64,000 nucleotides of DNA from positions 310,001 through 374,000 of the forward strand of contig JADGMX010000041.1 in NCBI GenBank assembly GCA_015234525.1, written 5' to 3'. This document shows, piece after piece, positions 1 to 64,000 of this stretch. The first letter of the stretch is position 1; the number at the start of each line of letters is the position of its first letter. The notes under the pieces are model-generated. The model was given only the letters and a program-made list of their open reading frames with translations, made no database searches and had not been told where the DNA came from. Source of the stretch: Flavobacterium sp. (GTDB taxonomy: Bacteria > Bacteroidota > Bacteroidia > Flavobacteriales > Flavobacteriaceae). The position numbers and the translations under genes are program-made.

Positions 1-1
1 G

Positions 2-775
2 GAATTAAAGCTCACAAGACCAATTTGCTTTTTCGACCTGGAAACAACAGGAATGGACATTTGCAAAGACCGGATCGTCGAAATATCGATATTTAAGGTT
101 TATCCCAATGGTAACAAGGAAAGCAGGACCTGGCTTGTGAATCCGGAAATGCCGATTCCGGCGGTGACCACTGCGGTTCACGGAATTACGAACGAAAAAG
201 TTGCCGGCGAACCAACGTTTAAAGAATTGTCGCATACGATTTACAATATGATCAAGGATTCGGATCTGGCCGGTTATAATTCAGACCGTTTCGATATCCC
301 GCTTTTGGCCGAAGAACTGCTTCGCGCAGGACTGGATTTCGATATGAAGAGTCGTGTGAGTGTCGATGTTCAGACGATTTTTCACAAAAAAGAAGAACGT
401 ACCCTTAGCGCGGCCTATCGTTTTTATTGCAATCAAACCCTTGAAAACGCGCATAGTGCCGAGGCTGATACGATGGCGACTTACGAAATTTTAAAGGGAC
501 AATTGGAAAGATATCCGGATTTGGAAAATGACATTAAATCGCTTTCCGAGTTTACGACGCGAAAGAAATCGGTTGATTTTGCCGGATTTATCGTTCTTGA
601 CAAAGATGGCGAGGAATGTTTTTCATTCGGCAAGCACAAAGGTGTTAAAGTGGCAAAAGTCCTCGAAGCTGAACCCGGTTATTACGGTTGGATTCAGAAC
701 GCCGACTTTCCGCTTTATACCAAAAAAGTACTGACGGCAATCAAATTGAGAAAATTGAATACGAAGGTGAGTTGA
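2..775 (+). CDS. 3'-5' exonuclease (DnaQ-like), 5'-truncated by window edge, with C-terminal DUF3820-like segment
   Basis: Frame 2 is open from the window start: ELKLTRPICFFDLETTGMDICKDRIVEIS (ExoI motif FDLETTG). C-terminal FSFGKHKGVKVAKVLEAEPGYYGWI. The listed ORF start at 53 is internal. Confidence 0.9.
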   Translation, partial: ELKLTRPICFFDLETTGMDICKDRIVEISIFKVYPNGNKESRTWLVNPEMPIPAVTTAVHGITNEKVAGEPTFKELSHTIYNMIKDSDLAGYNSDRFDIPLLAEELLRAGLDFDMKSRVSVDVQTIFHKKEERTLSAAYRFYCNQTLENAHSAEADTMATYEILKGQLERYPDLENDIKSLSEFTTRKKSVDFAGFIVLDKDGEECFSFGKHKGVKVAKVLEAEPGYYGWIQNADFPLYTKKVLTAIKLRKLNTKVS

Positions 776-783
776 TGTTGGGG

Positions 784-910
784 AAATTTGAAAATTTGAA
801 GATTTGAAAATTAGCGGCCGGAGGTAATTTGGAAATGTAGCAATGAGCACCTTTCTTCTCCTTTTAGCCAAAACCTAACAGCCGAAACCTAACACCCAAA
901 ACCCAAAAGA
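784..910 (+). repeat. Low-complexity modular intergenic tract, copy 1 (AATTTGAA units, then GCAATG, then C-rich ACCxAACACCCAAAA units)
   Basis: aaatttgaaaatttgaagatttgaaaat ... gtagcaatgagc ... aaaacctaacagccgaaacctaacacccaaaacccaaaagaATG. Same order as 4219-4396. Confidence 0.7.
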
Positions 911-1522
911 ATGAAAATCCTTTGTGTAGGCCGCAATTACGCCAAACATATCGAAGAGTTGAACAACGAGCGTCCGGATTCACCGGTGATTTTTTTAAAG
1001 CCGGATACCGCGATTCATGCCAAAGATCAGCCGTTTTACATTCCGGAATTCTCCAATGATGTGCATCACGAAGTCGAGCTCTTGGTTAAAATCAACAAGG
1101 TCGGGAAGTACATCGATCAGAAATTTGCGCATAAATATTATGACCAAATCGGTTTGGGAATCGACTTTACCGCGCGCGATCTTCAGCAAAAGCTTAAGGA
1201 TAAAGGCCTTCCGTGGGAAATTTCAAAAGCGTTCGACGGCTCGGCGCTCATCGGGGATTTTTTGCCGAAAAGTAGTTTGTTGTCAAAACAAAACATTAAT
1301 TTTGAATTGAAAAAAAACGGAGAAACGGTGCAGAGCGGGGATTCAGCTCATATGATCTGGAAAATCGACGAACTCATAGCCTATATTTCTCAGTATTTTA
1401 CACTAAAAACTGGCGATATTATTTTTACCGGGACACCTGAAGGCGTTGCCGCGATAAAACCCAACGACGTTTTAGAAGGATTTATAGAAAACAACAAACT
1501 ATTCAGATTACAGGTAAAATAA
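911..1522 (+). CDS. Fumarylacetoacetate hydrolase family protein
   Basis: MKILCVGRNYAKHIEEL...PVIFLKP...FTGTPEGVA, typical of the FAH family. Confidence 0.93.
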   Translation: MKILCVGRNYAKHIEELNNERPDSPVIFLKPDTAIHAKDQPFYIPEFSNDVHHEVELLVKINKVGKYIDQKFAHKYYDQIGLGIDFTARDLQQKLKDKGLPWEISKAFDGSALIGDFLPKSSLLSKQNINFELKKNGETVQSGDSAHMIWKIDELIAYISQYFTLKTGDIIFTGTPEGVAAIKPNDVLEGFIENNKLFRLQVK

Positions 1523-1866
1523 TGGCTTTACATTACAATTTAGCAAAAGTTTACGCACTTTCAGACAACGATCCTGAATTTGTAAATCAGATTATCACAC
1601 TTTTTATCACAGAAGTACCACAGGATCTGACGCAAATCAAGCTCGGAATCAAAGCAAAAGATCATAAACTTGCATACAGTTACGCGCACAAAATCAAGCC
1701 TACACTCGATTTGTTGGGAATGAACCTCGCTTTCGAGGAAATTCTGCAGGTAGAAGCCTGGACAAAGCGCGAAGGCAAACGAAAGGAAATCAACGATACT
1801 TTCGACAGCATTGAATCGCAGATCGAAAAAGCGGTAAAAGAGATCAAAAAGGATTTTAATTTGTAA
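1522..1866 (+). CDS. Hpt domain-containing phosphotransfer protein
   Basis: 114 aa all-helical protein with LAYSYAHKIKPTLDLLGM (Hpt histidine motif). Start overlaps the FAH stop (TAATG). Confidence 0.8.
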   Translation: MALHYNLAKVYALSDNDPEFVNQIITLFITEVPQDLTQIKLGIKAKDHKLAYSYAHKIKPTLDLLGMNLAFEEILQVEAWTKREGKRKEINDTFDSIESQIEKAVKEIKKDFNL

Positions 1867-1874
1867 GATTATTT

Positions 1875-1961
1875 GGGCGTGCCCTTTCAGGTCGGGCTGT
1901 TCATTCCCATCTTTTTTGGCTTATCAGCACAAAAAAGGATGTCCTTTTCCATCCCTCACGC
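1875..1961 (+). repeat. Intergenic palindromic repeat, family A core with variant outer arms
   Basis: GGGCGTGCC..GGTCGGGCTG...CATCTTTTTTGgcttatcagcaCAAAAAAGGATG...CATCCCTCACGC; core shared with 4105-4206 and the other copies. Confidence 0.65.
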
Positions 1962-2065
1962 ATTGTCGGTACATCAGCGCGTTTCTAAAATTTTCATCCT
2001 CTTTCTTGCCGGATGCAACCAAATGACCCCAAACTTTCCTTGACCGGATCCATTAGTTCAACTTT

Positions 2066-3319
2066 ATGAAAGCAGCAATAGTTACCATTGGCGACGAAAT
2101 CCTGATTGGTCAGATCGTCGATACCAATTCGGCTTTTATCGCTAAAAAACTCGACTCGATTGGCATCGAAGTGTCGCAGTTGCTCTCAATCGCTGATAAT
2201 CGGGAACAGATTCTGGAAACTTTTGCCGCGTTGCAGGATAGGGTCGATCTGGTTATCATAACCGGTGGACTAGGTCCAACAAAAGACGATATAACCAAGA
2301 AAACGTTCTGCGATTATTTCGAAGACACCTTGGTAATGAACGAACAGGTTTTGGCTCATGTCACCAATCTGATTGAAAATTTCTACAAAAGACCTATCAG
2401 CCAGATCAATAAAGAACAAGCGTTGGTGCCAACCAAGTGTACGGTTTTAAAAAACGACTTTGGAACAGCACCCGGAATCTGGATGAAAAAAAACAAAACG
2501 GTTTTTATCTCACTACCCGGAGTTCCCTATGAAATGAAAGGAATTGTAGAAGCCGAGATTCTGCCTAAAATCGTAGCCGAATACCAACGACCTTATATTT
2601 TACACAAAACCATCCTGACTGTTGGCGAAGGCGAAAGTCGCGTAGCTGAAAGAATTGAGGCGTGGGAGGATGCTTTGCCACCAATGATCAGGCTGGCGTA
2701 TTTGCCAAGTCCGGGTCGCGTTCGCCTCCGACTATCGGGTCGCGCAACAGATAGGGAAGCGTTGCAAAAGTCGATTGACGATCAAGTAAAAAGCCTGACA
2801 GAAATCATCGGGGACATTATCGTCGGATTTGAAGACGAGGATTCGCTTGAGGTCAGTTTGGCGAAATTACTAACCGAAAAACAAAGTACGATTGCCACGG
2901 CAGAAAGTTGCACGGGTGGAAAAATTGGGCAAATGTTGAGTTCGGTTCCGGGCGCATCAGCCTATTTTAGGGGAAGTATTGTGGCCTACTCAACCGATGT
3001 GAAAACGGATATTTTAGGAGTTACTTCGCAAGTTATTAAAACGCATTCGGTTGTAAGCGCGAAGGTTGCCGAAGAAATGGCCAGAAATGCAAGGTTGTTG
3101 ATGAAGTCGGATTACGCCATCGCGACCACCGGAAACGCCGGTCCGTCGAAGGGCGATTCAGACGCTGAAGTTGGTGTTGTTTTTATCGCGATTGCAACAT
3201 CTGACACGGTGTTTTCGGCCGAGTTTAACTTTGGTCAACCCCGTGAAAAAGTGATTGATCGGGCGGTTATGAAAAGCCTGGAATTGGTGAGAAAAGAAAT
3301 TTTAAAAAAGAGCGTGTAA
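2066..3319 (+). CDS. cinA: CinA family protein (competence/damage-inducible; NMN amidohydrolase-type C-terminus)
   Basis: [26 protein letters not shown]...[12 protein letters not shown]-terminal [21 protein letters not shown]. Confidence 0.94.
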
Positions 3320-3391
3320 TTTTTTGGTGCAAATGATAAAATTTTGTTTCTTTGCACCCTGATTTTGAATAACGATAAAAGATAAAGGATA

Positions 3392-3628
3392 ATGTCAAGA
3401 GTTTGTGACCTTACAGGTAAAAGAGCGATGGTAGGAAATAACGTTTCCCACGCGATGAACAAGACTAAAAGAAAGTTCTCTGTAAATTTAGTGAAAAAGC
3501 GTTTCTACCTTGCTGAAGAGGACAGGTGGATCACACTCAGAGTAGCTGCGTCTACAATAAAAACGATTAACAAAAACGGAATTGCTGCTGTTTTGAAAAA
3601 AGCACAGTCGCAAGGATTTATTAAATAA
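3392..3628 (+). CDS. rpmB: 50S ribosomal protein L28
   Basis: [29 protein letters not shown]. Confidence 0.97.
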
Positions 3629-3653
3629 TCTTTTCCAAAAATAATAAAGAGAA

Positions 3654-3836
3654 ATGGCTAAGAAAGGCAACAGAATCCAGGTAATCCTTGAATGTACCGA
3701 GCACAAGAACAGCGGTGTTCCGGGAACTTCACGTTACATTACTACCAAGAACAAAAAGAACACTCCGGATCGTCTTGAAATCAAAAAATTCAACCCGGTT
3801 CTTAAGAGAGTAACTGTTCATAAAGAAATTAAATAA
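3654..3836 (+). CDS. rpmG: 50S ribosomal protein L33
   Basis: [48 protein letters not shown]. Confidence 0.97.
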
Positions 3837-3881
3837 TCAGGAATTTTTACTCTTAGGTAAAGATTTCAAATTCCATACATC

Positions 3882-4034
3882 ATGGCAAAGAAAACCGTAG
3901 CATCGTTACAGACATCTTCAAAGAGATTATCAAAAGCCATCAAAATGGTGAAATCTCCAAAAACTGGCGCTTATACTTTTGTTGAAAGCATTATGGCTCC
4001 TGAACTAGTTGACGAATTCTTGAAAAAGAAATAA
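3882..4034 (+). CDS. DUF4295 domain-containing small protein (50 aa, not in the supplied ORF track)
   Basis: Read directly: MAKKTVASLQTSSKRLSKAIKMVKSPKTGAYTFVESIMAPELVDEFLKKK*. Conserved position after rpmB-rpmG in Bacteroidota. Confidence 0.9.
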   Translation: MAKKTVASLQTSSKRLSKAIKMVKSPKTGAYTFVESIMAPELVDEFLKKK

Positions 4035-4054
4035 TCAGCTATACATTATATATC

Positions 4055-4084
4055 AAGCTACTTTCTTTCGGAAGTAGCTTTTTT
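4055..4084 (+). terminator. Intrinsic terminator after rpmB-rpmG-DUF4295
   Basis: AAGCTACTTtctttcgGAAGTAGCTTTTTT hairpin plus T run. Confidence 0.85.
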
Positions 4085-4104
4085 AATTTATATATTTATC
4101 GTTT

Positions 4105-4206
4105 GGAGCTATTCCCGCTTTCCGTTGCAATCTTTTTTGCTCAAATGATGCCGTAATCCGGGAATTCTCAAAAAGCAAAAAAGGATTTCCACTGCAATCG
4201 GGGCTA
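4105..4206 (+). repeat. Family A intergenic palindromic repeat
   Basis: GGAGCTATTCCCGCTTTCCGTTGCAATCTTTTTTGCT...AGCAAAAAAGGATTTCCACTGCAATCGGGGCTA. Confidence 0.75.
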
Positions 4207-4218
4207 GGAGTAAGATGT

Positions 4219-4396
4219 GGTAATTTGAAGATTTGACAATTTTAAAATGAACAATGCAACAATGGAGCAATGTAACAATGTACCAATTTTAGGAATGTGT
4301 AGATTTGAAAATGTAATAATGTAGTTCATCTTTGACCAAAAACAAAACACCAAACACCTAATACCCAACACCCAAAATAACACCCAACACCCACTC
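4219..4396 (+). repeat. Low-complexity modular intergenic tract, copy 2
   Basis: aatttgaagatttgacaat...acaatgcaacaatggagcaatgtaacaatg...accaaaaacaaaacaccaaacacctaatacccaacacccaaaataacacccaacacccactcATG. Confidence 0.75.
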
Positions 4397-5377
4397 ATGA
4401 ACTTCTTTAAAAAAATATTTTCCTCAGATAAAAAAGAGACAAACATTACAGAGGAGGCGAAGCAGTCATTAGACAAAGGACTTGAAAAAACAAAAAGCAG
4501 CTTTTTCTCGAAACTGACGAAAGCTGTAGCGGGAAAATCTAAAGTCGACGACGAGGTTTTGGACAATCTCGAAGAAGTTTTGGTATCGTCGGATGTGGGC
4601 GTTGAAACCACCCTTAAAATCATTAAACGGATTGAAAACCGCGTTGCCGAAGATAAATATCTCGGAACCGACGAACTCAATTCGATACTTCGGCAGGAAA
4701 TTGCAGGTTTGCTGTCTGAAACCAATACCGGTAATTCGACAGAATTTGAAATTCCCAAAGACAAAAAGCCCTACGTAATTATGGTAGTTGGCGTAAACGG
4801 AGTTGGAAAAACAACCACCATCGGAAAACTTGCCAATCAGTTTACAAAAGCTGGCTATAGCGTTGTTTTGGGAGCTGCCGATACGTTTCGCGCCGCTGCA
4901 ATCGATCAGTTGCAGATTTGGGCTGATCGCGTTGGCGTGCCGATCGTAAAGCAACAAATGGGCAGCGATCCCGCTTCAGTGGCTTTTGATACCATTCAGC
5001 ATGCGGTCTCGCAAAACGCCGATGTGGTGATTATTGATACTGCAGGCCGACTTCACAATAAAGTGAATTTGATGAATGAGTTGACCAAAGTTAAACGTGT
5101 GATGCAAAAAGTGGTTGCCGATGCGCCACATGATGTTCTTCTGGTTTTAGACGGGTCGACCGGACAGAATGCGTTTGAACAAGCAAAACAGTTTACCGCC
5201 GCAACCGAAGTAACCGCGTTGGCAGTGACCAAACTCGACGGTACGGCTAAAGGCGGTGTTGTAATCGGTATCTCGGATCAATTCCAGATTCCGGTGAAAT
5301 ACATCGGAGTCGGTGAAGGCATCAACGATCTTCAGGTATTCAATAAATATGAATTTGTAGATTCTTTCTTTAAGTAA
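4397..5377 (+). CDS. ftsY: Signal recognition particle receptor FtsY
   Basis: VVGVNGVGKTTTIGKLA...DTFRAAAIDQL...IDTAGRLHNK...LDGTAKGG. Confidence 0.97.
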   Translation: MNFFKKIFSSDKKETNITEEAKQSLDKGLEKTKSSFFSKLTKAVAGKSKVDDEVLDNLEEVLVSSDVGVETTLKIIKRIENRVAEDKYLGTDELNSILRQEIAGLLSETNTGNSTEFEIPKDKKPYVIMVVGVNGVGKTTTIGKLANQFTKAGYSVVLGAADTFRAAAIDQLQIWADRVGVPIVKQQMGSDPASVAFDTIQHAVSQNADVVIIDTAGRLHNKVNLMNELTKVKRVMQKVVADAPHDVLLVLDGSTGQNAFEQAKQFTAATEVTALAVTKLDGTAKGGVVIGISDQFQIPVKYIGVGEGINDLQVFNKYEFVDSFFK

Positions 5378-5382
5378 AATTT

Positions 5383-5550
5383 ATGTTTAAGCGCGTCAAT
5401 CCAATATACTTATGGCTTTTTGGCGGACTCTTCGCGCAACTTAGCCGGTTTGTCGACGAGCAAAATGAAATACTGCGAACTGCAATAATACTGGTCGGTT
5501 GCCTAATCGCGCTTTTGGGAATCATATTGTATTTTAAAAAGCGCGACTAA
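5383..5550 (+). CDS. Small single-pass membrane protein (55 aa, not in ORF track)
   Basis: Read directly: MFKRVNPIYLWLFGGLFAQLSRFVDEQNEILRTAIILVGCLIALLGIILYFKKRD*; 5 nt after the ftsY stop. Confidence 0.55.
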   Translation: MFKRVNPIYLWLFGGLFAQLSRFVDEQNEILRTAIILVGCLIALLGIILYFKKRD

Positions 5551-5592
5551 TCCGTAAGATCAAATGCGCCGCTGTTATAACCGGTAAGTATT

Positions 5593-5778
5593 TCATTCGC
5601 CTGCTGAATCTTCTTCCGCTACTTTTAACGTTACCGTATTGTACCCACCCGCGCTTATTGCCACCGGCTCGATAGTCGACATGGCTTCATTTTGCGTGTA
5701 AACAGTTATACCCGAATTTTCCAAGAGATTTTTTAGAATCATCGCTTCAGAATAAGGGCCAATAAATATTATTTTCAT
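5593..5778 (-). CDS. DUF2007 (putative signal-transducing) protein, apparently frameshifted near the C-terminus
   Basis: MKIIFIGPYSEAMILKNLLENSGITVYTQNEAMSTIEPVAISAGGYNTVTLKVAEED; the expected C-terminus ANEILTGYNSGAFDLTD* lies in the next frame down to 5547. Confidence 0.75.
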   Translation of the reverse strand: MKIIFIGPYSEAMILKNLLENSGITVYTQNEAMSTIEPVAISAGGYNTVTLKVAEEDSAGE

Positions 5779-5893
5779 GATCGGTAATTTGGTTGAATGG
5801 CTAAGATACGCTTTTCATAGCAGTTGAATCCCTTGCGTAGTTTGTGCTTTGGGTAAATGTTATTGTTATTAATAAAGCCTCAGCTTACGAATT

Positions 5894-5993
5894 TAGCCCG
5901 GATAGGAGCGGCATCCTTTTTTGCCATTTCCAGTTTTGATTGTGTGTTATTGCTCGAGGCAAAAAAGATATAGCGGATAGCCGGAATAGCTCC
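5894..5993 (-). repeat. Family A intergenic palindromic repeat
   Basis: TAGCCCGGATAGGAGCGGCATCCTTTTTTGCC...GGCAAAAAAGATATAGCGGATAGCCGGAATAGCTCC. Confidence 0.75.
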
Positions 5994-6027
5994 TGATAAA
6001 ACTCAAACAAATCCGTATTTTTGTGAG

Positions 6028-6438
6028 ATGAAGAAAATTTTATTTTTGGCGATGGCTTTTTTGGTGCTTTCGTGCAATGATCCAAAACCGATTGCGCTTG
6101 AGAAAATGACCGGTTATTGGGAAATTGAGAAGGTTGTTTTTGAAAGTGGCGATGAAAAAACTTACAAGATTAATGAAACCATTGATTATTTTCAGGTTGC
6201 TGACAGCGTCGGTTACAGGAAAAAAGTGATGCCACAATTTGACGGAACTTATCTTGAAAATGGCGATCTTGAGAACTTGACAGTCTACGGTAAAGACGGC
6301 CGAACGTTCCTGGAATATAAAAGTAAATTTGGCGGACACTCGGAAGAAGTTGTTGATTTGACTGATGAAAAATTAGTATTGCGAATGAATAACGCCGAGT
6401 ATCACTATAAAAAACCAATTCCGTTTTCGGTAAAATAA
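6028..6438 (+). CDS. Hypothetical lipoprotein
   Basis: MKKILFLAMAFLVLSCNDPKPIALEKMTGYWEIEKV; SPII-type lipobox LSCN. Confidence 0.8.
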   Translation: MKKILFLAMAFLVLSCNDPKPIALEKMTGYWEIEKVVFESGDEKTYKINETIDYFQVADSVGYRKKVMPQFDGTYLENGDLENLTVYGKDGRTFLEYKSKFGGHSEEVVDLTDEKLVLRMNNAEYHYKKPIPFSVK

Positions 6439-6439
6439 T

Positions 6440-6736
6440 ATGGCAAAGCGACTCAGTAACGAAAGCCCGATTGGCGATGTTTTAAAGGAATTTATTCAGC
6501 AGAACAGGCTGCAGCCGGGTATTGATGAGATATCGGTCAAGGACGCGTGGCGCAATCTGATGGGTAACGGCGTGAATAGCTACACGCGAAATGTTGTTTT
6601 GAAAAACGGGATATTGTATGTCGAACTTTCCTCGGCGGTATTGCGGGAGGAGCTGACTTACGGCAAGGAAAAAATCGTCAGGATGATTAATGGCGAACTT
6701 CGGCGCGATGTGGTTCGAGAGGTGGTTTTAAGATAA
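6440..6736 (+). CDS. DUF721 domain-containing protein
   Basis: MAKRLSNESPIGDVLKEFIQQNRLQPGIDEISVKDAWRNLMG...VELSSAVLREELTYGKEKIVRMIN. Confidence 0.85.
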   Translation: MAKRLSNESPIGDVLKEFIQQNRLQPGIDEISVKDAWRNLMGNGVNSYTRNVVLKNGILYVELSSAVLREELTYGKEKIVRMINGELRRDVVREVVLR

Positions 6737-6772
6737 AAAAAAACCTGCTGAAAAAATTAGCAGGTTTTTTTA
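6737..6772. terminator. Bidirectional intrinsic terminator between DUF721 gene and ndk
   Basis: AAAAAACCTGCTgaaaaaattAGCAGGTTTTTTT. Confidence 0.88.
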
Positions 6773-6785
6773 TGTTTTGTCGCGA

Positions 6786-7205
6786 TTAGAATTGCTCTCT
6801 TCCGGCAAAGTGGAATGCGCTTTCGATAGCTGCATTTTCGTCGCTGTCTGATCCGTGAACCGCGTTCTCACCGATAGATGTCGCGTATTTCTTACGGATT
6901 GTTCCTTCAGCAGCATCAGCCGGGTTTGTAGCTCCGATAAGTGTGCGGAACGATTCAACTGCATTTTCTTTCTCAAGAATTGCTGCAACGATTGGACCTC
7001 TAGACATGAATTCAACTAATTCGCCGTAGAAAGGACGCTCTGAATGAACTGCGTAAAATGCTTTTGCATCAGCAATTGTCATCTGAGTAAGTTTTAGTGC
7101 AACAATTTTAAATCCGCCTTCAGCGATCATATTTAGGATTCCACCGATGTGACCATTTTCAACCGCATCGGGTTTGATCATTGTAAAAGTTCTGTTCGTA
7201 GCCAT
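6786..7205 (-). CDS. ndk: Nucleoside diphosphate kinase
   Basis: [24 protein letters not shown]...[12 protein letters not shown]. Confidence 0.96.
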
Positions 7206-7285
7206 TTAATGTTTTTTTAGTGGGTGCAAAAGTAGCGTTTTTCAGCAGAATACGAAATATTTTTTTATTGCGAATGATTCATCAA

Positions 7286-7318
7286 CAAAAAAAAGCCCCT
7301 TAAAAAAGAGGCTTTTAC
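7286..7318 (-). terminator. Intrinsic terminator of the T9SS/SusE-like gene
   Basis: Minus strand AAAAGCCTCttttttaaGGGGCTTTTTTTT. Confidence 0.75.
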
Positions 7319-7334
7319 TTAGAATCTGAAAGGA

Positions 7335-8516
7335 TTATTTCTTGATCAATTTTACGGTTTGCATCTGGCTTGCGGTAGCTATTTTCGCGAAGTAAAGTCC
7401 GCTTTCCAATTCCGAAGCATCGATTGTTGTTTGATTGTCCATCGGTTTGGTCGACAAAACTGCTTTTCCGGTAACATCCAGGATCAAAATGCTCTGGATT
7501 TGATCGTCGGCGTTAAAGTTCCAGGAATTTTCGGTTGGATTTGGATAAACGCTCAGCGATGCGATGCGAGATTCGTTAACGCTTAATGACGGCGTAAAGT
7601 TGTAGGTTTGATCGGCGCGGTTAAATGTAATGTTGTACGTGCCGGGTACTACCTCAAGATCGTTATCTGATGCTTGGCCTGCAGGGAAAATCGTTCCGCC
7701 CCAACTTACCGTCCACATATCATCTTGTCTGAATTTTAAAACACCTTCGGTAAGGGTTTGGTTAAACAAGGTGTAGGTTATTCCGTCGGTTGTTGTCATA
7801 TCGGTATCGTCCGATTCCCAGCCGTTTACTGCAGTTCCGATGATTCCGATGCTCGGATGTTCAAAAGAATATTCGCCGCTCATTCGCTCAAAACGAACTG
7901 TCCAAAGACCTTCCTCGACAAGAATCGCAGGACCATCCGGGTAAGCAACTCCGACAGGAAATTCAAGATCTCCCCAAGTGATCGCGCTGTCATCGTCTTG
8001 TCTAAACATTGCCGGACCGGTTGCAAAGTTGAAAGCCGATAAAATGTAATTTACGCCATCGTTGGTCATCATTGATACGTCTGGTCCATCATAACCAAGA
8101 GTTGGATTAACCGCGGGACCCCAGACACCGATATCGAAAAACGAGGATGAACCGACAAAGCTGTAGTTAAGTGTATTGATGTCAAAAGTTACATCATACG
8201 TTCCGGCCAAAGTCTGAATGTTTCCGGCATTTAAAGTTGCCGTTCCTGCCGGAAATTCGTCCGCAAGAACAGATGCATTGTTTCCCCAATTTGTTGCCCA
8301 ATCGTGATTTAAACGGAACTTAATTTCTCCGCTGGTAACCTCGAGGTTTGAAATGGTGTAAACTCCGTTTCCGATCGGCGTCAGGTCGATTTCGTCACCT
8401 GTCATCGCGCCCGGCCATCCATTAACACCTGAACCTACGATAGACACAACATCTTGCGCTTGTGTGAATCCAAATGTTAAAATTGCCAATAGGCTTAAAA
8501 GTAATTTTCTTTTCAT
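7335..8516 (-). CDS. SusE/SusF-like multi-domain secreted protein with T9SS type A sorting domain
   Basis: Signal peptide MKRKLLLSLLAILTFGFTQAQ; three repeats of (G)x-GVxxWP/ES...DGxxYTL...KFRQDDxW..(T/S)WG; C-terminal SVYPNPTENSWNF...GLYFAKIAT..QTVKLIKK. Confidence 0.8.
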   Translation of the reverse strand: MKRKLLLSLLAILTFGFTQAQDVVSIVGSGVNGWPGAMTGDEIDLTPIGNGVYTISNLEVTSGEIKFRLNHDWATNWGNNASVLADEFPAGTATLNAGNIQTLAGTYDVTFDINTLNYSFVGSSSFFDIGVWGPAVNPTLGYDGPDVSMMTNDGVNYILSAFNFATGPAMFRQDDDSAITWGDLEFPVGVAYPDGPAILVEEGLWTVRFERMSGEYSFEHPSIGIIGTAVNGWESDDTDMTTTDGITYTLFNQTLTEGVLKFRQDDMWTVSWGGTIFPAGQASDNDLEVVPGTYNITFNRADQTYNFTPSLSVNESRIASLSVYPNPTENSWNFNADDQIQSILILDVTGKAVLSTKPMDNQTTIDASELESGLYFAKIATASQMQTVKLIKK

Positions 8517-8593
8517 AAGTAAGATTGTTAGATATTCCGTTAAAAATAAATAATTAAAGGTACGGTCGTTAAAACCCAGCCATAAACAAAGTT

Positions 8594-8609
8594 ACGAAAT
8601 CGATTTCGT
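8594..8609. promoter_or_regulatory. Perfect 16-nt palindrome (candidate operator) upstream of the SusE-like gene
   Basis: ACGAAATCGATTTCGT, 77 nt upstream of the minus-strand ATG at 8516. Confidence 0.45.
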
Positions 8610-8638
8610 GTTGAAAAGTTTTTAATTGTGATTGATTG

Positions 8639-10225
8639 CTAGGCGACTACGATTTTGAAATTCAGATCCGTAGGGTCTAATTCTGCAATAAGGTTTTCAA
8701 TCAGCGAACCGCCATATTCGAGATAAAATTCCGAAAAGTTGGAAAATCGTTCTTGAAGTGAATGGAATGGAAACAGTTCATCTTGCAACGAAATAATGCG
8801 TTCAAGTTGTTCCGCGTGTTTTCGTTTTTCGGCTCGCCGCAATTTTTTCTCGAGATTTTCGAGTCCGCGTAACTGTTTGTGTTCTTGAGCTTTTACAGCG
8901 CCGACAAACGATTTATCGGTTTGTTCAGCAATAGATTTTAACGTGTCGAATTGAACTTCGAGTGCTTTTTTGAGATCGGTAAAATGAAGTTCTTTATCGG
9001 AAAGTGTCTCAATCACATTATTGAGTAGATCATCGTGTTTGAGAAAAAGTTGCTCCCAATTCAGATGCAGTTTTTCAAGTTTTTCCGACTGCTTTTTTGA
9101 TGCGATTAACGCTGAATTTCGTAACAGTAACATAGGAAACGTGATCCGGGATGCCTCGAAAAACGATTTGAGTTGAAGCCAATACGCGATCTCGCCGCCT
9201 CCGCCAATATAACAAAGGTTTGGTAAAATCACTTCCTGATAGAGGGGTCGCATGATGACATTCGGACTGAACTTTTCAGGTTCGGCGTCGACCAACTTTA
9301 ATAATTCTTCTTTACTAAAGCGCAGATTGGAGTTGTTAACAATGTACTGGCCGTTCTCAAGTACGATTCGTTCGCGCAAATTCTCGTCGAGGTAAAACAA
9401 ATTGATCTCGCGCGGATTTACCTGAACATTGTATTGCTTTAGAAGCAGTGATGTTTCAGCTACTTTTTGATGTGAAATTTGAGTTTCAAGCTCTTCTTTG
9501 ACAAACGGAATGAACTCGCGTTTTAACTCTCTGTCGTCACCATCGATAATAACCAGTCCGTGATCGCCAAAGAGTTCATTCGCCAGAAACCGTGTAGCAT
9601 CAGTTAGATTTTTATTTTTGAGATACGCATCTGAAAATAGCCGCTTTAATTCAGCAGCATTTTTTCCGACCCCAAGATTCGCCGAAAATACGGTGAAAAA
9701 ATCGTCCAGCCCGTCGGTTGATAATCGGCCAACAGCGCCTGAACTCTCGCGTGACCAACGAAATTTTTTGCCCTTAAAATTGAAGTAATTGATTTCGTCA
9801 AAATCGTGATCTTCGGTAGCCATCCAATAAACCGGCACGAAATTATTTTCAGGATATTCCGCTTTAAGCGTTGTGGTGAGATTGATCGTCGATATTATTT
9901 TATACAAAAAATACATCGGACCCGTAAATAAATTCAATTGATGACCTGTGGTAATCGTAAAGGTATTTACAGCTCGTAAACTTTCGATGTTGCTGTTTGT
10001 GGCTTCAGAAGTTTCGACATTCTCATATTGTCGCAGAAGTACGTCGGCAAGATTATTTCGATCAGCTGAATAGTTCGACTGCTTCTCGTGTATTTGGGCC
10101 TTAAAATTTTCCAACTTTGGGAAACGATGATAGAGAGGAGCGATGTTCTGCTTTTGGTCTAAATAATCGAGAATCAACTCGGTGAAAAATCCCGTCTTCT
10201 GATAACTGATACAATCGCTCGGCAT
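8639..10225 (-). CDS. bshC: Putative cysteine ligase BshC (bacillithiol biosynthesis)
   Basis: TGHQLNLFTGPMYFLYKIISTI...VPVYWMATEDHDFDEIN...RPLYQEVILPNLCYIGGGGEIAYWLQLK. Confidence 0.93.
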   Translation of the reverse strand: MPSDCISYQKTGFFTELILDYLDQKQNIAPLYHRFPKLENFKAQIHEKQSNYSADRNNLADVLLRQYENVETSEATNSNIESLRAVNTFTITTGHQLNLFTGPMYFLYKIISTINLTTTLKAEYPENNFVPVYWMATEDHDFDEINYFNFKGKKFRWSRESSGAVGRLSTDGLDDFFTVFSANLGVGKNAAELKRLFSDAYLKNKNLTDATRFLANELFGDHGLVIIDGDDRELKREFIPFVKEELETQISHQKVAETSLLLKQYNVQVNPREINLFYLDENLRERIVLENGQYIVNNSNLRFSKEELLKLVDAEPEKFSPNVIMRPLYQEVILPNLCYIGGGGEIAYWLQLKSFFEASRITFPMLLLRNSALIASKKQSEKLEKLHLNWEQLFLKHDDLLNNVIETLSDKELHFTDLKKALEVQFDTLKSIAEQTDKSFVGAVKAQEHKQLRGLENLEKKLRRAEKRKHAEQLERIISLQDELFPFHSLQERFSNFSEFYLEYGGSLIENLIAELDPTDLNFKIVVA

Positions 10226-10333
10226 ATTTGTGGCTTAAGGTGCGTAAATTTACGAAAAATGCGTTAGAGCACAGATTAACTATTTGTATAAAAAACTAAT
10301 CACAAGATAACGTACTTTTGCAAAAACAACAGT

Positions 10334-12526
10334 TTGGGCTTCACTTCATTACTTATAACGCCGCCGTTTACACAATTAAACACACCTTATCCGGCAACCG
10401 CATATTTAAAGGGTTTTTTAAATACGATTAACCAGTCTGCGCTTCAGGCGGATCTTGGAATTGAAGTTATTCTCCAGCTTTTCAGTAAAGGAGGATTGAC
10501 TGAAATGTTTAATACAGTTAGTCTTTCCCAGGTGCTTTCGGATAATTCAGCCCGAATCTTTGCTCTTCGGGATGATTATGTTTCGACCATTGATAGTGTG
10601 ATCAAATTTCTTCAGGGCCAAAATCCGACTATGGCGCTCCAAATCTGCAGCGGAAACTTCTTGCCTGAAGCGTCCCGATTTGACCAACTCGCCGAACTTG
10701 ACTACGCTTTTGGGACGATGGGAACTCAGGATCAGGCGAAACATTTGGCGACGCTTTACCTGGAAGACATTTCTGATTTTATCGTTGAAGCGATCGATCC
10801 TCATTTTGGTTTTAGCCGGTATGCTGAACGATTGGCTAGAAGTGCAAATTCGTTTGACCAACTTTACTCAGCTCTCGAGACCGAATTATCCTTCATTGAC
10901 AAGATAACAATCAGGATTCTCGAAGCTAAACTCGAGCATTCTCGACCTGATTTAATATTGATTTCTGTTCCATTTCCCGGTAATTTATTTGCCGCTTTCC
11001 GAATCGCCCAATACGTCAGGGAAAATCATCCAACGATGAAAATCGCAATGGGTGGCGGTTTTCCAAATACTGAACTTCGGTCGGTATGTGATACTCGCGT
11101 TTTCGAATTCTTCGATTTTATTACATTGGATGATGGCGAAGCTCCGGTCGAAAATTTAATCAAATTTATTTCCGGCGATAGTCAGGTTGGCAGCCTCAAA
11201 CGAACCTTTTTACTTGAAGAATCGCAGGTTAAATATTATAATAATCCGCAGATCCGCGACTATAAACAATCCGAGGTCGGAACTCCCGATTACTCCGATT
11301 TGCCGCTTGACAAGTATATTTCGGTAATCGAAATCATCAATCCGATGCACCGCCTTTGGAGCGACGGGCGATGGAACAAACTCACCATGGCGCACGGATG
11401 TTATTGGGGAAAATGTACGTTTTGCGATATTTCTCTCGACTACATTAAAATCTACGAACCGGTTGCGGCGAAATTGTTATGCGATAGGATGGAAGAACTT
11501 ATCGCACAAACCGGGGAAAATGGTTTTCATTTTGTCGACGAAGCGGCTCCGCCGGCATTAATGCGAGCTCTTGCGCTCGAAATTTTGCGACGGAAATTGG
11601 TGGTGACGTGGTGGACAAATATTCGCTTCGAGAAAAGTTTTACTGCCGATTTATGCCTATTACTAAAAGCATCAGGTTGCATTGCTGTTTCAGGCGGCCT
11701 CGAAGTTGCATCTGATCGGTTGCTGAAATTAATCGATAAAGGCGTTACCGTTGAGCAGGTTGCAAAAGTGACCCGCAATTTCACCGAATCCGGAATTATG
11801 GTTCATGCCTACTTGATGTATGGCTATCCAACCCAAACGGTTCAGGAAACTGTTGATAGTTTGGAAATGGTTCGGCAGTTGTTTGAAGAAGGAGTGTTGC
11901 AATCCGCCTATTGGCATCAGTTTGCGATGACGGTTCACAGTCCGGTTGGAATGTTTCCTGAAAAATTCGGCGTGGTCAAATCGGATTTGATCGGAACCTT
12001 CGCCAATAACGATGTCACTTATGTTGATCCAACAGGTGTCGATCACGATCAGTTTAGCTTCGGACTTAAAAAATCGCTTTACAACTACATGCACGGAATG
12101 TGCTATGATTTCCCACTTCAGGATTGGTTTGAGTTCAAAATTCCGCGTACTTCCATTAATCCGAATTTCATTTCAGATGCGATTCAGGAAAATCGTGATC
12201 TCGTGTTAAGACCGAATTCTAAAGTAGTTTTTCTCGGAACCACGCCTTTTATTCGTTTTACGACAAAGACCAAAAAAGGATTTGTTCGCGAAAGTGCGCA
12301 GCTTACGTTCCACAGCAAACAACAAGTTCTGGAACTCATGTTCGACAAAGCTGAAGGCGAATGGTTATTTGAAATGCTCGGGAAGTTAGCGCCTCAAAAC
12401 GAAAAACTGCTCACAACAAAAGATATCAAAAGTGATTATGAATCTTCTGTCGGAGCAGATTTTGAATTATTCTGGTTCTCGAAACCTGTTGCTAAATTGC
12501 GGGAAGTCGGTTTACTCGAACTCTAG
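10334..12526 (+). CDS. B12-binding-type radical SAM protein (TTG start)
   Basis: LLITPPFTQLNTPYPATAYLKGFL...MGGGFPNTELR...HGCYWGKCTFCDISLDYIK (Cys motif)...GLEVASDRLLKLIDKG. Confidence 0.85.
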   Translation: MGFTSLLITPPFTQLNTPYPATAYLKGFLNTINQSALQADLGIEVILQLFSKGGLTEMFNTVSLSQVLSDNSARIFALRDDYVSTIDSVIKFLQGQNPTMALQICSGNFLPEASRFDQLAELDYAFGTMGTQDQAKHLATLYLEDISDFIVEAIDPHFGFSRYAERLARSANSFDQLYSALETELSFIDKITIRILEAKLEHSRPDLILISVPFPGNLFAAFRIAQYVRENHPTMKIAMGGGFPNTELRSVCDTRVFEFFDFITLDDGEAPVENLIKFISGDSQVGSLKRTFLLEESQVKYYNNPQIRDYKQSEVGTPDYSDLPLDKYISVIEIINPMHRLWSDGRWNKLTMAHGCYWGKCTFCDISLDYIKIYEPVAAKLLCDRMEELIAQTGENGFHFVDEAAPPALMRALALEILRRKLVVTWWTNIRFEKSFTADLCLLLKASGCIAVSGGLEVASDRLLKLIDKGVTVEQVAKVTRNFTESGIMVHAYLMYGYPTQTVQETVDSLEMVRQLFEEGVLQSAYWHQFAMTVHSPVGMFPEKFGVVKSDLIGTFANNDVTYVDPTGVDHDQFSFGLKKSLYNYMHGMCYDFPLQDWFEFKIPRTSINPNFISDAIQENRDLVLRPNSKVVFLGTTPFIRFTTKTKKGFVRESAQLTFHSKQQVLELMFDKAEGEWLFEMLGKLAPQNEKLLTTKDIKSDYESSVGADFELFWFSKPVAKLREVGLLEL

Positions 12527-12925
12527 TTATTTCTTCTTCTTTTTCTTGGATTGTTTCTCGCGAAGCGCTTCATACTTTTCGATCTGTACCGGGTTTAGAA
12601 TCTTGATGATATCGGCGTTAAGCTTTTCTCTCAATCCAACGATTTTCTCGATTTTAAGATCGTTTGAAATATCCATCATTTGCACCTTTCGCGATTCTTC
12701 CACATTGCTCTCCATCAAATCTGTGACAACCGCTTTTTGAAAGGCATCAAGTTCAAGATCTTCGGCGAGTTTGTTAATGCCGACTTCCATATAATCAACC
12801 TTTTCCTTCGCTTTTTTACCAATCGGAGTAGGGTTGCGGCCGATTCGACGATCTACACCACCATACTGGGCCGACGCGTTGTAGAATGTCACGATCATCA
12901 ATACAAGAATCAGTATTTTCATCAC
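12527..12925 (-). CDS. Small secreted hypothetical protein with Lys-rich C-terminus
   Basis: MMKILILVLMIVTFYNASAQYGG signal peptide; helical body; ends KQSKKKKKK. Confidence 0.75.
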   Translation of the reverse strand: MMKILILVLMIVTFYNASAQYGGVDRRIGRNPTPIGKKAKEKVDYMEVGINKLAEDLELDAFQKAVVTDLMESNVEESRKVQMMDISNDLKIEKIVGLREKLNADIIKILNPVQIEKYEALREKQSKKKKKK

Positions 12926-14281
12926 TTATTGCATGTTTACAGCAACATGACTAACCTCGTTCGGCAAAATTACAGCCTCGCCGTAAAGGTCAAATTCGGT
13001 TGCTTCGGTTATAAGAATATCGACAAACTCGCCGGTCTTTAAATATTGTTTGGTAGCATCAATCAAAACTTCGTTATCAACATCAGGACTGTCAAATTCA
13101 GTTCGGCCCACAAAGTGATTTCCTTCCTTACGGTCAATGATACACCTGAAGATTTTGCCAACTTTTTCCTGATTTAATTCAAATGAAATCTGCGACTGAA
13201 TTTCCATAATTTCATTAGCTCGTTGCTGTTTAACCTCTGCCGGAACATCGTCTTCAAGCAAGTACGCATGCGTGTTTTCTTCATGCGAATACGTAAAACA
13301 TCCAAGACGTTCAAAACGCATTTCTTCAACCCAATTCTTTAAAATCTGAAAATCTGCTTCAGTCTCACCGGGATAACCTACGATTAAAGTTGTCCGAATC
13401 GCCATTCCCGGAACAGCTTCCCTGAATTGTTTTAATAGTTTGGTAGTTTTGGCTTGAGTAGTCCCACGACGCATCGATTTTAACACCGAGTCCGAAATGT
13501 GTTGCAGCGGAATATCAATGTAATTGCAAATTTTCGGCTCCCGTTCCATCAGTTCCAAAACATCCATCGGAAACCCACTCGGAAAGGCATAATGAAGTCG
13601 GATCCATTCAATTCCCTCGACCTTCACAAGGTTTTCAAGAAGTTCAGCCAGATTCCGCTTTCCGTAAAGATCAAGTCCGTAATACGTAAGATCTTGTGCA
13701 ATCAGAATCAATTCTTTCACCCCGTTTTTCGCCAAACCTTCAGCTTCTTTTACCAATTTTTCAATCGGCTGAGAAACGTGTTTGCCACGCATTAACGGGA
13801 TCGCGCAAAAGCTGCATGGACGATCGCAACCTTCAGCAATTTTTAAGTATGCATAATTCTTTGGAGTAGTGGTCAAACGCTCGCCCAGAAGTTCATGACG
13901 ATAATCCGCACCAAGTGCTTTCAATAATAGTGGAAGCTCGGTCGTTCCAAAAAATTGATCGACATTCGGAATTTCTTTTTCCAAATCCGGACGATAACGC
14001 TCAGAAAGACAGCCGGTAACGAACACTTTATCTACAAGACCACGTTCTTTTTTATCCGCATATTCCAGGATCATATTCACCGATTCAGCTTTGGCATTAT
14101 CGATAAAACCACACGTATTTATAACAATGATATTTCCTTCATTTTCAGCCGGCGCTTCATGTTCAACATCTTTTCCACTTGCGCGCAACTGACCCATCAA
14201 CACCTCACTGTCGTAGACATTCTTCGAACATCCAAGGGTAATAACATTTATTTTATTTTTCTTTAAAGACCTGGCTCTCAT
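12926..14281 (-). CDS. rimO: Ribosomal protein S12 methylthiotransferase RimO
   Basis: INVITLGCSKNVYDSEVLMGQL...IAEGCDRPCSFCAIPLMRGKHVSQP. Confidence 0.95.
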   Translation of the reverse strand: MRARSLKKNKINVITLGCSKNVYDSEVLMGQLRASGKDVEHEAPAENEGNIIVINTCGFIDNAKAESVNMILEYADKKERGLVDKVFVTGCLSERYRPDLEKEIPNVDQFFGTTELPLLLKALGADYRHELLGERLTTTPKNYAYLKIAEGCDRPCSFCAIPLMRGKHVSQPIEKLVKEAEGLAKNGVKELILIAQDLTYYGLDLYGKRNLAELLENLVKVEGIEWIRLHYAFPSGFPMDVLELMEREPKICNYIDIPLQHISDSVLKSMRRGTTQAKTTKLLKQFREAVPGMAIRTTLIVGYPGETEADFQILKNWVEEMRFERLGCFTYSHEENTHAYLLEDDVPAEVKQQRANEIMEIQSQISFELNQEKVGKIFRCIIDRKEGNHFVGRTEFDSPDVDNEVLIDATKQYLKTGEFVDILITEATEFDLYGEAVILPNEVSHVAVNMQ

Positions 14282-14357
14282 TTATTTGTAAATTGGAGTG
14301 CAAAATTAGGCAATTATTTTGGCCCAACTTGGCTTTTTGCATTTTTTGTGATGATTA

Positions 14358-14434
14358 GGAGCTATTCCCGCTGTTCTCTTCAATCTTTAGTCGCGAACCC
14401 CGCGCCTAAAGGATTTCCGCTGCCATCGGGGCTA
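14358..14434 (+). repeat. Family A intergenic palindromic repeat with divergent but still paired apical stem
   Basis: GGAGCTATTCCCGCTGTTCTCTTCAATCTTTAGtcgcgaaccccgcgcCTAAAGGATTTCCGCTGCCATCGGGGCTA. Confidence 0.75.
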
Positions 14435-14491
14435 AAAAAATCCGTTCCATCAAAATATGAAACGGATTTAATAAATGTTCTTCAATGACTG

Positions 14492-15982
14492 TTATAGCTC
14501 GAAAACCAGCGACAAGCTTACATTGTTATTTACACTTTTGATCTCCGGCGCATCAACAAACCCCTGCGAAAAGATTGATTGCTCGAAATCCTGTTTTGCG
14601 TAAGAGTATGACAAATCAAGTCGGGTAGAGCCAAAATTGTAACCAATACCACCTGAATAGCCGGTAAGATCGCCAACAACTCGGCCATCTTTATACGGAC
14701 TTTCCACCATTCGGTAACCAGCTCTCAAACTGAACTGCTTGATTCTGTGTTCGGCTCCAATTCTAAGTTCGCCCGCAGTATCCAGCAAGTCCGACATCTG
14801 CGAATTTATAGCCTGGAAATACAAGTCTTCACTTGGTCTGAATTCTGTATTGCTGTAATCTTTAATGCTGTAATCAACACTAATTAGACTAGTGGTTCCA
14901 AATACATACGCCAAACTTCCTGTCCATTTCCCGGGTGTTTGCAACTTATAAACGTCGTAAACAATGGTAACTCCCGGATCAACGTATTCATTAAGTGATG
15001 CGCCATTTTCAACACGAACAGTTGAAATGTTTTGAGAAAGCTCGTCGTTAAGTCGGTACCAGGTCGGCGACTCATACGCCAAGCCAAATCTGAACTCGCG
15101 TGTTACTTTGGCAATCGCGCCAAGCTGGAACGAGAATCCCGATCCGTAGGTATAAAGGTCGTTGTTGAATCGCAACCGCTGAATTCCAGTCGTCGCATCG
15201 TTTGAATTTTGCTCGTAAAAACTAGTCGATTTTCTGTAATCGGTAAAATGCGAGTTAAGATTCAGACCAAAATAGATTTTATCCTTATACTGGGTTGCCG
15301 CATTAAACGAAAGTTTGCCATTGTATCCCGTTGATATCAGTGAGTTCTCTTGGTAGAAATTCCCGCCGGCCGGGACATTTGAAACATATCCGCTACCGCT
15401 TTCTGCCGGATCAATCAAATACGATTGATAACCTAAAAACGCCTGACCTGCGCCATACGAAAGTTCCTCGTAATAGAAATCTTGCAGGTCGGCAAGCGGA
15501 ATTCCGCCACCCTGATTTGCATAACTTAAAAAGTAGTTTGCAACCGAATTGTTCGGATTCATACCGGCACTGAAAACAGAATTGTCAAAGTCGTTTGTGT
15601 TTTCATACGCAACTCCGATTGAAAGTTTTCGCCAGTCGCTATCGGGATTGCTATTATTAAAAACAAAAACTGCCGCCGCTTGATTTAGATCAAAAGCTGA
15701 CTCTTTATCACTTTCTTTTGTTCCAAAATAATTGGATTCGTTCTTTTTATTATAACTGCTCAAGGTAAATCCTGCCTGGTTGTTGATGAAAACTGCTGAT
15801 CCGGCCGGGTTGACAGAAAGCGATGAAAAATCGCCCCCGAGCGCACCAAAAGCACCACTCATTGCCCGAAAACGAGCTGTTCCGTTTAGATTGTCGGTTG
15901 AATATCTGATCGCATCAGAAATTTCCTGTGACTGGGCACCTGTAATGCTTAGCGCCGCTATAAGTAATAATGTGCGTTTCAT
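14492..15982 (-). CDS. OmpP1/FadL/TodX-family outer membrane transport protein
   Basis: Signal peptide; ISDAIRYSTDNLNGTARFRAMSGAFGALGGDFSSLSVNPAGSAVF. Confidence 0.85.
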   Translation of the reverse strand: MKRTLLLIAALSITGAQSQEISDAIRYSTDNLNGTARFRAMSGAFGALGGDFSSLSVNPAGSAVFINNQAGFTLSSYNKKNESNYFGTKESDKESAFDLNQAAAVFVFNNSNPDSDWRKLSIGVAYENTNDFDNSVFSAGMNPNNSVANYFLSYANQGGGIPLADLQDFYYEELSYGAGQAFLGYQSYLIDPAESGSGYVSNVPAGGNFYQENSLISTGYNGKLSFNAATQYKDKIYFGLNLNSHFTDYRKSTSFYEQNSNDATTGIQRLRFNNDLYTYGSGFSFQLGAIAKVTREFRFGLAYESPTWYRLNDELSQNISTVRVENGASLNEYVDPGVTIVYDVYKLQTPGKWTGSLAYVFGTTSLISVDYSIKDYSNTEFRPSEDLYFQAINSQMSDLLDTAGELRIGAEHRIKQFSLRAGYRMVESPYKDGRVVGDLTGYSGGIGYNFGSTRLDLSYSYAKQDFEQSIFSQGFVDAPEIKSVNNNVSLSLVFEL

Positions 15983-16049
15983 GATGAATAAATGATTGGT
16001 TGAAAAAAAACCTATGCAACCCTTTGATTACATAGGTAATTTGAGATAA

Positions 16050-16958
16050 TTAACGCCGTCCGCCGCCACGAGATCCACCGCTACTGCTTCCGCCACGTGA
16101 TCCTGAACTGGTTCCTGACGAACGAGTCGGACTGCTGCTTGGCGTATAGTTGCTGCTTCGTGTTGAAGTAGAAGGCTGTCTTACAGTTCGCGTACCTGAA
16201 TTGGTTGAAGGCGTGTATGTATTTTGTGATCTGGTAGACGAATTTGAACGTGTGGTATTACTATTACGGCTGTTGATAAAAGTATCATTCCGTCTGCCGG
16301 TAGTGCCCTGAGTAGTATAAGTGCGTCTGCCGGAATTAGCGGTATTCAGGCTGCTACGTGAAGTTGAATAATTCCTGGCAGAGTTATAGGACTCACCACG
16401 GCGAGAACCGCGATATGAATTGTTGTAATAGTAATTGTTATTTACGTAAGGCGAACCCCATCCGTAGTTGTAGTATGGATAATAGCCGTGCCATCCCCAA
16501 CCCCATGAAGGTCCGTACCATGAATTCCACCCAAGTCCCCAAGATGGGCCGTACCAAGGATATGCCCAATAATTTGAATACCAGTAATTATTCCAAAGAC
16601 CGTATCCCCAATTATTGCCGTAAACATTTACCGTAATATTGTCCGGTTCAGAACCCCATCCCGCATCGCCGCCTGAATACGATTCTGTTGAGGCATCGGT
16701 GTCAGTATAACTATTATAAGAATCAACATCAGTAAAAATTTCAGCATCTTCATTTAAAGAACTGAAATAGTCTTTGTATCTATTGTTTGGTTCTTGAGCA
16801 GCAGGTTCTGATCTTCTTGCCTGACCATCAACATAGATGCCATCGCTGTCATAATAAGAACTGTTCTTATAAGACCCACAAGAAGTTGCCATAAACGCCA
16901 AAAGTCCGACCAGTGTGAAGGCGGACAAATACCGTTTTGTGAAGTATTTAGTTTTCAT
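16050..16958 (-). CDS. Low-complexity lipoprotein: Trp/Tyr/Gly-rich core and Ser/Thr/Arg/Gly-rich tail
   Basis: Lipobox LAFMATSCGSYK; NWGYGLWNNYWYSNYWAYPWYGPSWGLGWNSWYGPSWGWGWHGYYPYYNYGWG; tail SSSPTRSSGTSSGSRGGSSSGGSRGGGRR. Confidence 0.8.
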   Translation of the reverse strand: MKTKYFTKRYLSAFTLVGLLAFMATSCGSYKNSSYYDSDGIYVDGQARRSEPAAQEPNNRYKDYFSSLNEDAEIFTDVDSYNSYTDTDASTESYSGGDAGWGSEPDNITVNVYGNNWGYGLWNNYWYSNYWAYPWYGPSWGLGWNSWYGPSWGWGWHGYYPYYNYGWGSPYVNNNYYYNNSYRGSRRGESYNSARNYSTSRSSLNTANSGRRTYTTQGTTGRRNDTFINSRNSNTTRSNSSTRSQNTYTPSTNSGTRTVRQPSTSTRSSNYTPSSSPTRSSGTSSGSRGGSSSGGSRGGGRR

Positions 16959-16974
16959 AACGATAGCATTTTAA

Positions 16975-17004
16975 TTGTTGTACAAACAAATTTAGTTAGT
17001 TTTG
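16975..17004 (+). promoter_or_regulatory. Bacteroidota sigma-A-type promoter for proS
   Basis: TTG (16975-16977), N19, TAGTTTTG (16997-17004); exact TTG-N19-TAnnTTTG. Confidence 0.7.
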
Positions 17005-17057
17005 CTAAACTATTTAGTTAAAAAATTTGAAACAATATTTATGCCAAAACAATCAGT

Positions 17058-18536
17058 ATGAGTAAGAATATAACCACGCGATCAGAAGATTATTCAAAGT
17101 GGTACAACGAGTTGGTTGTCAAAGCAGATCTAGCTGAAAATTCAGGGGTAAGAGGGTGTATGGTGATTAAGCCGTACGGTTATGCTATTTGGGAAAAAAT
17201 GCAACGAGAATTAGACCGAATGTTCAAAGAAACAGGTCATCAAAATGCATATTTTCCGCTATTCGTGCCAAAAAGCATGTTTGAAGCTGAAGAGAAAAAT
17301 GCAGAAGGCTTTGCTAAAGAATGTGCGATTGTTACGCACTACCGTTTAAAGAACGATCCGGATCGACCGGGCAAGCTGATGGTTGACCCCAATGCGGCCC
17401 TTGAAGAAGAGCTGATTGTAAGACCAACAAGTGAAGCCATCATTTGGAGTACATATAAAAGTTGGGTGCAATCCTACCGCGATCTTCCGCTGTTAATTAA
17501 TCAATGGGCGAATGTTGTTCGGTGGGAGATGAGAACCAGATTATTTCTTCGAACTGCCGAGTTTTTGTGGCAGGAAGGTCATACGGCTCATGCCACCCGT
17601 CAGGAAGCGATTGAGGAATCAGAGAAAATGATGAACGTTTATGCCGAATTCGCCGAAAAATTTATGGCAATGCCTGTAATAAAAGGACTGAAAACTGAAT
17701 CAGAGCGCTTTGCAGGTGCCGAAGAAACCTATTGTATTGAGGCTTTAATGCAGGATGGAAAAGCGTTGCAGGCCGGGACATCTCACTTTTTAGGTCAAAA
17801 TTTTGCCAAAGCATTCGACGTGAAGTTTGCCAATAAAGAAGGTAAACAGGAATATGTATGGGGAACCTCATGGGGCGTTTCGACACGTTTGATGGGAGCT
17901 TTGGTCATGACGCATTCAGATGATAAGGGATTAGTGCTTCCGCCAAATCTCGCGCCAATACACGTGGTTATCGTTCCGATACATAGAACAGATGAACAAT
18001 TCGCCGCAATCTCTCAAGAAGCGGATAATCTGGTAGCAATGCTGCGAAAACTCGACATTTCGGTTAAGTATGACGACAGATTAACGCACAAGCCGGGATT
18101 CAAGTTTAATGAGTACGAACTTAAAGGCGTACCACTTCGTGTAGCAATCGGTCCGAATGATCTTGAAAACGGGACTTTTGAAGTGGCTCGTCGCGATACG
18201 TTAACCAAGGAAATCGTAGCTAAAGCAGATATCGTTAAGTACATTAGTGAAATGCTTGAAACGATTCAATCCGACTTATTTGTTAAAGCGCGTGACTATA
18301 GAGACTCGCATATAACCCATGTAGAGTCGTTTGATGAGTTTAAAGAAGTGCTTGAAACTAAAGGGGGATTCATCGCCGCACACTGGGATGGAACACCGGA
18401 AACGGAAGAAAAGATAAAAGACCTAACAAAAGCAACTATTCGTTGTGTGGCTTTAGACGCGGTTGAGGAGACTGGAAGCTGCGTATTTACGGGGAAACCC
18501 TCGACGAAAAGGGCACTTTTTGCAAAAGCCTATTAA
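17058..18536 (+). CDS. proS: Prolyl-tRNA synthetase (archaeal/eukaryotic-like type)
   Basis: [20 protein letters not shown]...[11 protein letters not shown]...[16 protein letters not shown]. Confidence 0.96.
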
Positions 18537-18562
18537 ATTTTCAAAAAAAAGCTGCTACACTC

Positions 18563-18592
18563 TTGCGCGAATAAAAAATAGTTGTATTTTTG
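18563..18592 (+). promoter_or_regulatory. Bacteroidota sigma-A-type promoter for tRNA-Glu pair
   Basis: TTG (18563-18565), N19, TATTTTTG (18585-18592); exact consensus. Confidence 0.8.
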
Positions 18593-18610
18593 CATCCGAA
18601 TTAGAGAGCA

Positions 18611-18682
18611 GGCCCGTTCGTCTATCGGTTAGGACGCCAGGTTTTCATCCTGGTAAGGGGGGTTCGATTCCCCCACGGGCTA
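18611..18682 (+). tRNA. tRNA-Glu(TTC)
   Basis: GGCCCGT/ACGGGCT acceptor stem, CCAGG-TTTTCAT-CCTGG anticodon arm, GGGGG-TTCGATT-CCCCC T-arm. Confidence 0.95.
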
Positions 18683-18727
18683 CAAATTCAGTTTTACTGA
18701 AAAGAGCGAAGGCCTTAGAAGAACAAT

Positions 18728-18799
18728 GGTCCGTTCGTCTAGGGGTTAGGACGCCAGGTTTTCATCCTGGTAACAGGGGTTCGATTCCCCTACGGACTA
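18728..18799 (+). tRNA. tRNA-Glu(TTC)
   Basis: GGTCCGT/ACGGACT acceptor stem, same anticodon arm, AGGGG-TTCGATT-CCCCT T-arm. Confidence 0.95.
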
Positions 18800-18829
18800 C
18801 AATAAAATATAATAATCTTAGAAGAAAAA

Positions 18830-19081
18830 ATGGCAAATCATAAGTCCGCTTTAAAAAGAATCAGATCTAACGAAAAAAGAAGAGTATTAAACAGATACCA
18901 GCACAAGACAACTCGTAATGCAATCAAAGCATTGAGATTGGCTACTGAAAAATCAGATGCTACATCTAAACTTTCTGCAGTTATTTCTATGATCGACAAA
19001 TTGGCTAAGAAAAACATCATTCACGATAACAAAGCTTCAAACCTTAAGTCTAAATTGACTAAGCACGTAGCTAAGCTGTAA
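18830..19081 (+). CDS. rpsT: 30S ribosomal protein S20
   Basis: MANHKSALKRIRSNEKRRVLNRYQHKTTRNAIKAL. Confidence 0.96.
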   Translation: MANHKSALKRIRSNEKRRVLNRYQHKTTRNAIKALRLATEKSDATSKLSAVISMIDKLAKKNIIHDNKASNLKSKLTKHVAKL

Positions 19082-19104
19082 TCGTAACCGATCGATACTA
19101 ACTG

Positions 19105-19131
19105 AAAGCTCCTTTAACGGGAGCTTTTTTT
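19105..19131 (+). terminator. Intrinsic terminator after rpsT
   Basis: AAAGCTCCtttaacGGGAGCTTTTTTT. Confidence 0.88.
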
Positions 19132-19150
19132 ATGTTTACAGTTTGTTTGT

Positions 19151-19549
19151 TTAGATCAGTTGTTTTAATTGCTCAAGCACATTTGTCGTTATCGGCTTTG
19201 ACAGGAATTCGACCACCATTGGATAATTCTTTGTTTTCTCAACATCGCGCGGATCTATTGTCGAGGAGAGAACAATCACTTTCGTGTTACTGAAATAGGT
19301 AGGGTAGATGCCGTTTGAAAAATTGTCTAAAAATTCCCAACCGCCCATCACCGGCATGTTCAAATCCAGCAATATCAATTCAGGATACGTATCTCGATCG
19401 CACGAAATCAACGCGTCAAAATATTGTAATGCTTCCTCGCCATTGTTTGCTGAATCTGTAATCTTTGCAAATTCCGCTTTATTGATGACTTTTCGGCACA
19501 GCATCACGGTGATTGGATCATCATCAACACATAGTATTTTTCCGATCAT
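19151..19549 (-). CDS. Single-domain response regulator
   Basis: ILCVDDDPITVMLCRKVI...ILLDLNMPVMGGWEFL...VIVLSS...LSKPI. Confidence 0.92.
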   Translation of the reverse strand: MIGKILCVDDDPITVMLCRKVINKAEFAKITDSANNGEEALQYFDALISCDRDTYPELILLDLNMPVMGGWEFLDNFSNGIYPTYFSNTKVIVLSSTIDPRDVEKTKNYPMVVEFLSKPITTNVLEQLKQLI

Positions 19550-19550
19550 A

Positions 19551-22500
19551 TTACCTGTTTTTAAAGGTTAATGTAAATGTTGTTCCTTTGTTTACTTCAC
19601 TTTGAACCGAAATGGTTCCGCCCATAGTTTCTACTTGCGATTTAACCAAGTACAACCCGAGTCCCTTACTGTCCGGATAATTGTGGAATCTTTGGTATAA
19701 TCCAAAAATCTTCTCCGCATTTCGGACCAGATCGATTCCAATCCCATTATCTTTAAAAATCAGCACAGTATTACTTCCGATCTCTTTCGACGAAATATTA
19801 ATCTTCAATTGTCGGTTTGTCGATCGGTATTTAATGGCATTTGTCAGCAAATTAAGCAAAATACTTTCAAGATATGCTTTATTCATATTGACAAGCGTCA
19901 TCTTTTTTAATTCGATCTTGATGATTGGTTTGTGAAGCCCAATCATGTAACTCAGCTGGTTAAAGACATTCTCAAAAACATCTTTAATGGTTACTTCTTC
20001 TTTTTCAATCGACGGATTGTCTTTGATGATGACGACTTTTACCAAATCGTTAATGGTCTCATTTAAAAGGTGAGTCGATTTTGAAAAACCATTGATAATC
20101 TCGTTTAATTCCTCGTTTTCCACCGGCATGTCTTCAATCAAATCCAATAATCCGATGAGATTCGACAGCGGTGCTCGCAAATTGTGTGACGTTATATATG
20201 AGAATTGCTTAAGATCTTTGTTGTTTTGAGTCAACTCCTGAATCAATTGCTCTTTTTCTTTCTCCTGACGCTTCTCAGTTGTAATATCACGTTGAATCGA
20301 AATCCAATGCGAATGTTCACCTTCTTTATTTGTAATCGGGATCATCGAGAAGTTCACCCAATATTCTTCACCGTTTTTCTTGTGATTTATCGTCTCAAAC
20401 TTAAATTCCTTTTTAAATTTTAAGGCCTGAGACAATTTGGTAATTTCTCCGGCTACCGACTGTCGACCCATAAAGATTGAAGGCGATTTTCCAACAACTT
20501 CATCAGGCGAAAAACCTGTCATCTGGGTAAATGCCGGATTGACAAATACGATTTTCGGAACGCTGTTGTTTGTTTTTTCAGCTTCGGTAATCACAACCGA
20601 ATCCTTGGTTTGAGTAACAACTGTTTCGAGGAGTTTCAGTCGCTGTTCTTCCTGCTTTTGTTTGGTCACATCCTGCATCGCCGAAATCATTCGGATCGGC
20701 CGGCCGTTTATATCTTTGACTAGGAAACCACGATCGTATACATGTTTGTACGTACCATCCGCGCAAGCGAAACGATACTCATCCTGCCATTTTTCCAACT
20801 TGTCTTCAAGAAAGCTGTAAAGCCGGATCGATACTCGCAAACTATCCTCAGGATGAATCCGATCAAACCACCATTTGGAGGTATTGCCGATCTCTTCCCG
20901 CGGGTAGCCAAAAATACCCTGAATTCCGCGGTTCCAAACCACATGATCTTCCTGTATCTTCCAATCCCAAACCGTATCACTAGTCGCTTTTGCAACAATG
21001 TCGTATCGCTCTTTTGCTTGAGCCGTTTCTTCCAGCGCATCTTTATTTTCAAGCAGCAGCCCGATGAGATTGCCAACGCGTTGAAGTAAAATCCGATCCT
21101 GATCTGACGGTGTTTTCGCAATTGGGAAATGTGTCGAGAACGTCGCAACTACTTTGCCATTCCGCTTCTTGACCGGCGTTAGCCAACACGATTTATATCC
21201 AAACGGCACAACCATCTTTAAGAACTCGATGCACTCAGGGTCGCTTTCAATGTCAGTTAGGAAAATGAAATTTCCGCTCATTAACTGCTTGGTATACTTG
21301 ACCGAAATCTTTTCAAGGCTTGTTCCTTCAACAATATTTACGTATTCAGGATCGAGGGATTTTGCTGATAATTTAGTGAGTGTCCCGGTATCGGTTATCA
21401 TATTTATCGAGCAGTGTGAAAGCGGCAGAAGATGCTCGAAATTTTCAACCAACTTGTCAATAACATCGTTGAAACTCACGTTTGGATCGGCGTTGAGCTC
21501 GTAAATGTTTTTCTCCAAGCTCAAGATTCGCTCTTGGTAATTCCGAACCGAAACATCCTGAAGCGCACCAATTTTTTTAACGGGCACGCCATTGATCCAA
21601 ACGATCTTAAACCGATCAAGAATATCCGCATACGAACTATCTACACGTCTCATTCGGTATTCGATTTCAAAGTGCGTTTTCTTGTCGGATTCAATTGCCG
21701 CCGAAAAGAAAGTCAGCACCCGCTTGATATCGTCGGGATGAAGCAGGCTGATGAAAAACGCAAGATCGGTTACATGATTGTCAATCTCGTGGCCGAACAT
21801 AATATGATAGGTCGATCCGGTGATGTAAATCTGCTCGGTAATGAAATCGTAGGTATAAATGGCATCACTCGTTGCTTTTGCAACCGCCTCAAACCTCTCA
21901 TTGGCATCACGAACTTTCTGCTCGTTTTCAATTCTGGCAGTAACATCACGCGAGTTGATCAAAAATCCATCGATTATCGCATCATCTGTTGCGTTGCTGG
22001 CAATTGATTCCAACCAAACATAGGTTCCATTCGAATGTTTAAATCTGAACGGTTTGGATACAATTTGCTTTTTATTGCGAACTTTTCGGTATAATTTGAT
22101 TACATACCGAATGTCCTCACGGTGAATGTGTCGGAGGATATTTGTTCCGAGTAATTCTTCGGGAGAATAGCCTACGATGGTTTTGTGGTTCGGGCTGACA
22201 TATTTTACGACGCCATCGGCCGCCATAATTAAGATGGCATCACCACTTTCCTGAACAAGATATTTAAACCGGCGTTCACTTTCCGCAAGCGCCGACTCCG
22301 ATTTTAATTTTTCAGTTATATCCAGAGATACCACCAATCGGGCACGTTCGCCCTGGAACTCCAGTTCGGTAGCGTCGAGCTGTACATCGATGATCTGGCC
22401 GTTCTTTTTTCTGTGCTTATAATAACCACGAACCGCTTTCGTACTGCCTTCAATCTCCCGTAGCGATTTGTGTAAAATTTTCAGTTCTTCTTCAGGCCGA

Positions 22501-23054
22501 ATGTCTTTAATGGTCATTTCCAAAAATTCTTCCCGCGAATATCCGTAGTGTTCTACTGCCGCAAAATTCACGTCCAGGAATCTGAGTGTATCACGATGAT
22601 AAATCCATTTTGGCATCGGACCTTGGTCAAAAAGCATCTTATACTTTTCCTCAGATGCCTTTATTCTGCTTAAGTAGGACTTTCGTTCTAAACAATAGGT
22701 AATGCTTTTATGGATTTGAAACGGCGTCAATTCTTCTTTAACGAGATAATCTGCAACTCCGGCCGCAAGTAGGTCTGAAGAAAAAGAAAGCTTGATATCG
22801 GTTAAGACTATAATCGGAATGTCTCCTGAACGTTTCTTAACGTTTTCCAGCAACTCGCGCCAATTGTCTTCAATGGCCAAATCCACAATGATGATGTCGA
22901 TCGCGTCACTTGAGAAGACTGCGGTGTTGAGTGATTCAGCTAAGCGAATTTCCACCGATGGAAAACCCTGTGTAATGAAACTCTCTATGCGTGCAAAGTC
23001 TTCGTGGCTATCGCCAAGTACCAAAACGTTAAAATCAAGTTCGGTAGCAATCAT
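19551..23054 (-). CDS. Multi-PAS sensor histidine kinase with N-terminal receiver-like domain
   Basis: N-terminal REC-like (IIIVDLAIEDNW), several PAS blocks (EKYKMLFDQGP, RRFKYLVQESGDA, ERFEAVAKATSDA, ERYDIVAKATSDT, VTQTKDSVVIT), H-box SHNLRAPLSNLIG, HATPase GIGIDLV...GLGLYLVKSQVE. Confidence 0.92.
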   Translation of the reverse strand: MIATELDFNVLVLGDSHEDFARIESFITQGFPSVEIRLAESLNTAVFSSDAIDIIIVDLAIEDNWRELLENVKKRSGDIPIIVLTDIKLSFSSDLLAAGVADYLVKEELTPFQIHKSITYCLERKSYLSRIKASEEKYKMLFDQGPMPKWIYHRDTLRFLDVNFAAVEHYGYSREEFLEMTIKDIRPEEELKILHKSLREIEGSTKAVRGYYKHRKKNGQIIDVQLDATELEFQGERARLVVSLDITEKLKSESALAESERRFKYLVQESGDAILIMAADGVVKYVSPNHKTIVGYSPEELLGTNILRHIHREDIRYVIKLYRKVRNKKQIVSKPFRFKHSNGTYVWLESIASNATDDAIIDGFLINSRDVTARIENEQKVRDANERFEAVAKATSDAIYTYDFITEQIYITGSTYHIMFGHEIDNHVTDLAFFISLLHPDDIKRVLTFFSAAIESDKKTHFEIEYRMRRVDSSYADILDRFKIVWINGVPVKKIGALQDVSVRNYQERILSLEKNIYELNADPNVSFNDVIDKLVENFEHLLPLSHCSINMITDTGTLTKLSAKSLDPEYVNIVEGTSLEKISVKYTKQLMSGNFIFLTDIESDPECIEFLKMVVPFGYKSCWLTPVKKRNGKVVATFSTHFPIAKTPSDQDRILLQRVGNLIGLLLENKDALEETAQAKERYDIVAKATSDTVWDWKIQEDHVVWNRGIQGIFGYPREEIGNTSKWWFDRIHPEDSLRVSIRLYSFLEDKLEKWQDEYRFACADGTYKHVYDRGFLVKDINGRPIRMISAMQDVTKQKQEEQRLKLLETVVTQTKDSVVITEAEKTNNSVPKIVFVNPAFTQMTGFSPDEVVGKSPSIFMGRQSVAGEITKLSQALKFKKEFKFETINHKKNGEEYWVNFSMIPITNKEGEHSHWISIQRDITTEKRQEKEKEQLIQELTQNNKDLKQFSYITSHNLRAPLSNLIGLLDLIEDMPVENEELNEIINGFSKSTHLLNETINDLVKVVIIKDNPSIEKEEVTIKDVFENVFNQLSYMIGLHKPIIKIELKKMTLVNMNKAYLESILLNLLTNAIKYRSTNRQLKINISSKEIGSNTVLIFKDNGIGIDLVRNAEKIFGLYQRFHNYPDSKGLGLYLVKSQVETMGGTISVQSEVNKGTTFTLTFKNR

Positions 23055-23476
23055 GTTTTACCTGTGTTTGGTTGATGAGTGGCCCAAAACAACTCAACTG
23101 CGTTGATCACCCGCTTAAAATCAGCAGGATCTACAGGTTTCTGAACGGTTGTTACCGATCCATAGTCACTATCGCGCAACATTCGGTTGCTGCCACTGGT
23201 GAGCATTATCACCGGAATGTTGCTCGTCTTGACGTTGCTTTTGATATTCCGCAGAACATCATAGCCGTCAAGGGTCGGTAAGTCGACATCAAGCAAGATC
23301 AGGTCGGGATCTTTCGCATATTGATAAGATCCGCTTTGCGCGATAAACTCAAGCGCATCCTGACCGTCTTTAACGACCGAGACTTCAATAGAGAGCGTTC
23401 CCTCATGAAGTGCTTCCAGAGTTAGTAAGATGTCACCTTCGTTATCCTCCACTAGTAAGATATGCACTGGCGCCAT
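23051..23476 (-). CDS. Single-domain (Rcp-like) response regulator
   Basis: HILLVEDNEGDILLTLEAL...LILLDVDLPTLDGYDVLRNIK...VIMLTS...QKPVD; 4-nt overlap with the kinase gene. Confidence 0.92.
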   Translation of the reverse strand: MAPVHILLVEDNEGDILLTLEALHEGTLSIEVSVVKDGQDALEFIAQSGSYQYAKDPDLILLDVDLPTLDGYDVLRNIKSNVKTSNIPVIMLTSGSNRMLRDSDYGSVTTVQKPVDPADFKRVINAVELFWATHQPNTGKT

Positions 23477-23556
23477 GTTTTGTTGAGATTGGGTTGGGCA
23501 AATATATATAAACTATTCACATTTTATTACTAAAAACAATCCTTTGATACTAGGTT

Positions 23557-23676
23557 TTACACAACATCGTGACCTATTTCGACCACATGTGCCTCACCGC
23601 TCTTTTGATCGTCGTACAAATAAAAGTAAGGAATTTTAATATGCCCAAAACGGTTTAGTCGCTGAGGCTCGGTTAA
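23557..23676 (-). pseudogene. Probable decayed C-terminal tail of an integrase-core (DDE) transposase
   Basis: Intergenic open frame after a TAG, without start: LTEPQRLNRFGHIKIPYFYLYDDQKSGEAHVVEIGHDVV*; resembles the post-catalytic beta-barrel tail of such transposases. Confidence 0.35.
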
Positions 23677-23837
23677 CTACAAATATTATAGACTAATAGC
23701 GCCCAATATTGCATTTAATCGCTTATTTTGTAAGTATTGTCTGTAATTCAGGCAGGTGCAATCCTATTTTATTACAAATTATTTATTCTTAATTCCTCGT
23801 GGTTCAAATAAATGCATTTTTTTAAAAAATTATATCC

Positions 23838-23845
23838 TACATTTG
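23838..23845 (+). promoter_or_regulatory. -7 element of typA promoter (TACATTTG); no clear -33 TTG
   Basis: tcctacatttgcaccc, 20 nt upstream of ATG. Confidence 0.5.
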
Positions 23846-23864
23846 CACCCTTAAAAAAAATTAG

Positions 23865-25661
23865 ATGGAATCTATAAGAAACATTGCTATCATTGCACAC
23901 GTCGACCACGGGAAAACGACGCTAGTTGACAAAATCATGTACCACTGCCAGCTTTTCCGAGAGAATGTAAATACCGGCGACCTAATCCTTGACAACAATG
24001 ATCTTGAACGTGAAAGAGGTATCACAATTACCTCGAAAAACGTTTCCGTAGTATATAAAGGAACAAAAATCAACATTATCGATACGCCCGGTCACGCCGA
24101 TTTCGGTGGGGAAGTAGAACGTGTCCTAAACATGGCCGACGGTGTTTGCCTTCTTGTGGATGCCTTCGAAGGCCCAATGCCACAAACGCGTTTCGTACTC
24201 CAGAAAGCAATTGACCTCGGACTAAAACCATGCGTGGTTATCAATAAAGTAGATAAAGAAAATTGTACTCCCGAAGAAGTACACGAAAAAGTATTCGACC
24301 TGATGTTCGAACTTGGCGCTTCTGAAGAACAACTCGACTTCCCAACCGTTTACGGTTCTGCCAAAAACAACTGGATGTCTGACGACTTTAGAAACCAAAC
24401 CGAAAATATCGAACCGCTTCTCGATATGGTTATCAAAAACGTTCCCGCACCAAAAGTGTCTGAAGGAACACCACAAATGCTAATCACATCACTGGATTTC
24501 TCATCGTTTACAGGTCGTATCGCTATCGGCCGACTTGAGCGCGGTGTCCTTAAAGAAGGTATGCCGATCTCACTCGTAAAACGCGACGGAAAAGTAATCA
24601 AATCACGTATCAAAGAACTTCATACTTTCGAAGGTCTTGGACGTAAAAAAGTAGACGAAGTTGTAGCAGGAGATATCTGCGCCGTGGTTGGAATCGAAGG
24701 TTTTGAAATTGGCGACACCATCGCCGACTTCGACAATCCCGAAGCGCTTCAAACCATCGCCATCGACGAGCCAACAATGAGCATGCTCTTCACAATCAAC
24801 GACTCGCCGTTCTTCGGTAAAGAAGGTAAATTCGTTACTTCTCGACATATCAAAGACCGTTTGGCAAAAGAACTTGAAAAAAACCTCGCGCTTAAAGTAG
24901 GAGAAACCGATTCAGCTGATAAATTCATGGTTTTTGGCCGTGGCGTTCTTCACTTGTCAGTCCTTATCGAAACAATGCGCCGCGAAGGCTACGAACTTCA
25001 AATCGGTCAGCCACAAGTTATCATCAAAGAAATTGACGGTAAAAAGTGTGAGCCAATCGAAGAATTAACCATCGACCTTCCTGAAAATTTATCAGGTCGC
25101 GCAGTCGAATTCGTAACCATCCGTAAAGGCGAAATGCTTTCAATGGAAGGCAAAGGCGACCGTATGATCGTAAAATTCAATATCCCGTCACGTGGAATCA
25201 TCGGACTCCGTAACCAACTTCTTACCGCAACAGCCGGAGAAGCAATCATGGCGCACCGTTTCATCGGATACGAGCCGTACAAAGGCGAAATTCCCGGTCG
25301 TAACAACGGATCTTTAATCTCAATGGAAAATGGTAAAGCAATTCCTTACTCAATCGATAAACTTCAAGATCGCGGTAAATTCTTCGTCGATCCAAACGAA
25401 GATATCTATGAAGGTCAGGTTATTGGCGAAAACACTCGTAGCGACGATATGACTGTTAACGTAACCAAAACCAAAAAACTTTCAAACGTTCGTTCTTCAG
25501 GGGCAGACGACAAAGCGCGTATCATTCCGGCAATCAAATTCTCACTCGAAGAAGCGCTCGAATATATCCAAAAAGACGAATATGTTGAGGTTACGCCAAA
25601 ATCAATTCGTTTGCGTAAGATCTACCTGAACGAAAACGATCGCAAGCGTTTCAAAATGTAA
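23865..25661 (+). CDS. typA: Translational GTPase TypA/BipA
   Basis: [32 protein letters not shown]...[18 protein letters not shown]. Confidence 0.96.
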
Positions 25662-25679
25662 TTTCAGTCCAATAAATAG

Positions 25680-25712
25680 AAAAAGTCATTCGAAAGAGTG
25701 GCTTTTTTTTAT
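25680..25712 (+). terminator. Intrinsic terminator after typA
   Basis: AAAGTCATTCgaaaGAGTGGCTTTTTTTT (two G.T pairs). Confidence 0.75.
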
Positions 25713-25799
25713 GCAGCTATTTCCTGCTTTCGCCTGTATCTTTTTTATTCTCGGCTAAAAGCCTCAAATAAAAAAGGATGCCGGCTCTATCAGGGCTGC
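25713..25799 (+). repeat. Family A intergenic palindromic repeat
   Basis: GCAGCTATTTCCTGCTTTCGCCTGTATCTTTTTTATT...AATAAAAAAGGATGCCGGCTCTATCAGGGCTGC. Confidence 0.7.
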
Positions 25800-25828
25800 T
25801 GTCGTAAGTTGTTTATGTGCTTTTTTAA

Positions 25829-28135
25829 TTAACGCTTCAGGGAAAAATGACCGCGAACCGTTCTGCCGCCGGAACGGCTGATCACAAACCAATAATCGGT
25901 TGAAGGCAACGCCGCATTGTTGTAAATTCCGTTCCAGCCATAATCATCGCCCGAAAATCGATATAACAATTTGCCATACCGGTCGAAAATATCAACTACC
26001 GCACTGGCTTCAAGATTTTCAATGCGCCAGAAATCGTTGTAACCATCGCCATTCGGCGTAAAAAATCGAGGGTAATCCAAAACAGTGAACGCCACCGGAA
26101 GCGAATTTCCGCATCCGTTCGCATCATTTACAAAAGCAAAATAGTCTCCCGGCGCTAAATTGGTAAAAGTGGCACCTGATTGAAAATTGATTCCGTCAAT
26201 TGAGTATTGGTAGTTGTCGGAGAATCCGCCGACTTCAATCGTAACCGTGTTTCCCGAGTCACGGAAATCGTCGACTCTAACATTGGTAATTATCGCAATT
26301 CCAGATTGAATTACCGTAAAATTCTTGGTCGCCAAACAACCATCAGTCGAAGTTACGGTCACACTATAACTTCCGGGCGCCAAAACAGCAACGCTCGATA
26401 CATTTGTTGCGCCCGTACTCCAATCATAACCGGCATATCCACCCGGAACCGATAATGTTGCAGGCAATGAATCGCAGATGTAAACCATCTCATCGCCAAA
26501 GTCGTTCGGCGAAAAGGTACTTATTATTAAGGTAATTGGTAAAATTCCGTAACAATCAGGACCATTCAGTAATCTGGCATAAATGGTTTGTTGGAAAGCA
26601 ACCGTATTTACGAAATCGTCATCAATAGGATTCGTCTGAGTTTGCGCATCAGCCGCCGACAAATAGTATTCAACTGCAATTCCCGCCGGCAATGAAGGCA
26701 ACAATGCGGGTGTAATCTGCTGATTTAAATTAAAGGTCGTAAATCCATCCTGCAAACCTGTCACATCGCAGACTCTGATTGGAGCCGGTGCTGCCAACGG
26801 ATTATTGACCGTCGAAAGCACAATTGTTGCCACAGAAACACAACCATATTGATTTAGAACTCTTGCATAAAGCGTTCTTGGTCCGCTGTAATAATTGGTC
26901 GGATTCGGGATGTCGTTTACGTCGTTTTCGGCATCGTTCAATGTAATGAAGTACGTAACCTCGCTTAAATTCGGGTCGTTATTGCGAATAAGGTCATCGA
27001 TGATGCGAAGATTGAAATACGCCAATCCATCGCCATCTTCATCGCATTGTACAAGTGTCGTCGGACTATTCACCACCGGCAACTGGGAATATTCGATTGT
27101 CGCTTCGCCTCTGGCAATACATCCAGCCGATCCCAAATTAACATCAACCGTATATGTTCCGCCGTTGGTAACAACATATTGCGCATTTGTAGCGCCTGCA
27201 ATCAACGCACCGTCAACATACCATTGATAGGTGTTGTTCCCGGCTTCAGTGGCGTCTAAGGTTACGGTTTCGCCCTCGCAAACAGGGTTATTGGTTGCAA
27301 ATAAGCGATCCGGACCGATGTTCGTCCCAACGTTGAAACTTCCGCCACCAAGAAAAATTGCCGAATCATACCGAATGTTCTCTTCGTCGGCGATAACTAA
27401 TTTTATATGATAAGTGACACCCGGAGTCACATTCGCCTGAGCGGTCATGACCACGGTTTGTCCGTTAAAATTAGTCGGGTGATTGGCGCTGTTGAATCCG
27501 CCGAAATACTGTGGGTTTTGAGCTTCGCAGCCGTTGTTGCCACCAATTAAAGGGCGCACGGTAGTTACGGCAACCGGAATATTTGTATTTGGTATGATTG
27601 CCAGATTCTGATAGGGTTGGGTGCTGTTTGCTTCCCTAAGCAAGAATGCAAACCCGTCTGAATATCGGCAGGGTGCATTCCCTTGATATTCTTCGGACGC
27701 AAAAATATAATCAAAACTAAAAAAACTGGTTAATGGCGTAAAATCGAATTCGAGGATGGTAGCGTTATAGGTTCGGCCAATTCCGAGAGCTTGTTCCAAA
27801 TCGGAGTCGCCAAGCCAGTCCACAGTACCTTCGTCAATCAGGTTGTTATTTGGTCCTTCGGTCCTTGAAGCGCGCGAAGTGCTTAAAACGATTCCACTCG
27901 AGAACGGGAATGCGCCTGTCGGCTCGACGAAATAGCCATAGCTTTGTTCGCCATTGCTAAAAGGATCACCGGTTACCGAAAAGTTCGATACCTGAGCACA
28001 CGGACTGTTACTGAGTAATACGTTTTCAACAAGATATTGTGCAGAATAGGAATCATCTACCTGAATGTATTGTGAAAAACCTACGGTTGATAGGAGGATG
28101 GCGAATAGGAGAATCGCCTTATTAACGAGTTTCAT
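25829..28135 (-). CDS. Choice-of-anchor L domain protein with T9SS type B (gliding motility-associated) C-terminal domain
   Basis: FDYIFASEEYQGNAPCRYSDGFAFLL; C-terminal FFTPNGDGYNDFWRIENL...IFDRYGKLLYRFSG..GWNGIYN..LPSTDYWFVI. Confidence 0.9.
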   Translation of the reverse strand: MKLVNKAILLFAILLSTVGFSQYIQVDDSYSAQYLVENVLLSNSPCAQVSNFSVTGDPFSNGEQSYGYFVEPTGAFPFSSGIVLSTSRASRTEGPNNNLIDEGTVDWLGDSDLEQALGIGRTYNATILEFDFTPLTSFFSFDYIFASEEYQGNAPCRYSDGFAFLLREANSTQPYQNLAIIPNTNIPVAVTTVRPLIGGNNGCEAQNPQYFGGFNSANHPTNFNGQTVVMTAQANVTPGVTYHIKLVIADEENIRYDSAIFLGGGSFNVGTNIGPDRLFATNNPVCEGETVTLDATEAGNNTYQWYVDGALIAGATNAQYVVTNGGTYTVDVNLGSAGCIARGEATIEYSQLPVVNSPTTLVQCDEDGDGLAYFNLRIIDDLIRNNDPNLSEVTYFITLNDAENDVNDIPNPTNYYSGPRTLYARVLNQYGCVSVATIVLSTVNNPLAAPAPIRVCDVTGLQDGFTTFNLNQQITPALLPSLPAGIAVEYYLSAADAQTQTNPIDDDFVNTVAFQQTIYARLLNGPDCYGILPITLIISTFSPNDFGDEMVYICDSLPATLSVPGGYAGYDWSTGATNVSSVAVLAPGSYSVTVTSTDGCLATKNFTVIQSGIAIITNVRVDDFRDSGNTVTIEVGGFSDNYQYSIDGINFQSGATFTNLAPGDYFAFVNDANGCGNSLPVAFTVLDYPRFFTPNGDGYNDFWRIENLEASAVVDIFDRYGKLLYRFSGDDYGWNGIYNNAALPSTDYWFVISRSGGRTVRGHFSLKR

Positions 28136-28151
28136 AGCGGCAACAAAGATA

Positions 28152-28991
28152 CTATAAATCGCGTTTTCTTAGAATCTTATATGACATTAACACGAAAATA
28201 ACAGTCCACGCCACTACAATGATAATTGCACTTAAAGGAACGCTATAATCCTTGAAATTTTGTTGTCCGGAAATGGTGTTTTCTATGGCTTTTATCGCTG
28301 AAATTCTCGTTATTGGCTCAACGATCAGATTTGACATCGATTCCAGGGGCAAAAATTGAGTAACTGCCGTTGTCTGTTCACTCGATCCAAGAAAGGTAAA
28401 GCGGAGTAAGGCGTAGATAATTCCTTCGATAATATTCCAAATAAGCAGAAAACCCAACGCAAATGCCGATCGTTTGACCAATATTCCAAGGAAAAGGCAA
28501 AATGAAAAGAAGCCGGTCAGTTTTAAAAAGTAGGCCAGGAGATATTCAAGGTCGCTAAAAATGATGCCGACTTCGGTATATGACGAAAATGATAACCCGA
28601 GAATCAGCGACAATATAAAGACAAATACGGTCGACCCAAAAGCAAATAATAAAACCGTCAGGAATTTTGAGAGAACAAACTCTTTTTTGCTCATTCCGTC
28701 AATCAAATTCTGCTTCAGCGTCCCATAACTGTATTCGTTTGCCATCATCGATACGATGACAATTGCGAGGAATAATTTGAGTCCGCCGGCAACATAGGTA
28801 TTAAAATGCCAGATATACGGAAAATTGAAGATGCCTTGTTCGGCGATATGCAGCTTAAAACTTCCGATGTTGATTTTAATCGAAGCAATAAGCGCGATAA
28901 ATGACAGCAGAACAAAATAACTGATAAGAAGTATGCGGCTTGCACGGTTTTTCCAGATCTTTTGGAGTTCAATTGATATCAGACGTTTCAT
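28152..28991 (-). CDS. ABC transporter permease (ABC-2 type)
   Basis: Polytopic: MKRLISIELQKIWKNRASRILLISYFVLL...MMANEYSYGTLKQNLIDGMSKKEFVLSK. Confidence 0.87.
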   Translation of the reverse strand: MKRLISIELQKIWKNRASRILLISYFVLLSFIALIASIKINIGSFKLHIAEQGIFNFPYIWHFNTYVAGGLKLFLAIVIVSMMANEYSYGTLKQNLIDGMSKKEFVLSKFLTVLLFAFGSTVFVFILSLILGLSFSSYTEVGIIFSDLEYLLAYFLKLTGFFSFCLFLGILVKRSAFALGFLLIWNIIEGIIYALLRFTFLGSSEQTTAVTQFLPLESMSNLIVEPITRISAIKAIENTISGQQNFKDYSVPLSAIIIVVAWTVIFVLMSYKILRKRDL

Positions 28992-29899
28992 TAATTTTTG
29001 GTTGTGCTTGTTAATTGTAAGAACTGTTCTTCTAAACTGATTTTTCGCTTGACCAGATGGTTGAGATACACGCCGTTTTGCGCAAAATACCGATTGAGGT
29101 CGGCCGCATCCACAGGTTTATAAAAAGTGGCTATTACCGTTTTAGGTTCCTCGGTGATCGTTGCCAGATCGGGATGTTGTTTTAACGCCGATTTGAGCGA
29201 AACCAGATCATAGGCATTAAGTTCAAAGTGGGCGTCGTTGGCAGACATATTGTCAACTTTTCCCGAGTAGAGGATTTCGCCTTTTCGAAGAACAAGCACA
29301 TGGCTGCAAACTTTTTCAACTTCGTCTAGAAGGTGTGAGGCCAGCAAAATGGTCGTTCCGTGTGAAGCGATTTGCTTGATGATATCGCGGATTTGATGAA
29401 TACCTTGTGGATCAAGTCCGTTGGTCGGTTCGTCGAGGATCAGAATTTCAGGATCATTAAGCAATGCTGATGCGATTGCCAAACGCTGTTTCATTCCGAG
29501 TGAAAACGTCCGGAACTTGCTGTCGGCACGATCGGTTAGCCCAACTACTTCCAGTTTTTCACTGATTTTGTTATAGCTGATTCCCTTGATTTTGCAAACC
29601 AGTTGAAGGTTTTCGCGCGCGGTCATGTATGGGTAGAAGTTCGGGCGTTCGATAATGGCGCCTACTTTTTTTAGCGCGTCGTGGGTGGGAACTTTTCCGC
29701 CGAACCATTGATAGTCGCCAGAAGTTTTATTGACCACGTTCAAGACGATTCCGAGTGTGGTGGATTTCCCGCTGCCGTTCGGACCGAGAATTCCGTAAAC
29801 ATTGCCTTTGTGAATCTCGAGTGATACGTTTTTGACCGCGTGAACCAGGCCGTAACGTTTATTGAGATTCGTGATGGTGAGAATGGGCTGTTCTTGCAT
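28991..29899 (-). CDS. ABC transporter ATP-binding protein
   Basis: GILGPNGSGKSTTLGIVL...SLGMKQRLAIASALLNDPEILILDEPTNGLDPQGI. Confidence 0.95.
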   Translation of the reverse strand: MQEQPILTITNLNKRYGLVHAVKNVSLEIHKGNVYGILGPNGSGKSTTLGIVLNVVNKTSGDYQWFGGKVPTHDALKKVGAIIERPNFYPYMTARENLQLVCKIKGISYNKISEKLEVVGLTDRADSKFRTFSLGMKQRLAIASALLNDPEILILDEPTNGLDPQGIHQIRDIIKQIASHGTTILLASHLLDEVEKVCSHVLVLRKGEILYSGKVDNMSANDAHFELNAYDLVSLKSALKQHPDLATITEEPKTVIATFYKPVDAADLNRYFAQNGVYLNHLVKRKISLEEQFLQLTSTTKN

Positions 29900-29961
29900 T
29901 TGGTTGGTTTGTCGGATTGGACGACTAAGATAACCAAATGTTACCGCAAATATTTCAAGAA

Positions 29962-30180
29962 TTAGTTGCCCGATACAGAAGTCGGATCGGAAGCGGAGTT
30001 GGCTGTAGGCGATTCTGATGAAAATTCAGAGTTGCAAACTTTGCATTTTAGTTTTTCAAGACTATTGTTTTTTGAGACTATCGGTACATATTTATGACCA
30101 AATAAAACACATAGAACTTCGCCTTGCAAACAACCTTCGGTGTAGATTATCGATTTCATTACGCTGATATTGGAAGTCAA
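29962..30180 (-). CDS. Hypothetical small protein with FGHKY...CKVC motif
   Basis: EVLCVLFGHKYVPIVSKNNSLEKLKCKVCNSEF; start uncertain (30180 or 30159). Confidence 0.55.
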   Translation of the reverse strand: MTSNISVMKSIIYTEGCLQGEVLCVLFGHKYVPIVSKNNSLEKLKCKVCNSEFSSESPTANSASDPTSVSGN

Positions 30181-30288
30181 ACGTATACAAAAACATCTAT
30201 GAAATACTAAAATAATCGACTAAATACACGAATTTATATAATTTCAATGTATATTCTTACAAATGAGATAGTTGAGATTACGTCAGTT

Positions 30289-30405
30289 GCATGAGCGATT
30301 GGCGCGGAAAGCCCGGAGCTCTGGCGAGGACTTGCAGCAAAAGCGCGACGGCCAAATACGAGGTTGAATGTGAACAACTTATATCTGGCCGGCATGCCCA
30401 AAAAC
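30289..30405 (+). repeat. Family B intergenic repeat, copy 1
   Basis: GCATGAGCGATTGGCGCGGAAAGCCCGGAGCTCTGGCGAGGACTTGCAGCAAAAGCGCGACGGCC-N33-GGCCGGCATGCCCAAAAAC; matches 51830-51948. Confidence 0.8.
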
Positions 30406-30410
30406 TAAAT

Positions 30411-31469
30411 TTAGGATTTTTGCTCTTTATTGAAATATACCAGATAATAGTACATTTGTTTCTCTTCGTCCCAACCTTTTTCGACGAATTTCTCGGCGCT
30501 TTCAGGGTTGATGAAATCGAGTTTAATCTGAATATTGGTGTCGAGGTTGATAACGTTTTTGATCGATTTCCGCGCATCTGAAACTGCGGCATTCGCGATC
30601 GGGAACGAGGTTACGTCTTCGATGCTGTATTTTTCACCTTTGTCGACTTTGTAGTTCTTGAATTCGGGAATAAGATCCGGGTTATCCAGGACTTCGTTCA
30701 GGAAATTGGTTTCTTCGAACTGGTCATTTTTAGCGAAATAATTCACAGACCGGTTCATAAACATCACTTCCTCTTTTTTGTCTTCGGCGGGAAGAACAAC
30801 GTCTTTCGCGAAGTTTTGGCAGAATTTGAGGTATTTTTTGGTGATGAAATTTTCGTCCTCGAAAGCATCAACCGAAAGGAAATGCTCAAGCCAGTAGCGC
30901 GCATCATAACGGTTGCTATCAACGGTGAGAATCTTGTAGCCCTCGTCTTTTTTGTAATTGAAGATCAGACAGCCTTTGTCGAGTTTGCTCAAACTGACGC
31001 CTTGCTGAAGCATCATTTCGAGTTGCGATTCTTTTTCGGTGAATTGAAGGAAATCGGCCTGGATTTCACTTTTAAAGATTCCGATAGCGTCGACTACGTT
31101 ATTATCGATGTTGATGTTTGTAAAATGCGCGACGTAAACCTCACCGTTTTTGATATGCGGGTGATTTGACTGATCGAACAAATGACGTGTGATCTTTGCT
31201 GAAACAGCGTGAAAATTGTCTGAATTCTCAAAAACCTCGTTTGAGAAATTGTACATGTCGTTGTACTCGAGGTCGACATCGTGTGCAAATTGGTAATAGT
31301 TTTCCTCTTTCTCGCGAAACGGTTTTAGAAAGAATTCTTTGAGCAGAGGCACGATCTCGTCGTTGAGAGAGGTTGGTTGCTCCGATAAAAAAATAGGCTC
31401 GTTACGGCTTTTGTTACCGACGCGGTGAATGGACAGCGTCTCGATTTGTGCGTTAAAAAGGTTGATCAT
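30411..31469 (-). CDS. Nucleoid-associated protein (NA37/NdpA-like)
   Basis: MINLFNAQIETLSIHRVGNKSRNEPIFLSE...VYVAHFTNINIDNNVVDAIGIFKSE. Confidence 0.85.
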   Translation of the reverse strand: MINLFNAQIETLSIHRVGNKSRNEPIFLSEQPTSLNDEIVPLLKEFFLKPFREKEENYYQFAHDVDLEYNDMYNFSNEVFENSDNFHAVSAKITRHLFDQSNHPHIKNGEVYVAHFTNINIDNNVVDAIGIFKSEIQADFLQFTEKESQLEMMLQQGVSLSKLDKGCLIFNYKKDEGYKILTVDSNRYDARYWLEHFLSVDAFEDENFITKKYLKFCQNFAKDVVLPAEDKKEEVMFMNRSVNYFAKNDQFEETNFLNEVLDNPDLIPEFKNYKVDKGEKYSIEDVTSFPIANAAVSDARKSIKNVINLDTNIQIKLDFINPESAEKFVEKGWDEEKQMYYYLVYFNKEQKS

Positions 31470-31500
31470 TTATAGAAGGCTTGTGGCCGGTTACAATTAG

Positions 31501-32043
31501 TTAATTCCAGTTTTCATCAAATCCGAAGTCCTCGAAGTTGTCGCCACCATCGAGCATGTCGAGATCGTCTTCATCATAATCGTCTTCGTCGTAATCAAAA
31601 TCGGCAGACGAATCGGAGAATTCTTTTTCCGGTGCCTCGGCGGGCATTTGACCGTGGGAGAAAAGTACGGTTGGATAGTCGGCTCCGACTTCAGTTTCTT
31701 CGATGGCGGCGAGTTCGATTAAGAATGTCCACATGTTCAGGAAATCGTACACGTAGATGATTTTGGTTTGATCTTCATTGAGCAATTCCGATAATTGGTA
31801 ATCGCTCATTATTTTTTGTTCGCCCGGAATGTCGCCGGTATCGAATAGTGAGATTTCTTCGTCCTGGTTCCATTGATCGTCGCAAGTGTAAAATGAGGCA
31901 ATGTCGTTACCGTCGAAACCAAATGCATTGACGATGGAGTTGTGGAAATCCTCTAAAGAATCCTCTTCAAGTATAGCGATATCGCGGAAAACATCGTCTT
32001 CAGCGTCTAGGATTACCCTGAATTTATAGACCATGGTGCTCAA
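31501..32043 (-). CDS. pRiA4b ORF-3-like / IS1096 passenger-like family protein with acidic tail
   Basis: YKFRVILDAEDDVFRDIAILEEDSLEDFHNSIVNAFGFDGNDIASFYTCDDQW; tail DFDYDEDDYDEDDLDMLDGGDNFEDFG. Confidence 0.75.
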   Translation of the reverse strand: MSTMVYKFRVILDAEDDVFRDIAILEEDSLEDFHNSIVNAFGFDGNDIASFYTCDDQWNQDEEISLFDTGDIPGEQKIMSDYQLSELLNEDQTKIIYVYDFLNMWTFLIELAAIEETEVGADYPTVLFSHGQMPAEAPEKEFSDSSADFDYDEDDYDEDDLDMLDGGDNFEDFGFDENWN

Positions 32044-32112
32044 AATTTGTTAGGCGGCAAAGTTAAAACAATAATCGGGTGCGTTGAAAAAAGTAATTAA
32101 CAAAAGGATGTG

Positions 32113-32496
32113 TTATGGCTCGGCGATCCACCATTGATTGCCAAAAGGATCTTCGAAGCCGGCGCTGAAACCGTAATCTTTATGACTGGGTTCATATAGG
32201 CTGATCGCGTTGTTGTGAAGCGCTTTTTCATAGATATCGCTAACGTTATCAACAAAGATGAACATGCCTGCGGATTTTGCCGGAAAATTTTCAGTTGCTT
32301 GTGCAAACATGATCACGGCCTTGCCAATTGTGATTTCGGCGTGCATGATGTGATTTTCGTTGTTGGGAACGATTAATTGATCTTCAGCTTGAAAGACAAC
32401 TTTGGCAAATGTGCTGAAACCGTCGGCATCGTTCAGGATCAGGTACGGCATAACCGGGAGATACTGTGATGGAATTTTCATAATTATTATTTTCAA
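32113..32496 (-). CDS. VOC/glyoxalase family protein
   Basis: MPYLILNDADGFSTFAKVVFQAEDQL...EITIGKAVIMFAQ...GFEDPFGNQWWIAEP. Confidence 0.88.
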   Translation of the reverse strand: MKIIIMKIPSQYLPVMPYLILNDADGFSTFAKVVFQAEDQLIVPNNENHIMHAEITIGKAVIMFAQATENFPAKSAGMFIFVDNVSDIYEKALHNNAISLYEPSHKDYGFSAGFEDPFGNQWWIAEP

Positions 32497-32534
32497 ATGA
32501 GTTATAAAGCTAATAAAGCTGCGGTCAACTTCCT

Positions 32535-32564
32535 ACAGTTCATCACTAAAATCCGACACTTCGG
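32535..32564 (+). promoter_or_regulatory. Candidate LytTR response-regulator binding site upstream of TonB receptor
   Basis: ACAGTTCAT-N12-ACACTTCGG direct repeat; fits [TA][AC][CA]GTTN[AG][TG] at 9/9 and 8/9; third weak half-site ACAACTCAT at 32566. Confidence 0.55.
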
Positions 32565-32622
32565 TACAACTCATTTTTTACACTCGGCGCCGCGTTGCAC
32601 TTTCGCAGTATAAATCTTTACT

Positions 32623-34779
32623 ATGAAAGCAATCATTACATTTTTGACGATTTTAATTTGTTTGCAGATGTCGGCTCAAACTCAGATTTCCGGTATTGTT
32701 AGCGATGACAAAGGAAAAGCGGTTACTGGCGCAAACGTTTTTATCGAAGGTACTTACGACGGCGATATTACTGATGAGAACGGCGCATTTTTATTTACAA
32801 CTACTGAGTCGGGTGTTCAGATACTGACCGTGAATGCAATTCTATATGAGTCGCAGCAGATCGCAGTCACGCCCGAAGATCTTCAGCCCGTAACCATAAT
32901 TCTGAAAAAGGCTGGCAACGCACTCGACGAGGTGGTGATCACTGCCGGCACATTTGAGACAGGCGACAAATCGAGGGCAGCGGTGTTAAAGCCTTTAGAT
33001 ATAGTAACTACAGCCGGATCGGCGGGAAATATTATTGCGGCACTGCAAACACTTCCGGGGACGCAAATGGCTGCTGATGACGGCCGGCTATTTGTGCGTG
33101 GCGGCGAAGCCAACGAAACTCAAACCTTTATTGATGGCGTACGCGTCGCTCAACCATACGGCGCTCAGGTCAACAATATGCCAACGCGTGGCCGCTTTTC
33201 ACCATTTTTATTTAGTGGAATTTCCTTTTCGACCGGTGGTTATGGCGCCGAGTTTGGCGATGCGCTGTCGAGCGTACTGCTGCTCAACACCATCAACGAA
33301 CCCGAAGAAGACGCTACCGACATTTCACTGATGACCGTGGGCCTCGGCATTGGCCATACAAAGAAGTGGGATCGACGTTCTTTAAGCATCAACCTTTCAT
33401 ACACCGACCTTGAGCCGTATCATCTTGCTGTTCCTCAGAATGTCTATTGGAACCGCGCATTTCGGTCGCTGTCGGGCGAGGCGGTTTTCCGGCAAAAGTT
33501 TGAAGACGGTTTGTTAAAGATTTATGCAGCGTTTGATGCTTCAAAATTTGATTTCAACCAGCAACGTATCGATTTGCCAAAAAGCAGGATTAACTTAAAT
33601 AATGATAATTTTTATCTGAATTCGACTTACAGCGGATACATTGGCGGAAACTGGAATATTAGCGGCGGATTAAGCTATGGCTATTCAAACAATGACATTG
33701 ATATCGATGCAAATAATCTATCAAATGATGAACATGCGGTTCATGCCAAGGTCAAATTGATAAAGAAATTTTCTGGAAAAGTCAGGCTGACAGCGGGCGT
33801 CGAGCATTTTCAGACCAGATTTGCCGAAGGTTATCAGCAACCTCAAAACGATAATGTTACTGCAAATTTTAATTCCGCCATTACTGCCGCATTTGTCGAA
33901 ACAGACATTAGTATTGTCGGGAATCTTGCCGGTCGCATCGGCTTGCGGGCTTCTTATAATGACCTTTTGAATGAGAGCAATATTTCGCCGCGGATGTCAC
34001 TTGGATATCAGATCAATAAACATCATCAATTATCGATTGCTTATGGCGATTATGCGCAGGCTCCTGATAACGATGTTTTGAAATATTCTGACAGTTATTC
34101 AATTAAAAATCAGAAGTCTGAACATTATATTGTAAACCATCAGTTCAGTATTTCAAAACGTTTGCTTCGAACGGAAATTTACTATAAAAAATATGCTGAT
34201 CTGATAACTTTTGCGGCAAGTGAATCGGCTTTTGCAAACGGATTATCTAATGGCGGTTATGGCTTTGCCAAAGGTGTTGATGTGTTTTGGCGCGATAACA
34301 AATCGATTACTAACGTCGAATACTGGCTGTCGTATTCTTATATCGATACCAAACGAAAATATCGCGATTTTCCGGTTGAGGCCACACCCAACTTTGCTGC
34401 CAAGCACACGCTGTCGGCTGTCGGAAAGTATTGGATCAACAGCTTGAGGTCGCAGTTGAGCGTGACGAACTCTTTCGCTTCGGGGCGGCCGTTCCACGAT
34501 CCTAACAAAGCCGGTTACCTTCAAAGCAAAACCAGGGCCTATAATAATTTAAGTTTGAGCTGGGCTTATTTGCTGACAGCGCAGAAAATATTGTATTTCT
34601 CAGTTTCTAATGTTTTAGGATCCGAAAATGTTTTCAATTACGAATATTCTGCAACGCCAAATGAAAGCGGCCAACTGAGCAGGCGCGCCATAAACCAAAC
34701 TGCAGACAGGTTTTTCTTTGTGGGTTTCTTCTGGACCATCAGCAATGACAAAACAAATAATCAGCTTAAAAACCTGTAA
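32623..34779 (+). CDS. TonB-dependent receptor with N-terminal carboxypeptidase-like regulatory domain
   Basis: Signal peptide; ISGIVSDDKGKAVTGANVFIEGTYDGDITDENG; plug LFVRGGEANETQTFIDGVRV; C-terminal RFFFVGFFWTIS. Confidence 0.92.
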   Translation: MKAIITFLTILICLQMSAQTQISGIVSDDKGKAVTGANVFIEGTYDGDITDENGAFLFTTTESGVQILTVNAILYESQQIAVTPEDLQPVTIILKKAGNALDEVVITAGTFETGDKSRAAVLKPLDIVTTAGSAGNIIAALQTLPGTQMAADDGRLFVRGGEANETQTFIDGVRVAQPYGAQVNNMPTRGRFSPFLFSGISFSTGGYGAEFGDALSSVLLLNTINEPEEDATDISLMTVGLGIGHTKKWDRRSLSINLSYTDLEPYHLAVPQNVYWNRAFRSLSGEAVFRQKFEDGLLKIYAAFDASKFDFNQQRIDLPKSRINLNNDNFYLNSTYSGYIGGNWNISGGLSYGYSNNDIDIDANNLSNDEHAVHAKVKLIKKFSGKVRLTAGVEHFQTRFAEGYQQPQNDNVTANFNSAITAAFVETDISIVGNLAGRIGLRASYNDLLNESNISPRMSLGYQINKHHQLSIAYGDYAQAPDNDVLKYSDSYSIKNQKSEHYIVNHQFSISKRLLRTEIYYKKYADLITFAASESAFANGLSNGGYGFAKGVDVFWRDNKSITNVEYWLSYSYIDTKRKYRDFPVEATPNFAAKHTLSAVGKYWINSLRSQLSVTNSFASGRPFHDPNKAGYLQSKTRAYNNLSLSWAYLLTAQKILYFSVSNVLGSENVFNYEYSATPNESGQLSRRAINQTADRFFFVGFFWTISNDKTNNQLKNL

Positions 34780-34781
34780 GT

Positions 34782-34811
34782 ACGATTCGTCCCCGAAATT
34801 CTACAGTTGAG
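34782..34811 (+). promoter_or_regulatory. Candidate LytTR response-regulator binding site upstream of the TPR-like/HK/2TM/LytTR operon
   Basis: ACGATTCGT-N12-ACAGTTGAG direct repeat; 7/9 and 9/9 to the LytTR consensus. Confidence 0.55.
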
Positions 34812-34887
34812 TCAGCTTTCTTTTCAAAATCATTTTTACAGAAGAACCTTTGTCTAATCAAATAACAAATCATTTAAAAATAAGATC

Positions 34888-35514
34888 ATGAAAACAATTT
34901 TAATCACACTTCCGATGCTGCTACTTTCAATTTTTGCAACTGCCCAAACCAAATTTGAACAGGGGATGGGCAAAGCTTTCGCTACGTGGGGCGAAGGCAG
35001 GAATACCGAAGCTGCCGCTATGTTTGAACGTATTGCTGCAGCTGAGCAGGGCGAATGGCTTCCGGATTATTATGCGTCATTGATCAATACCATCGCGGCA
35101 TTTCAAACTCAAAACAAAGACGAAGTTTTCGCTTATCTGACAAAAGCTCAACAAGCTTATGATAATGCAGCTTTAAAAGAGCATAATAATGCAGAACTGC
35201 TGGTATTGCAGGCGATGATACATACCGGATATATCGCACACGATCCGATGACCTACGGACGAACGCTTTCGGGAAAAGTAAAAGAACTGTATCTAAAAGC
35301 GCTGAGTCTTGAACCGGAAAATCCTCGTGCGGTTTACGGTTGGGCGGAGTTCGAACTTCACTCTGCTAAATATTTCAATGCCGATATTGCGCCAATCTGT
35401 GCACGCATCGACAGCGCAGTTGAACTTTTTGCTACATTTAAACCCAAAACTCCATTCCACCCAAAATGGGGAGCTGACCGCGCAATTGCCACCCAGTCTG
35501 AATGTAAAAAATAG
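34888..35514 (+). CDS. Periplasmic TPR-like protein of unknown function
   Basis: Signal peptide MKTILITLPMLLLSIFATAQ; helical repeats incl. LYLKALSLEPENPRAVYGWAEFE. Confidence 0.75.
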   Translation: MKTILITLPMLLLSIFATAQTKFEQGMGKAFATWGEGRNTEAAAMFERIAAAEQGEWLPDYYASLINTIAAFQTQNKDEVFAYLTKAQQAYDNAALKEHNNAELLVLQAMIHTGYIAHDPMTYGRTLSGKVKELYLKALSLEPENPRAVYGWAEFELHSAKYFNADIAPICARIDSAVELFATFKPKTPFHPKWGADRAIATQSECKK

Positions 35515-35516
35515 AT

Positions 35517-36860
35517 ATGAACAGGTTTACGAAAGAATTTTTAAAATCGGTTGTCTTAGGATGCGTCCTTTTTCTGGTGCTGCAGGGTATAAATCTGATT
35601 GCAGGTACAAAACTGGTTTTTGACGACATCTTTTTGTACAGATTTTTGATGACGATGCTTTATACCGTCAGCATTTATATGGTTAATGCTTCGGTTTTCA
35701 TCATGCTTGACCGCCGCTTTAAAAATGATCGTTTTCCGGTTAAAAGGCTGTCGATCGGGTTTGTGATTAGTTTTACTGCTACAGTCGTGATCATATTCAT
35801 GTTGCGCATCTTTGAAGAAGTTTACATTGAAAATAAATCTTTTGCCGAATTCTGGCAGAACGAGCGTCTTGCAAATTATCTGGTGGCGATTATCGTATAT
35901 CTTTTCGTCAGCCTGTTCATGCATGCGGTATATTTTTATAAGGCGCTTCAGGAGAAAAAGTTTAAAGAACAAAAGATCATCGCAGGCACCGCTTCGGCAA
36001 AATTTGAAAGCCTCAAGAATCAGATCGATCCACATTTTTTATTCAACAGTCTCAATGTATTGAGTTCACTGATAGAGGAAAATCCGGATAACGCTCAGAG
36101 ATTCACGACTTCATTATCAAAGATTTATAGATACGTACTTGAACAAAAAGATAAAGATCTAGTTTCGGTAGAAGAGGAACTTCAGTTTGCCAAAATTTAC
36201 ATGGATCTATTAAAAATGCGCTTTGAAGACAGCCTGACTTACGAGGTCGATAATGATGTGCCTAATCCTGAGGCCAGAGTAATTCCGTTATCATTGCAAC
36301 TATTGCTTGAAAATACAGTGAAGCACAACGTAGTGAGCCAAAAGCGCCCGTTGCACATAAAAATTACCGTCGATAATGATATGCTTTGTATCACTAATAA
36401 TTATCAGAAAAAAGAAGTTTTGCAGGGCAAACAAGGTGTAGGCCTTCAGAATATCATTAGTCGCTACGGTATAATCACAAAACGAAAGGTTTTGATTACG
36501 CAGTCAGAAAATGAATTTACGGTGAAAATACCAATCCTAACAAAACAAGTTTCGATCATGGAAAACGATTTTTACGACAAGAACGCAGCATATCTGCGAG
36601 CACAGAAAAAAGTTGAAGATATAAAAGGGTTTTACGGGCATCTGATGTCGTATGTGATAGTGATGCTGGCGCTGGCTATTATTAATTTTACTGCAACACC
36701 GTCTTATTTATGGTTTTTATGGCCGGCATTGGGATGGGGTGTCGGGGTGGCGGTGCATGCTGTGACAGTGTTCAATTATATGCCATTTCTCAGTAGTGAA
36801 TGGGAAGAAAAAAAGATCACTGAAATGCTTGAAAAAGAGAACAAATCTGAATGGAAATAG
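35517..36860 (+). CDS. LytS-type sensor histidine kinase fused to C-terminal 2TM domain
   Basis: SLKNQIDPHFLFNSLNVLSSLI (His_kinase), LLENTVKHNV; C-terminal MENDFYDKNAAYLRAQKKVEDIKGFYGHLMSYVIV...WEEKKITEML. Confidence 0.92.
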   Translation: MNRFTKEFLKSVVLGCVLFLVLQGINLIAGTKLVFDDIFLYRFLMTMLYTVSIYMVNASVFIMLDRRFKNDRFPVKRLSIGFVISFTATVVIIFMLRIFEEVYIENKSFAEFWQNERLANYLVAIIVYLFVSLFMHAVYFYKALQEKKFKEQKIIAGTASAKFESLKNQIDPHFLFNSLNVLSSLIEENPDNAQRFTTSLSKIYRYVLEQKDKDLVSVEEELQFAKIYMDLLKMRFEDSLTYEVDNDVPNPEARVIPLSLQLLLENTVKHNVVSQKRPLHIKITVDNDMLCITNNYQKKEVLQGKQGVGLQNIISRYGIITKRKVLITQSENEFTVKIPILTKQVSIMENDFYDKNAAYLRAQKKVEDIKGFYGHLMSYVIVMLALAIINFTATPSYLWFLWPALGWGVGVAVHAVTVFNYMPFLSSEWEEKKITEMLEKENKSEWK

Positions 36861-37165
36861 CTATGCAAAATTTTAAAGATCAAAGGTATAACCTTGCTAA
36901 AAAGAAGGTTAAGGAGATTAAAAGTTTTTATATCAATCTGACTTGCTATCTCGTTGTTATTCCATTACTTATCATTATTAATCTTGCGACTTTTAGCGGC
37001 GTATACTGGTTTATATATTCGATGGCAGGATGGGGCGCCGGATTATTGATACACGGATTGACAGCCTTCAGATATTTTCCTTTTTTAAGCAGCGACTGGG
37101 AGCAACGCAAGATCAGGGAATTCATGGAAGTCGAAAAACAAAAATACCAAACCGAAATACAATGA
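36851..37165 (+). CDS. 2TM domain-containing protein
   Basis: RYNLAKKKVKEIKSFYINLTCYLVVIPLLIIINL...WEQRKIREFME. Confidence 0.9.
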   Translation: MEIAMQNFKDQRYNLAKKKVKEIKSFYINLTCYLVVIPLLIIINLATFSGVYWFIYSMAGWGAGLLIHGLTAFRYFPFLSSDWEQRKIREFMEVEKQKYQTEIQ

Positions 37166-37479
37166 TCGATCAGCAATTTATTAACGAGCAAAAGTATGAG
37201 CGCGCCAAGAAACGCGTCAGGGCGCTATCGGGTTTTTACAAGCATTTGGCGGCCTACGTAATTGTCAATGCCATTTTGCTGCTAATTAAATACTATGATC
37301 TCGGCGCCGGTGAAAGTATGCTGACTTTCAGTAATTTTTCAACTGTTATATTTTGGGGTATAGGTTTGTTTTTTCACGGAGTTGGCATCTTTGGTTCCAA
37401 ACTGGTTTTCGGTAATCAATGGGAAGAGCGAAAGATCGCAGAAATAATGGATAACGAAATCAAACGAAAATACAACTAA
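37162..37479 (+). CDS. 2TM domain-containing protein (start at ATGA overlap)
   Basis: MIDQQFINEQKYERAKKRVRALSGFYKHLAAYVIVNAILLLIKY...WEERKIAEIMD; ATG overlaps the preceding TGA; the ORF-track start 37030 is too far upstream. Confidence 0.9.
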   Translation: MIDQQFINEQKYERAKKRVRALSGFYKHLAAYVIVNAILLLIKYYDLGAGESMLTFSNFSTVIFWGIGLFFHGVGIFGSKLVFGNQWEERKIAEIMDNEIKRKYN

Positions 37480-37482
37480 GCC

Positions 37483-38235
37483 GTGCACACACTCATCATA
37501 GAAGACGAAAAGCCTGCCGCAAGGCTATTGCAGCGAAAACTGCTGAAACTCGGCATCCAAGCCGACATTATGCTGCACTCAGTTGAAGAAGCAGTGCAAT
37601 GGTTTACCGAAAACCCGCATCCGGATCTAATCTTTCTTGATATTCAATTATCAGACGGTTTGTCTTTCGAGATTTTTGAAAAGTGCACTATCGATAGTGC
37701 GGTCATTTTTACGACTGCCTATGATGAATATGCGCTAAAAGCCTTTAAATTTAACAGCATCGACTATCTTTTAAAACCCATTGATGAGGCAGATCTCGAA
37801 ATTGCAGTCGCGAAATACAAGGCGAGGTCGCGCGACAAATCAACGGCAATCGATTTTGAGCAGATCAAAAACATGTTCCTTCAGTCGGCGGCAAAACAAT
37901 ATAAAACGCGATTTACGGTAAAAATAGGGCCGCAGCTGAAGGTTTTAAAAACAGATCAGATAGAATGTTTCTACAGCGAAAATAAAGGTACTTATATCCA
38001 TACTGTCGACAACCGGAATTATCTGATCGAACAGACTTTGGAAATGATCGAACAAGATATCGATCCGTCTGATTTTTATCGGGTCAGCCGCAAATTTATC
38101 GTTCCGCTTAAATCGATCAAGGACATCGTAGTCTACAGCAATTCGCGATTAAAGATCGTGCTTCCAACCTATAAAGATGACGAGGTCATAGTAAGCCGCG
38201 AAAAGGTAGCCGATTTTAAAAAGTGGCTTGGTTAA
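37483..38235 (+). CDS. LytTR-family response regulator (GTG start)
   Basis: LIIEDEKPAARLLQRKL...LIFLDIQLSDGLSFEIFE...SIDYLLKPID; LytTR part CFYSENKGTYIHTVDNRNYLIEQTLEMIEQDIDPSDFYRVSRKFIV. Confidence 0.94.
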   Translation: MHTLIIEDEKPAARLLQRKLLKLGIQADIMLHSVEEAVQWFTENPHPDLIFLDIQLSDGLSFEIFEKCTIDSAVIFTTAYDEYALKAFKFNSIDYLLKPIDEADLEIAVAKYKARSRDKSTAIDFEQIKNMFLQSAAKQYKTRFTVKIGPQLKVLKTDQIECFYSENKGTYIHTVDNRNYLIEQTLEMIEQDIDPSDFYRVSRKFIVPLKSIKDIVVYSNSRLKIVLPTYKDDEVIVSREKVADFKKWLG

Positions 38236-39986
38236 ACCGGAATTTCCTTTCGTTCGCCGATCTGCTGACGCCACATCGCGTAATACAGCCCTTTTCGGCT
38301 CAGCAATTCGTGGTGGCTGCCATGTTCGGTGATCTGGCCACGTTCAAGCACATAGATCGTGTCGGCATGCATAATCGTAGATAAACGGTGCGCGATCAAA
38401 ATTGTCATTTGCTTCCGATTGTTTGAGATTTCCTTGATGGTTTGGGTGATTTGCTCTTCGGTTAGAGAATCGAGCGCCGATGTTGCTTCGTCAAAAATCA
38501 ATAAATTGGGTTCACGCAGCAGCGCGCGTGCAATTGCAAGCCGTTGTTTTTCCCCGCCAGAAAGTCGCTTGCCGCCTTCGCCGAGAATCGTATCTAAGCC
38601 ATTTTCCGAGTTTTGAAGAATATTCAGCGCTGATGCTTTTCGCATGACTTCAAGCATATCCTCGTCAGTTGCGTCGGGCTTTACAAAGAGCAGATTTTCA
38701 CGAATCGTTCCCGAAAACAATTGTGTGTCTTGCGTTACAAAGCCAAGTTGACGTCTGATTCTATTATATCGAAGATCGTTGATTGATACATTGTCATAAA
38801 AAATATCGCCTGAAATAGGTCGGTACAAACCAACGAGCAATTTAACCAAAGTCGATTTTCCTGAACCTGAAGGTCCGACAAACGCAATGGTTTCGCCCAA
38901 TTTTATGTTGAATGAAATGTTTTGAATCGCATCGTGTTGTGCATTTTTGTGCCTGAAAACGACGCCGCTGAACGAAAGTGAAGAGATCGGACCAATGTCG
39001 ACCGGTTCGGCTGGGCGGAATTCAGGCTGTTTTTGCATCAATTCGTTAAAAAGTGTCAACGCAGTTTCAGCTTCGCGATATGAAATGATAATACTTCCAA
39101 GGTCCTGAAGCGGAACCATGATTCCTGTTGAGATGAACTGCATTGATATCAGTTCACCCGGAGACAACACATTTCTGAAGATCAGCCACAGCAAAATAAA
39201 CAAAACTGATTGTTTCAGCAGCATAAGCACACTGCCTTGTAAAAAAGTGAGCGACCTCATTTTCTTGACTTTGGCCATTTCGAGATCGTAGATTTCCTGG
39301 GTGTGAACTTTTAGCCGCCGGATTTCGGGATAGGTGAGGCCAAGGCTTTTTACAAGTTCGATGTTTCGCAGACTTTCGGTAATGGTGCCGCTCATTTGAC
39401 GGTTCTGACGGATAAGGCTTCGCTGCAGCGTTTTGATTGATTTGCTGAGGATGCTTGTTAATCCGCCGAGAATGACGACTCCGACGAGGAAAACAGGTAT
39501 TAAAGCCCAGTGTTTTGTGATGGCGTACCACATTAAAAAGCCGATGGAAACGACTGACGAGAATAAGATATTGATGAAAGATGACAAGAATTTTTCGGTA
39601 TCGGAACGGACCTTTTGCAAAATGGACAATATTTCGCCACTGCTTTGATCTTCAAATTCTTGAAAGGGGAGTCGCAGAGTTTGTCGCAAACCATCATTAA
39701 AGATCTGCATGCCAAATTTTTGCACGATCATTCGCAGCACATAATCTTTAAACGACCGGAAGAGTAGCGATGCGAGGGCGATTGCGATGGCGAGTCCCAA
39801 AAGCTGCAGAACGCCGTTGACCAATTCCGTGTTGCTCTTGCCATTCTGGTTTAAAGCGTACTGATCGATGATCTTTCCAAAAATAATCGGATCATATAGC
39901 GATAATATCTGTGCAGATCCGGCAAGCAGCAAGGCAAGCAGAACCCACCAACGGTACGGATTGAGATATTTCCAGAGTAGTAACAT
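38232..39986 (-). CDS. ABC transporter, permease/ATP-binding fusion (MsbA/lipid exporter-like)
   Basis: TMD plus VGPSGSGKSTLVKLLVGLYRP...LSGGEKQRLAIARALLREPNLLIFDEATSALD. Confidence 0.94.
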   Translation of the reverse strand: MLLLWKYLNPYRWWVLLALLLAGSAQILSLYDPIIFGKIIDQYALNQNGKSNTELVNGVLQLLGLAIAIALASLLFRSFKDYVLRMIVQKFGMQIFNDGLRQTLRLPFQEFEDQSSGEILSILQKVRSDTEKFLSSFINILFSSVVSIGFLMWYAITKHWALIPVFLVGVVILGGLTSILSKSIKTLQRSLIRQNRQMSGTITESLRNIELVKSLGLTYPEIRRLKVHTQEIYDLEMAKVKKMRSLTFLQGSVLMLLKQSVLFILLWLIFRNVLSPGELISMQFISTGIMVPLQDLGSIIISYREAETALTLFNELMQKQPEFRPAEPVDIGPISSLSFSGVVFRHKNAQHDAIQNISFNIKLGETIAFVGPSGSGKSTLVKLLVGLYRPISGDIFYDNVSINDLRYNRIRRQLGFVTQDTQLFSGTIRENLLFVKPDATDEDMLEVMRKASALNILQNSENGLDTILGEGGKRLSGGEKQRLAIARALLREPNLLIFDEATSALDSLTEEQITQTIKEISNNRKQMTILIAHRLSTIMHADTIYVLERGQITEHGSHHELLSRKGLYYAMWRQQIGERKEIPV

Positions 39987-39991
39987 AGGCT

Positions 39992-40043
39992 AAAAAAAAA
40001 CTGTTTCACAAAAGAACCTAATTAGGTTTTCTTATGAAACAGT
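39992..40043 (-). terminator. Long near-perfect palindrome plus T-tract: terminator of CsbD-like gene
   Basis: ACTGTTTCAcAAaAgAACCTAATTAGGTTTTCTTATGAAACAGT; T run on minus strand at 39992-40000. Confidence 0.8.
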
Positions 40044-40131
40044 ATCGAATGCATTTTCATTTAGTTTAACTGCAGGTTCGCGAATATGAAACTAACGATC
40101 GGCAGAGATTTTCAATTGAATGGATTCGGAA

Positions 40132-40317
40132 TTATCGTTTAAGGAAATCTCGAATTTCTTCTTCAGTCCTTCCAAGTTTTTGTTGAAGTCGTCCCCAAAG
40201 TTCATCTTCCTTTCCTTCTTCGTATAGTAGATCGTCATCGGTAAGATCAGCAAATTTCTGCTTTAACTTACCTTTGAATTCGTCCCAGTTTCCTTCGAGT
40301 TCTCTTGAATTTGTCAT
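40132..40317 (-). CDS. CsbD family stress protein
   Basis: [59 protein letters not shown]. Confidence 0.92.
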
Positions 40318-40499
40318 GATAAAAAATTTAAGTTGTTGTGTGTTTTTCAAAGGTAGGATAACACAAAAGAAGGAGGGTTATACAATTATTTTCTAAACTT
40401 GCATGATTTCCACTTTGCTGGAATTGATAATAATGTAATGCTTTAAGTGAAATAAGTTAATTAATTTGGTGTTCAATATCTTAGGTCATAGTTATAGAT

Positions 40500-41519
40500 T
40501 TATTCTATGGCGGTTTTTCGCTCGAAAATCAGGTAAATTTGGATACCGAAAAGGATGCTTGCGGCAAATAAGTGAATTGCTTGAGAGCCGAATGGAAAGT
40601 CAAAATAATACATGGCAATTCCGCTTGCAATCTCAACGAGCAGGACCGCCATCACCCAATTCATCTTAGAGTGATAAATATCTAGAGATCGGTTTCGGAG
40701 ATACAAAAAAAGATTCACCACAAATACTAAAATCGAGAATGTACGATGAAAGTAAAAGTTGAAAGTCGGCTCACTCAAAATCATACTCATTCGATCATAG
40801 CCCAACAATTTAATTTGCTCGTCCACGAACTGGCGAACTTGCGTCCCGGTGATTACCTGGATCATTGTTAAAATTAAAGCGACGATTACAAAGCTTGTGA
40901 ATAATTTATCGCGCTTAAAAACTTTCCTCTGTGGCGATGCGATCCTAATAATGTAGATGACCAGAGCCACGATCAACAAGGCAACAATCATATGAAGAGT
41001 AATCTTTACCGGATTCAGAACCGAATACACTACCGTAGCGCCGAGCCAGCCCTGAAAGCCCATCAAAAAAACGGATAGCCACGACAGCCAAATAATGCGT
41101 TTATTCACCTTTTTAAATCCAAATGAGAGTATCGCCATAATAAGCGTTGCAAGTCCCGCTAATGCGCCCGCAAGCCTGTTGATGTATTCAATCCAGGTGT
41201 GTGTCGGATTAAAAATAGCATAATCGTGTTTTGTGTATTCTCGCCAATTTTCGGGATTGAACTCGTTTTTGGTTGTAAAGTCGGATGTCGCCACCAACAA
41301 TTGTTCGTCTTTGATAATGACCTGACCTTTTTCAAACTCGCGATCAGGCGTCCAGGTCAGCTCTTGAACATCCGTAGGCGGAATATAATAACCAAAACAT
41401 TTTGGCCAATCGGGACAGCCCATGCCAGAGCCGGTCATCCTAACCAGCGCACCTGCCATAATTACAAGATAAATCAGCACCAGAGCAGTTTTAGCTGTTG
41501 GAAGAAAGTATTTTTTCAT
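40500..41519 (-). CDS. ctaA: COX15/CtaA family heme A synthase
   Basis: GALVRMTGSGMGCPDWPKCFGYYIPPTD...HTWIEYINRLAGAL. Confidence 0.93.
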   Translation of the reverse strand: MKKYFLPTAKTALVLIYLVIMAGALVRMTGSGMGCPDWPKCFGYYIPPTDVQELTWTPDREFEKGQVIIKDEQLLVATSDFTTKNEFNPENWREYTKHDYAIFNPTHTWIEYINRLAGALAGLATLIMAILSFGFKKVNKRIIWLSWLSVFLMGFQGWLGATVVYSVLNPVKITLHMIVALLIVALVIYIIRIASPQRKVFKRDKLFTSFVIVALILTMIQVITGTQVRQFVDEQIKLLGYDRMSMILSEPTFNFYFHRTFSILVFVVNLFLYLRNRSLDIYHSKMNWVMAVLLVEIASGIAMYYFDFPFGSQAIHLFAASILFGIQIYLIFERKTAIE

Positions 41520-41532
41520 AAGATGGGATTTG

Positions 41533-42954
41533 TTACGCGTCTTTTTTGAGACCTAATGACGCAGCTTTTTTTAACATAAACTCGTATGCGGCTTCATATT
41601 CGTTTGGGATTTCGCCCTCGAGTATGGCTTCTTTAATGGCTTCTTTGATCATTCCGATTTCACGCGAAGGCTGAATATTGAATATTTGCATAATATCCTC
41701 GCCGCTAATCGGTGGCTGAAAATTCCGAATATGATCACGCGCTTCAACTTCGACGATCTTGTTGCGAACAGTTTTGAAATTGTCGTGGTAGCGTCTGAAT
41801 TTATTCGGATTTTTCGTGGTAATATCGGCTTCACATAAAGTCATCAGGCTTTCAACATCTTCACCGGCATCAAAAACCAAACGTCTAACGGCTGAATCGG
41901 TCACAAGGTCTTGCGCCAATACAATCGGCCGCGAGCTCATCATCACCATTTTCTGGACAAACTTCATTTTGTGATTTAACGGCATATGAAGTCGTTCGAA
42001 GATTTTCTTGACCATCTTTCCGCCAACAAATTCGTGCCCGTGGAACGTCCATCCCACTTTTTTATCGAACCGCTTGGTCGGAGCCTTGCCAATATCGTGT
42101 AAAAGCGCTGACCATCGAAGCCAAACATCGTCGGTATTTTTGGAAATGTTGTCGACAACTTCAAGTGTGTGATAAAAATTGTCTTTGTGTGTTTGCCCTT
42201 CAACTTCCTCGACGCCCTGGAGTGCGGTAAGTTCAGGCAGAATGATCTCAAGCAATTTCGTTTTGTGCAAAAGCAAAAATCCGATTGAAGGCGTGTCAGT
42301 TGAAAGAATTTTGTTGAGTTCATCGACAATGCGTTCGCCGGAAATGATTTTTATCCGTGACGCATTTTCGGTGATTGATGTAATTGCAGTTTGATCGATC
42401 GTAAAATTCAGCTGTGCGGCAAACCTGATTGCACGTAACATCCGCAGAGGATCATCTGAAAATGTGATTGATGGGTCGAGTGGCGTCCGGATAATTTTGC
42501 GATTAAGATCCGAAACACCGTCGAACGGATCGAGAAGCAGTCCGTAATTATTTTGATTCAGCGATAATGCGAGCGCGTTGATGGTAAAATCACGACGATC
42601 TTGATCATCTTGCAAGGTCCCGTTTTCGACGACCGGATTGCGACTCTCGAAATGGTAGGATTCTTTTCTGGCGCCAACAAATTCGATTTCGGTGTCTTCA
42701 TACCGAAGCATCGCGGTTCCGTAGTTTTTAAATACCTGAACTTTTGGTTTTTTAGGCAACATCTCAGAAACCTTTAATGCCAATTCGATTCCGCTGCCCA
42801 CGGCAACAATGTCGATGTCTTTTTTGCTGCCGCGCTCAAGGAGGAGATCGCGAACAAAACCACCAATGACATAGCTATCGATCCCAAGTTGGGCCGACGC
42901 ATTCGAAATCACAGTAAATATGGGGTTCGAAAGTGCTTCTTTATAATTTTTCAA
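41533..42954 (-). CDS. CCA tRNA nucleotidyltransferase / HD domain protein
   Basis: SYVIGGFVRDLLLERGSKKDIDIVAVG...RRDFTINALA...LLHDIGKAPTKRF. Confidence 0.93.
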   Translation of the reverse strand: MKNYKEALSNPIFTVISNASAQLGIDSYVIGGFVRDLLLERGSKKDIDIVAVGSGIELALKVSEMLPKKPKVQVFKNYGTAMLRYEDTEIEFVGARKESYHFESRNPVVENGTLQDDQDRRDFTINALALSLNQNNYGLLLDPFDGVSDLNRKIIRTPLDPSITFSDDPLRMLRAIRFAAQLNFTIDQTAITSITENASRIKIISGERIVDELNKILSTDTPSIGFLLLHKTKLLEIILPELTALQGVEEVEGQTHKDNFYHTLEVVDNISKNTDDVWLRWSALLHDIGKAPTKRFDKKVGWTFHGHEFVGGKMVKKIFERLHMPLNHKMKFVQKMVMMSSRPIVLAQDLVTDSAVRRLVFDAGEDVESLMTLCEADITTKNPNKFRRYHDNFKTVRNKIVEVEARDHIRNFQPPISGEDIMQIFNIQPSREIGMIKEAIKEAILEGEIPNEYEAAYEFMLKKAASLGLKKDA

Positions 42955-42982
42955 GGCCAGAAATTTTTGATGATGCCGCGGG

Positions 42983-43546
42983 CTATTTTCGGATGATTTT
43001 TACCTGCGAGTCCAAAGTCAGTTTGATGATTGCCGACGGTTTTCCGCCAACACGCTCCCGATCGAGGTTAACGACATAGTCGACGCCATCGATGATTTCC
43101 TTACTGATTTCAGAAAACGAGGCCGGCGAAGGCATTCCTGAAATATTTGCCGAAGTCGACACCAGCGGTTTTTTCATTCGCTCCATCAGCTTAAAACAAA
43201 AAGGTTCCTTAACCAGACGGACGCCAAGCGAATTGTCCTCAGCGATTAAACTTTTGGCGATATTTTTTGGTTTGTCGAGAATCAGTGTGGTTGGTTTTTC
43301 GGAAAAATCGAGAATTTGCCAAGCTACATCTGGAATTTCGTGAAATACATTATACATCATTTTTTCGCCGTTCATCAAAACGATCATCGACTTGGCTTCC
43401 GACCGTTTTTTCAACGCGAAAATCTTCTGAATTGCCGCTTCGTTCGTGGCGTCGCACCCAATTCCCCAGATCGTATCAGTCGGATATAAAATGATTCCAC
43501 CTTCCTTAATTACCTCATATGCATTGTGTATTTCCTGACTAATCAT
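42983..43546 (-). CDS. L-threonylcarbamoyladenylate synthase (Sua5/YciO/YrdC family)
   Basis: YEVIKEGGIILYPTDTIWGIGCDATNEAAI...KSMIVLMNG...STSANISGMPSP; ORF open to 43570. Confidence 0.92.
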   Translation of the reverse strand: MISQEIHNAYEVIKEGGIILYPTDTIWGIGCDATNEAAIQKIFALKKRSEAKSMIVLMNGEKMMYNVFHEIPDVAWQILDFSEKPTTLILDKPKNIAKSLIAEDNSLGVRLVKEPFCFKLMERMKKPLVSTSANISGMPSPASFSEISKEIIDGVDYVVNLDRERVGGKPSAIIKLTLDSQVKIIRK

Positions 43547-43678
43547 CGGTTTTAGCTCAATTTTGCGCAAAGTTAATCATAACTTTCTTAGCAGAATTGC
43601 AATTATTCAAGTATTGATTAGTTGTATTGGCAAGTATTATATATTTGTAGTCTCAAATTCGCGTTAAACTTTTTGCAC

Positions 43679-44854
43679 ATGTCGAAAAAAATCGGTTTTA
43701 TTCCGCTCCGCAAGGGATCAAAAGGGATTCGGAATAAAAACAAAAAAAAGATGGCTGGTCGGCCGTTATTTTCCTGGGTTCTGACTGAAGCCTTATTATC
43801 GGATCTTGACCAGATCATTGTTTATACCGACGATCAGGAAATCATCGATTATATTTCGGCTGAGTATCATTGGACGACGAAAGTCAACGCAGTGATGCGA
43901 AGTGCTGAAAGTGCCACCGATACGGCTTCAACTGAGACGGCGATGCTCGAATATTGTGAATCAATCAATTTCGATTTTTCATTGTTTTGTCTTTTGCAAG
44001 CCACATCACCATTAACCACCCGGCACGATATTAACACTTGCATTTCTAAAATTTATACCGAAGACTGCGATTCTGCGTTAACAGTTGTCCGAACGCACCG
44101 TTTTATTTGGAATGAAGACGGTTCGCCTGCAAATTACGATTATTTGAATCGGCCACGTCGACAGGATTTTAACGGACTTTTGATCGAAAATGGTGCTGTT
44201 TATGTCGCTAAAGCAGATGTCGTAAAGCAAAACCGAAATCGCCTTGGCGGAAAGATCGCAATTGTTGAAATGCCTGAAGAAACGCTGATGGAAATTGATA
44301 GCATGAGCGACTGGGGAATTGTTGAAAATTTGTTGATCGACCGATTGCGCGCACAAAAGAAGTCGGATCGAATTACGCATTTGCTGCTCGATGTCGACGG
44401 TGTTTTTACCGATGGTTGTGTTTACTTTGGCCCTGAAGGCGAATTGCTCAAAAAGTTCGACATGCGCGACGGAATGGGGCTTGAGGTTTTAAGACAATAT
44501 GATGTTGAGGTGATGGTGATGACTTCCGAGAATTCGAAATTGGTCGAACAACGGATGAAGAAATTAAAAATCGATAAGGCTTACTTTGGAGTTAAAGACA
44601 AATATGCCTTTCTTCAGAATTTGATGCTTGAGAAAAATCTCAGCAGCGGAAATCTTGCCTATATCGGTGATGATATCAACGATTTGGCATCGATGCTTAC
44701 TGTTGGATGGTCTTTTGCGCCAAACAACGCAATGGATATTATAAAAAAGAATGCTGATTTTACGGTAAATACAAACTCGGCCGCCGGTGCAATCCGTACT
44801 GTTTGCGACCATATTATGAAATATAACAAACGCTATGAAAAAAACGGAATATAA
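43679..44854 (+). CDS. Acylneuraminate (CMP-sugar) cytidylyltransferase fused to KdsC-like HAD phosphatase
   Basis: MSKKIGFIPLRKGSKGIRNKN...LLQATSPL; C-terminal LLLDVDGVFTDGCVYFGPEGE...AYIGDDINDLASM; ORF track begins upstream at 43622. Confidence 0.9.
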   Translation: MSKKIGFIPLRKGSKGIRNKNKKKMAGRPLFSWVLTEALLSDLDQIIVYTDDQEIIDYISAEYHWTTKVNAVMRSAESATDTASTETAMLEYCESINFDFSLFCLLQATSPLTTRHDINTCISKIYTEDCDSALTVVRTHRFIWNEDGSPANYDYLNRPRRQDFNGLLIENGAVYVAKADVVKQNRNRLGGKIAIVEMPEETLMEIDSMSDWGIVENLLIDRLRAQKKSDRITHLLLDVDGVFTDGCVYFGPEGELLKKFDMRDGMGLEVLRQYDVEVMVMTSENSKLVEQRMKKLKIDKAYFGVKDKYAFLQNLMLEKNLSSGNLAYIGDDINDLASMLTVGWSFAPNNAMDIIKKNADFTVNTNSAAGAIRTVCDHIMKYNKRYEKNGI

Positions 44855-45716
44855 AAAGCCATTCCTTATTGCCGAAATCGGTTGCAATCACAAAGGAGAA
44901 ATGGAACTCGCAAAAGAACTCATCAAAATTGCAAAGATCTTTTGCGGTGCCGATGCGGTTAAGTTTCAAAAGAGAAACAATCGCGAACTTCTAACTGAAG
45001 AACAATACAACGCGCCACATCCAAATCCGGCAAATTCGTACGGAGATACGTATGGAGCTCACCGTGAATTCCTGGAATTTGATGTTGCTCAAAACAAAGA
45101 ATTAAAAGAATATTGCGAGGAATTGGGGATTATATATTCGACCTCAGTTTGGGATTTGACTTCAGCTAAAGAAATCACATCGATCAATCCGCAGTTCATC
45201 AAAATTCCATCAGCTTGTAATAACAATTACGAGATGCTTGACTGGCTTTGCAAAAATTACACTGGTGAAATTCATATTTCAACCGGGATGACGACCAAGG
45301 ACGAAACCGAAGATCTTGTGAATTTCTTTATGGAAAGAGGACGCAACATGGATTTGGTACTTTATAACTGCACCTCGGGTTATCCTGTGCCGTTTAAGGA
45401 TGTTTGCTTATTGGATATTTTGATTCTTCAGGAAAAATATGCTGATAAAGTAAAATCAATTGGTTTTTCGGGTCATCACCTCGGAATCGCAGTCGACATT
45501 GCTGCCTACACCCTTGGAGCAAATATCATCGAAAGACATTATACGTTAGACCGCACCTGGAAAGGGACCGATCACGCTGCATCGCTTGAGCCAATGGGAC
45601 TTCGCAAGCTTTCCCGAGATCTTGAAGCTACGTACGAAGCGCTTCGCTACAAAGAGAAAGACATTCTCGATATCGAGCAAGTTCAACGAGACAAATTAAA
45701 AAACAAGAAAGTTTAA
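44835..45716 (+). CDS. N-acetylneuraminate synthase family protein (NeuB-like), lacking C-terminal SAF domain
   Basis: PFLIAEIGCNHKGEMELAKELI...GADAVKFQKR...KIPSACNNNYEML...HISTGMTT...GFSGHHLGIAVDIAAYTLGANIIERHYTLDRTWKGTDHAASLEP; 293 aa total. Confidence 0.9.
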   Translation: MKKTEYKKPFLIAEIGCNHKGEMELAKELIKIAKIFCGADAVKFQKRNNRELLTEEQYNAPHPNPANSYGDTYGAHREFLEFDVAQNKELKEYCEELGIIYSTSVWDLTSAKEITSINPQFIKIPSACNNNYEMLDWLCKNYTGEIHISTGMTTKDETEDLVNFFMERGRNMDLVLYNCTSGYPVPFKDVCLLDILILQEKYADKVKSIGFSGHHLGIAVDIAAYTLGANIIERHYTLDRTWKGTDHAASLEPMGLRKLSRDLEATYEALRYKEKDILDIEQVQRDKLKNKKV

Positions 45717-45719
45717 TTT

Positions 45720-46736
45720 ATGAATCAAACCTTTGTCTGTTGCTCGACCTATCATGTTTATTTGTCGATTATCGAAGCCTATAAGTTCAAGTACGAAGGC
45801 CACGATTCGATACTGATATTTTTTGTCGATCATATTGAAGGTATTGAGGAATTTGTCGATAACGTCGCGAAAATCGGCGTGTTCAAGAAAGTCCTCAAGA
45901 TTCAGGGTTACACGTTAATCCGAAATTTAAAGCAACGATACGGCGCGTGGAGGTATTTTACTCAACGTGCCTCAATCGTGGTTGATCTTTATCAGAAAAG
46001 CAATCCGGAACTGGTCGAATATGATGCCTTTATTGCCAATTCTCAGATTAATCTTTTTCAAATCAATCGCACCCGGGCGTACTTTCTGATAAAATATCCC
46101 GAAAACCATTTCCGAATGTACGAAGACGGTTACGGAACCTACACTCAGAAGCTTCCGGCAATGCGTCACTTTAACCGAAAATACATTACCAAATTTCCGG
46201 TGTTAAAAGGACATGATCCTCAGATTAAAGAAGTCGTGGTGAGCTTTCCTGAAAAAGTTGTCGATAAAGTTTTGATTCCGAAATTGAAAAAACTCAACAT
46301 TCAGGCGCTTGAAGACGGCATCAGGGAAGAAGATAAGTGCAAAGTTATAACTTCAATTATCGGCGACGTATCAGTAATGCGTGAGCGCGCCACCATTGTA
46401 ATTACGCAGCCAATTTCCGAAGACGGAATCTGTACCGAAAACGAAAAGAAAAAACTTTACGGAGATATTATCGATGCCGAGATCGAAAGCGGACATATGG
46501 TCTATCTCAAAACACATCCACGCGAACGAACAGTCTATTCCTACGAGAAAGATGGCTTGTACAATTTGCCGAAATATTTTCCACTCGAGGTTTTTAACCT
46601 TTCTAAAAATTTGATGATCGAAAGAGCTGTATCATTTTATTCAACTGCGCTCTATAACCTCAAACATGTTGATGAGAAAGTATTGCTTGGTGAGGATTAT
46701 CTCCAAAAAGCAATCGTCAAACTTAGAAAGCGGTAA
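45720..46736 (+). CDS. Glycosyltransferase family 52-like (candidate sialyl/polysialyltransferase-type)
   Basis: CCSTYHVYLSIIEAYKF...FRMYEDGYGTYTQ...ITQPISEDGICTENEK...VYLKTHPRERTVYS...NLPKYFPLEVF. Confidence 0.6.
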   Translation: MNQTFVCCSTYHVYLSIIEAYKFKYEGHDSILIFFVDHIEGIEEFVDNVAKIGVFKKVLKIQGYTLIRNLKQRYGAWRYFTQRASIVVDLYQKSNPELVEYDAFIANSQINLFQINRTRAYFLIKYPENHFRMYEDGYGTYTQKLPAMRHFNRKYITKFPVLKGHDPQIKEVVVSFPEKVVDKVLIPKLKKLNIQALEDGIREEDKCKVITSIIGDVSVMRERATIVITQPISEDGICTENEKKKLYGDIIDAEIESGHMVYLKTHPRERTVYSYEKDGLYNLPKYFPLEVFNLSKNLMIERAVSFYSTALYNLKHVDEKVLLGEDYLQKAIVKLRKR

Positions 46737-47804
46737 CTACTTTAGAAGATCCCGATAAACCTCAAAATACTGTTTTGCGGCGTTCTCCCAAGTGAATTCG
46801 TTTGAGCGGGCGATCAATTTTGGTACAATCAGTTCGGCATTAGTTTCGAATTCGGCCATTCCGCGATTAAAAACCGACGCCATGTATTGCGGATCGAAAT
46901 CTTCCCAATAGTTTGCCAGATCGCCACCGATTTCCGGAAGTGATGTTTTATCGGAAATAAATACCGGCTTGCCAAATCGCATTGCCTCGATTACCGGAAG
47001 CCCGAAACCTTCCCGCAACGACGGAAAAACAAACGCCTTACAATTATTGTAGTAATATTGCCGCTCGATATCGGATACTTTTCCGACTAGCGTCACACGA
47101 TCAGCAATGCCAAGCGATTGTGCCCGGGTTTTAATTTCTTCGGCTTCTTTAGTCGAATTTTTGCCGGCAATGACAAGTTCATAACCAGATATATTCGCAA
47201 GCATTTCGACAAGGGTAATAAAATTTTTACGTCCGGTTATTTCGCCAATCGCAAATAAAAAGGGTTTGGTAGGAACGTAGTTTGGACGGTAATTTTCAGG
47301 AAACACGATCTCTTTAATCGGATTTCCATTGTAAATAACGTATTGCGGAACATCTGGAACCTTATACCACTGGTGCGTTGACGATTTTGCAAAGTTCGAA
47401 ATATACGTGATTGCAACGCTCTTGCTGAGTTTCTCCTGAAATTTCTGATGCTCTTCAAATTGCATGTAGTTTTCAGGATTTCGAACAAATGGCGTGTTGT
47501 GAACCGTTAATAAATACGGAACGTTACCGTGCGGCTCGATCTTAGTGTTTTGATTTAACGAATGCCAGAGGTCGTAATTCTTTCTGATCCGAAAAGCAGG
47601 ATATCGCTGAAACGAATAGTACCGTTTGTAAGAAAATGACTTGCCAAACTCGGATTTTAGATAATTGAGGTTTTCAGCGAGAATTTCAAATTTGAACTCG
47701 TCCTGATTCACATCTCGCAAACTTCGGAGTAAGTGTAAATTAAACTGTCCGAATCCAAAATACAGGTTTTTAATATGATGCGACTCTAAAAAAATCGTTT
47801 TCAT
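46737..47804 (-). CDS. Glycosyltransferase (GT4/GT1 type)
   Basis: FLFAIGEITGRKNFITLVEML...LVIAGKNS...AFVFPSLREGFGLPVIEAMRFGKPV. Confidence 0.92.
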   Translation of the reverse strand: MKTIFLESHHIKNLYFGFGQFNLHLLRSLRDVNQDEFKFEILAENLNYLKSEFGKSFSYKRYYSFQRYPAFRIRKNYDLWHSLNQNTKIEPHGNVPYLLTVHNTPFVRNPENYMQFEEHQKFQEKLSKSVAITYISNFAKSSTHQWYKVPDVPQYVIYNGNPIKEIVFPENYRPNYVPTKPFLFAIGEITGRKNFITLVEMLANISGYELVIAGKNSTKEAEEIKTRAQSLGIADRVTLVGKVSDIERQYYYNNCKAFVFPSLREGFGLPVIEAMRFGKPVFISDKTSLPEIGGDLANYWEDFDPQYMASVFNRGMAEFETNAELIVPKLIARSNEFTWENAAKQYFEVYRDLLK

Positions 47805-47883
47805 TCACAAAATCGTTTGCACAATATTACCCATAAATTTCTAAAGTGATTCCATATTTTAAACATTGTTGTATTTTAGCGCT

Positions 47884-48648
47884 ATGAAAAGTGTATTCAG
47901 CAAAACCTATACTGACCGTGCGCAGGAAATCACGACGATGATAGCTGGTTTTGACACTCAAGGTGAACTCTTTATCGCGGGGCAACGCAACATGATCAAG
48001 CTTTTTCACTTAAGCGATGTCACGTTAAATGTTAAGTCGTTCCGGATTCCGAATCTTGTAAATCAAATCGCCTACAAATATTTTAGACGTTCTAAAGCGC
48101 GCAGATCGTTCGACTTTGCGAATGTTTTGCTGGCTAAAGGAATTGGCACGCCTCAACCGGTTGCGTACTTCGAATGTGGTTCAGCGCTATTGTCCAAAAG
48201 CTACTACATTAGCGAGCAATTGGTTGCTGATCTGACTTTTCGTGAACTCACAAACGATTTAAACTATCCCGATCACGAAAATATTTTGCGGCAGTTTACG
48301 CAGTTCACTTTCGAACTTCACGAGAAAGGAATTGAATTTCTCGATCACACGCCGGGTAACACATTAATCCGAAAAATTGATGAGGGCAAATACGAGTTTT
48401 TCCTGGTCGATCTGAATCGGATGAGGTTTCACAACTCGATCGACTTTAACACGCGGATTGCCAATATGAGCAAGCTGACCAATATTGATCAGATCATTTC
48501 GGTTATGAGCGATGAGTACGCGAAATTATACGGAAGACCAGCAGCGGAAGTTCATAATTGTCTGATTCAACACACTGAAAATTTTCAAAAGAGACTCGTT
48601 AATAAGAAATGGCTGAAGAAAAAGCTTTTGTTCTGGCGTAAAAAATAA
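47884..48648 (+). CDS. Kdo/lipopolysaccharide kinase-like protein
   Basis: KSVFSKTYTDRAQ...FDFANVLLAKGIGTPQPVAYFECG...LHEKGIEFLDHTPGNTLI...FLVDLNRMRF. Confidence 0.8.
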   Translation: MKSVFSKTYTDRAQEITTMIAGFDTQGELFIAGQRNMIKLFHLSDVTLNVKSFRIPNLVNQIAYKYFRRSKARRSFDFANVLLAKGIGTPQPVAYFECGSALLSKSYYISEQLVADLTFRELTNDLNYPDHENILRQFTQFTFELHEKGIEFLDHTPGNTLIRKIDEGKYEFFLVDLNRMRFHNSIDFNTRIANMSKLTNIDQIISVMSDEYAKLYGRPAAEVHNCLIQHTENFQKRLVNKKWLKKKLLFWRKK

Positions 48649-48651
48649 AGT

Positions 48652-49464
48652 ATGAAAGCATCTGTTATCATGAGTACCTATAATTCTGAAGAATGGCTCG
48701 AAAAAGTCATTTGGGGATTTAGCGTACAAACTGAACAGGATTTTGAAATTATCATTGCCGACGATGGTTCAAGGCCAAAAACCAAGCAGCTGATCGACGA
48801 TTTGCGAACCAAGATCAGTATGCCGCTGGTTCACGTCTGGCAAGAGGATGAAGGCTTCCAAAAGTCGCGGATCCTCAATAAAGCAATTGTTGCGTCTTCA
48901 ACTGACTATCTGATTTTTACCGACGGCGACTGCATTCCGCGTCAAGATTTTGTTGAAACGCATCTGAACTATCGTGAAAAAAACTACTTTTTATCTGGCG
49001 GTTATTTTATGTTGCCGATGGATATCTCAAAGGCGATTACCAAAGATGATATCGTATCACAACGTTGCTTTGATATCAAATGGCTTTTGCGAAACGGCTT
49101 AAAACGAACATTTAAAAACACCAAACTTCGCGTTTCGGGTTCCGTTGCAAAATTTCTAAACTCAATAACCCCAACAAATGCGTCGTGGAATGGTCACAAT
49201 GCGTCAGGATGGAAAGAAGATCTGGTAGCAATTAACGGTTTTAACGAGGACATGCAATATGGCGGACAAGATCGGGAACTTGGCGAGCGGTTGTTCAATA
49301 AAGGGCTAAAGTCGAAACAAATCAGATATAGTGCGATTTGCATCCATTTGGATCATGCCCGAGGTTATGTCAATAAGGAAACTTGGCAGAAAAACTACAA
49401 CATCCGCAAGAACGTTAAGATCAATAAGATCGTTCGCACTCCGACGGGTATCGAAAAATTGTAG
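48652..49464 (+). CDS. Glycosyltransferase family 2
   Basis: KASVIMSTYNSEEWLEKVIWGFSVQTEQDFEIIIADDGS...LIFTDGDCIPRQDFVE...NGFNEDMQYGGQDRELGERL. Confidence 0.92.
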   Translation: MKASVIMSTYNSEEWLEKVIWGFSVQTEQDFEIIIADDGSRPKTKQLIDDLRTKISMPLVHVWQEDEGFQKSRILNKAIVASSTDYLIFTDGDCIPRQDFVETHLNYREKNYFLSGGYFMLPMDISKAITKDDIVSQRCFDIKWLLRNGLKRTFKNTKLRVSGSVAKFLNSITPTNASWNGHNASGWKEDLVAINGFNEDMQYGGQDRELGERLFNKGLKSKQIRYSAICIHLDHARGYVNKETWQKNYNIRKNVKINKIVRTPTGIEKL

Positions 49465-50517
49465 TTACTTTTTCAAAATCCGATTCACGAAGTCTTTCAG
49501 GCGGTTTTCGTAAAGTTCAGGTGTCAGCTTTTGATAGAGCTCAGACGTGCATTTCTTAAACTTTTTAGGGTGATCACTTCCATATATTTCCGGGTAGAAA
49601 TCCTGTAAATGTACCGCCACGTGACGATATTCGTCGGCGAGCATATCCCATGAAGATTTGTTGATCCATGGCGAGAAAATGGTAAAGGTCGGAATGTCGA
49701 GAGCTTTTGCCATATTGACTGCTCCGCCTTCATTTCCGATTAACGCATTACATTGTGAAAGCACACCTAGAAATTCACGGAGGCCGCCGATATAAAGATC
49801 TAAACGGATTTTAGTTTTGGTTGATTCGCTGCAAAAATTATAAATTTCGTTGGCTTCTTTCGCCTGCGACGGAATATAATTGAACAGCAACACCATATCG
49901 CCAGCTGATGCAATCATGTCCAGGTTTTTAGCCATGATTTCTGCCGGAAGGCTTTTGTCTTTGGCACTTCCCAAAATGCTGATCATAATCACCGGAAGGT
50001 TTTGATCGAGATTTTGAAGTTTGTTCCTTGCCGCTGATATTTCGGGATCCGACAAATATATTTTTGGAAAAACCGGCGTAATCATCTTTTCGGTTAACGC
50101 GTTTGCAAGTTGCAGTCTATGAAAAATTGATGAGCCGCTGACATTTTTTGCGGGTATGACCAATTTGGTGTAGAAAATGCCGGTGTACCATTTTTTCCAA
50201 CCAATCCTGATCGGTGCTTTTGAAAAATACGTAGGCAGAATGCTTTCCCATCGGCCATAAGCATCAATAACCGCATCATACTTATCTCGTTTCAGTTTTT
50301 CGCCATAGGAGATTAACGTCGAGAACCGATTTTTCCTTGGCGGATGAAAATCAATTAGTTGGTCAATATATGGATTCCTTTCTACAACCGGTCGGGTGGC
50401 CGGCTGAACCATGTAGTGGACTTCAGCATTGGGCATTGCATCTTTGATGGCCTGGCAGATTACGGTGCTTGCCAACACATCTCCAATCATCTTTTGTTGG
50501 ATGACAAGAACTTTCAT
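49465..50517 (-). CDS. Glycosyltransferase family 9 (heptosyltransferase-like)
   Basis: MKVLVIQQKMIGDVLASTVICQAIKDAMPNAEVHYMV...LIGNEGGAVNMAKALDIPTFTIFSPW. Confidence 0.9.
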   Translation of the reverse strand: MKVLVIQQKMIGDVLASTVICQAIKDAMPNAEVHYMVQPATRPVVERNPYIDQLIDFHPPRKNRFSTLISYGEKLKRDKYDAVIDAYGRWESILPTYFSKAPIRIGWKKWYTGIFYTKLVIPAKNVSGSSIFHRLQLANALTEKMITPVFPKIYLSDPEISAARNKLQNLDQNLPVIMISILGSAKDKSLPAEIMAKNLDMIASAGDMVLLFNYIPSQAKEANEIYNFCSESTKTKIRLDLYIGGLREFLGVLSQCNALIGNEGGAVNMAKALDIPTFTIFSPWINKSSWDMLADEYRHVAVHLQDFYPEIYGSDHPKKFKKCTSELYQKLTPELYENRLKDFVNRILKK

Positions 50518-51332
50518 TATACCGCTACGTCGTATTCGCGAAGTGCGTCGTTAAGCGAAGTTTTGAGATCGGTTGACGGTTTGCGTTTACCGATGATAAG
50601 TGCGCATGGAACCTGAAATTCTCCCGCTGCAAATTTTTTGGTATAGCTACCCGGAATCACCACTGATCTTGCCGGAACAACACCTTTTATTTCTACCGGC
50701 TCGTTTCCTGTAACGTCGATGATTTTTGTTGATGCTGTCAGACAAACGTTGGCGCCAAGTACGGCTTCGGCTTCAACGCGTACGCCTTCAACGACAATGC
50801 AACGCGAACCGATAAATGCGCCATCTTCAATGATAACCGGCGCGGCTTGCAACGGTTCAAGAACGCCACCAATTCCGACGCCACCACTCAAATGTACATT
50901 TTTCCCAATCTGCGCGCAGCTGCCAACTGTTGCCCAGGTGTCTACCATTGTTCCTTCATCGACATAAGCACCGATATTAACGTAACTCGGCATTAAAATG
51001 ACACCTTTTGAAATATAGGCACCGTGTCTTGCCACTGCTGATGGAACCACGCGGATGCCGCGAGCAGCGTAATTTGTTTTAAGCGGAATCTTATCGTGAA
51101 ATTCAAATATGCCAACCTCGTGTGTTTCCATTTTCTGAATGGGAAAGTAAAGAACAACCGCCTTTTTAACCCATTCATTGATTTGCCATCCGGCAGATGT
51201 AGGTTCGGCAACGCGAAGTTCACCACGGTCTAAAAGATCAACAACTTCTCTGATTGCAGTGGTAGTCTCTGAGTTGGCAAGTAACGATCGGTCGAGCCAA
51301 GCGGCTTCTATAACTGATTTGAGGTGGTTCAT
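50517..51332 (-). CDS. dapD: 2,3,4,5-tetrahydropyridine-2,6-dicarboxylate N-succinyltransferase
   Basis: VVPSAVARHGAYISKGVILMPSYVNIGAYVDEGTMVDTWATVGSCAQIGKNVHLSGGVGIGGVLEPLQAAPVIIED. Confidence 0.96.
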   Translation of the reverse strand: MNHLKSVIEAAWLDRSLLANSETTTAIREVVDLLDRGELRVAEPTSAGWQINEWVKKAVVLYFPIQKMETHEVGIFEFHDKIPLKTNYAARGIRVVPSAVARHGAYISKGVILMPSYVNIGAYVDEGTMVDTWATVGSCAQIGKNVHLSGGVGIGGVLEPLQAAPVIIEDGAFIGSRCIVVEGVRVEAEAVLGANVCLTASTKIIDVTGNEPVEIKGVVPARSVVIPGSYTKKFAAGEFQVPCALIIGKRKPSTDLKTSLNDALREYDVAV

Positions 51333-51383
51333 ATTTAGTTTTTGACAAATATAAACCCAATTTTTTAATTGATCGTACGGCGA

Positions 51384-51767
51384 TTATTTAGAAATCGAAT
51401 ATTTTGGCGACGGATCTTGAAAGCAAAGGTCGATCAAGTAGCGCTTGCGGTCATTGTAAACATACATTTTTTGGTCGGTGATAAGCATCACCGTAATGTC
51501 TTTTTGAAACTGATCCTTACATAAATAGATAGCGCCGTTTTCAGGTAGTAACCTAATCGAAACAATGCTGAGATCGAATATTTCGTCGCGAAATTGCAAT
51601 CCGATTTTGTTGTTTGAGAACAAAACCGTTCGCTCTGATTCTTCCGCCTGAGATTCCCATTGTGCTTCGCTGATGCGAATTTGGGTTTGGTTGAAAGTAA
51701 ACGTTTTATCCTGTGCGAAACCAATCGCAGTTACTAAATACACTAAGGCAGGAAACAATGATCTCAT
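51384..51767 (-). CDS. Secreted hypothetical protein
   Basis: MRSLFPALVYLVTAIGFAQDKTFTFNQTQIRISEAQWESQ; signal peptide. Confidence 0.65.
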   Translation of the reverse strand: MRSLFPALVYLVTAIGFAQDKTFTFNQTQIRISEAQWESQAEESERTVLFSNNKIGLQFRDEIFDLSIVSIRLLPENGAIYLCKDQFQKDITVMLITDQKMYVYNDRKRYLIDLCFQDPSPKYSISK

Positions 51768-51829
51768 CAAGCTAAAATATCGAGCAATATAGAAATTATA
51801 TAACAATAGTCTAAAATTATGTAACATTT

Positions 51830-51948
51830 GCATGAGCGATTGGAGCGGGAAAGCCCGGAGCTTGCGAGGACTTGCAGCGGAAAGCGCGACGGCCGGACCA
51901 CTTTACATCTTTAATAGCTTTTACTTGAAGGCCGGCATGCCCAAAAAA
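51830..51948 (+). repeat. Family B intergenic repeat, copy 2
   Basis: GCATGAGCGATTGGAGCGGGAAAGCCCGGAGCTTGCGAGGACTTGCAGCGGAAAGCGCGACGGCC...GGCCGGCATGCCCAAAAAATCG. Confidence 0.82.
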
Positions 51949-51969
51949 TCGTAATTTTGAACAAAAAAA

Positions 51970-52380
51970 ATGGGACGAATCCTCGCATTAGATTATGGTT
52001 CGAAGCGTACCGGAATTGCCGTCACCGATGAAATGCAAATTATTGCTTCGGGGCTGACAACCGTTGAAACGCCCGGGCTTTTAAAGTTTTTGGAGCAGTA
52101 TTTTGCGACTGAAAAAGTTGATGCTGTGCTTATCGGCAAACCGGTGCAGATGAATAATCAGCCATCGGAAAGTGCGGCGGAAATCGAGAAGTTCGTTGCG
52201 AAATTTGAAAAAGCTTTTCCAGGTAGAAAAGTTGAGAGAGTTGACGAGCGTTTTACCTCAAAGATTGCGTTTCAGTCGATGATTGATAGTGGAATGAAGA
52301 AAAAACAGCGTCAGAACAAGGCGCTAATTGATGAAATTTCGGCGACGATTATGTTGCAAGATTACTTAAGCCGCAACTAA
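51970..52380 (+). CDS. ruvX: Holliday junction resolvase RuvX/YqgF
   Basis: MGRILALDYGSKRTGIAVTDEMQIIASGLTTVET...VERVDERFTSKIA. Confidence 0.95.
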   Translation: MGRILALDYGSKRTGIAVTDEMQIIASGLTTVETPGLLKFLEQYFATEKVDAVLIGKPVQMNNQPSESAAEIEKFVAKFEKAFPGRKVERVDERFTSKIAFQSMIDSGMKKKQRQNKALIDEISATIMLQDYLSRN

Positions 52381-52453
52381 AATTGATTTGTTTTCTCTGA
52401 AGTTTTAGTAAAGCTATAACATAATTTCGACTTAACTTTGCGTGTAAAAGGAC

Positions 52454-53950
52454 ATGTCTGAATCTACTTCAACACAATCTACAGAAGTCGTTTTAATAGG
52501 AGCCGGGATCATGAGTGCCACTTTAGGTGTCATGTTGAAAGAACTGCAACCCGACTTAAAAATAGAAATATACGAAAGGCTTGATGTTGCCGCAGCGGAA
52601 AGTTCGGATGCATGGAATAATGCCGGTACCGGACATTCAGCATTTTGTGAGCTCAATTATACTCCTGAGCGCGAGAATGGTGACATCGATATTACCAAAG
52701 CGCTGAAAATAGCCGAATCATTTGAAATTTCTCGTCAATTCTGGTCGTATTTGGTGACAAGCGGAATGGTGAAATCGCCAACCGAATTCATCCGAAGCGT
52801 GCCACATATCAGTTTTGTTTGGGGCGAGAAAAATCTGATATTCCTCAAAAACCGCTATAATGCGCTTGTCAAACATCCGTTGTTTGCGAAAATGGAATTC
52901 AGCACTGATTTCAATCAGCAAAAAGATTGGATGCCGCTCGTAATGGAAGGTCGGGATGAAACTACAACCACGGCTGCCACCAGAATGCAACTCGGAACTG
53001 ATGTTAATTTCGGCTCATTAACCAGAAGCATGTTCGGCGATCTTATGAAACGCGACGGTGTGAAAATGCATTTTAACCATGAGGTTCGCCGACTAAAGCA
53101 AAAAGCTGACGGCCGTTGGCAAGTTGTCGTAAAAGACCTTGAAACGGGTGAAAAACGTAAAATCAGAACTAGGTTTGTTTTTATTGGCGCCGGTGGTGGT
53201 TCGCTACGATTGCTTGAAAAGGCCGATATTCGGGAAGGCGACGGTTATGGCGGATTCCCGGTCTCGGGTCAATGGTTGCGTTGTACCAATCCGGATATCA
53301 TTGAAAAACATGAGGCGAAAGTTTATGGAACGGCGTCGGTTGGCGCGCCACCAATGTCGGTTCCGCATATCGATACCCGAATGATCAATGGCAAAAAAGA
53401 ACTTCTTTTCGGTCCTTACGCCGGATTTACGACTAAATTCCTGAAGAACGGATCTTACCTGGATTTGCCCGCGTCAATCCAGTTCAACAATATTTTCCCG
53501 ATGCTTTCGGCGGGTTTCAAAAACCTTCCTTTAACAAAGTATCTTATTGATCAGGTTCGGCTTTCACCTGAAGCACGCTTGGATGCTTTACGCGAATATA
53601 TGCCTGAAGCGGAACTTAAAGATTGGGAACTTGAGGTAGCCGGACAACGGGTTCAAGTGATTAAAAAAGACAAAGACGGCGGCGGTGTACTTGAATTCGG
53701 GACCGAAGTTGTCACCAAAGAAGATGGTACGCTTGCGGTTTTACTCGGAGCGTCGCCGGGAGCGTCAACTTCAGCGTCAATCATGATCGATTTGATTAAA
53801 AAGTGTTTTAAGTCGCAGGCTGAAACTCCGGAGTGGCAAGCAAAATTAAAAGAGATGATTCCGTCGTACGGTCAGAAGCTCAATGACGATGCCGCGCTAT
53901 TGGAACAAATCCGAACCTATACGTCTGAAACGCTGAAGTTGGTCAATTAA
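52454..53950 (+). CDS. mqo: Malate:quinone oxidoreductase
   Basis: VVLIGAGIMSATLGVMLKELQPDLKIEIYERLDVAAAESSDAWNNAGTGHSAFCELNYTPE. Confidence 0.96.
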   Translation: MSESTSTQSTEVVLIGAGIMSATLGVMLKELQPDLKIEIYERLDVAAAESSDAWNNAGTGHSAFCELNYTPERENGDIDITKALKIAESFEISRQFWSYLVTSGMVKSPTEFIRSVPHISFVWGEKNLIFLKNRYNALVKHPLFAKMEFSTDFNQQKDWMPLVMEGRDETTTTAATRMQLGTDVNFGSLTRSMFGDLMKRDGVKMHFNHEVRRLKQKADGRWQVVVKDLETGEKRKIRTRFVFIGAGGGSLRLLEKADIREGDGYGGFPVSGQWLRCTNPDIIEKHEAKVYGTASVGAPPMSVPHIDTRMINGKKELLFGPYAGFTTKFLKNGSYLDLPASIQFNNIFPMLSAGFKNLPLTKYLIDQVRLSPEARLDALREYMPEAELKDWELEVAGQRVQVIKKDKDGGGVLEFGTEVVTKEDGTLAVLLGASPGASTSASIMIDLIKKCFKSQAETPEWQAKLKEMIPSYGQKLNDDAALLEQIRTYTSETLKLVN

Positions 53951-56154
53951 TGTTTGTGGTTCATCGTGTAAACGCCCTTCCGGATGCTTTCGGTGAGGTT
54001 GATGAGCCACATCAATTGTTCAATAATCAGTTGCGCTTCCTGACGGATGAGTTGTCGTTCAAGAAGGGAAAGCTCGCGGCCTTCCGCCAAGGTTTGTTCG
54101 GTTAGATCACGCATTTCGCTGAAACGAAGGTCGAGGTCGGCTTGTTGCGAATCCTCAGAGGATTTCCCGTCGAGCATTTCAACGGTTTCGTCCAGATTTT
54201 TCAGGGCGGCTTTTACTACCACGTTGAATGCTTCCGAAGCCTTTGTGGTGTCGTGCGATTGGATGTAAGTTCCGAGCGATGCCAATGACGAGAGCAGCGT
54301 ATGATTTGAAACGGCTAATTGATAGGCTTCCGAAAGATTTTTCTGCCGGCGCTTTGGCTCTTGAATCATTCGCTGATAGGACGCCATTAAGTTGCCGATA
54401 TCGATAAATGCGGCTTTTCTGGCAAGTCGGTATGAAACCGGCGCTTCTCCTTTTTGATTGTACAATTTTGAAATTTCTTTCAGATAAGTGCGGTTTGAAG
54501 CGACAGCTTTTTTAAGATAAACCGGAATGCTCAAAAACTCCCATGACGGCCACAGGAAATTATTCGCCAGAAATGCTATTGCTGCAGCAACTACGGTGTC
54601 GATAATTCTGTAGCCAACAACATCGCGCACGTCCGGTGTGAGCATGCTATACAAAAAGACCACGTACATCGTAACGAAGGTAGCGCCAACCTTATAATTG
54701 ATATTCGACATCGAGTACCCGAGAATCATCGAAATAATTGCAAGCGACGTAATGACATAAACGTCATCAATCAAAAGTACAATTCCAAATGCGCCCATTC
54801 CGCCGATTACGGTGCCGATGATACGTTCAAAGGATCGCGATTTCGTCAATCCATAACCTGGTCGCAGGATGACCACTACTGTTAACAGTATCCAATACGA
54901 ATTTTGCAAGGGAAGCAGTTCGCCGATGATCATTCCGCATAGAATGGCAATAGTAAGCCTCAGTGCGTGCCTGAATGTGGCTGACGAAAAGCTAAAATTT
55001 TCGAGTAGCGTTCGAAGCGGATAATATTGTGGTGTCAAAAACTTGTCGAGGTCTTTATCGCGGCCTTTAAGATCGTGTGCGAAGGACGTCAGCGAAACTG
55101 CTTTTTCGATGATGTTGATTTTTTCCGCCTGCTTTTCGGCATAGTCAAGCATTGTTGTCAGCATGTAAACGCCTTCCGAGCTTTTTGCGGCGCCAAGTGT
55201 TGCTTCATATTCATTGATGGCATCTTGCAGCGCCGCGAGTTCGTTTAGCAATCGGTGTTTTGAAACGTATTTAGTTCGCTGAACAATGCTTTTTGAAATC
55301 CGCTTTAACGTTGACGCCAATCGGTAGGCGAGTTCCTGATAGGTTCGCAAAACCTGCGGATGGTCTTTAAATTTCTCTTGGAGTTTCTCGTGTTCGAAAC
55401 CAGTAGCTAATGCGAGTTCCAGAATGTCGAGCAATGAGACGAAAACGATCAGCCTTTTGCGGTTTTGCCCGGTAGGTCCGGATGCGTGCTTGCTGCTAAA
55501 AAGGATTTCGCGGATACTTTCGTGGATGGTATTCAGTTCAACCTGAAGTTCAAGTTGTTTGGCGACGATTTTCTTTCGGTCGGCATCGATATTCCAAAGA
55601 TCACCGCGAAGCTTCAGATACTTTCCGGTAATTCGGATGCATTCGGCAATTTGAAGCTCGGCATAACGATTCGGTCGCAGGTAGTAGAAAAGCAACGACA
55701 CGCAGGTGTAGAAAAGTCCACCGCCAAGCATCAACAGCGTGTGCATAATCAATTCGTTACCCGCATAAATATTGCTAAAAACCAGCGAAACCGACAGTAA
55801 TCCTGAGAATGAAATCAATGTCGCCCGTGGTCCGTACGCCGAGATCATCGCCAGTAAAAAAATCATAATGGCAACAACCGGATAAAGAATGTATTTAAAC
55901 GGATACACGATGCTGACCAAAAAAGCGCTTCCCGCCAAAATGAAAGATGCCGCAAGAAGTCCGTTAACCTTGTGTTTGAGGTTGCTCGAAATGTCGCTCG
56001 GAAACGCCAATAATGCGCCGATTGCAATTGTAAAACCAACCTCGAAATGACCTAACATCGCGAATGCCACAACCGGGGCCACTGATGCTAGGGTAACTTT
56101 CAACGCATTTGTGAAGTTTGAACTTTCTGCGAAAAATCTGACTTTCTCAACCAT
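53947..56154 (-). CDS. FUSC family inner-membrane protein (YccS/YhfK-like)
   Basis: FRHALRLTIAILCGMIIGELLPLQNSYWILLTVVVILRPGYGLTKSRSFERIIGTVIGG. Confidence 0.9.
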   Translation of the reverse strand: MVEKVRFFAESSNFTNALKVTLASVAPVVAFAMLGHFEVGFTIAIGALLAFPSDISSNLKHKVNGLLAASFILAGSAFLVSIVYPFKYILYPVVAIMIFLLAMISAYGPRATLISFSGLLSVSLVFSNIYAGNELIMHTLLMLGGGLFYTCVSLLFYYLRPNRYAELQIAECIRITGKYLKLRGDLWNIDADRKKIVAKQLELQVELNTIHESIREILFSSKHASGPTGQNRKRLIVFVSLLDILELALATGFEHEKLQEKFKDHPQVLRTYQELAYRLASTLKRISKSIVQRTKYVSKHRLLNELAALQDAINEYEATLGAAKSSEGVYMLTTMLDYAEKQAEKINIIEKAVSLTSFAHDLKGRDKDLDKFLTPQYYPLRTLLENFSFSSATFRHALRLTIAILCGMIIGELLPLQNSYWILLTVVVILRPGYGLTKSRSFERIIGTVIGGMGAFGIVLLIDDVYVITSLAIISMILGYSMSNINYKVGATFVTMYVVFLYSMLTPDVRDVVGYRIIDTVVAAAIAFLANNFLWPSWEFLSIPVYLKKAVASNRTYLKEISKLYNQKGEAPVSYRLARKAAFIDIGNLMASYQRMIQEPKRRQKNLSEAYQLAVSNHTLLSSLASLGTYIQSHDTTKASEAFNVVVKAALKNLDETVEMLDGKSSEDSQQADLDLRFSEMRDLTEQTLAEGRELSLLERQLIRQEAQLIIEQLMWLINLTESIRKGVYTMNHKH

Positions 56155-56320
56155 AGAACAAAGGTACGTATTGAATGAATGTTGGCATTACACCATTGTT
56201 GCATTTAGGTTAAAATTATAAAAAAAGGCTAATTGTAAGGTCTCGGCCGACCATTGTTCATTTTTTCACTATTTTTGCGCGGTTCCCGTTTTTTTGGCGG
56301 AACTCAATAAATAAGAACAA

Positions 56321-56908
56321 ATGATTTTACCAATAGTTGGTTATGGCGACCCGGTGTTGCGAAAAGTAGGTGTTGAAATCACACCCGAATATCCACATCT
56401 GAAAGACATCATTGCCGACATGTACGAAACCATGTACAACGCATATGGTGTTGGATTGGCGGCGCCGCAGGTCGGATTGGCGATCAGACTTTTCGTGATC
56501 GATACCAAACCGTTTTCCGAAGACGACGAGCTTTCGACTGAAGAACGCGAACAATTGAAAAACTTCAAGCAAACCTTCATCAATGCAAAAATGCTGAAAG
56601 AAGAAGGTGAGGAGTGGGGTTTCAACGAAGGTTGTCTGAGCATTCCCGAAGTTCGTGAAGACGTATATCGCAATGAGCGAATTACAATCGAGTATTTCGA
56701 TGCCGATTTCAACAAAAAAACTGAGGTTTACGACGGCTTCATCGCCCGTGTGATTCAGCACGAGTACGATCATATCGAAGGCATTCTTTTTACCGACAAA
56801 ATTTCGTCGTTGAAAAAACGCCTGATCACCAAGAAATTACACAATATCATGGAGGGCAAAACCCGTCCGGATTATAAAATGAAATTTGTAGCCAAAAAAG
56901 GCAGATAA
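56321..56908 (+). CDS. def: Peptide deformylase
   Basis: GVGLAAPQVG...EGCLSIPEVR...RVIQHEYDHIEGILF. Confidence 0.96.
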   Translation: MILPIVGYGDPVLRKVGVEITPEYPHLKDIIADMYETMYNAYGVGLAAPQVGLAIRLFVIDTKPFSEDDELSTEEREQLKNFKQTFINAKMLKEEGEEWGFNEGCLSIPEVREDVYRNERITIEYFDADFNKKTEVYDGFIARVIQHEYDHIEGILFTDKISSLKKRLITKKLHNIMEGKTRPDYKMKFVAKKGR

Positions 56909-56924
56909 AAATAAATAGCTTATT

Positions 56925-57431
56925 ATGAACTTAGAGAAAGTATTGGCCATTTCTGGCAAACCGGGATTATATGTTTTAAAAGTGCAAACAAGATCAGGTT
57001 TCGTAGCTGAATCATTGCTTGACGGAAAGAAAATAACAGTAGGTCTTAGAAGTAATGTCAGCCTTTTATCGGAAATTTCGATGTACACCAATACTGCTGA
57101 GAAACCGTTGGCTGAAGTAATGCGTAACATCGCTGAAAAAGAAGATAACGGACCGGCAGTGTCTCATAAAGAGGATAACGACAAACTGATCGCTTACTTT
57201 AAAGAAATTCTTCCCGATTACGATCAAGATCGTGTTTATACATCAGATATCAAGAAGGTACTTAACTGGTACAATCTTCTTCAAAGTAAAGGAATGGTTT
57301 CTAAAGAAGCGCCAAAGGCTGATGCTAAGTCGGCTGCCGCAGAAGCAGAACCAGAAATGGTCGCTGAAGAGGTTGCAACTGAAGCAGCTCCGCCAAAGAA
57401 AAAAGCGGCTGCAAAAAAGAAAGCGGAGTAA
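56925..57431 (+). CDS. DUF5606 domain-containing protein
   Basis: MNLEKVLAISGKPGLYVLKVQTRSGFVAESLLDGKKITVGLRSNVSLLSEISMYT; Lys/Ala-rich tail. Confidence 0.8.
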   Translation: MNLEKVLAISGKPGLYVLKVQTRSGFVAESLLDGKKITVGLRSNVSLLSEISMYTNTAEKPLAEVMRNIAEKEDNGPAVSHKEDNDKLIAYFKEILPDYDQDRVYTSDIKKVLNWYNLLQSKGMVSKEAPKADAKSAAAEAEPEMVAEEVATEAAPPKKKAAAKKKAE

Positions 57432-57471
57432 TCTTTTAACTCAATCGCATTTTGCGATAAACATCTAGCCT

Positions 57472-58251
57472 ATGTATACTAAAAAACTGCAACTCGAGGC
57501 CTATGAGCGTCTTCTCGATATCATGGATGATTTGCGGGAAAAGTGTCCGTGGGATAAAAAGCAGACCCTTCAAAGCTTGCGTCATCTCACTATCGAGGAA
57601 ACGTATGAACTTGGCGATGCCATCCTAAACAACGATCACGACGAGATCAAAAAAGAACTCGGCGATTTGTTGCTTCATATCGTATTTTATGCCAAAATCG
57701 GTAGTGAAACAGGAGCGTTCGACATGGCGGATGTGGCTAACGGAATCTGCGATAAACTCATCAACCGACATCCACATATTTATGGCGATGTTGAGGTTAA
57801 AGATGAAGAAGAAGTTAAACGCAACTGGGAACAAATTAAACTAGCCGAAGGTAAAAAATCGGTGTTGGAAGGCGTTCCGGCCGGATTGCCCGCACTGGTA
57901 AAGGCGTCTCGGATTCAGGATAAAGTAAAAGGCGTTGGATTCGATTGGGAAGAACCAAATCAGGTTTGGGACAAAGTCAACGAAGAACTTCAGGAGCTTC
58001 AAAACGAGGTTGCCGCTGGCGATCACGACAAGATTGAAGGTGAGTTTGGCGATGTGCTATTCTCCCTGATTAATTACGCCCGATTCCTGAACATCAGTGC
58101 TGAAGACGCGCTAGAACGAACCAATAAAAAATTCATCAAAAGGTTTCAATATCTCGAAAGCAAAGCCGCCGAGATCGGAAAGCCCTTAAGCGAGATGACT
58201 CTTGCCGAAATGGACGTTTATTGGAACTCTTCAAAACAATTTGACAAATAA
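57472..58251 (+). CDS. mazG: Nucleoside triphosphate pyrophosphohydrolase MazG
   Basis: LREKCPWDKKQTLQSLRHLTIEETYELGDAI...HDEIKKELGDLLLHIVFYA. Confidence 0.96.
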   Translation: MYTKKLQLEAYERLLDIMDDLREKCPWDKKQTLQSLRHLTIEETYELGDAILNNDHDEIKKELGDLLLHIVFYAKIGSETGAFDMADVANGICDKLINRHPHIYGDVEVKDEEEVKRNWEQIKLAEGKKSVLEGVPAGLPALVKASRIQDKVKGVGFDWEEPNQVWDKVNEELQELQNEVAAGDHDKIEGEFGDVLFSLINYARFLNISAEDALERTNKKFIKRFQYLESKAAEIGKPLSEMTLAEMDVYWNSSKQFDK

Positions 58252-58282
58252 AAAAAAGCCATCCGACAGGATGGCTTTTTTT
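58252..58282. terminator. Bidirectional intrinsic terminator between mazG and DUF349 gene
   Basis: AAAAAAAGCCATCCgacaGGATGGCTTTTTTT. Confidence 0.9.
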
Positions 58283-60436
58283 CTATTCAGTTTGAATGCT
58301 TCGTAACTGCTTTAACTTCGTGCGAAGCGTATTTAATTCTTCCTTGTGGTTTTCAATGTTCTTCCGAACTTCATTTACCATCGGATTGTTTCCTTTAGCA
58401 TTCGCAAAGAACTGAATGTTGTTCTCAAGCTGCAGGATCTCCGACTGAACTTCGTCGATTTTTCGCATCAAGAAAATCTTTTCGTTCTCCAATTTACGAG
58501 TGTCATTTCCTTCCGCAAGCGACTCCAATCGGTTTGAGAATCGCATCATGTCCGCATCTTTCTTGCTCAAGCTGAGCTTCTCGAATAAGGCATCCAATAT
58601 TTTATTGAATTTCCCCTCGATATGACGACGCGCCGACGGAACACGGCCCAAACCTTTCCAATTTTCTATATGTTCCTTGATCGCAGCCAGATCGGTTTTA
58701 TGATCGCCTGTCATCTGAAACTCGCGGAGTTTTTCCAAATATGATTTCTTCTTTTCAAAAGCTTCGAGTTCTTCGGCGTTTTCCTCTGAACGGCTTTCTT
58801 TCAAACGCTCGAAATAGTGGTTGCAGGCGCCGCGGAATTCCTTCCAAAGTTTATCTGAATATTTTCGCGGAACATGCCCAATTTGCTTCCATTCTTCCTG
58901 AATCTGCTTCATGATTGGCGTTGTAGTCGCAAAATCGTCGCTATTTTGAAGTTCTTTGGCTTTTTCAACAAGCGCAGTCTTCTTGCTTAAATTGTCGTTC
59001 TGATCTTTCTTAATATCCTTGTAAAACGAGTTCTTCAGGCTGTTAAACTCGCGAACCGCATTCTTAAAGCTAGACCACGTTTCTTCATTAACTTCGAGCG
59101 GAACTTTCCCGAGCGAGAAAAATTCATTTCGCAACGCTTCAACTTTGTCGATTTGCCCAAGCCAGGCTGAATGTGTGCCGACTTTCTCCTTCGAAAGTTC
59201 CTGAAGTTGGGCAATGATTGCCTGCTTTTTCTCCAGATTTTCCTGTTCCGAACCGCGTTGTTTTTCAAAAAGTTCTTCGCGTTTGTCGTGCATTTGCTTG
59301 GTCAATTCGCTAAAGCGATTCCAGATTTCCTCACGGTGTTGTCTGGAAACGGGCCCGATCTCTTCCTTCCAGATCCGGTGAAGATCCTGAAGCTCGCGGA
59401 ACGCTTTGTTAACATCATTTTCATTCACCAATTCCTCAACCCGCGCAATGATTTTTTGCTTTAATTCGAGGTTGTGTTTAAAATCCAGATCGCGCGCCTC
59501 ACGGTCTAAGTGAAGGTAATCGTAGAAATTCTCAACGTGGAAATGGTAATTGTTCCAAACGTGGTTATACTTGTCCTTCGGAATCGGTCCGGCGTTTTTC
59601 CAGCGCTCCCGAATTTCGTTAAAATGCTTTAGCGTATCCTTGATGTTCTCCTGTGGATTAATCAGGTTTTTGAGCTCTTCAACAATTTCAAGACGCTTTT
59701 CAAGGTTCGCCTGAAGGTTGTTTTGCTGGCTTTTGTGATGCGCGTTTCGCTTGTCGCGGTAAAGTCCGTACAATTGGTCAAATCGCGCTTTAAGCGGATA
59801 ATTATAGTCGAAATCCTCAGTGTCATCAGGGTTTTCCCGATGATGTGCTTCTCGTTTTTCTTCGATTAGCGCGTGATATTTCGATAAAAAGTTTCGTTTG
59901 ATTTCCTCAACATGATCGCGAATCGCAGTAATTCCGTAATTGGTAACAAGTTTTTCAAGCTCATTGACCAAAGTATCCATTTCATAATCCTGATATTCAG
60001 GCATTAGTAGCGATTCCATTTCGCGTGTCGAGGTGTCGTTGTCGGCAGATTCCGCCATCGATAAAACAGTTTCCTGCAATTCGGTCGCGCCCGCATGTTC
60101 AACACGGTCGATCACATTTCCGGTCTGGTCGATGTTGTCGTTTTTTTCAATAGCCTCAGCAATAGCCTCTTCGCGCTCATCGTCAATTTCAATCGGCTCG
60201 TTTTCAGCGTTACCTTCGATCGGCTGATCATTATTTTCAGTTAGAAGGTCTTCCGGAACATCGTCGTTTTCTTTGGCTTCTGCCGCAAAAAACGCATCAA
60301 GTGGCGCTACCGTTTCTTCTTGTGGCGTCTCATCGATGATTTCATTTTGCGCATCTGGCGCTGAATTTTGAGTCGGATTCTCCGGTGTCATCTGTCCGTC
60401 TGCGTTTTGCAGGTTGTCGTTCTTTTCTTCTAACAT
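58283..60436 (-). CDS. DUF349 domain-containing protein
   Basis: Acidic N-terminus followed by repeated ~70-aa blocks (RWKNAGPIPKDKYNHVWNNY; EEWKQIGHVPRKYSDKLWKEFRGAC; ENWKGLGRVP). Confidence 0.9.
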   Translation of the reverse strand: MLEEKNDNLQNADGQMTPENPTQNSAPDAQNEIIDETPQEETVAPLDAFFAAEAKENDDVPEDLLTENNDQPIEGNAENEPIEIDDEREEAIAEAIEKNDNIDQTGNVIDRVEHAGATELQETVLSMAESADNDTSTREMESLLMPEYQDYEMDTLVNELEKLVTNYGITAIRDHVEEIKRNFLSKYHALIEEKREAHHRENPDDTEDFDYNYPLKARFDQLYGLYRDKRNAHHKSQQNNLQANLEKRLEIVEELKNLINPQENIKDTLKHFNEIRERWKNAGPIPKDKYNHVWNNYHFHVENFYDYLHLDREARDLDFKHNLELKQKIIARVEELVNENDVNKAFRELQDLHRIWKEEIGPVSRQHREEIWNRFSELTKQMHDKREELFEKQRGSEQENLEKKQAIIAQLQELSKEKVGTHSAWLGQIDKVEALRNEFFSLGKVPLEVNEETWSSFKNAVREFNSLKNSFYKDIKKDQNDNLSKKTALVEKAKELQNSDDFATTTPIMKQIQEEWKQIGHVPRKYSDKLWKEFRGACNHYFERLKESRSEENAEELEAFEKKKSYLEKLREFQMTGDHKTDLAAIKEHIENWKGLGRVPSARRHIEGKFNKILDALFEKLSLSKKDADMMRFSNRLESLAEGNDTRKLENEKIFLMRKIDEVQSEILQLENNIQFFANAKGNNPMVNEVRKNIENHKEELNTLRTKLKQLRSIQTE

Positions 60437-60562
60437 CGTCTAAATGTTTAAGGTTGCTGATAAAAAATACTGCGAAAGATACTAAACGCGACGTTAAATT
60501 CAAAGAAAAAGGTCGGCAGTCGATAAGCGACATTGGTTTTTTTTCGAAATTTTCGATGTTCA

Positions 60563-60644
60563 GGAGCTTGGTCCCGCTATCCGCTATATCTTTTTTCGGC
60601 CTGTCGGCACAAAAAAAGGATGCCGCTCCTATCGGGGCTAGAGC
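60563..60644 (+). repeat. Family A intergenic palindromic repeat (left of aroE)
   Basis: GGAGCTTGGTCCCGCTATCCGCTATATCTTTTTTCGGCCtgtcGGCACAAAAAAAGGATGCCGCTCCTATCGGGGCTAGAGC. Confidence 0.8.
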
Positions 60645-60656
60645 AATCGGGTTCGC

Positions 60657-61391
60657 TTACAAATTATTCCAGATTTTCCACGACGCCTCAGCCTGGCCAA
60701 CAAGCATTTCGTAGCCGTTAATGATCGTAGCTCCGGCTGTTTCGCCGCGTTGTAAAAAGCGTGTTTTCCCGGGATTGTAGATTAAATCATAAAGCAAATG
60801 CGATTTGCCTAAGTGCTGAAACGGAATTTCAGGCGCGCGGTCAATCTCCGGCGAAGTGCCAATCGGCGTGCAGTTGATGATTACGGTATGTTCAGATAAG
60901 ATTTCCGGGTCGAGTTGGCGGTATAAAAGCGTATCGTTTACTTTTTGCCGCGACACGAATTTATAGCCGATTCCAAGCGAATCAAGTGCAAAGGCAACTG
61001 CTTTTGAAGCGCCGCCGGTTCCTAAAATCAACGCTTTTTGATGATGTGGTTTCAATAACGGTTTGATCGAATCCCGAAATCCGATGTGATCGGTGTTGTG
61101 ACCGATGTGTTTTCCATCGGCGACTTCGATGGTATTTACCGCGCCGATTGTTTTGGCATCGTTAGATAAATCGTCGAGAAACGGGATAACTGCTTGCTTG
61201 TATGGAATGGTAACGTTGAGTCCGCGTAGGTTTTTGGTTTTCAAAACGTCGCTTAGCTGAGAAATATTGGTTACGTCGAAATTTACATATTGAGCGTTTA
61301 TGTTATCGCGTTCAAATTTCTGATTGAAATAGTTTCGGGAGAACGAATAGGCGATATTTTTGCCAAGAAGGCCGAAAATTTGTTTTTCCAT
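60657..61391 (-). CDS. aroE: Shikimate dehydrogenase
   Basis: FGLLGKNIAYSFSRNYFNQKF...LRGLNVTIPYKQAVIPFLD...GAVNTIEV...LILGTGGASKAVAFAL. Confidence 0.94.
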   Translation of the reverse strand: MEKQIFGLLGKNIAYSFSRNYFNQKFERDNINAQYVNFDVTNISQLSDVLKTKNLRGLNVTIPYKQAVIPFLDDLSNDAKTIGAVNTIEVADGKHIGHNTDHIGFRDSIKPLLKPHHQKALILGTGGASKAVAFALDSLGIGYKFVSRQKVNDTLLYRQLDPEILSEHTVIINCTPIGTSPEIDRAPEIPFQHLGKSHLLYDLIYNPGKTRFLQRGETAGATIINGYEMLVGQAEASWKIWNNL

Positions 61392-61460
61392 TTTACGGGT
61401 ATTAATCCACCAAAAGGTTCCAGATCAAAAGCGATTTGCGTTAAACGACCAATTTGGCCC

Positions 61461-61544
61461 TAGCCCCGATGGGAAGCGGCATCCTTTTTTGCGTGGAGTG
61501 TGCGAAATGCAAAAAAGATACAGCGGACAGCGGGAATCAGCTTC
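61461..61544 (-). repeat. Family A intergenic palindromic repeat (right of aroE, inverted)
   Basis: TAGCCCCGATGGGAAGCGGCATCCTTTTTTGC...GCAAAAAAGATACAGCGGACAGCGGGAATCAGCTT. Confidence 0.8.
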
Positions 61545-61594
61545 TCATCATCAAAGTTATGAATTGGGCACAAAAAAGTCCGGATAACCGGACC

Positions 61595-63037
61595 TTATTT
61601 TTTCTGCTTTTTGATAAAATTCTGAATGGCGCGTTTTGCCCAAATTGTAGGAAAAAGCTCCTTGAGAAGCGTGTGATTGTCGTAGTTCAGGCGAAGTGCT
61701 TCAGCCAGGTGATACAAACCTTTTGTCGACTCTTCCATCATCAGGTAAAGTCCGGCAAGTCGGTATGAAACTTCGTATTCGTTCGGGAAATATTCGGTTG
61801 CTTGCATAAGGGTTTGCACGGCTGCGTCCCATTCGCCTAAATATTGGAGGATGTCGACCCAGAAAAGCCAGGTGTCGAGTTGGTAATCGCCGAATTCGAC
61901 TGCTTTGCGATAACCTTCTTCGGCTTCTTCAAAAAGGTTTAGCGCCTTGCTGATAGTTGCGTAACGTTTCCAGTAAAGTCGGTTTTCATTGTCGATTGCA
62001 AGTGCTTTATTGACGTAAAAAAGGGCTTTTTGATAATTTTTCTGACGAACGTAATAGTCGGTTATGGCGATCCAGCCTTTGTCGAGAAGCGGATCTTCGT
62101 GGACGGTTTTGTTGAAATACTTGAGGGCTTTGACCTTATCGCCAAGTTTCTCGTAGCATTTCCCGATCCGCAACAGCGCGTATGATGTTGGGTCGTCAAG
62201 TTCGATAGTTCGTTTGTAGCTTTCGATGGCGTCCTGGTAGCGTTTGAGTCGCTCGAGCGCTTTACCGCGTTCCATAAACGCACCGAGGAATTCGTCGTCG
62301 ATATAAGTTGCAAACTCGAATGCGCGAACGGCTTGCTCGTATTGTTTTAGCCCGTAGTGTAGTCGGCCTGCCTGATGCCATGCAATTTCGCTATACGGAT
62401 TCCGCTCGATGTATTTCATCAGGTAATCGATAGCTTCGGTATTTTGATCGAGGAATTCGAAGCAATAGACCACGTTGTAAAGCGCGGCTTGATCTTCGGT
62501 ATCTTCTTCCAGACACTTGATGAAATTCTCTTTTGCGAGTTCGAGATTGTCCATAAAGAGATATTCCATACCGATCAGGTTGTAGACATCGGCAAAGTCG
62601 TCGGTATATTGAAGTGCAATTTTCAAGAGTTCAACTGCCTTTTCGTGGTTGTCGCGTTTGGAGTAGATGTTGGCTTTTTGAATGTAAATCTCCTCGTTGT
62701 GCGGTTCAAAGGCGTAGAGTTCGTTGAGCAGTTTTTCGGCCGCGTCGAGCTTATCGTCATAAACGAGCATTTCAACCTGGACTAATTTAAGCCCGGTTGA
62801 TTTTGGGTGCTGTTCAAGTGCGAGTTTTAAGGCTTTTTTTGCCAGGGATGATTTTCCCATGTCGAGATAATGCAAAATAATCTCTTCGAATTCTTCAGAA
62901 TCAAAAAAGAGTACTTTGTTGGTTTTCAGCATCGACTCAAATTTTGACAGGGATAAATTATAATCTTCTTCTTCGTTGCTTAGTTGCATACTGTTGTTCT
63001 TTAAATTATCCATACTAAAAGTACGGTGTGCATTCAT
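61595..63037 (-). CDS. Tetratricopeptide repeat protein
   Basis: Multiple TPRs: YIQKANIYSKRDNHEKAVELLKIALQYTDDFADVYNLIGMEYLFMDNLELAKENFIKCLEED. Confidence 0.93.
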   Translation of the reverse strand: MNAHRTFSMDNLKNNSMQLSNEEEDYNLSLSKFESMLKTNKVLFFDSEEFEEIILHYLDMGKSSLAKKALKLALEQHPKSTGLKLVQVEMLVYDDKLDAAEKLLNELYAFEPHNEEIYIQKANIYSKRDNHEKAVELLKIALQYTDDFADVYNLIGMEYLFMDNLELAKENFIKCLEEDTEDQAALYNVVYCFEFLDQNTEAIDYLMKYIERNPYSEIAWHQAGRLHYGLKQYEQAVRAFEFATYIDDEFLGAFMERGKALERLKRYQDAIESYKRTIELDDPTSYALLRIGKCYEKLGDKVKALKYFNKTVHEDPLLDKGWIAITDYYVRQKNYQKALFYVNKALAIDNENRLYWKRYATISKALNLFEEAEEGYRKAVEFGDYQLDTWLFWVDILQYLGEWDAAVQTLMQATEYFPNEYEVSYRLAGLYLMMEESTKGLYHLAEALRLNYDNHTLLKELFPTIWAKRAIQNFIKKQKK

Positions 63038-63103
63038 GCCTATGGTGAAAATCTGGAGTTCTTGTGAACAATTTAATTAACAACGACCAACATGAGTTGC
63101 AAG

Positions 63104-64000
63104 TTATTGCGCGGCTTCGATCTCGTCGAGCACTTTTAGGATTATGGCGCAACCTTCGCGAATTTCCTCTTCTGAAATAGTAAGAGGCGGCGTGATCCGG
63201 ACAGCCCGTCCTTCAAAAAGTAGCCAAAATAAAATTACGCCTTTATCCTGACATTGTAATATAACCTGATTGGTGATTTCGGCAGACGGAGTCATTGCTG
63301 CAAGCATAAGACCTCTGCCGCGGATTTCCTCTATCAAAGGATGTACCAGAAGTTGTCTGAACAATGCCTCCTTGACTAAGGTTTGCTCCATCATGCTGGT
63401 CTCAGTGATTTCTCTTAAAGTTGCCAAACAAGCTGCCGCTATGACAGGATGTCCGCCAAAGGTTGTGATATGTCCGAGTTTGGGATTTTCTGACAGTAAA
63501 CTCATCATTTCAGACGAGGCTGTAAAGGCACCAACCGGCATTCCGCCGCCCATTCCTTTTCCGAGAATCACTATATCGGGAACAACATCGTAATTTTCGA
63601 AACCAAATAGTTTTCCGGTTCGGCCAAATCCGGGTTGGATCTCGTCGATGATCATCAGCGTGCCGGTTTCGTTACAGCGCTCGCGGACTTTCTTTAAATA
63701 TCCGTTTGCGGGTTCGATAAATCCGGCGCCGCCTTGAATGCTTTCAAGAATCACTCCGGCGGTTTGTGTGGTGATTTTTTGCAAGTCCTCGACGTTGTTG
63801 AATCGGATAAACGAAACGTCCGGAATTAATGGCCGAAACGCGCGTTTTCGTTCTTCAAAACCCATGACGCTCATCGATCCCATCGTGTTGCCGTGATAAG
63901 CGTCGTAACAAGATACAAGTGCACTTCGTCCGGTAACGCGGCGGGCGAGTTTAAGCGCGCCTTCGGTGGCTTCGGTTCCCGAGTTGACAAGGTATGTGGT
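63104..64000 (-). CDS. Class III (acetylornithine/ornithine-type) aminotransferase, N-terminus beyond window
   Basis: Frame is open to the window edge: TTYLVNSGTEATEGALKLARRVTGRSALVSCYDAYHGNTMGSMSVMGFEE...MIIDEIQPGFGRTGKLFGFENYDVVPDIVILGKGMGGGMPVGA; ORF-track start 63883 is internal. Confidence 0.92.
   Translation of the reverse strand, partial: TTYLVNSGTEATEGALKLARRVTGRSALVSCYDAYHGNTMGSMSVMGFEERKRAFRPLIPDVSFIRFNNVEDLQKITTQTAGVILESIQGGAGFIEPANGYLKKVRERCNETGTLMIIDEIQPGFGRTGKLFGFENYDVVPDIVILGKGMGGGMPVGAFTASSEMMSLLSENPKLGHITTFGGHPVIAAACLATLREITETSMMEQTLVKEALFRQLLVHPLIEEIRGRGLMLAAMTPSAEITNQVILQCQDKGVILFWLLFEGRAVRITPPLTISEEEIREGCAIILKVLDEIEAAQ

Follow-up and report, generated by a model that had tools for sequence, protein, structure and literature searches.

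The Flavo-1 motif was discovered in 2010 through comparative genomics, without an assigned function (Weinberg et al., 2010; PMC2864571). Rfam files the family (RF01705) under the type 'Gene; sRNA', and in one survey it was among the most abundant sRNA families (PMC9029176). In the F. psychrophilum transcriptome, Flavo-1 matches lay sense or antisense alike and many fell outside transcribed regions, and some 5' transcribed regions coincided with matches (PMC9723704). The searchable literature (most subscription journals lie outside it) held nothing that goes deeper into Flavo-1 than the papers cited here, and no description of its dispersal, of its one-strand pairing or of the absence of a known mobiliser. 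Flavo-1 as an object is thus already known, and because the family is catalogued in Rfam the repeat pattern described below is not new. Sequence and secondary structure are the same as those of RF01705; only the interpretation differs, in that we read the element as a dispersed hairpin with one special strand rather than as an sRNA gene.

The window analysed here is a stretch of 64,000 nucleotides from a Flavobacterium sp. genome. A first-pass annotation had proposed a hairpin at 14358-14434 as one of seven copies of a repeat. The hairpin proved real, and the RF01705 covariance model finds all seven repeats at 45.1-77.3 bits (Table 1), each above the curated gathering cut-off of 42 bits. The apical pairs that had been listed copy by copy were right for six; for the copy at 60563 the CGGCC/GGC pairing was incomplete, as a T run also pairs with an A run there. 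The loops are indeed unrelated within the window, but in the rest of the genome the same loop recurs in several copies. At the 14360-14437 copy, the T-tract of the neighbouring terminator-like hairpin leads straight into the 5' end of the element.

Table 1. Flavo-1 copies and adjoining features in the window (positions counted from its first letter).
Feature	Position	Strand	RF01705 match	Context or basis
Flavo-1 copy of the first-pass annotation	14360-14437	minus	68.0 bits, E=9e-13	between the two genes listed next
rimO	12926-14281	minus		neighbour of the 14360-14437 copy
Membrane-protein gene	14492-15982	minus		neighbour of the 14360-14437 copy
Terminator-like hairpin of the 14492-15982 gene	14434-14469	minus		read from sequence; not reported by a simple scan
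Flavo-1 copy, GCGTGAGGGAT variant	1886-1967	minus	45.1 bits	upstream of cinA; outer GCGTG/CACGC stem in the fold
Flavo-1 copy	4107-4209	minus	77.3 bits	between the rpmB-rpmG operon and ftsY
Intrinsic terminator of the rpmB-rpmG operon	4055-4085	plus		upstream of the 4107 copy; from sequence; conserved in relatives
Flavo-1 copy	5891-5991	plus	69.9 bits	37 nt ahead of a small lipoprotein-like gene (6028-6438)
Flavo-1 copy	25716-25801	minus	56.1 bits	between convergent genes
Terminator of the typA-like gene (upstream)	~25679-25709			directly beside the 25716-25801 copy; read from sequence
Flavo-1 copy	60566-60643	minus	69.3 bits	13 nt past the stop codon of the 60657-61391 gene
Flavo-1 copy	61458-61541	plus	65.0 bits	between two minus-strand genes

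A weak match below the cut-off (51825-51895, plus strand, 26.5 bits, E=0.24) has a layout, GCATGAGCGATTG...AAAGCGCGAC, that resembles the GCGTGAGGGAT variant, and is possibly an eighth, decayed copy. An outer GCGTGA/TCACGC stem marks the window copy at 1886-1967 and two copies in relatives (L142:9847-9921 and L117:9843-9920); it encloses the Flavo-1 hairpin together with a second hairpin, perhaps as a three-way junction.

The genome from which the window comes (2.65 Mb in 49 contigs) carries at least 150 Flavo-1 copies, a lower bound because 150 of the 673 candidates were scored and every one lay above the cut-off; this corresponds to a mean of one copy per ~18 kb or closer. The element was found in all 18 other genus members of one set of relatives, with 4 to 101 matches each, and in 75 of the 81 near-complete Flavobacterium genomes sampled, G032, G034, G047, G072, G090 and G102 having no detected copy, and 14 control genomes gave no match. 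Two exact patterns found no match among 2.9 million viral contigs, and a similarity search found none in phage or plasmid records; spread via phages or plasmids was rejected on these results.

The evidence for the fold is covariation. Folding energy alone is insufficient to show it, the z-scores of the seven window copies ranging from -5.2 to +0.4, with several unremarkable. From the window's own genome 124 copies were extracted, of which 36 were aligned to an 18-pair structure. In these 36, paired cells made up 96.6% (77.9% in shuffles), 117 cells had changed on both sides (32 in shuffles), and 13 of the 18 pairs had changed on both sides. None of 500 shuffles reached any covariation measure of the alignment, and sliding the partner by 1-3 columns lowered pairing to 43-55%; p-values are indicative only, because the copies share ancestry and their cells are not independent. 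The arms read 5' TAGCCC-X-GAT... and 3' ...AGC-X'-GGAAATAGCTYCT around an apical hairpin that can change freely. The pair in TAGCCC-X-GAT / AGC-X'-GG was found as C-G, T-A, G-C and A-T, and that in GAT-Y-G / A-Y'-AGC likewise in all four forms, and both arms gain or lose letters together (GGAAATCC with GATTGNAGC, GGCATCC with GATATAGC, GGTTATCC with GATAGTAGC). Because GNAGCGGA is present identically in both arms, two near-symmetric, purine-rich internal loops (GNA/GGA-type) flank a GC/GC step; mismatched as they are, both loops are conserved. An origin of the pairing in quasi-palindrome correction is disfavoured by the loops, which a simple palindrome-making mutation would not yield, and by the strand asymmetry described below. 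The first-pass claim that compensatory change maintains a hairpin, whether of RNA or of single-stranded DNA, holds within the genome and also among orthologues at the rimO locus. Part of the apical change is exchange of the whole hairpin as a block rather than base-by-base compensation.

Mismatches at paired positions are strongly asymmetric. Three alignments together held ~101 G.T or T.G but only ~12 A.C or C.A, a count that omits one column pair in which two structural classes stand in different register, and an alignment-free count gave 15 G.T versus 1 A.C. Such an excess shows that pairing is maintained in one strand, the one running from TAGCCC to TAGCT. One-strand pairing is compatible with RNA and single-stranded DNA alike, and is not the artefact of a symmetric palindrome. 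G.T is rare, at 37 of ~2,070 cells in alignment A3, where all Watson-Crick forms occur.

Flavo-1 is an intergenic element. By simple ORF calls, hardly any of the 121 placeable copies in the window's genome overlaps an ORF, and none a long one. Of the neighbouring gene pairs, 46 are tandem and run against the element, 23 are tandem and run with it, 25 are convergent and 27 divergent, so that in tandem settings antisense placement is twice as frequent as sense. With divergent pairs left out, the median distance to the facing stop codon is 17-48 nt. At 73 of the 121 copies, the placement is such that a transcript reading through from a neighbouring gene would not contain the folded strand. The upstream flanks of 119 copies show no promoter-like conservation; downstream there is a conserved GGAAATAGCTYCTRAAAA end, and the 3' end is rich in A. 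Antisense genes have their terminators abutting this 3' end in 22 of 124 copies, versus 3 at the 5' end, and shuffled flanks gave ~2 abutting terminators in total.

These surroundings bear on three alternatives. Positions close behind stop codons and beside terminators would suit a bidirectional transcription terminator or roadblock. The T and A runs, however, lie within the stem and neither strand has a T-tract after it, only one strand keeps the pairing, and divergent genes surround 27 of 121 copies, so that we regard this explanation as quite improbable. The first-pass annotation had rightly set the repeats apart from ordinary terminators: a GC-rich stem followed by a T-tract, as in an intrinsic terminator, is not what is found, since the T run is inside the stem, the other arm comes after it and the 3' end is A-rich. 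The trans-acting small RNA gene implied by the Rfam typing would account for the conserved structure, but at least 150 diverging copies per genome with no conserved promoter, no terminator T-tract past the fold, and inconsistent orientation and transcription make it extremely improbable. The A-rich 3' end, together with the antisense terminator T-tracts abutting it, could also indicate a short retroelement copied through RNA, its 3' end pairing with those T-tracts. Against this, reverse transcriptase went undetected in 33 of the 81 genus genomes, including the copy-rich G087 and G075, and the A tail is missing from some copies that share an apical hairpin. With no reverse transcriptase detectable in copy-rich genomes, we do not favour a reverse-transcribed element and judge it very improbable.

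Orientation relative to replication showed no overall bias in G010, G031 or G087. Among the 20 best-scoring copies in each of G010 and G087, 16 were minus in the first half of the contig and plus in the second; this skew is absent in lower-scoring copies and in G031, and the two genomes may share copies. As the subset was picked after inspection and position 1 was taken as the origin, the skew is only a lead.

Copies are retained at orthologous places. At the rimO locus, the 12 loci that match best among 150 genomes were compared, and 11 (those of 10 relatives and of the window's own genome) carry Flavo-1, its orientation unchanged throughout; this fraction overstates the rate of retention because picking best-matching loci favours conserved arrangements. 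The flanking genes there are only ~69-79% identical in DNA, and no close relative of the window's genome was found (~68-79% DNA identity at rimO). Among these orthologues 94.5% of cells are paired and both partners have changed in 11 of 17 pairs; most differ in the apical stem, and a terminator-like hairpin with a T-tract abuts the 5' end of the copy at nearly all of the loci. In the cinA region, compared over 80 loci, Flavo-1 recurs at three of the window's places in the window's orientation: upstream of cinA, between the ribosomal-protein operon and ftsY, and, in plus orientation in many relatives, ahead of a similar small lipoprotein-like gene. Certain species have a decayed copy or none at these three places. 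None of the absences examined was a clean empty insertion site, and those that could be read resembled deletions. At the same places the apical hairpin may be replaced as a block (L087 versus L091), and other palindromes, e.g. TCCCGA..TCGGGA, have been inserted. Other palindromes (AAACCTGACAGGTTT..., TCCCGA..TCGGGA) also occur inside Flavo-1 arms or loops (L095:9852-9949; L158, L147 and L139 near 14000-15000; L087:12079-12181), and such kinds are found beside RAYT genes as well.

Retention of this sort raises the possibility of a cis-acting RNA, that is, a hairpin in 3' ends or 5' leaders, for example protecting or processing transcript ends, that is kept locus by locus. Both the tolerance of G.U and long retention at fixed places fit such an RNA and so speak against a dispersed element. 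The wobble asymmetry is on the sense strand, orientation is fixed at orthologous loci, and some of the F. psychrophilum 5' transcribed regions overlap matches. Moreover, a separate terminator is rare in genes before a sense copy (3 of 39) compared with genes before an antisense copy (19 of 63; background 21 of 103). On the other side stand the prevalence of antisense over sense tandem copies (46 to 23), the lack of an upstream promoter, and the F. psychrophilum study itself, whose authors saw no orientation rule and many untranscribed matches. An RNA function is possible but not favoured, because there is no promoter, placement is often antisense and G.T is rare; we consider the cis-acting explanation rather unlikely.

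Copies with a common apical hairpin and unrelated flanks indicate that Flavo-1 disperses. The window's genome holds several such groups: C33:18870 and C33:22525 are identical over the element, with unrelated flanks, and a further group shares CTAATCCTGAAAGGTTAG. In G004, which has no detected RAYT, L292 and L297 share an apical hairpin in unrelated flanks, and G087, a single contig, has groups sharing CCTGCTTCTTTAGCAGG and CCGGCTTCTTTAGCCGG, again with unrelated flanks. Same-apex copies can differ in the basal X-X' pair, which may be due to compensatory change or to recombination between copies that replaced the central block; the A tail is not present in all of them. Some copies form pairs, minus then plus and 20 to ~200 nt apart, that resemble paired REPs (L206, L221, L234, L169).

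REP elements in enterobacteria and pseudomonads are mobilised by a RAYT (TnpA-REP) transposase, and high copy number, intergenic position and a one-strand hairpin would suit the same arrangement here. A search by PF01797, NF047646 and genomic context found a single RAYT gene in the window's genome, with two Flavo-1 copies within a few kb. Association was not borne out more widely: with 1.5-kb flanks, only 3 of 30 RAYT loci contained a Flavo-1 copy, the genome's own locus among them, as did 1 of an earlier set of 20 Y1 loci, so that the lead offered by the first-pass annotation, a Y1/TnpA-REP-like transposase, finds no support. Of 17 near-complete genus genomes in which no RAYT was detected, 14 still have Flavo-1, two of them with recent-looking copies, and in G087, with 97 matches, neither RAYT nor reverse transcriptase was detected. 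The elements also have no GTAG foot. The genome's RAYT carries the motifs NHIH/WQ/YIHLNP, which are of a type described for a RAYT subclass without REPs (PMC6006769), and it is flanked by another palindrome, GCGCAAAGTCTCCCGACTTTGCGC. Mobilisation by RAYT is accordingly improbable, its loci not being enriched and copy-rich genomes having none detected; reverse transcriptase fails as a mobiliser in the same way, being undetected in several copy-rich genomes. The 3' end of the single RAYT gene is duplicated (L032:2756-2914 and 4634-4792; 159 nt without a difference), with a Flavo-1 copy 14 nt in front.

Flavo-1, then, pairs in one strand, shares apices at unrelated places, is retained at orthologous places genus-wide and lies mostly close behind gene ends. 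We read it, with a probability of roughly one half, as a REP-like dispersed element, old and passed on vertically, that works as a single-stranded hairpin with one polarity. The most likely remaining mechanism would be a hairpin of single-stranded DNA handled by a host protein. Such a protein would recognise the Flavo-1 strand when it is exposed in replication or repair; copying would spread the element, and most surviving insertions would lie behind gene ends. A copy whose fold is lost might be removed either by the copying process or through loss of a local benefit. Whole-block exchange of apical hairpins also appears to occur, and would account for their change without loss of pairing. The fuller proposal, of a dispersing single-stranded DNA hairpin that is not an RNA gene, that spreads through a host mechanism as yet undescribed, needing neither RAYT nor reverse transcriptase, and that exchanges apical blocks as its arms co-evolve, is put forward only tentatively. 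The evidence suggests a small hairpin that is copied to new places in the chromosome instead of the small-RNA gene as which it is filed, and the sRNA label is doubtful. Should Flavo-1 prove to be such a dispersed hairpin of one strand, many of the 'sRNA genes' annotated in the clade would be misnamed, and the whole genus would carry an old repeat without a known mobiliser. Its hundreds of natural compensatory variants could also serve in the search for the protein that reads the fold.

Among known systems, REPs and REPINs are similar in how they work: Flavo-1 copies are likewise intergenic hairpins (~80 nt) that occur in high copy number, are kept vertically and disperse, and one of whose strands is special, so that the usual description of a REP as a high-copy intergenic palindrome with one special strand applies to them. 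Unlike REPs, they have a TAGCCC foot in place of a 5' GT[AG]G tetranucleotide, are not linked to RAYT and disperse in genomes without a detected one, and have a freely variable apical hairpin. Integron attC sites combine conserved arms with a variable apical part and are folded as DNA in one strand. Flavo-1 would work in a comparable manner, with its conserved arms, variable apex and one special strand, but no cassette arrays were seen and its copies are scattered singly through the genome. Group IIC introns insert behind intrinsic terminators, beside T-tracts. Flavo-1 resembles them functionally in its sites beside terminator T-tracts, and differs from them in having neither ribozyme nor reverse transcriptase and in that the terminators mostly face its 3' end.
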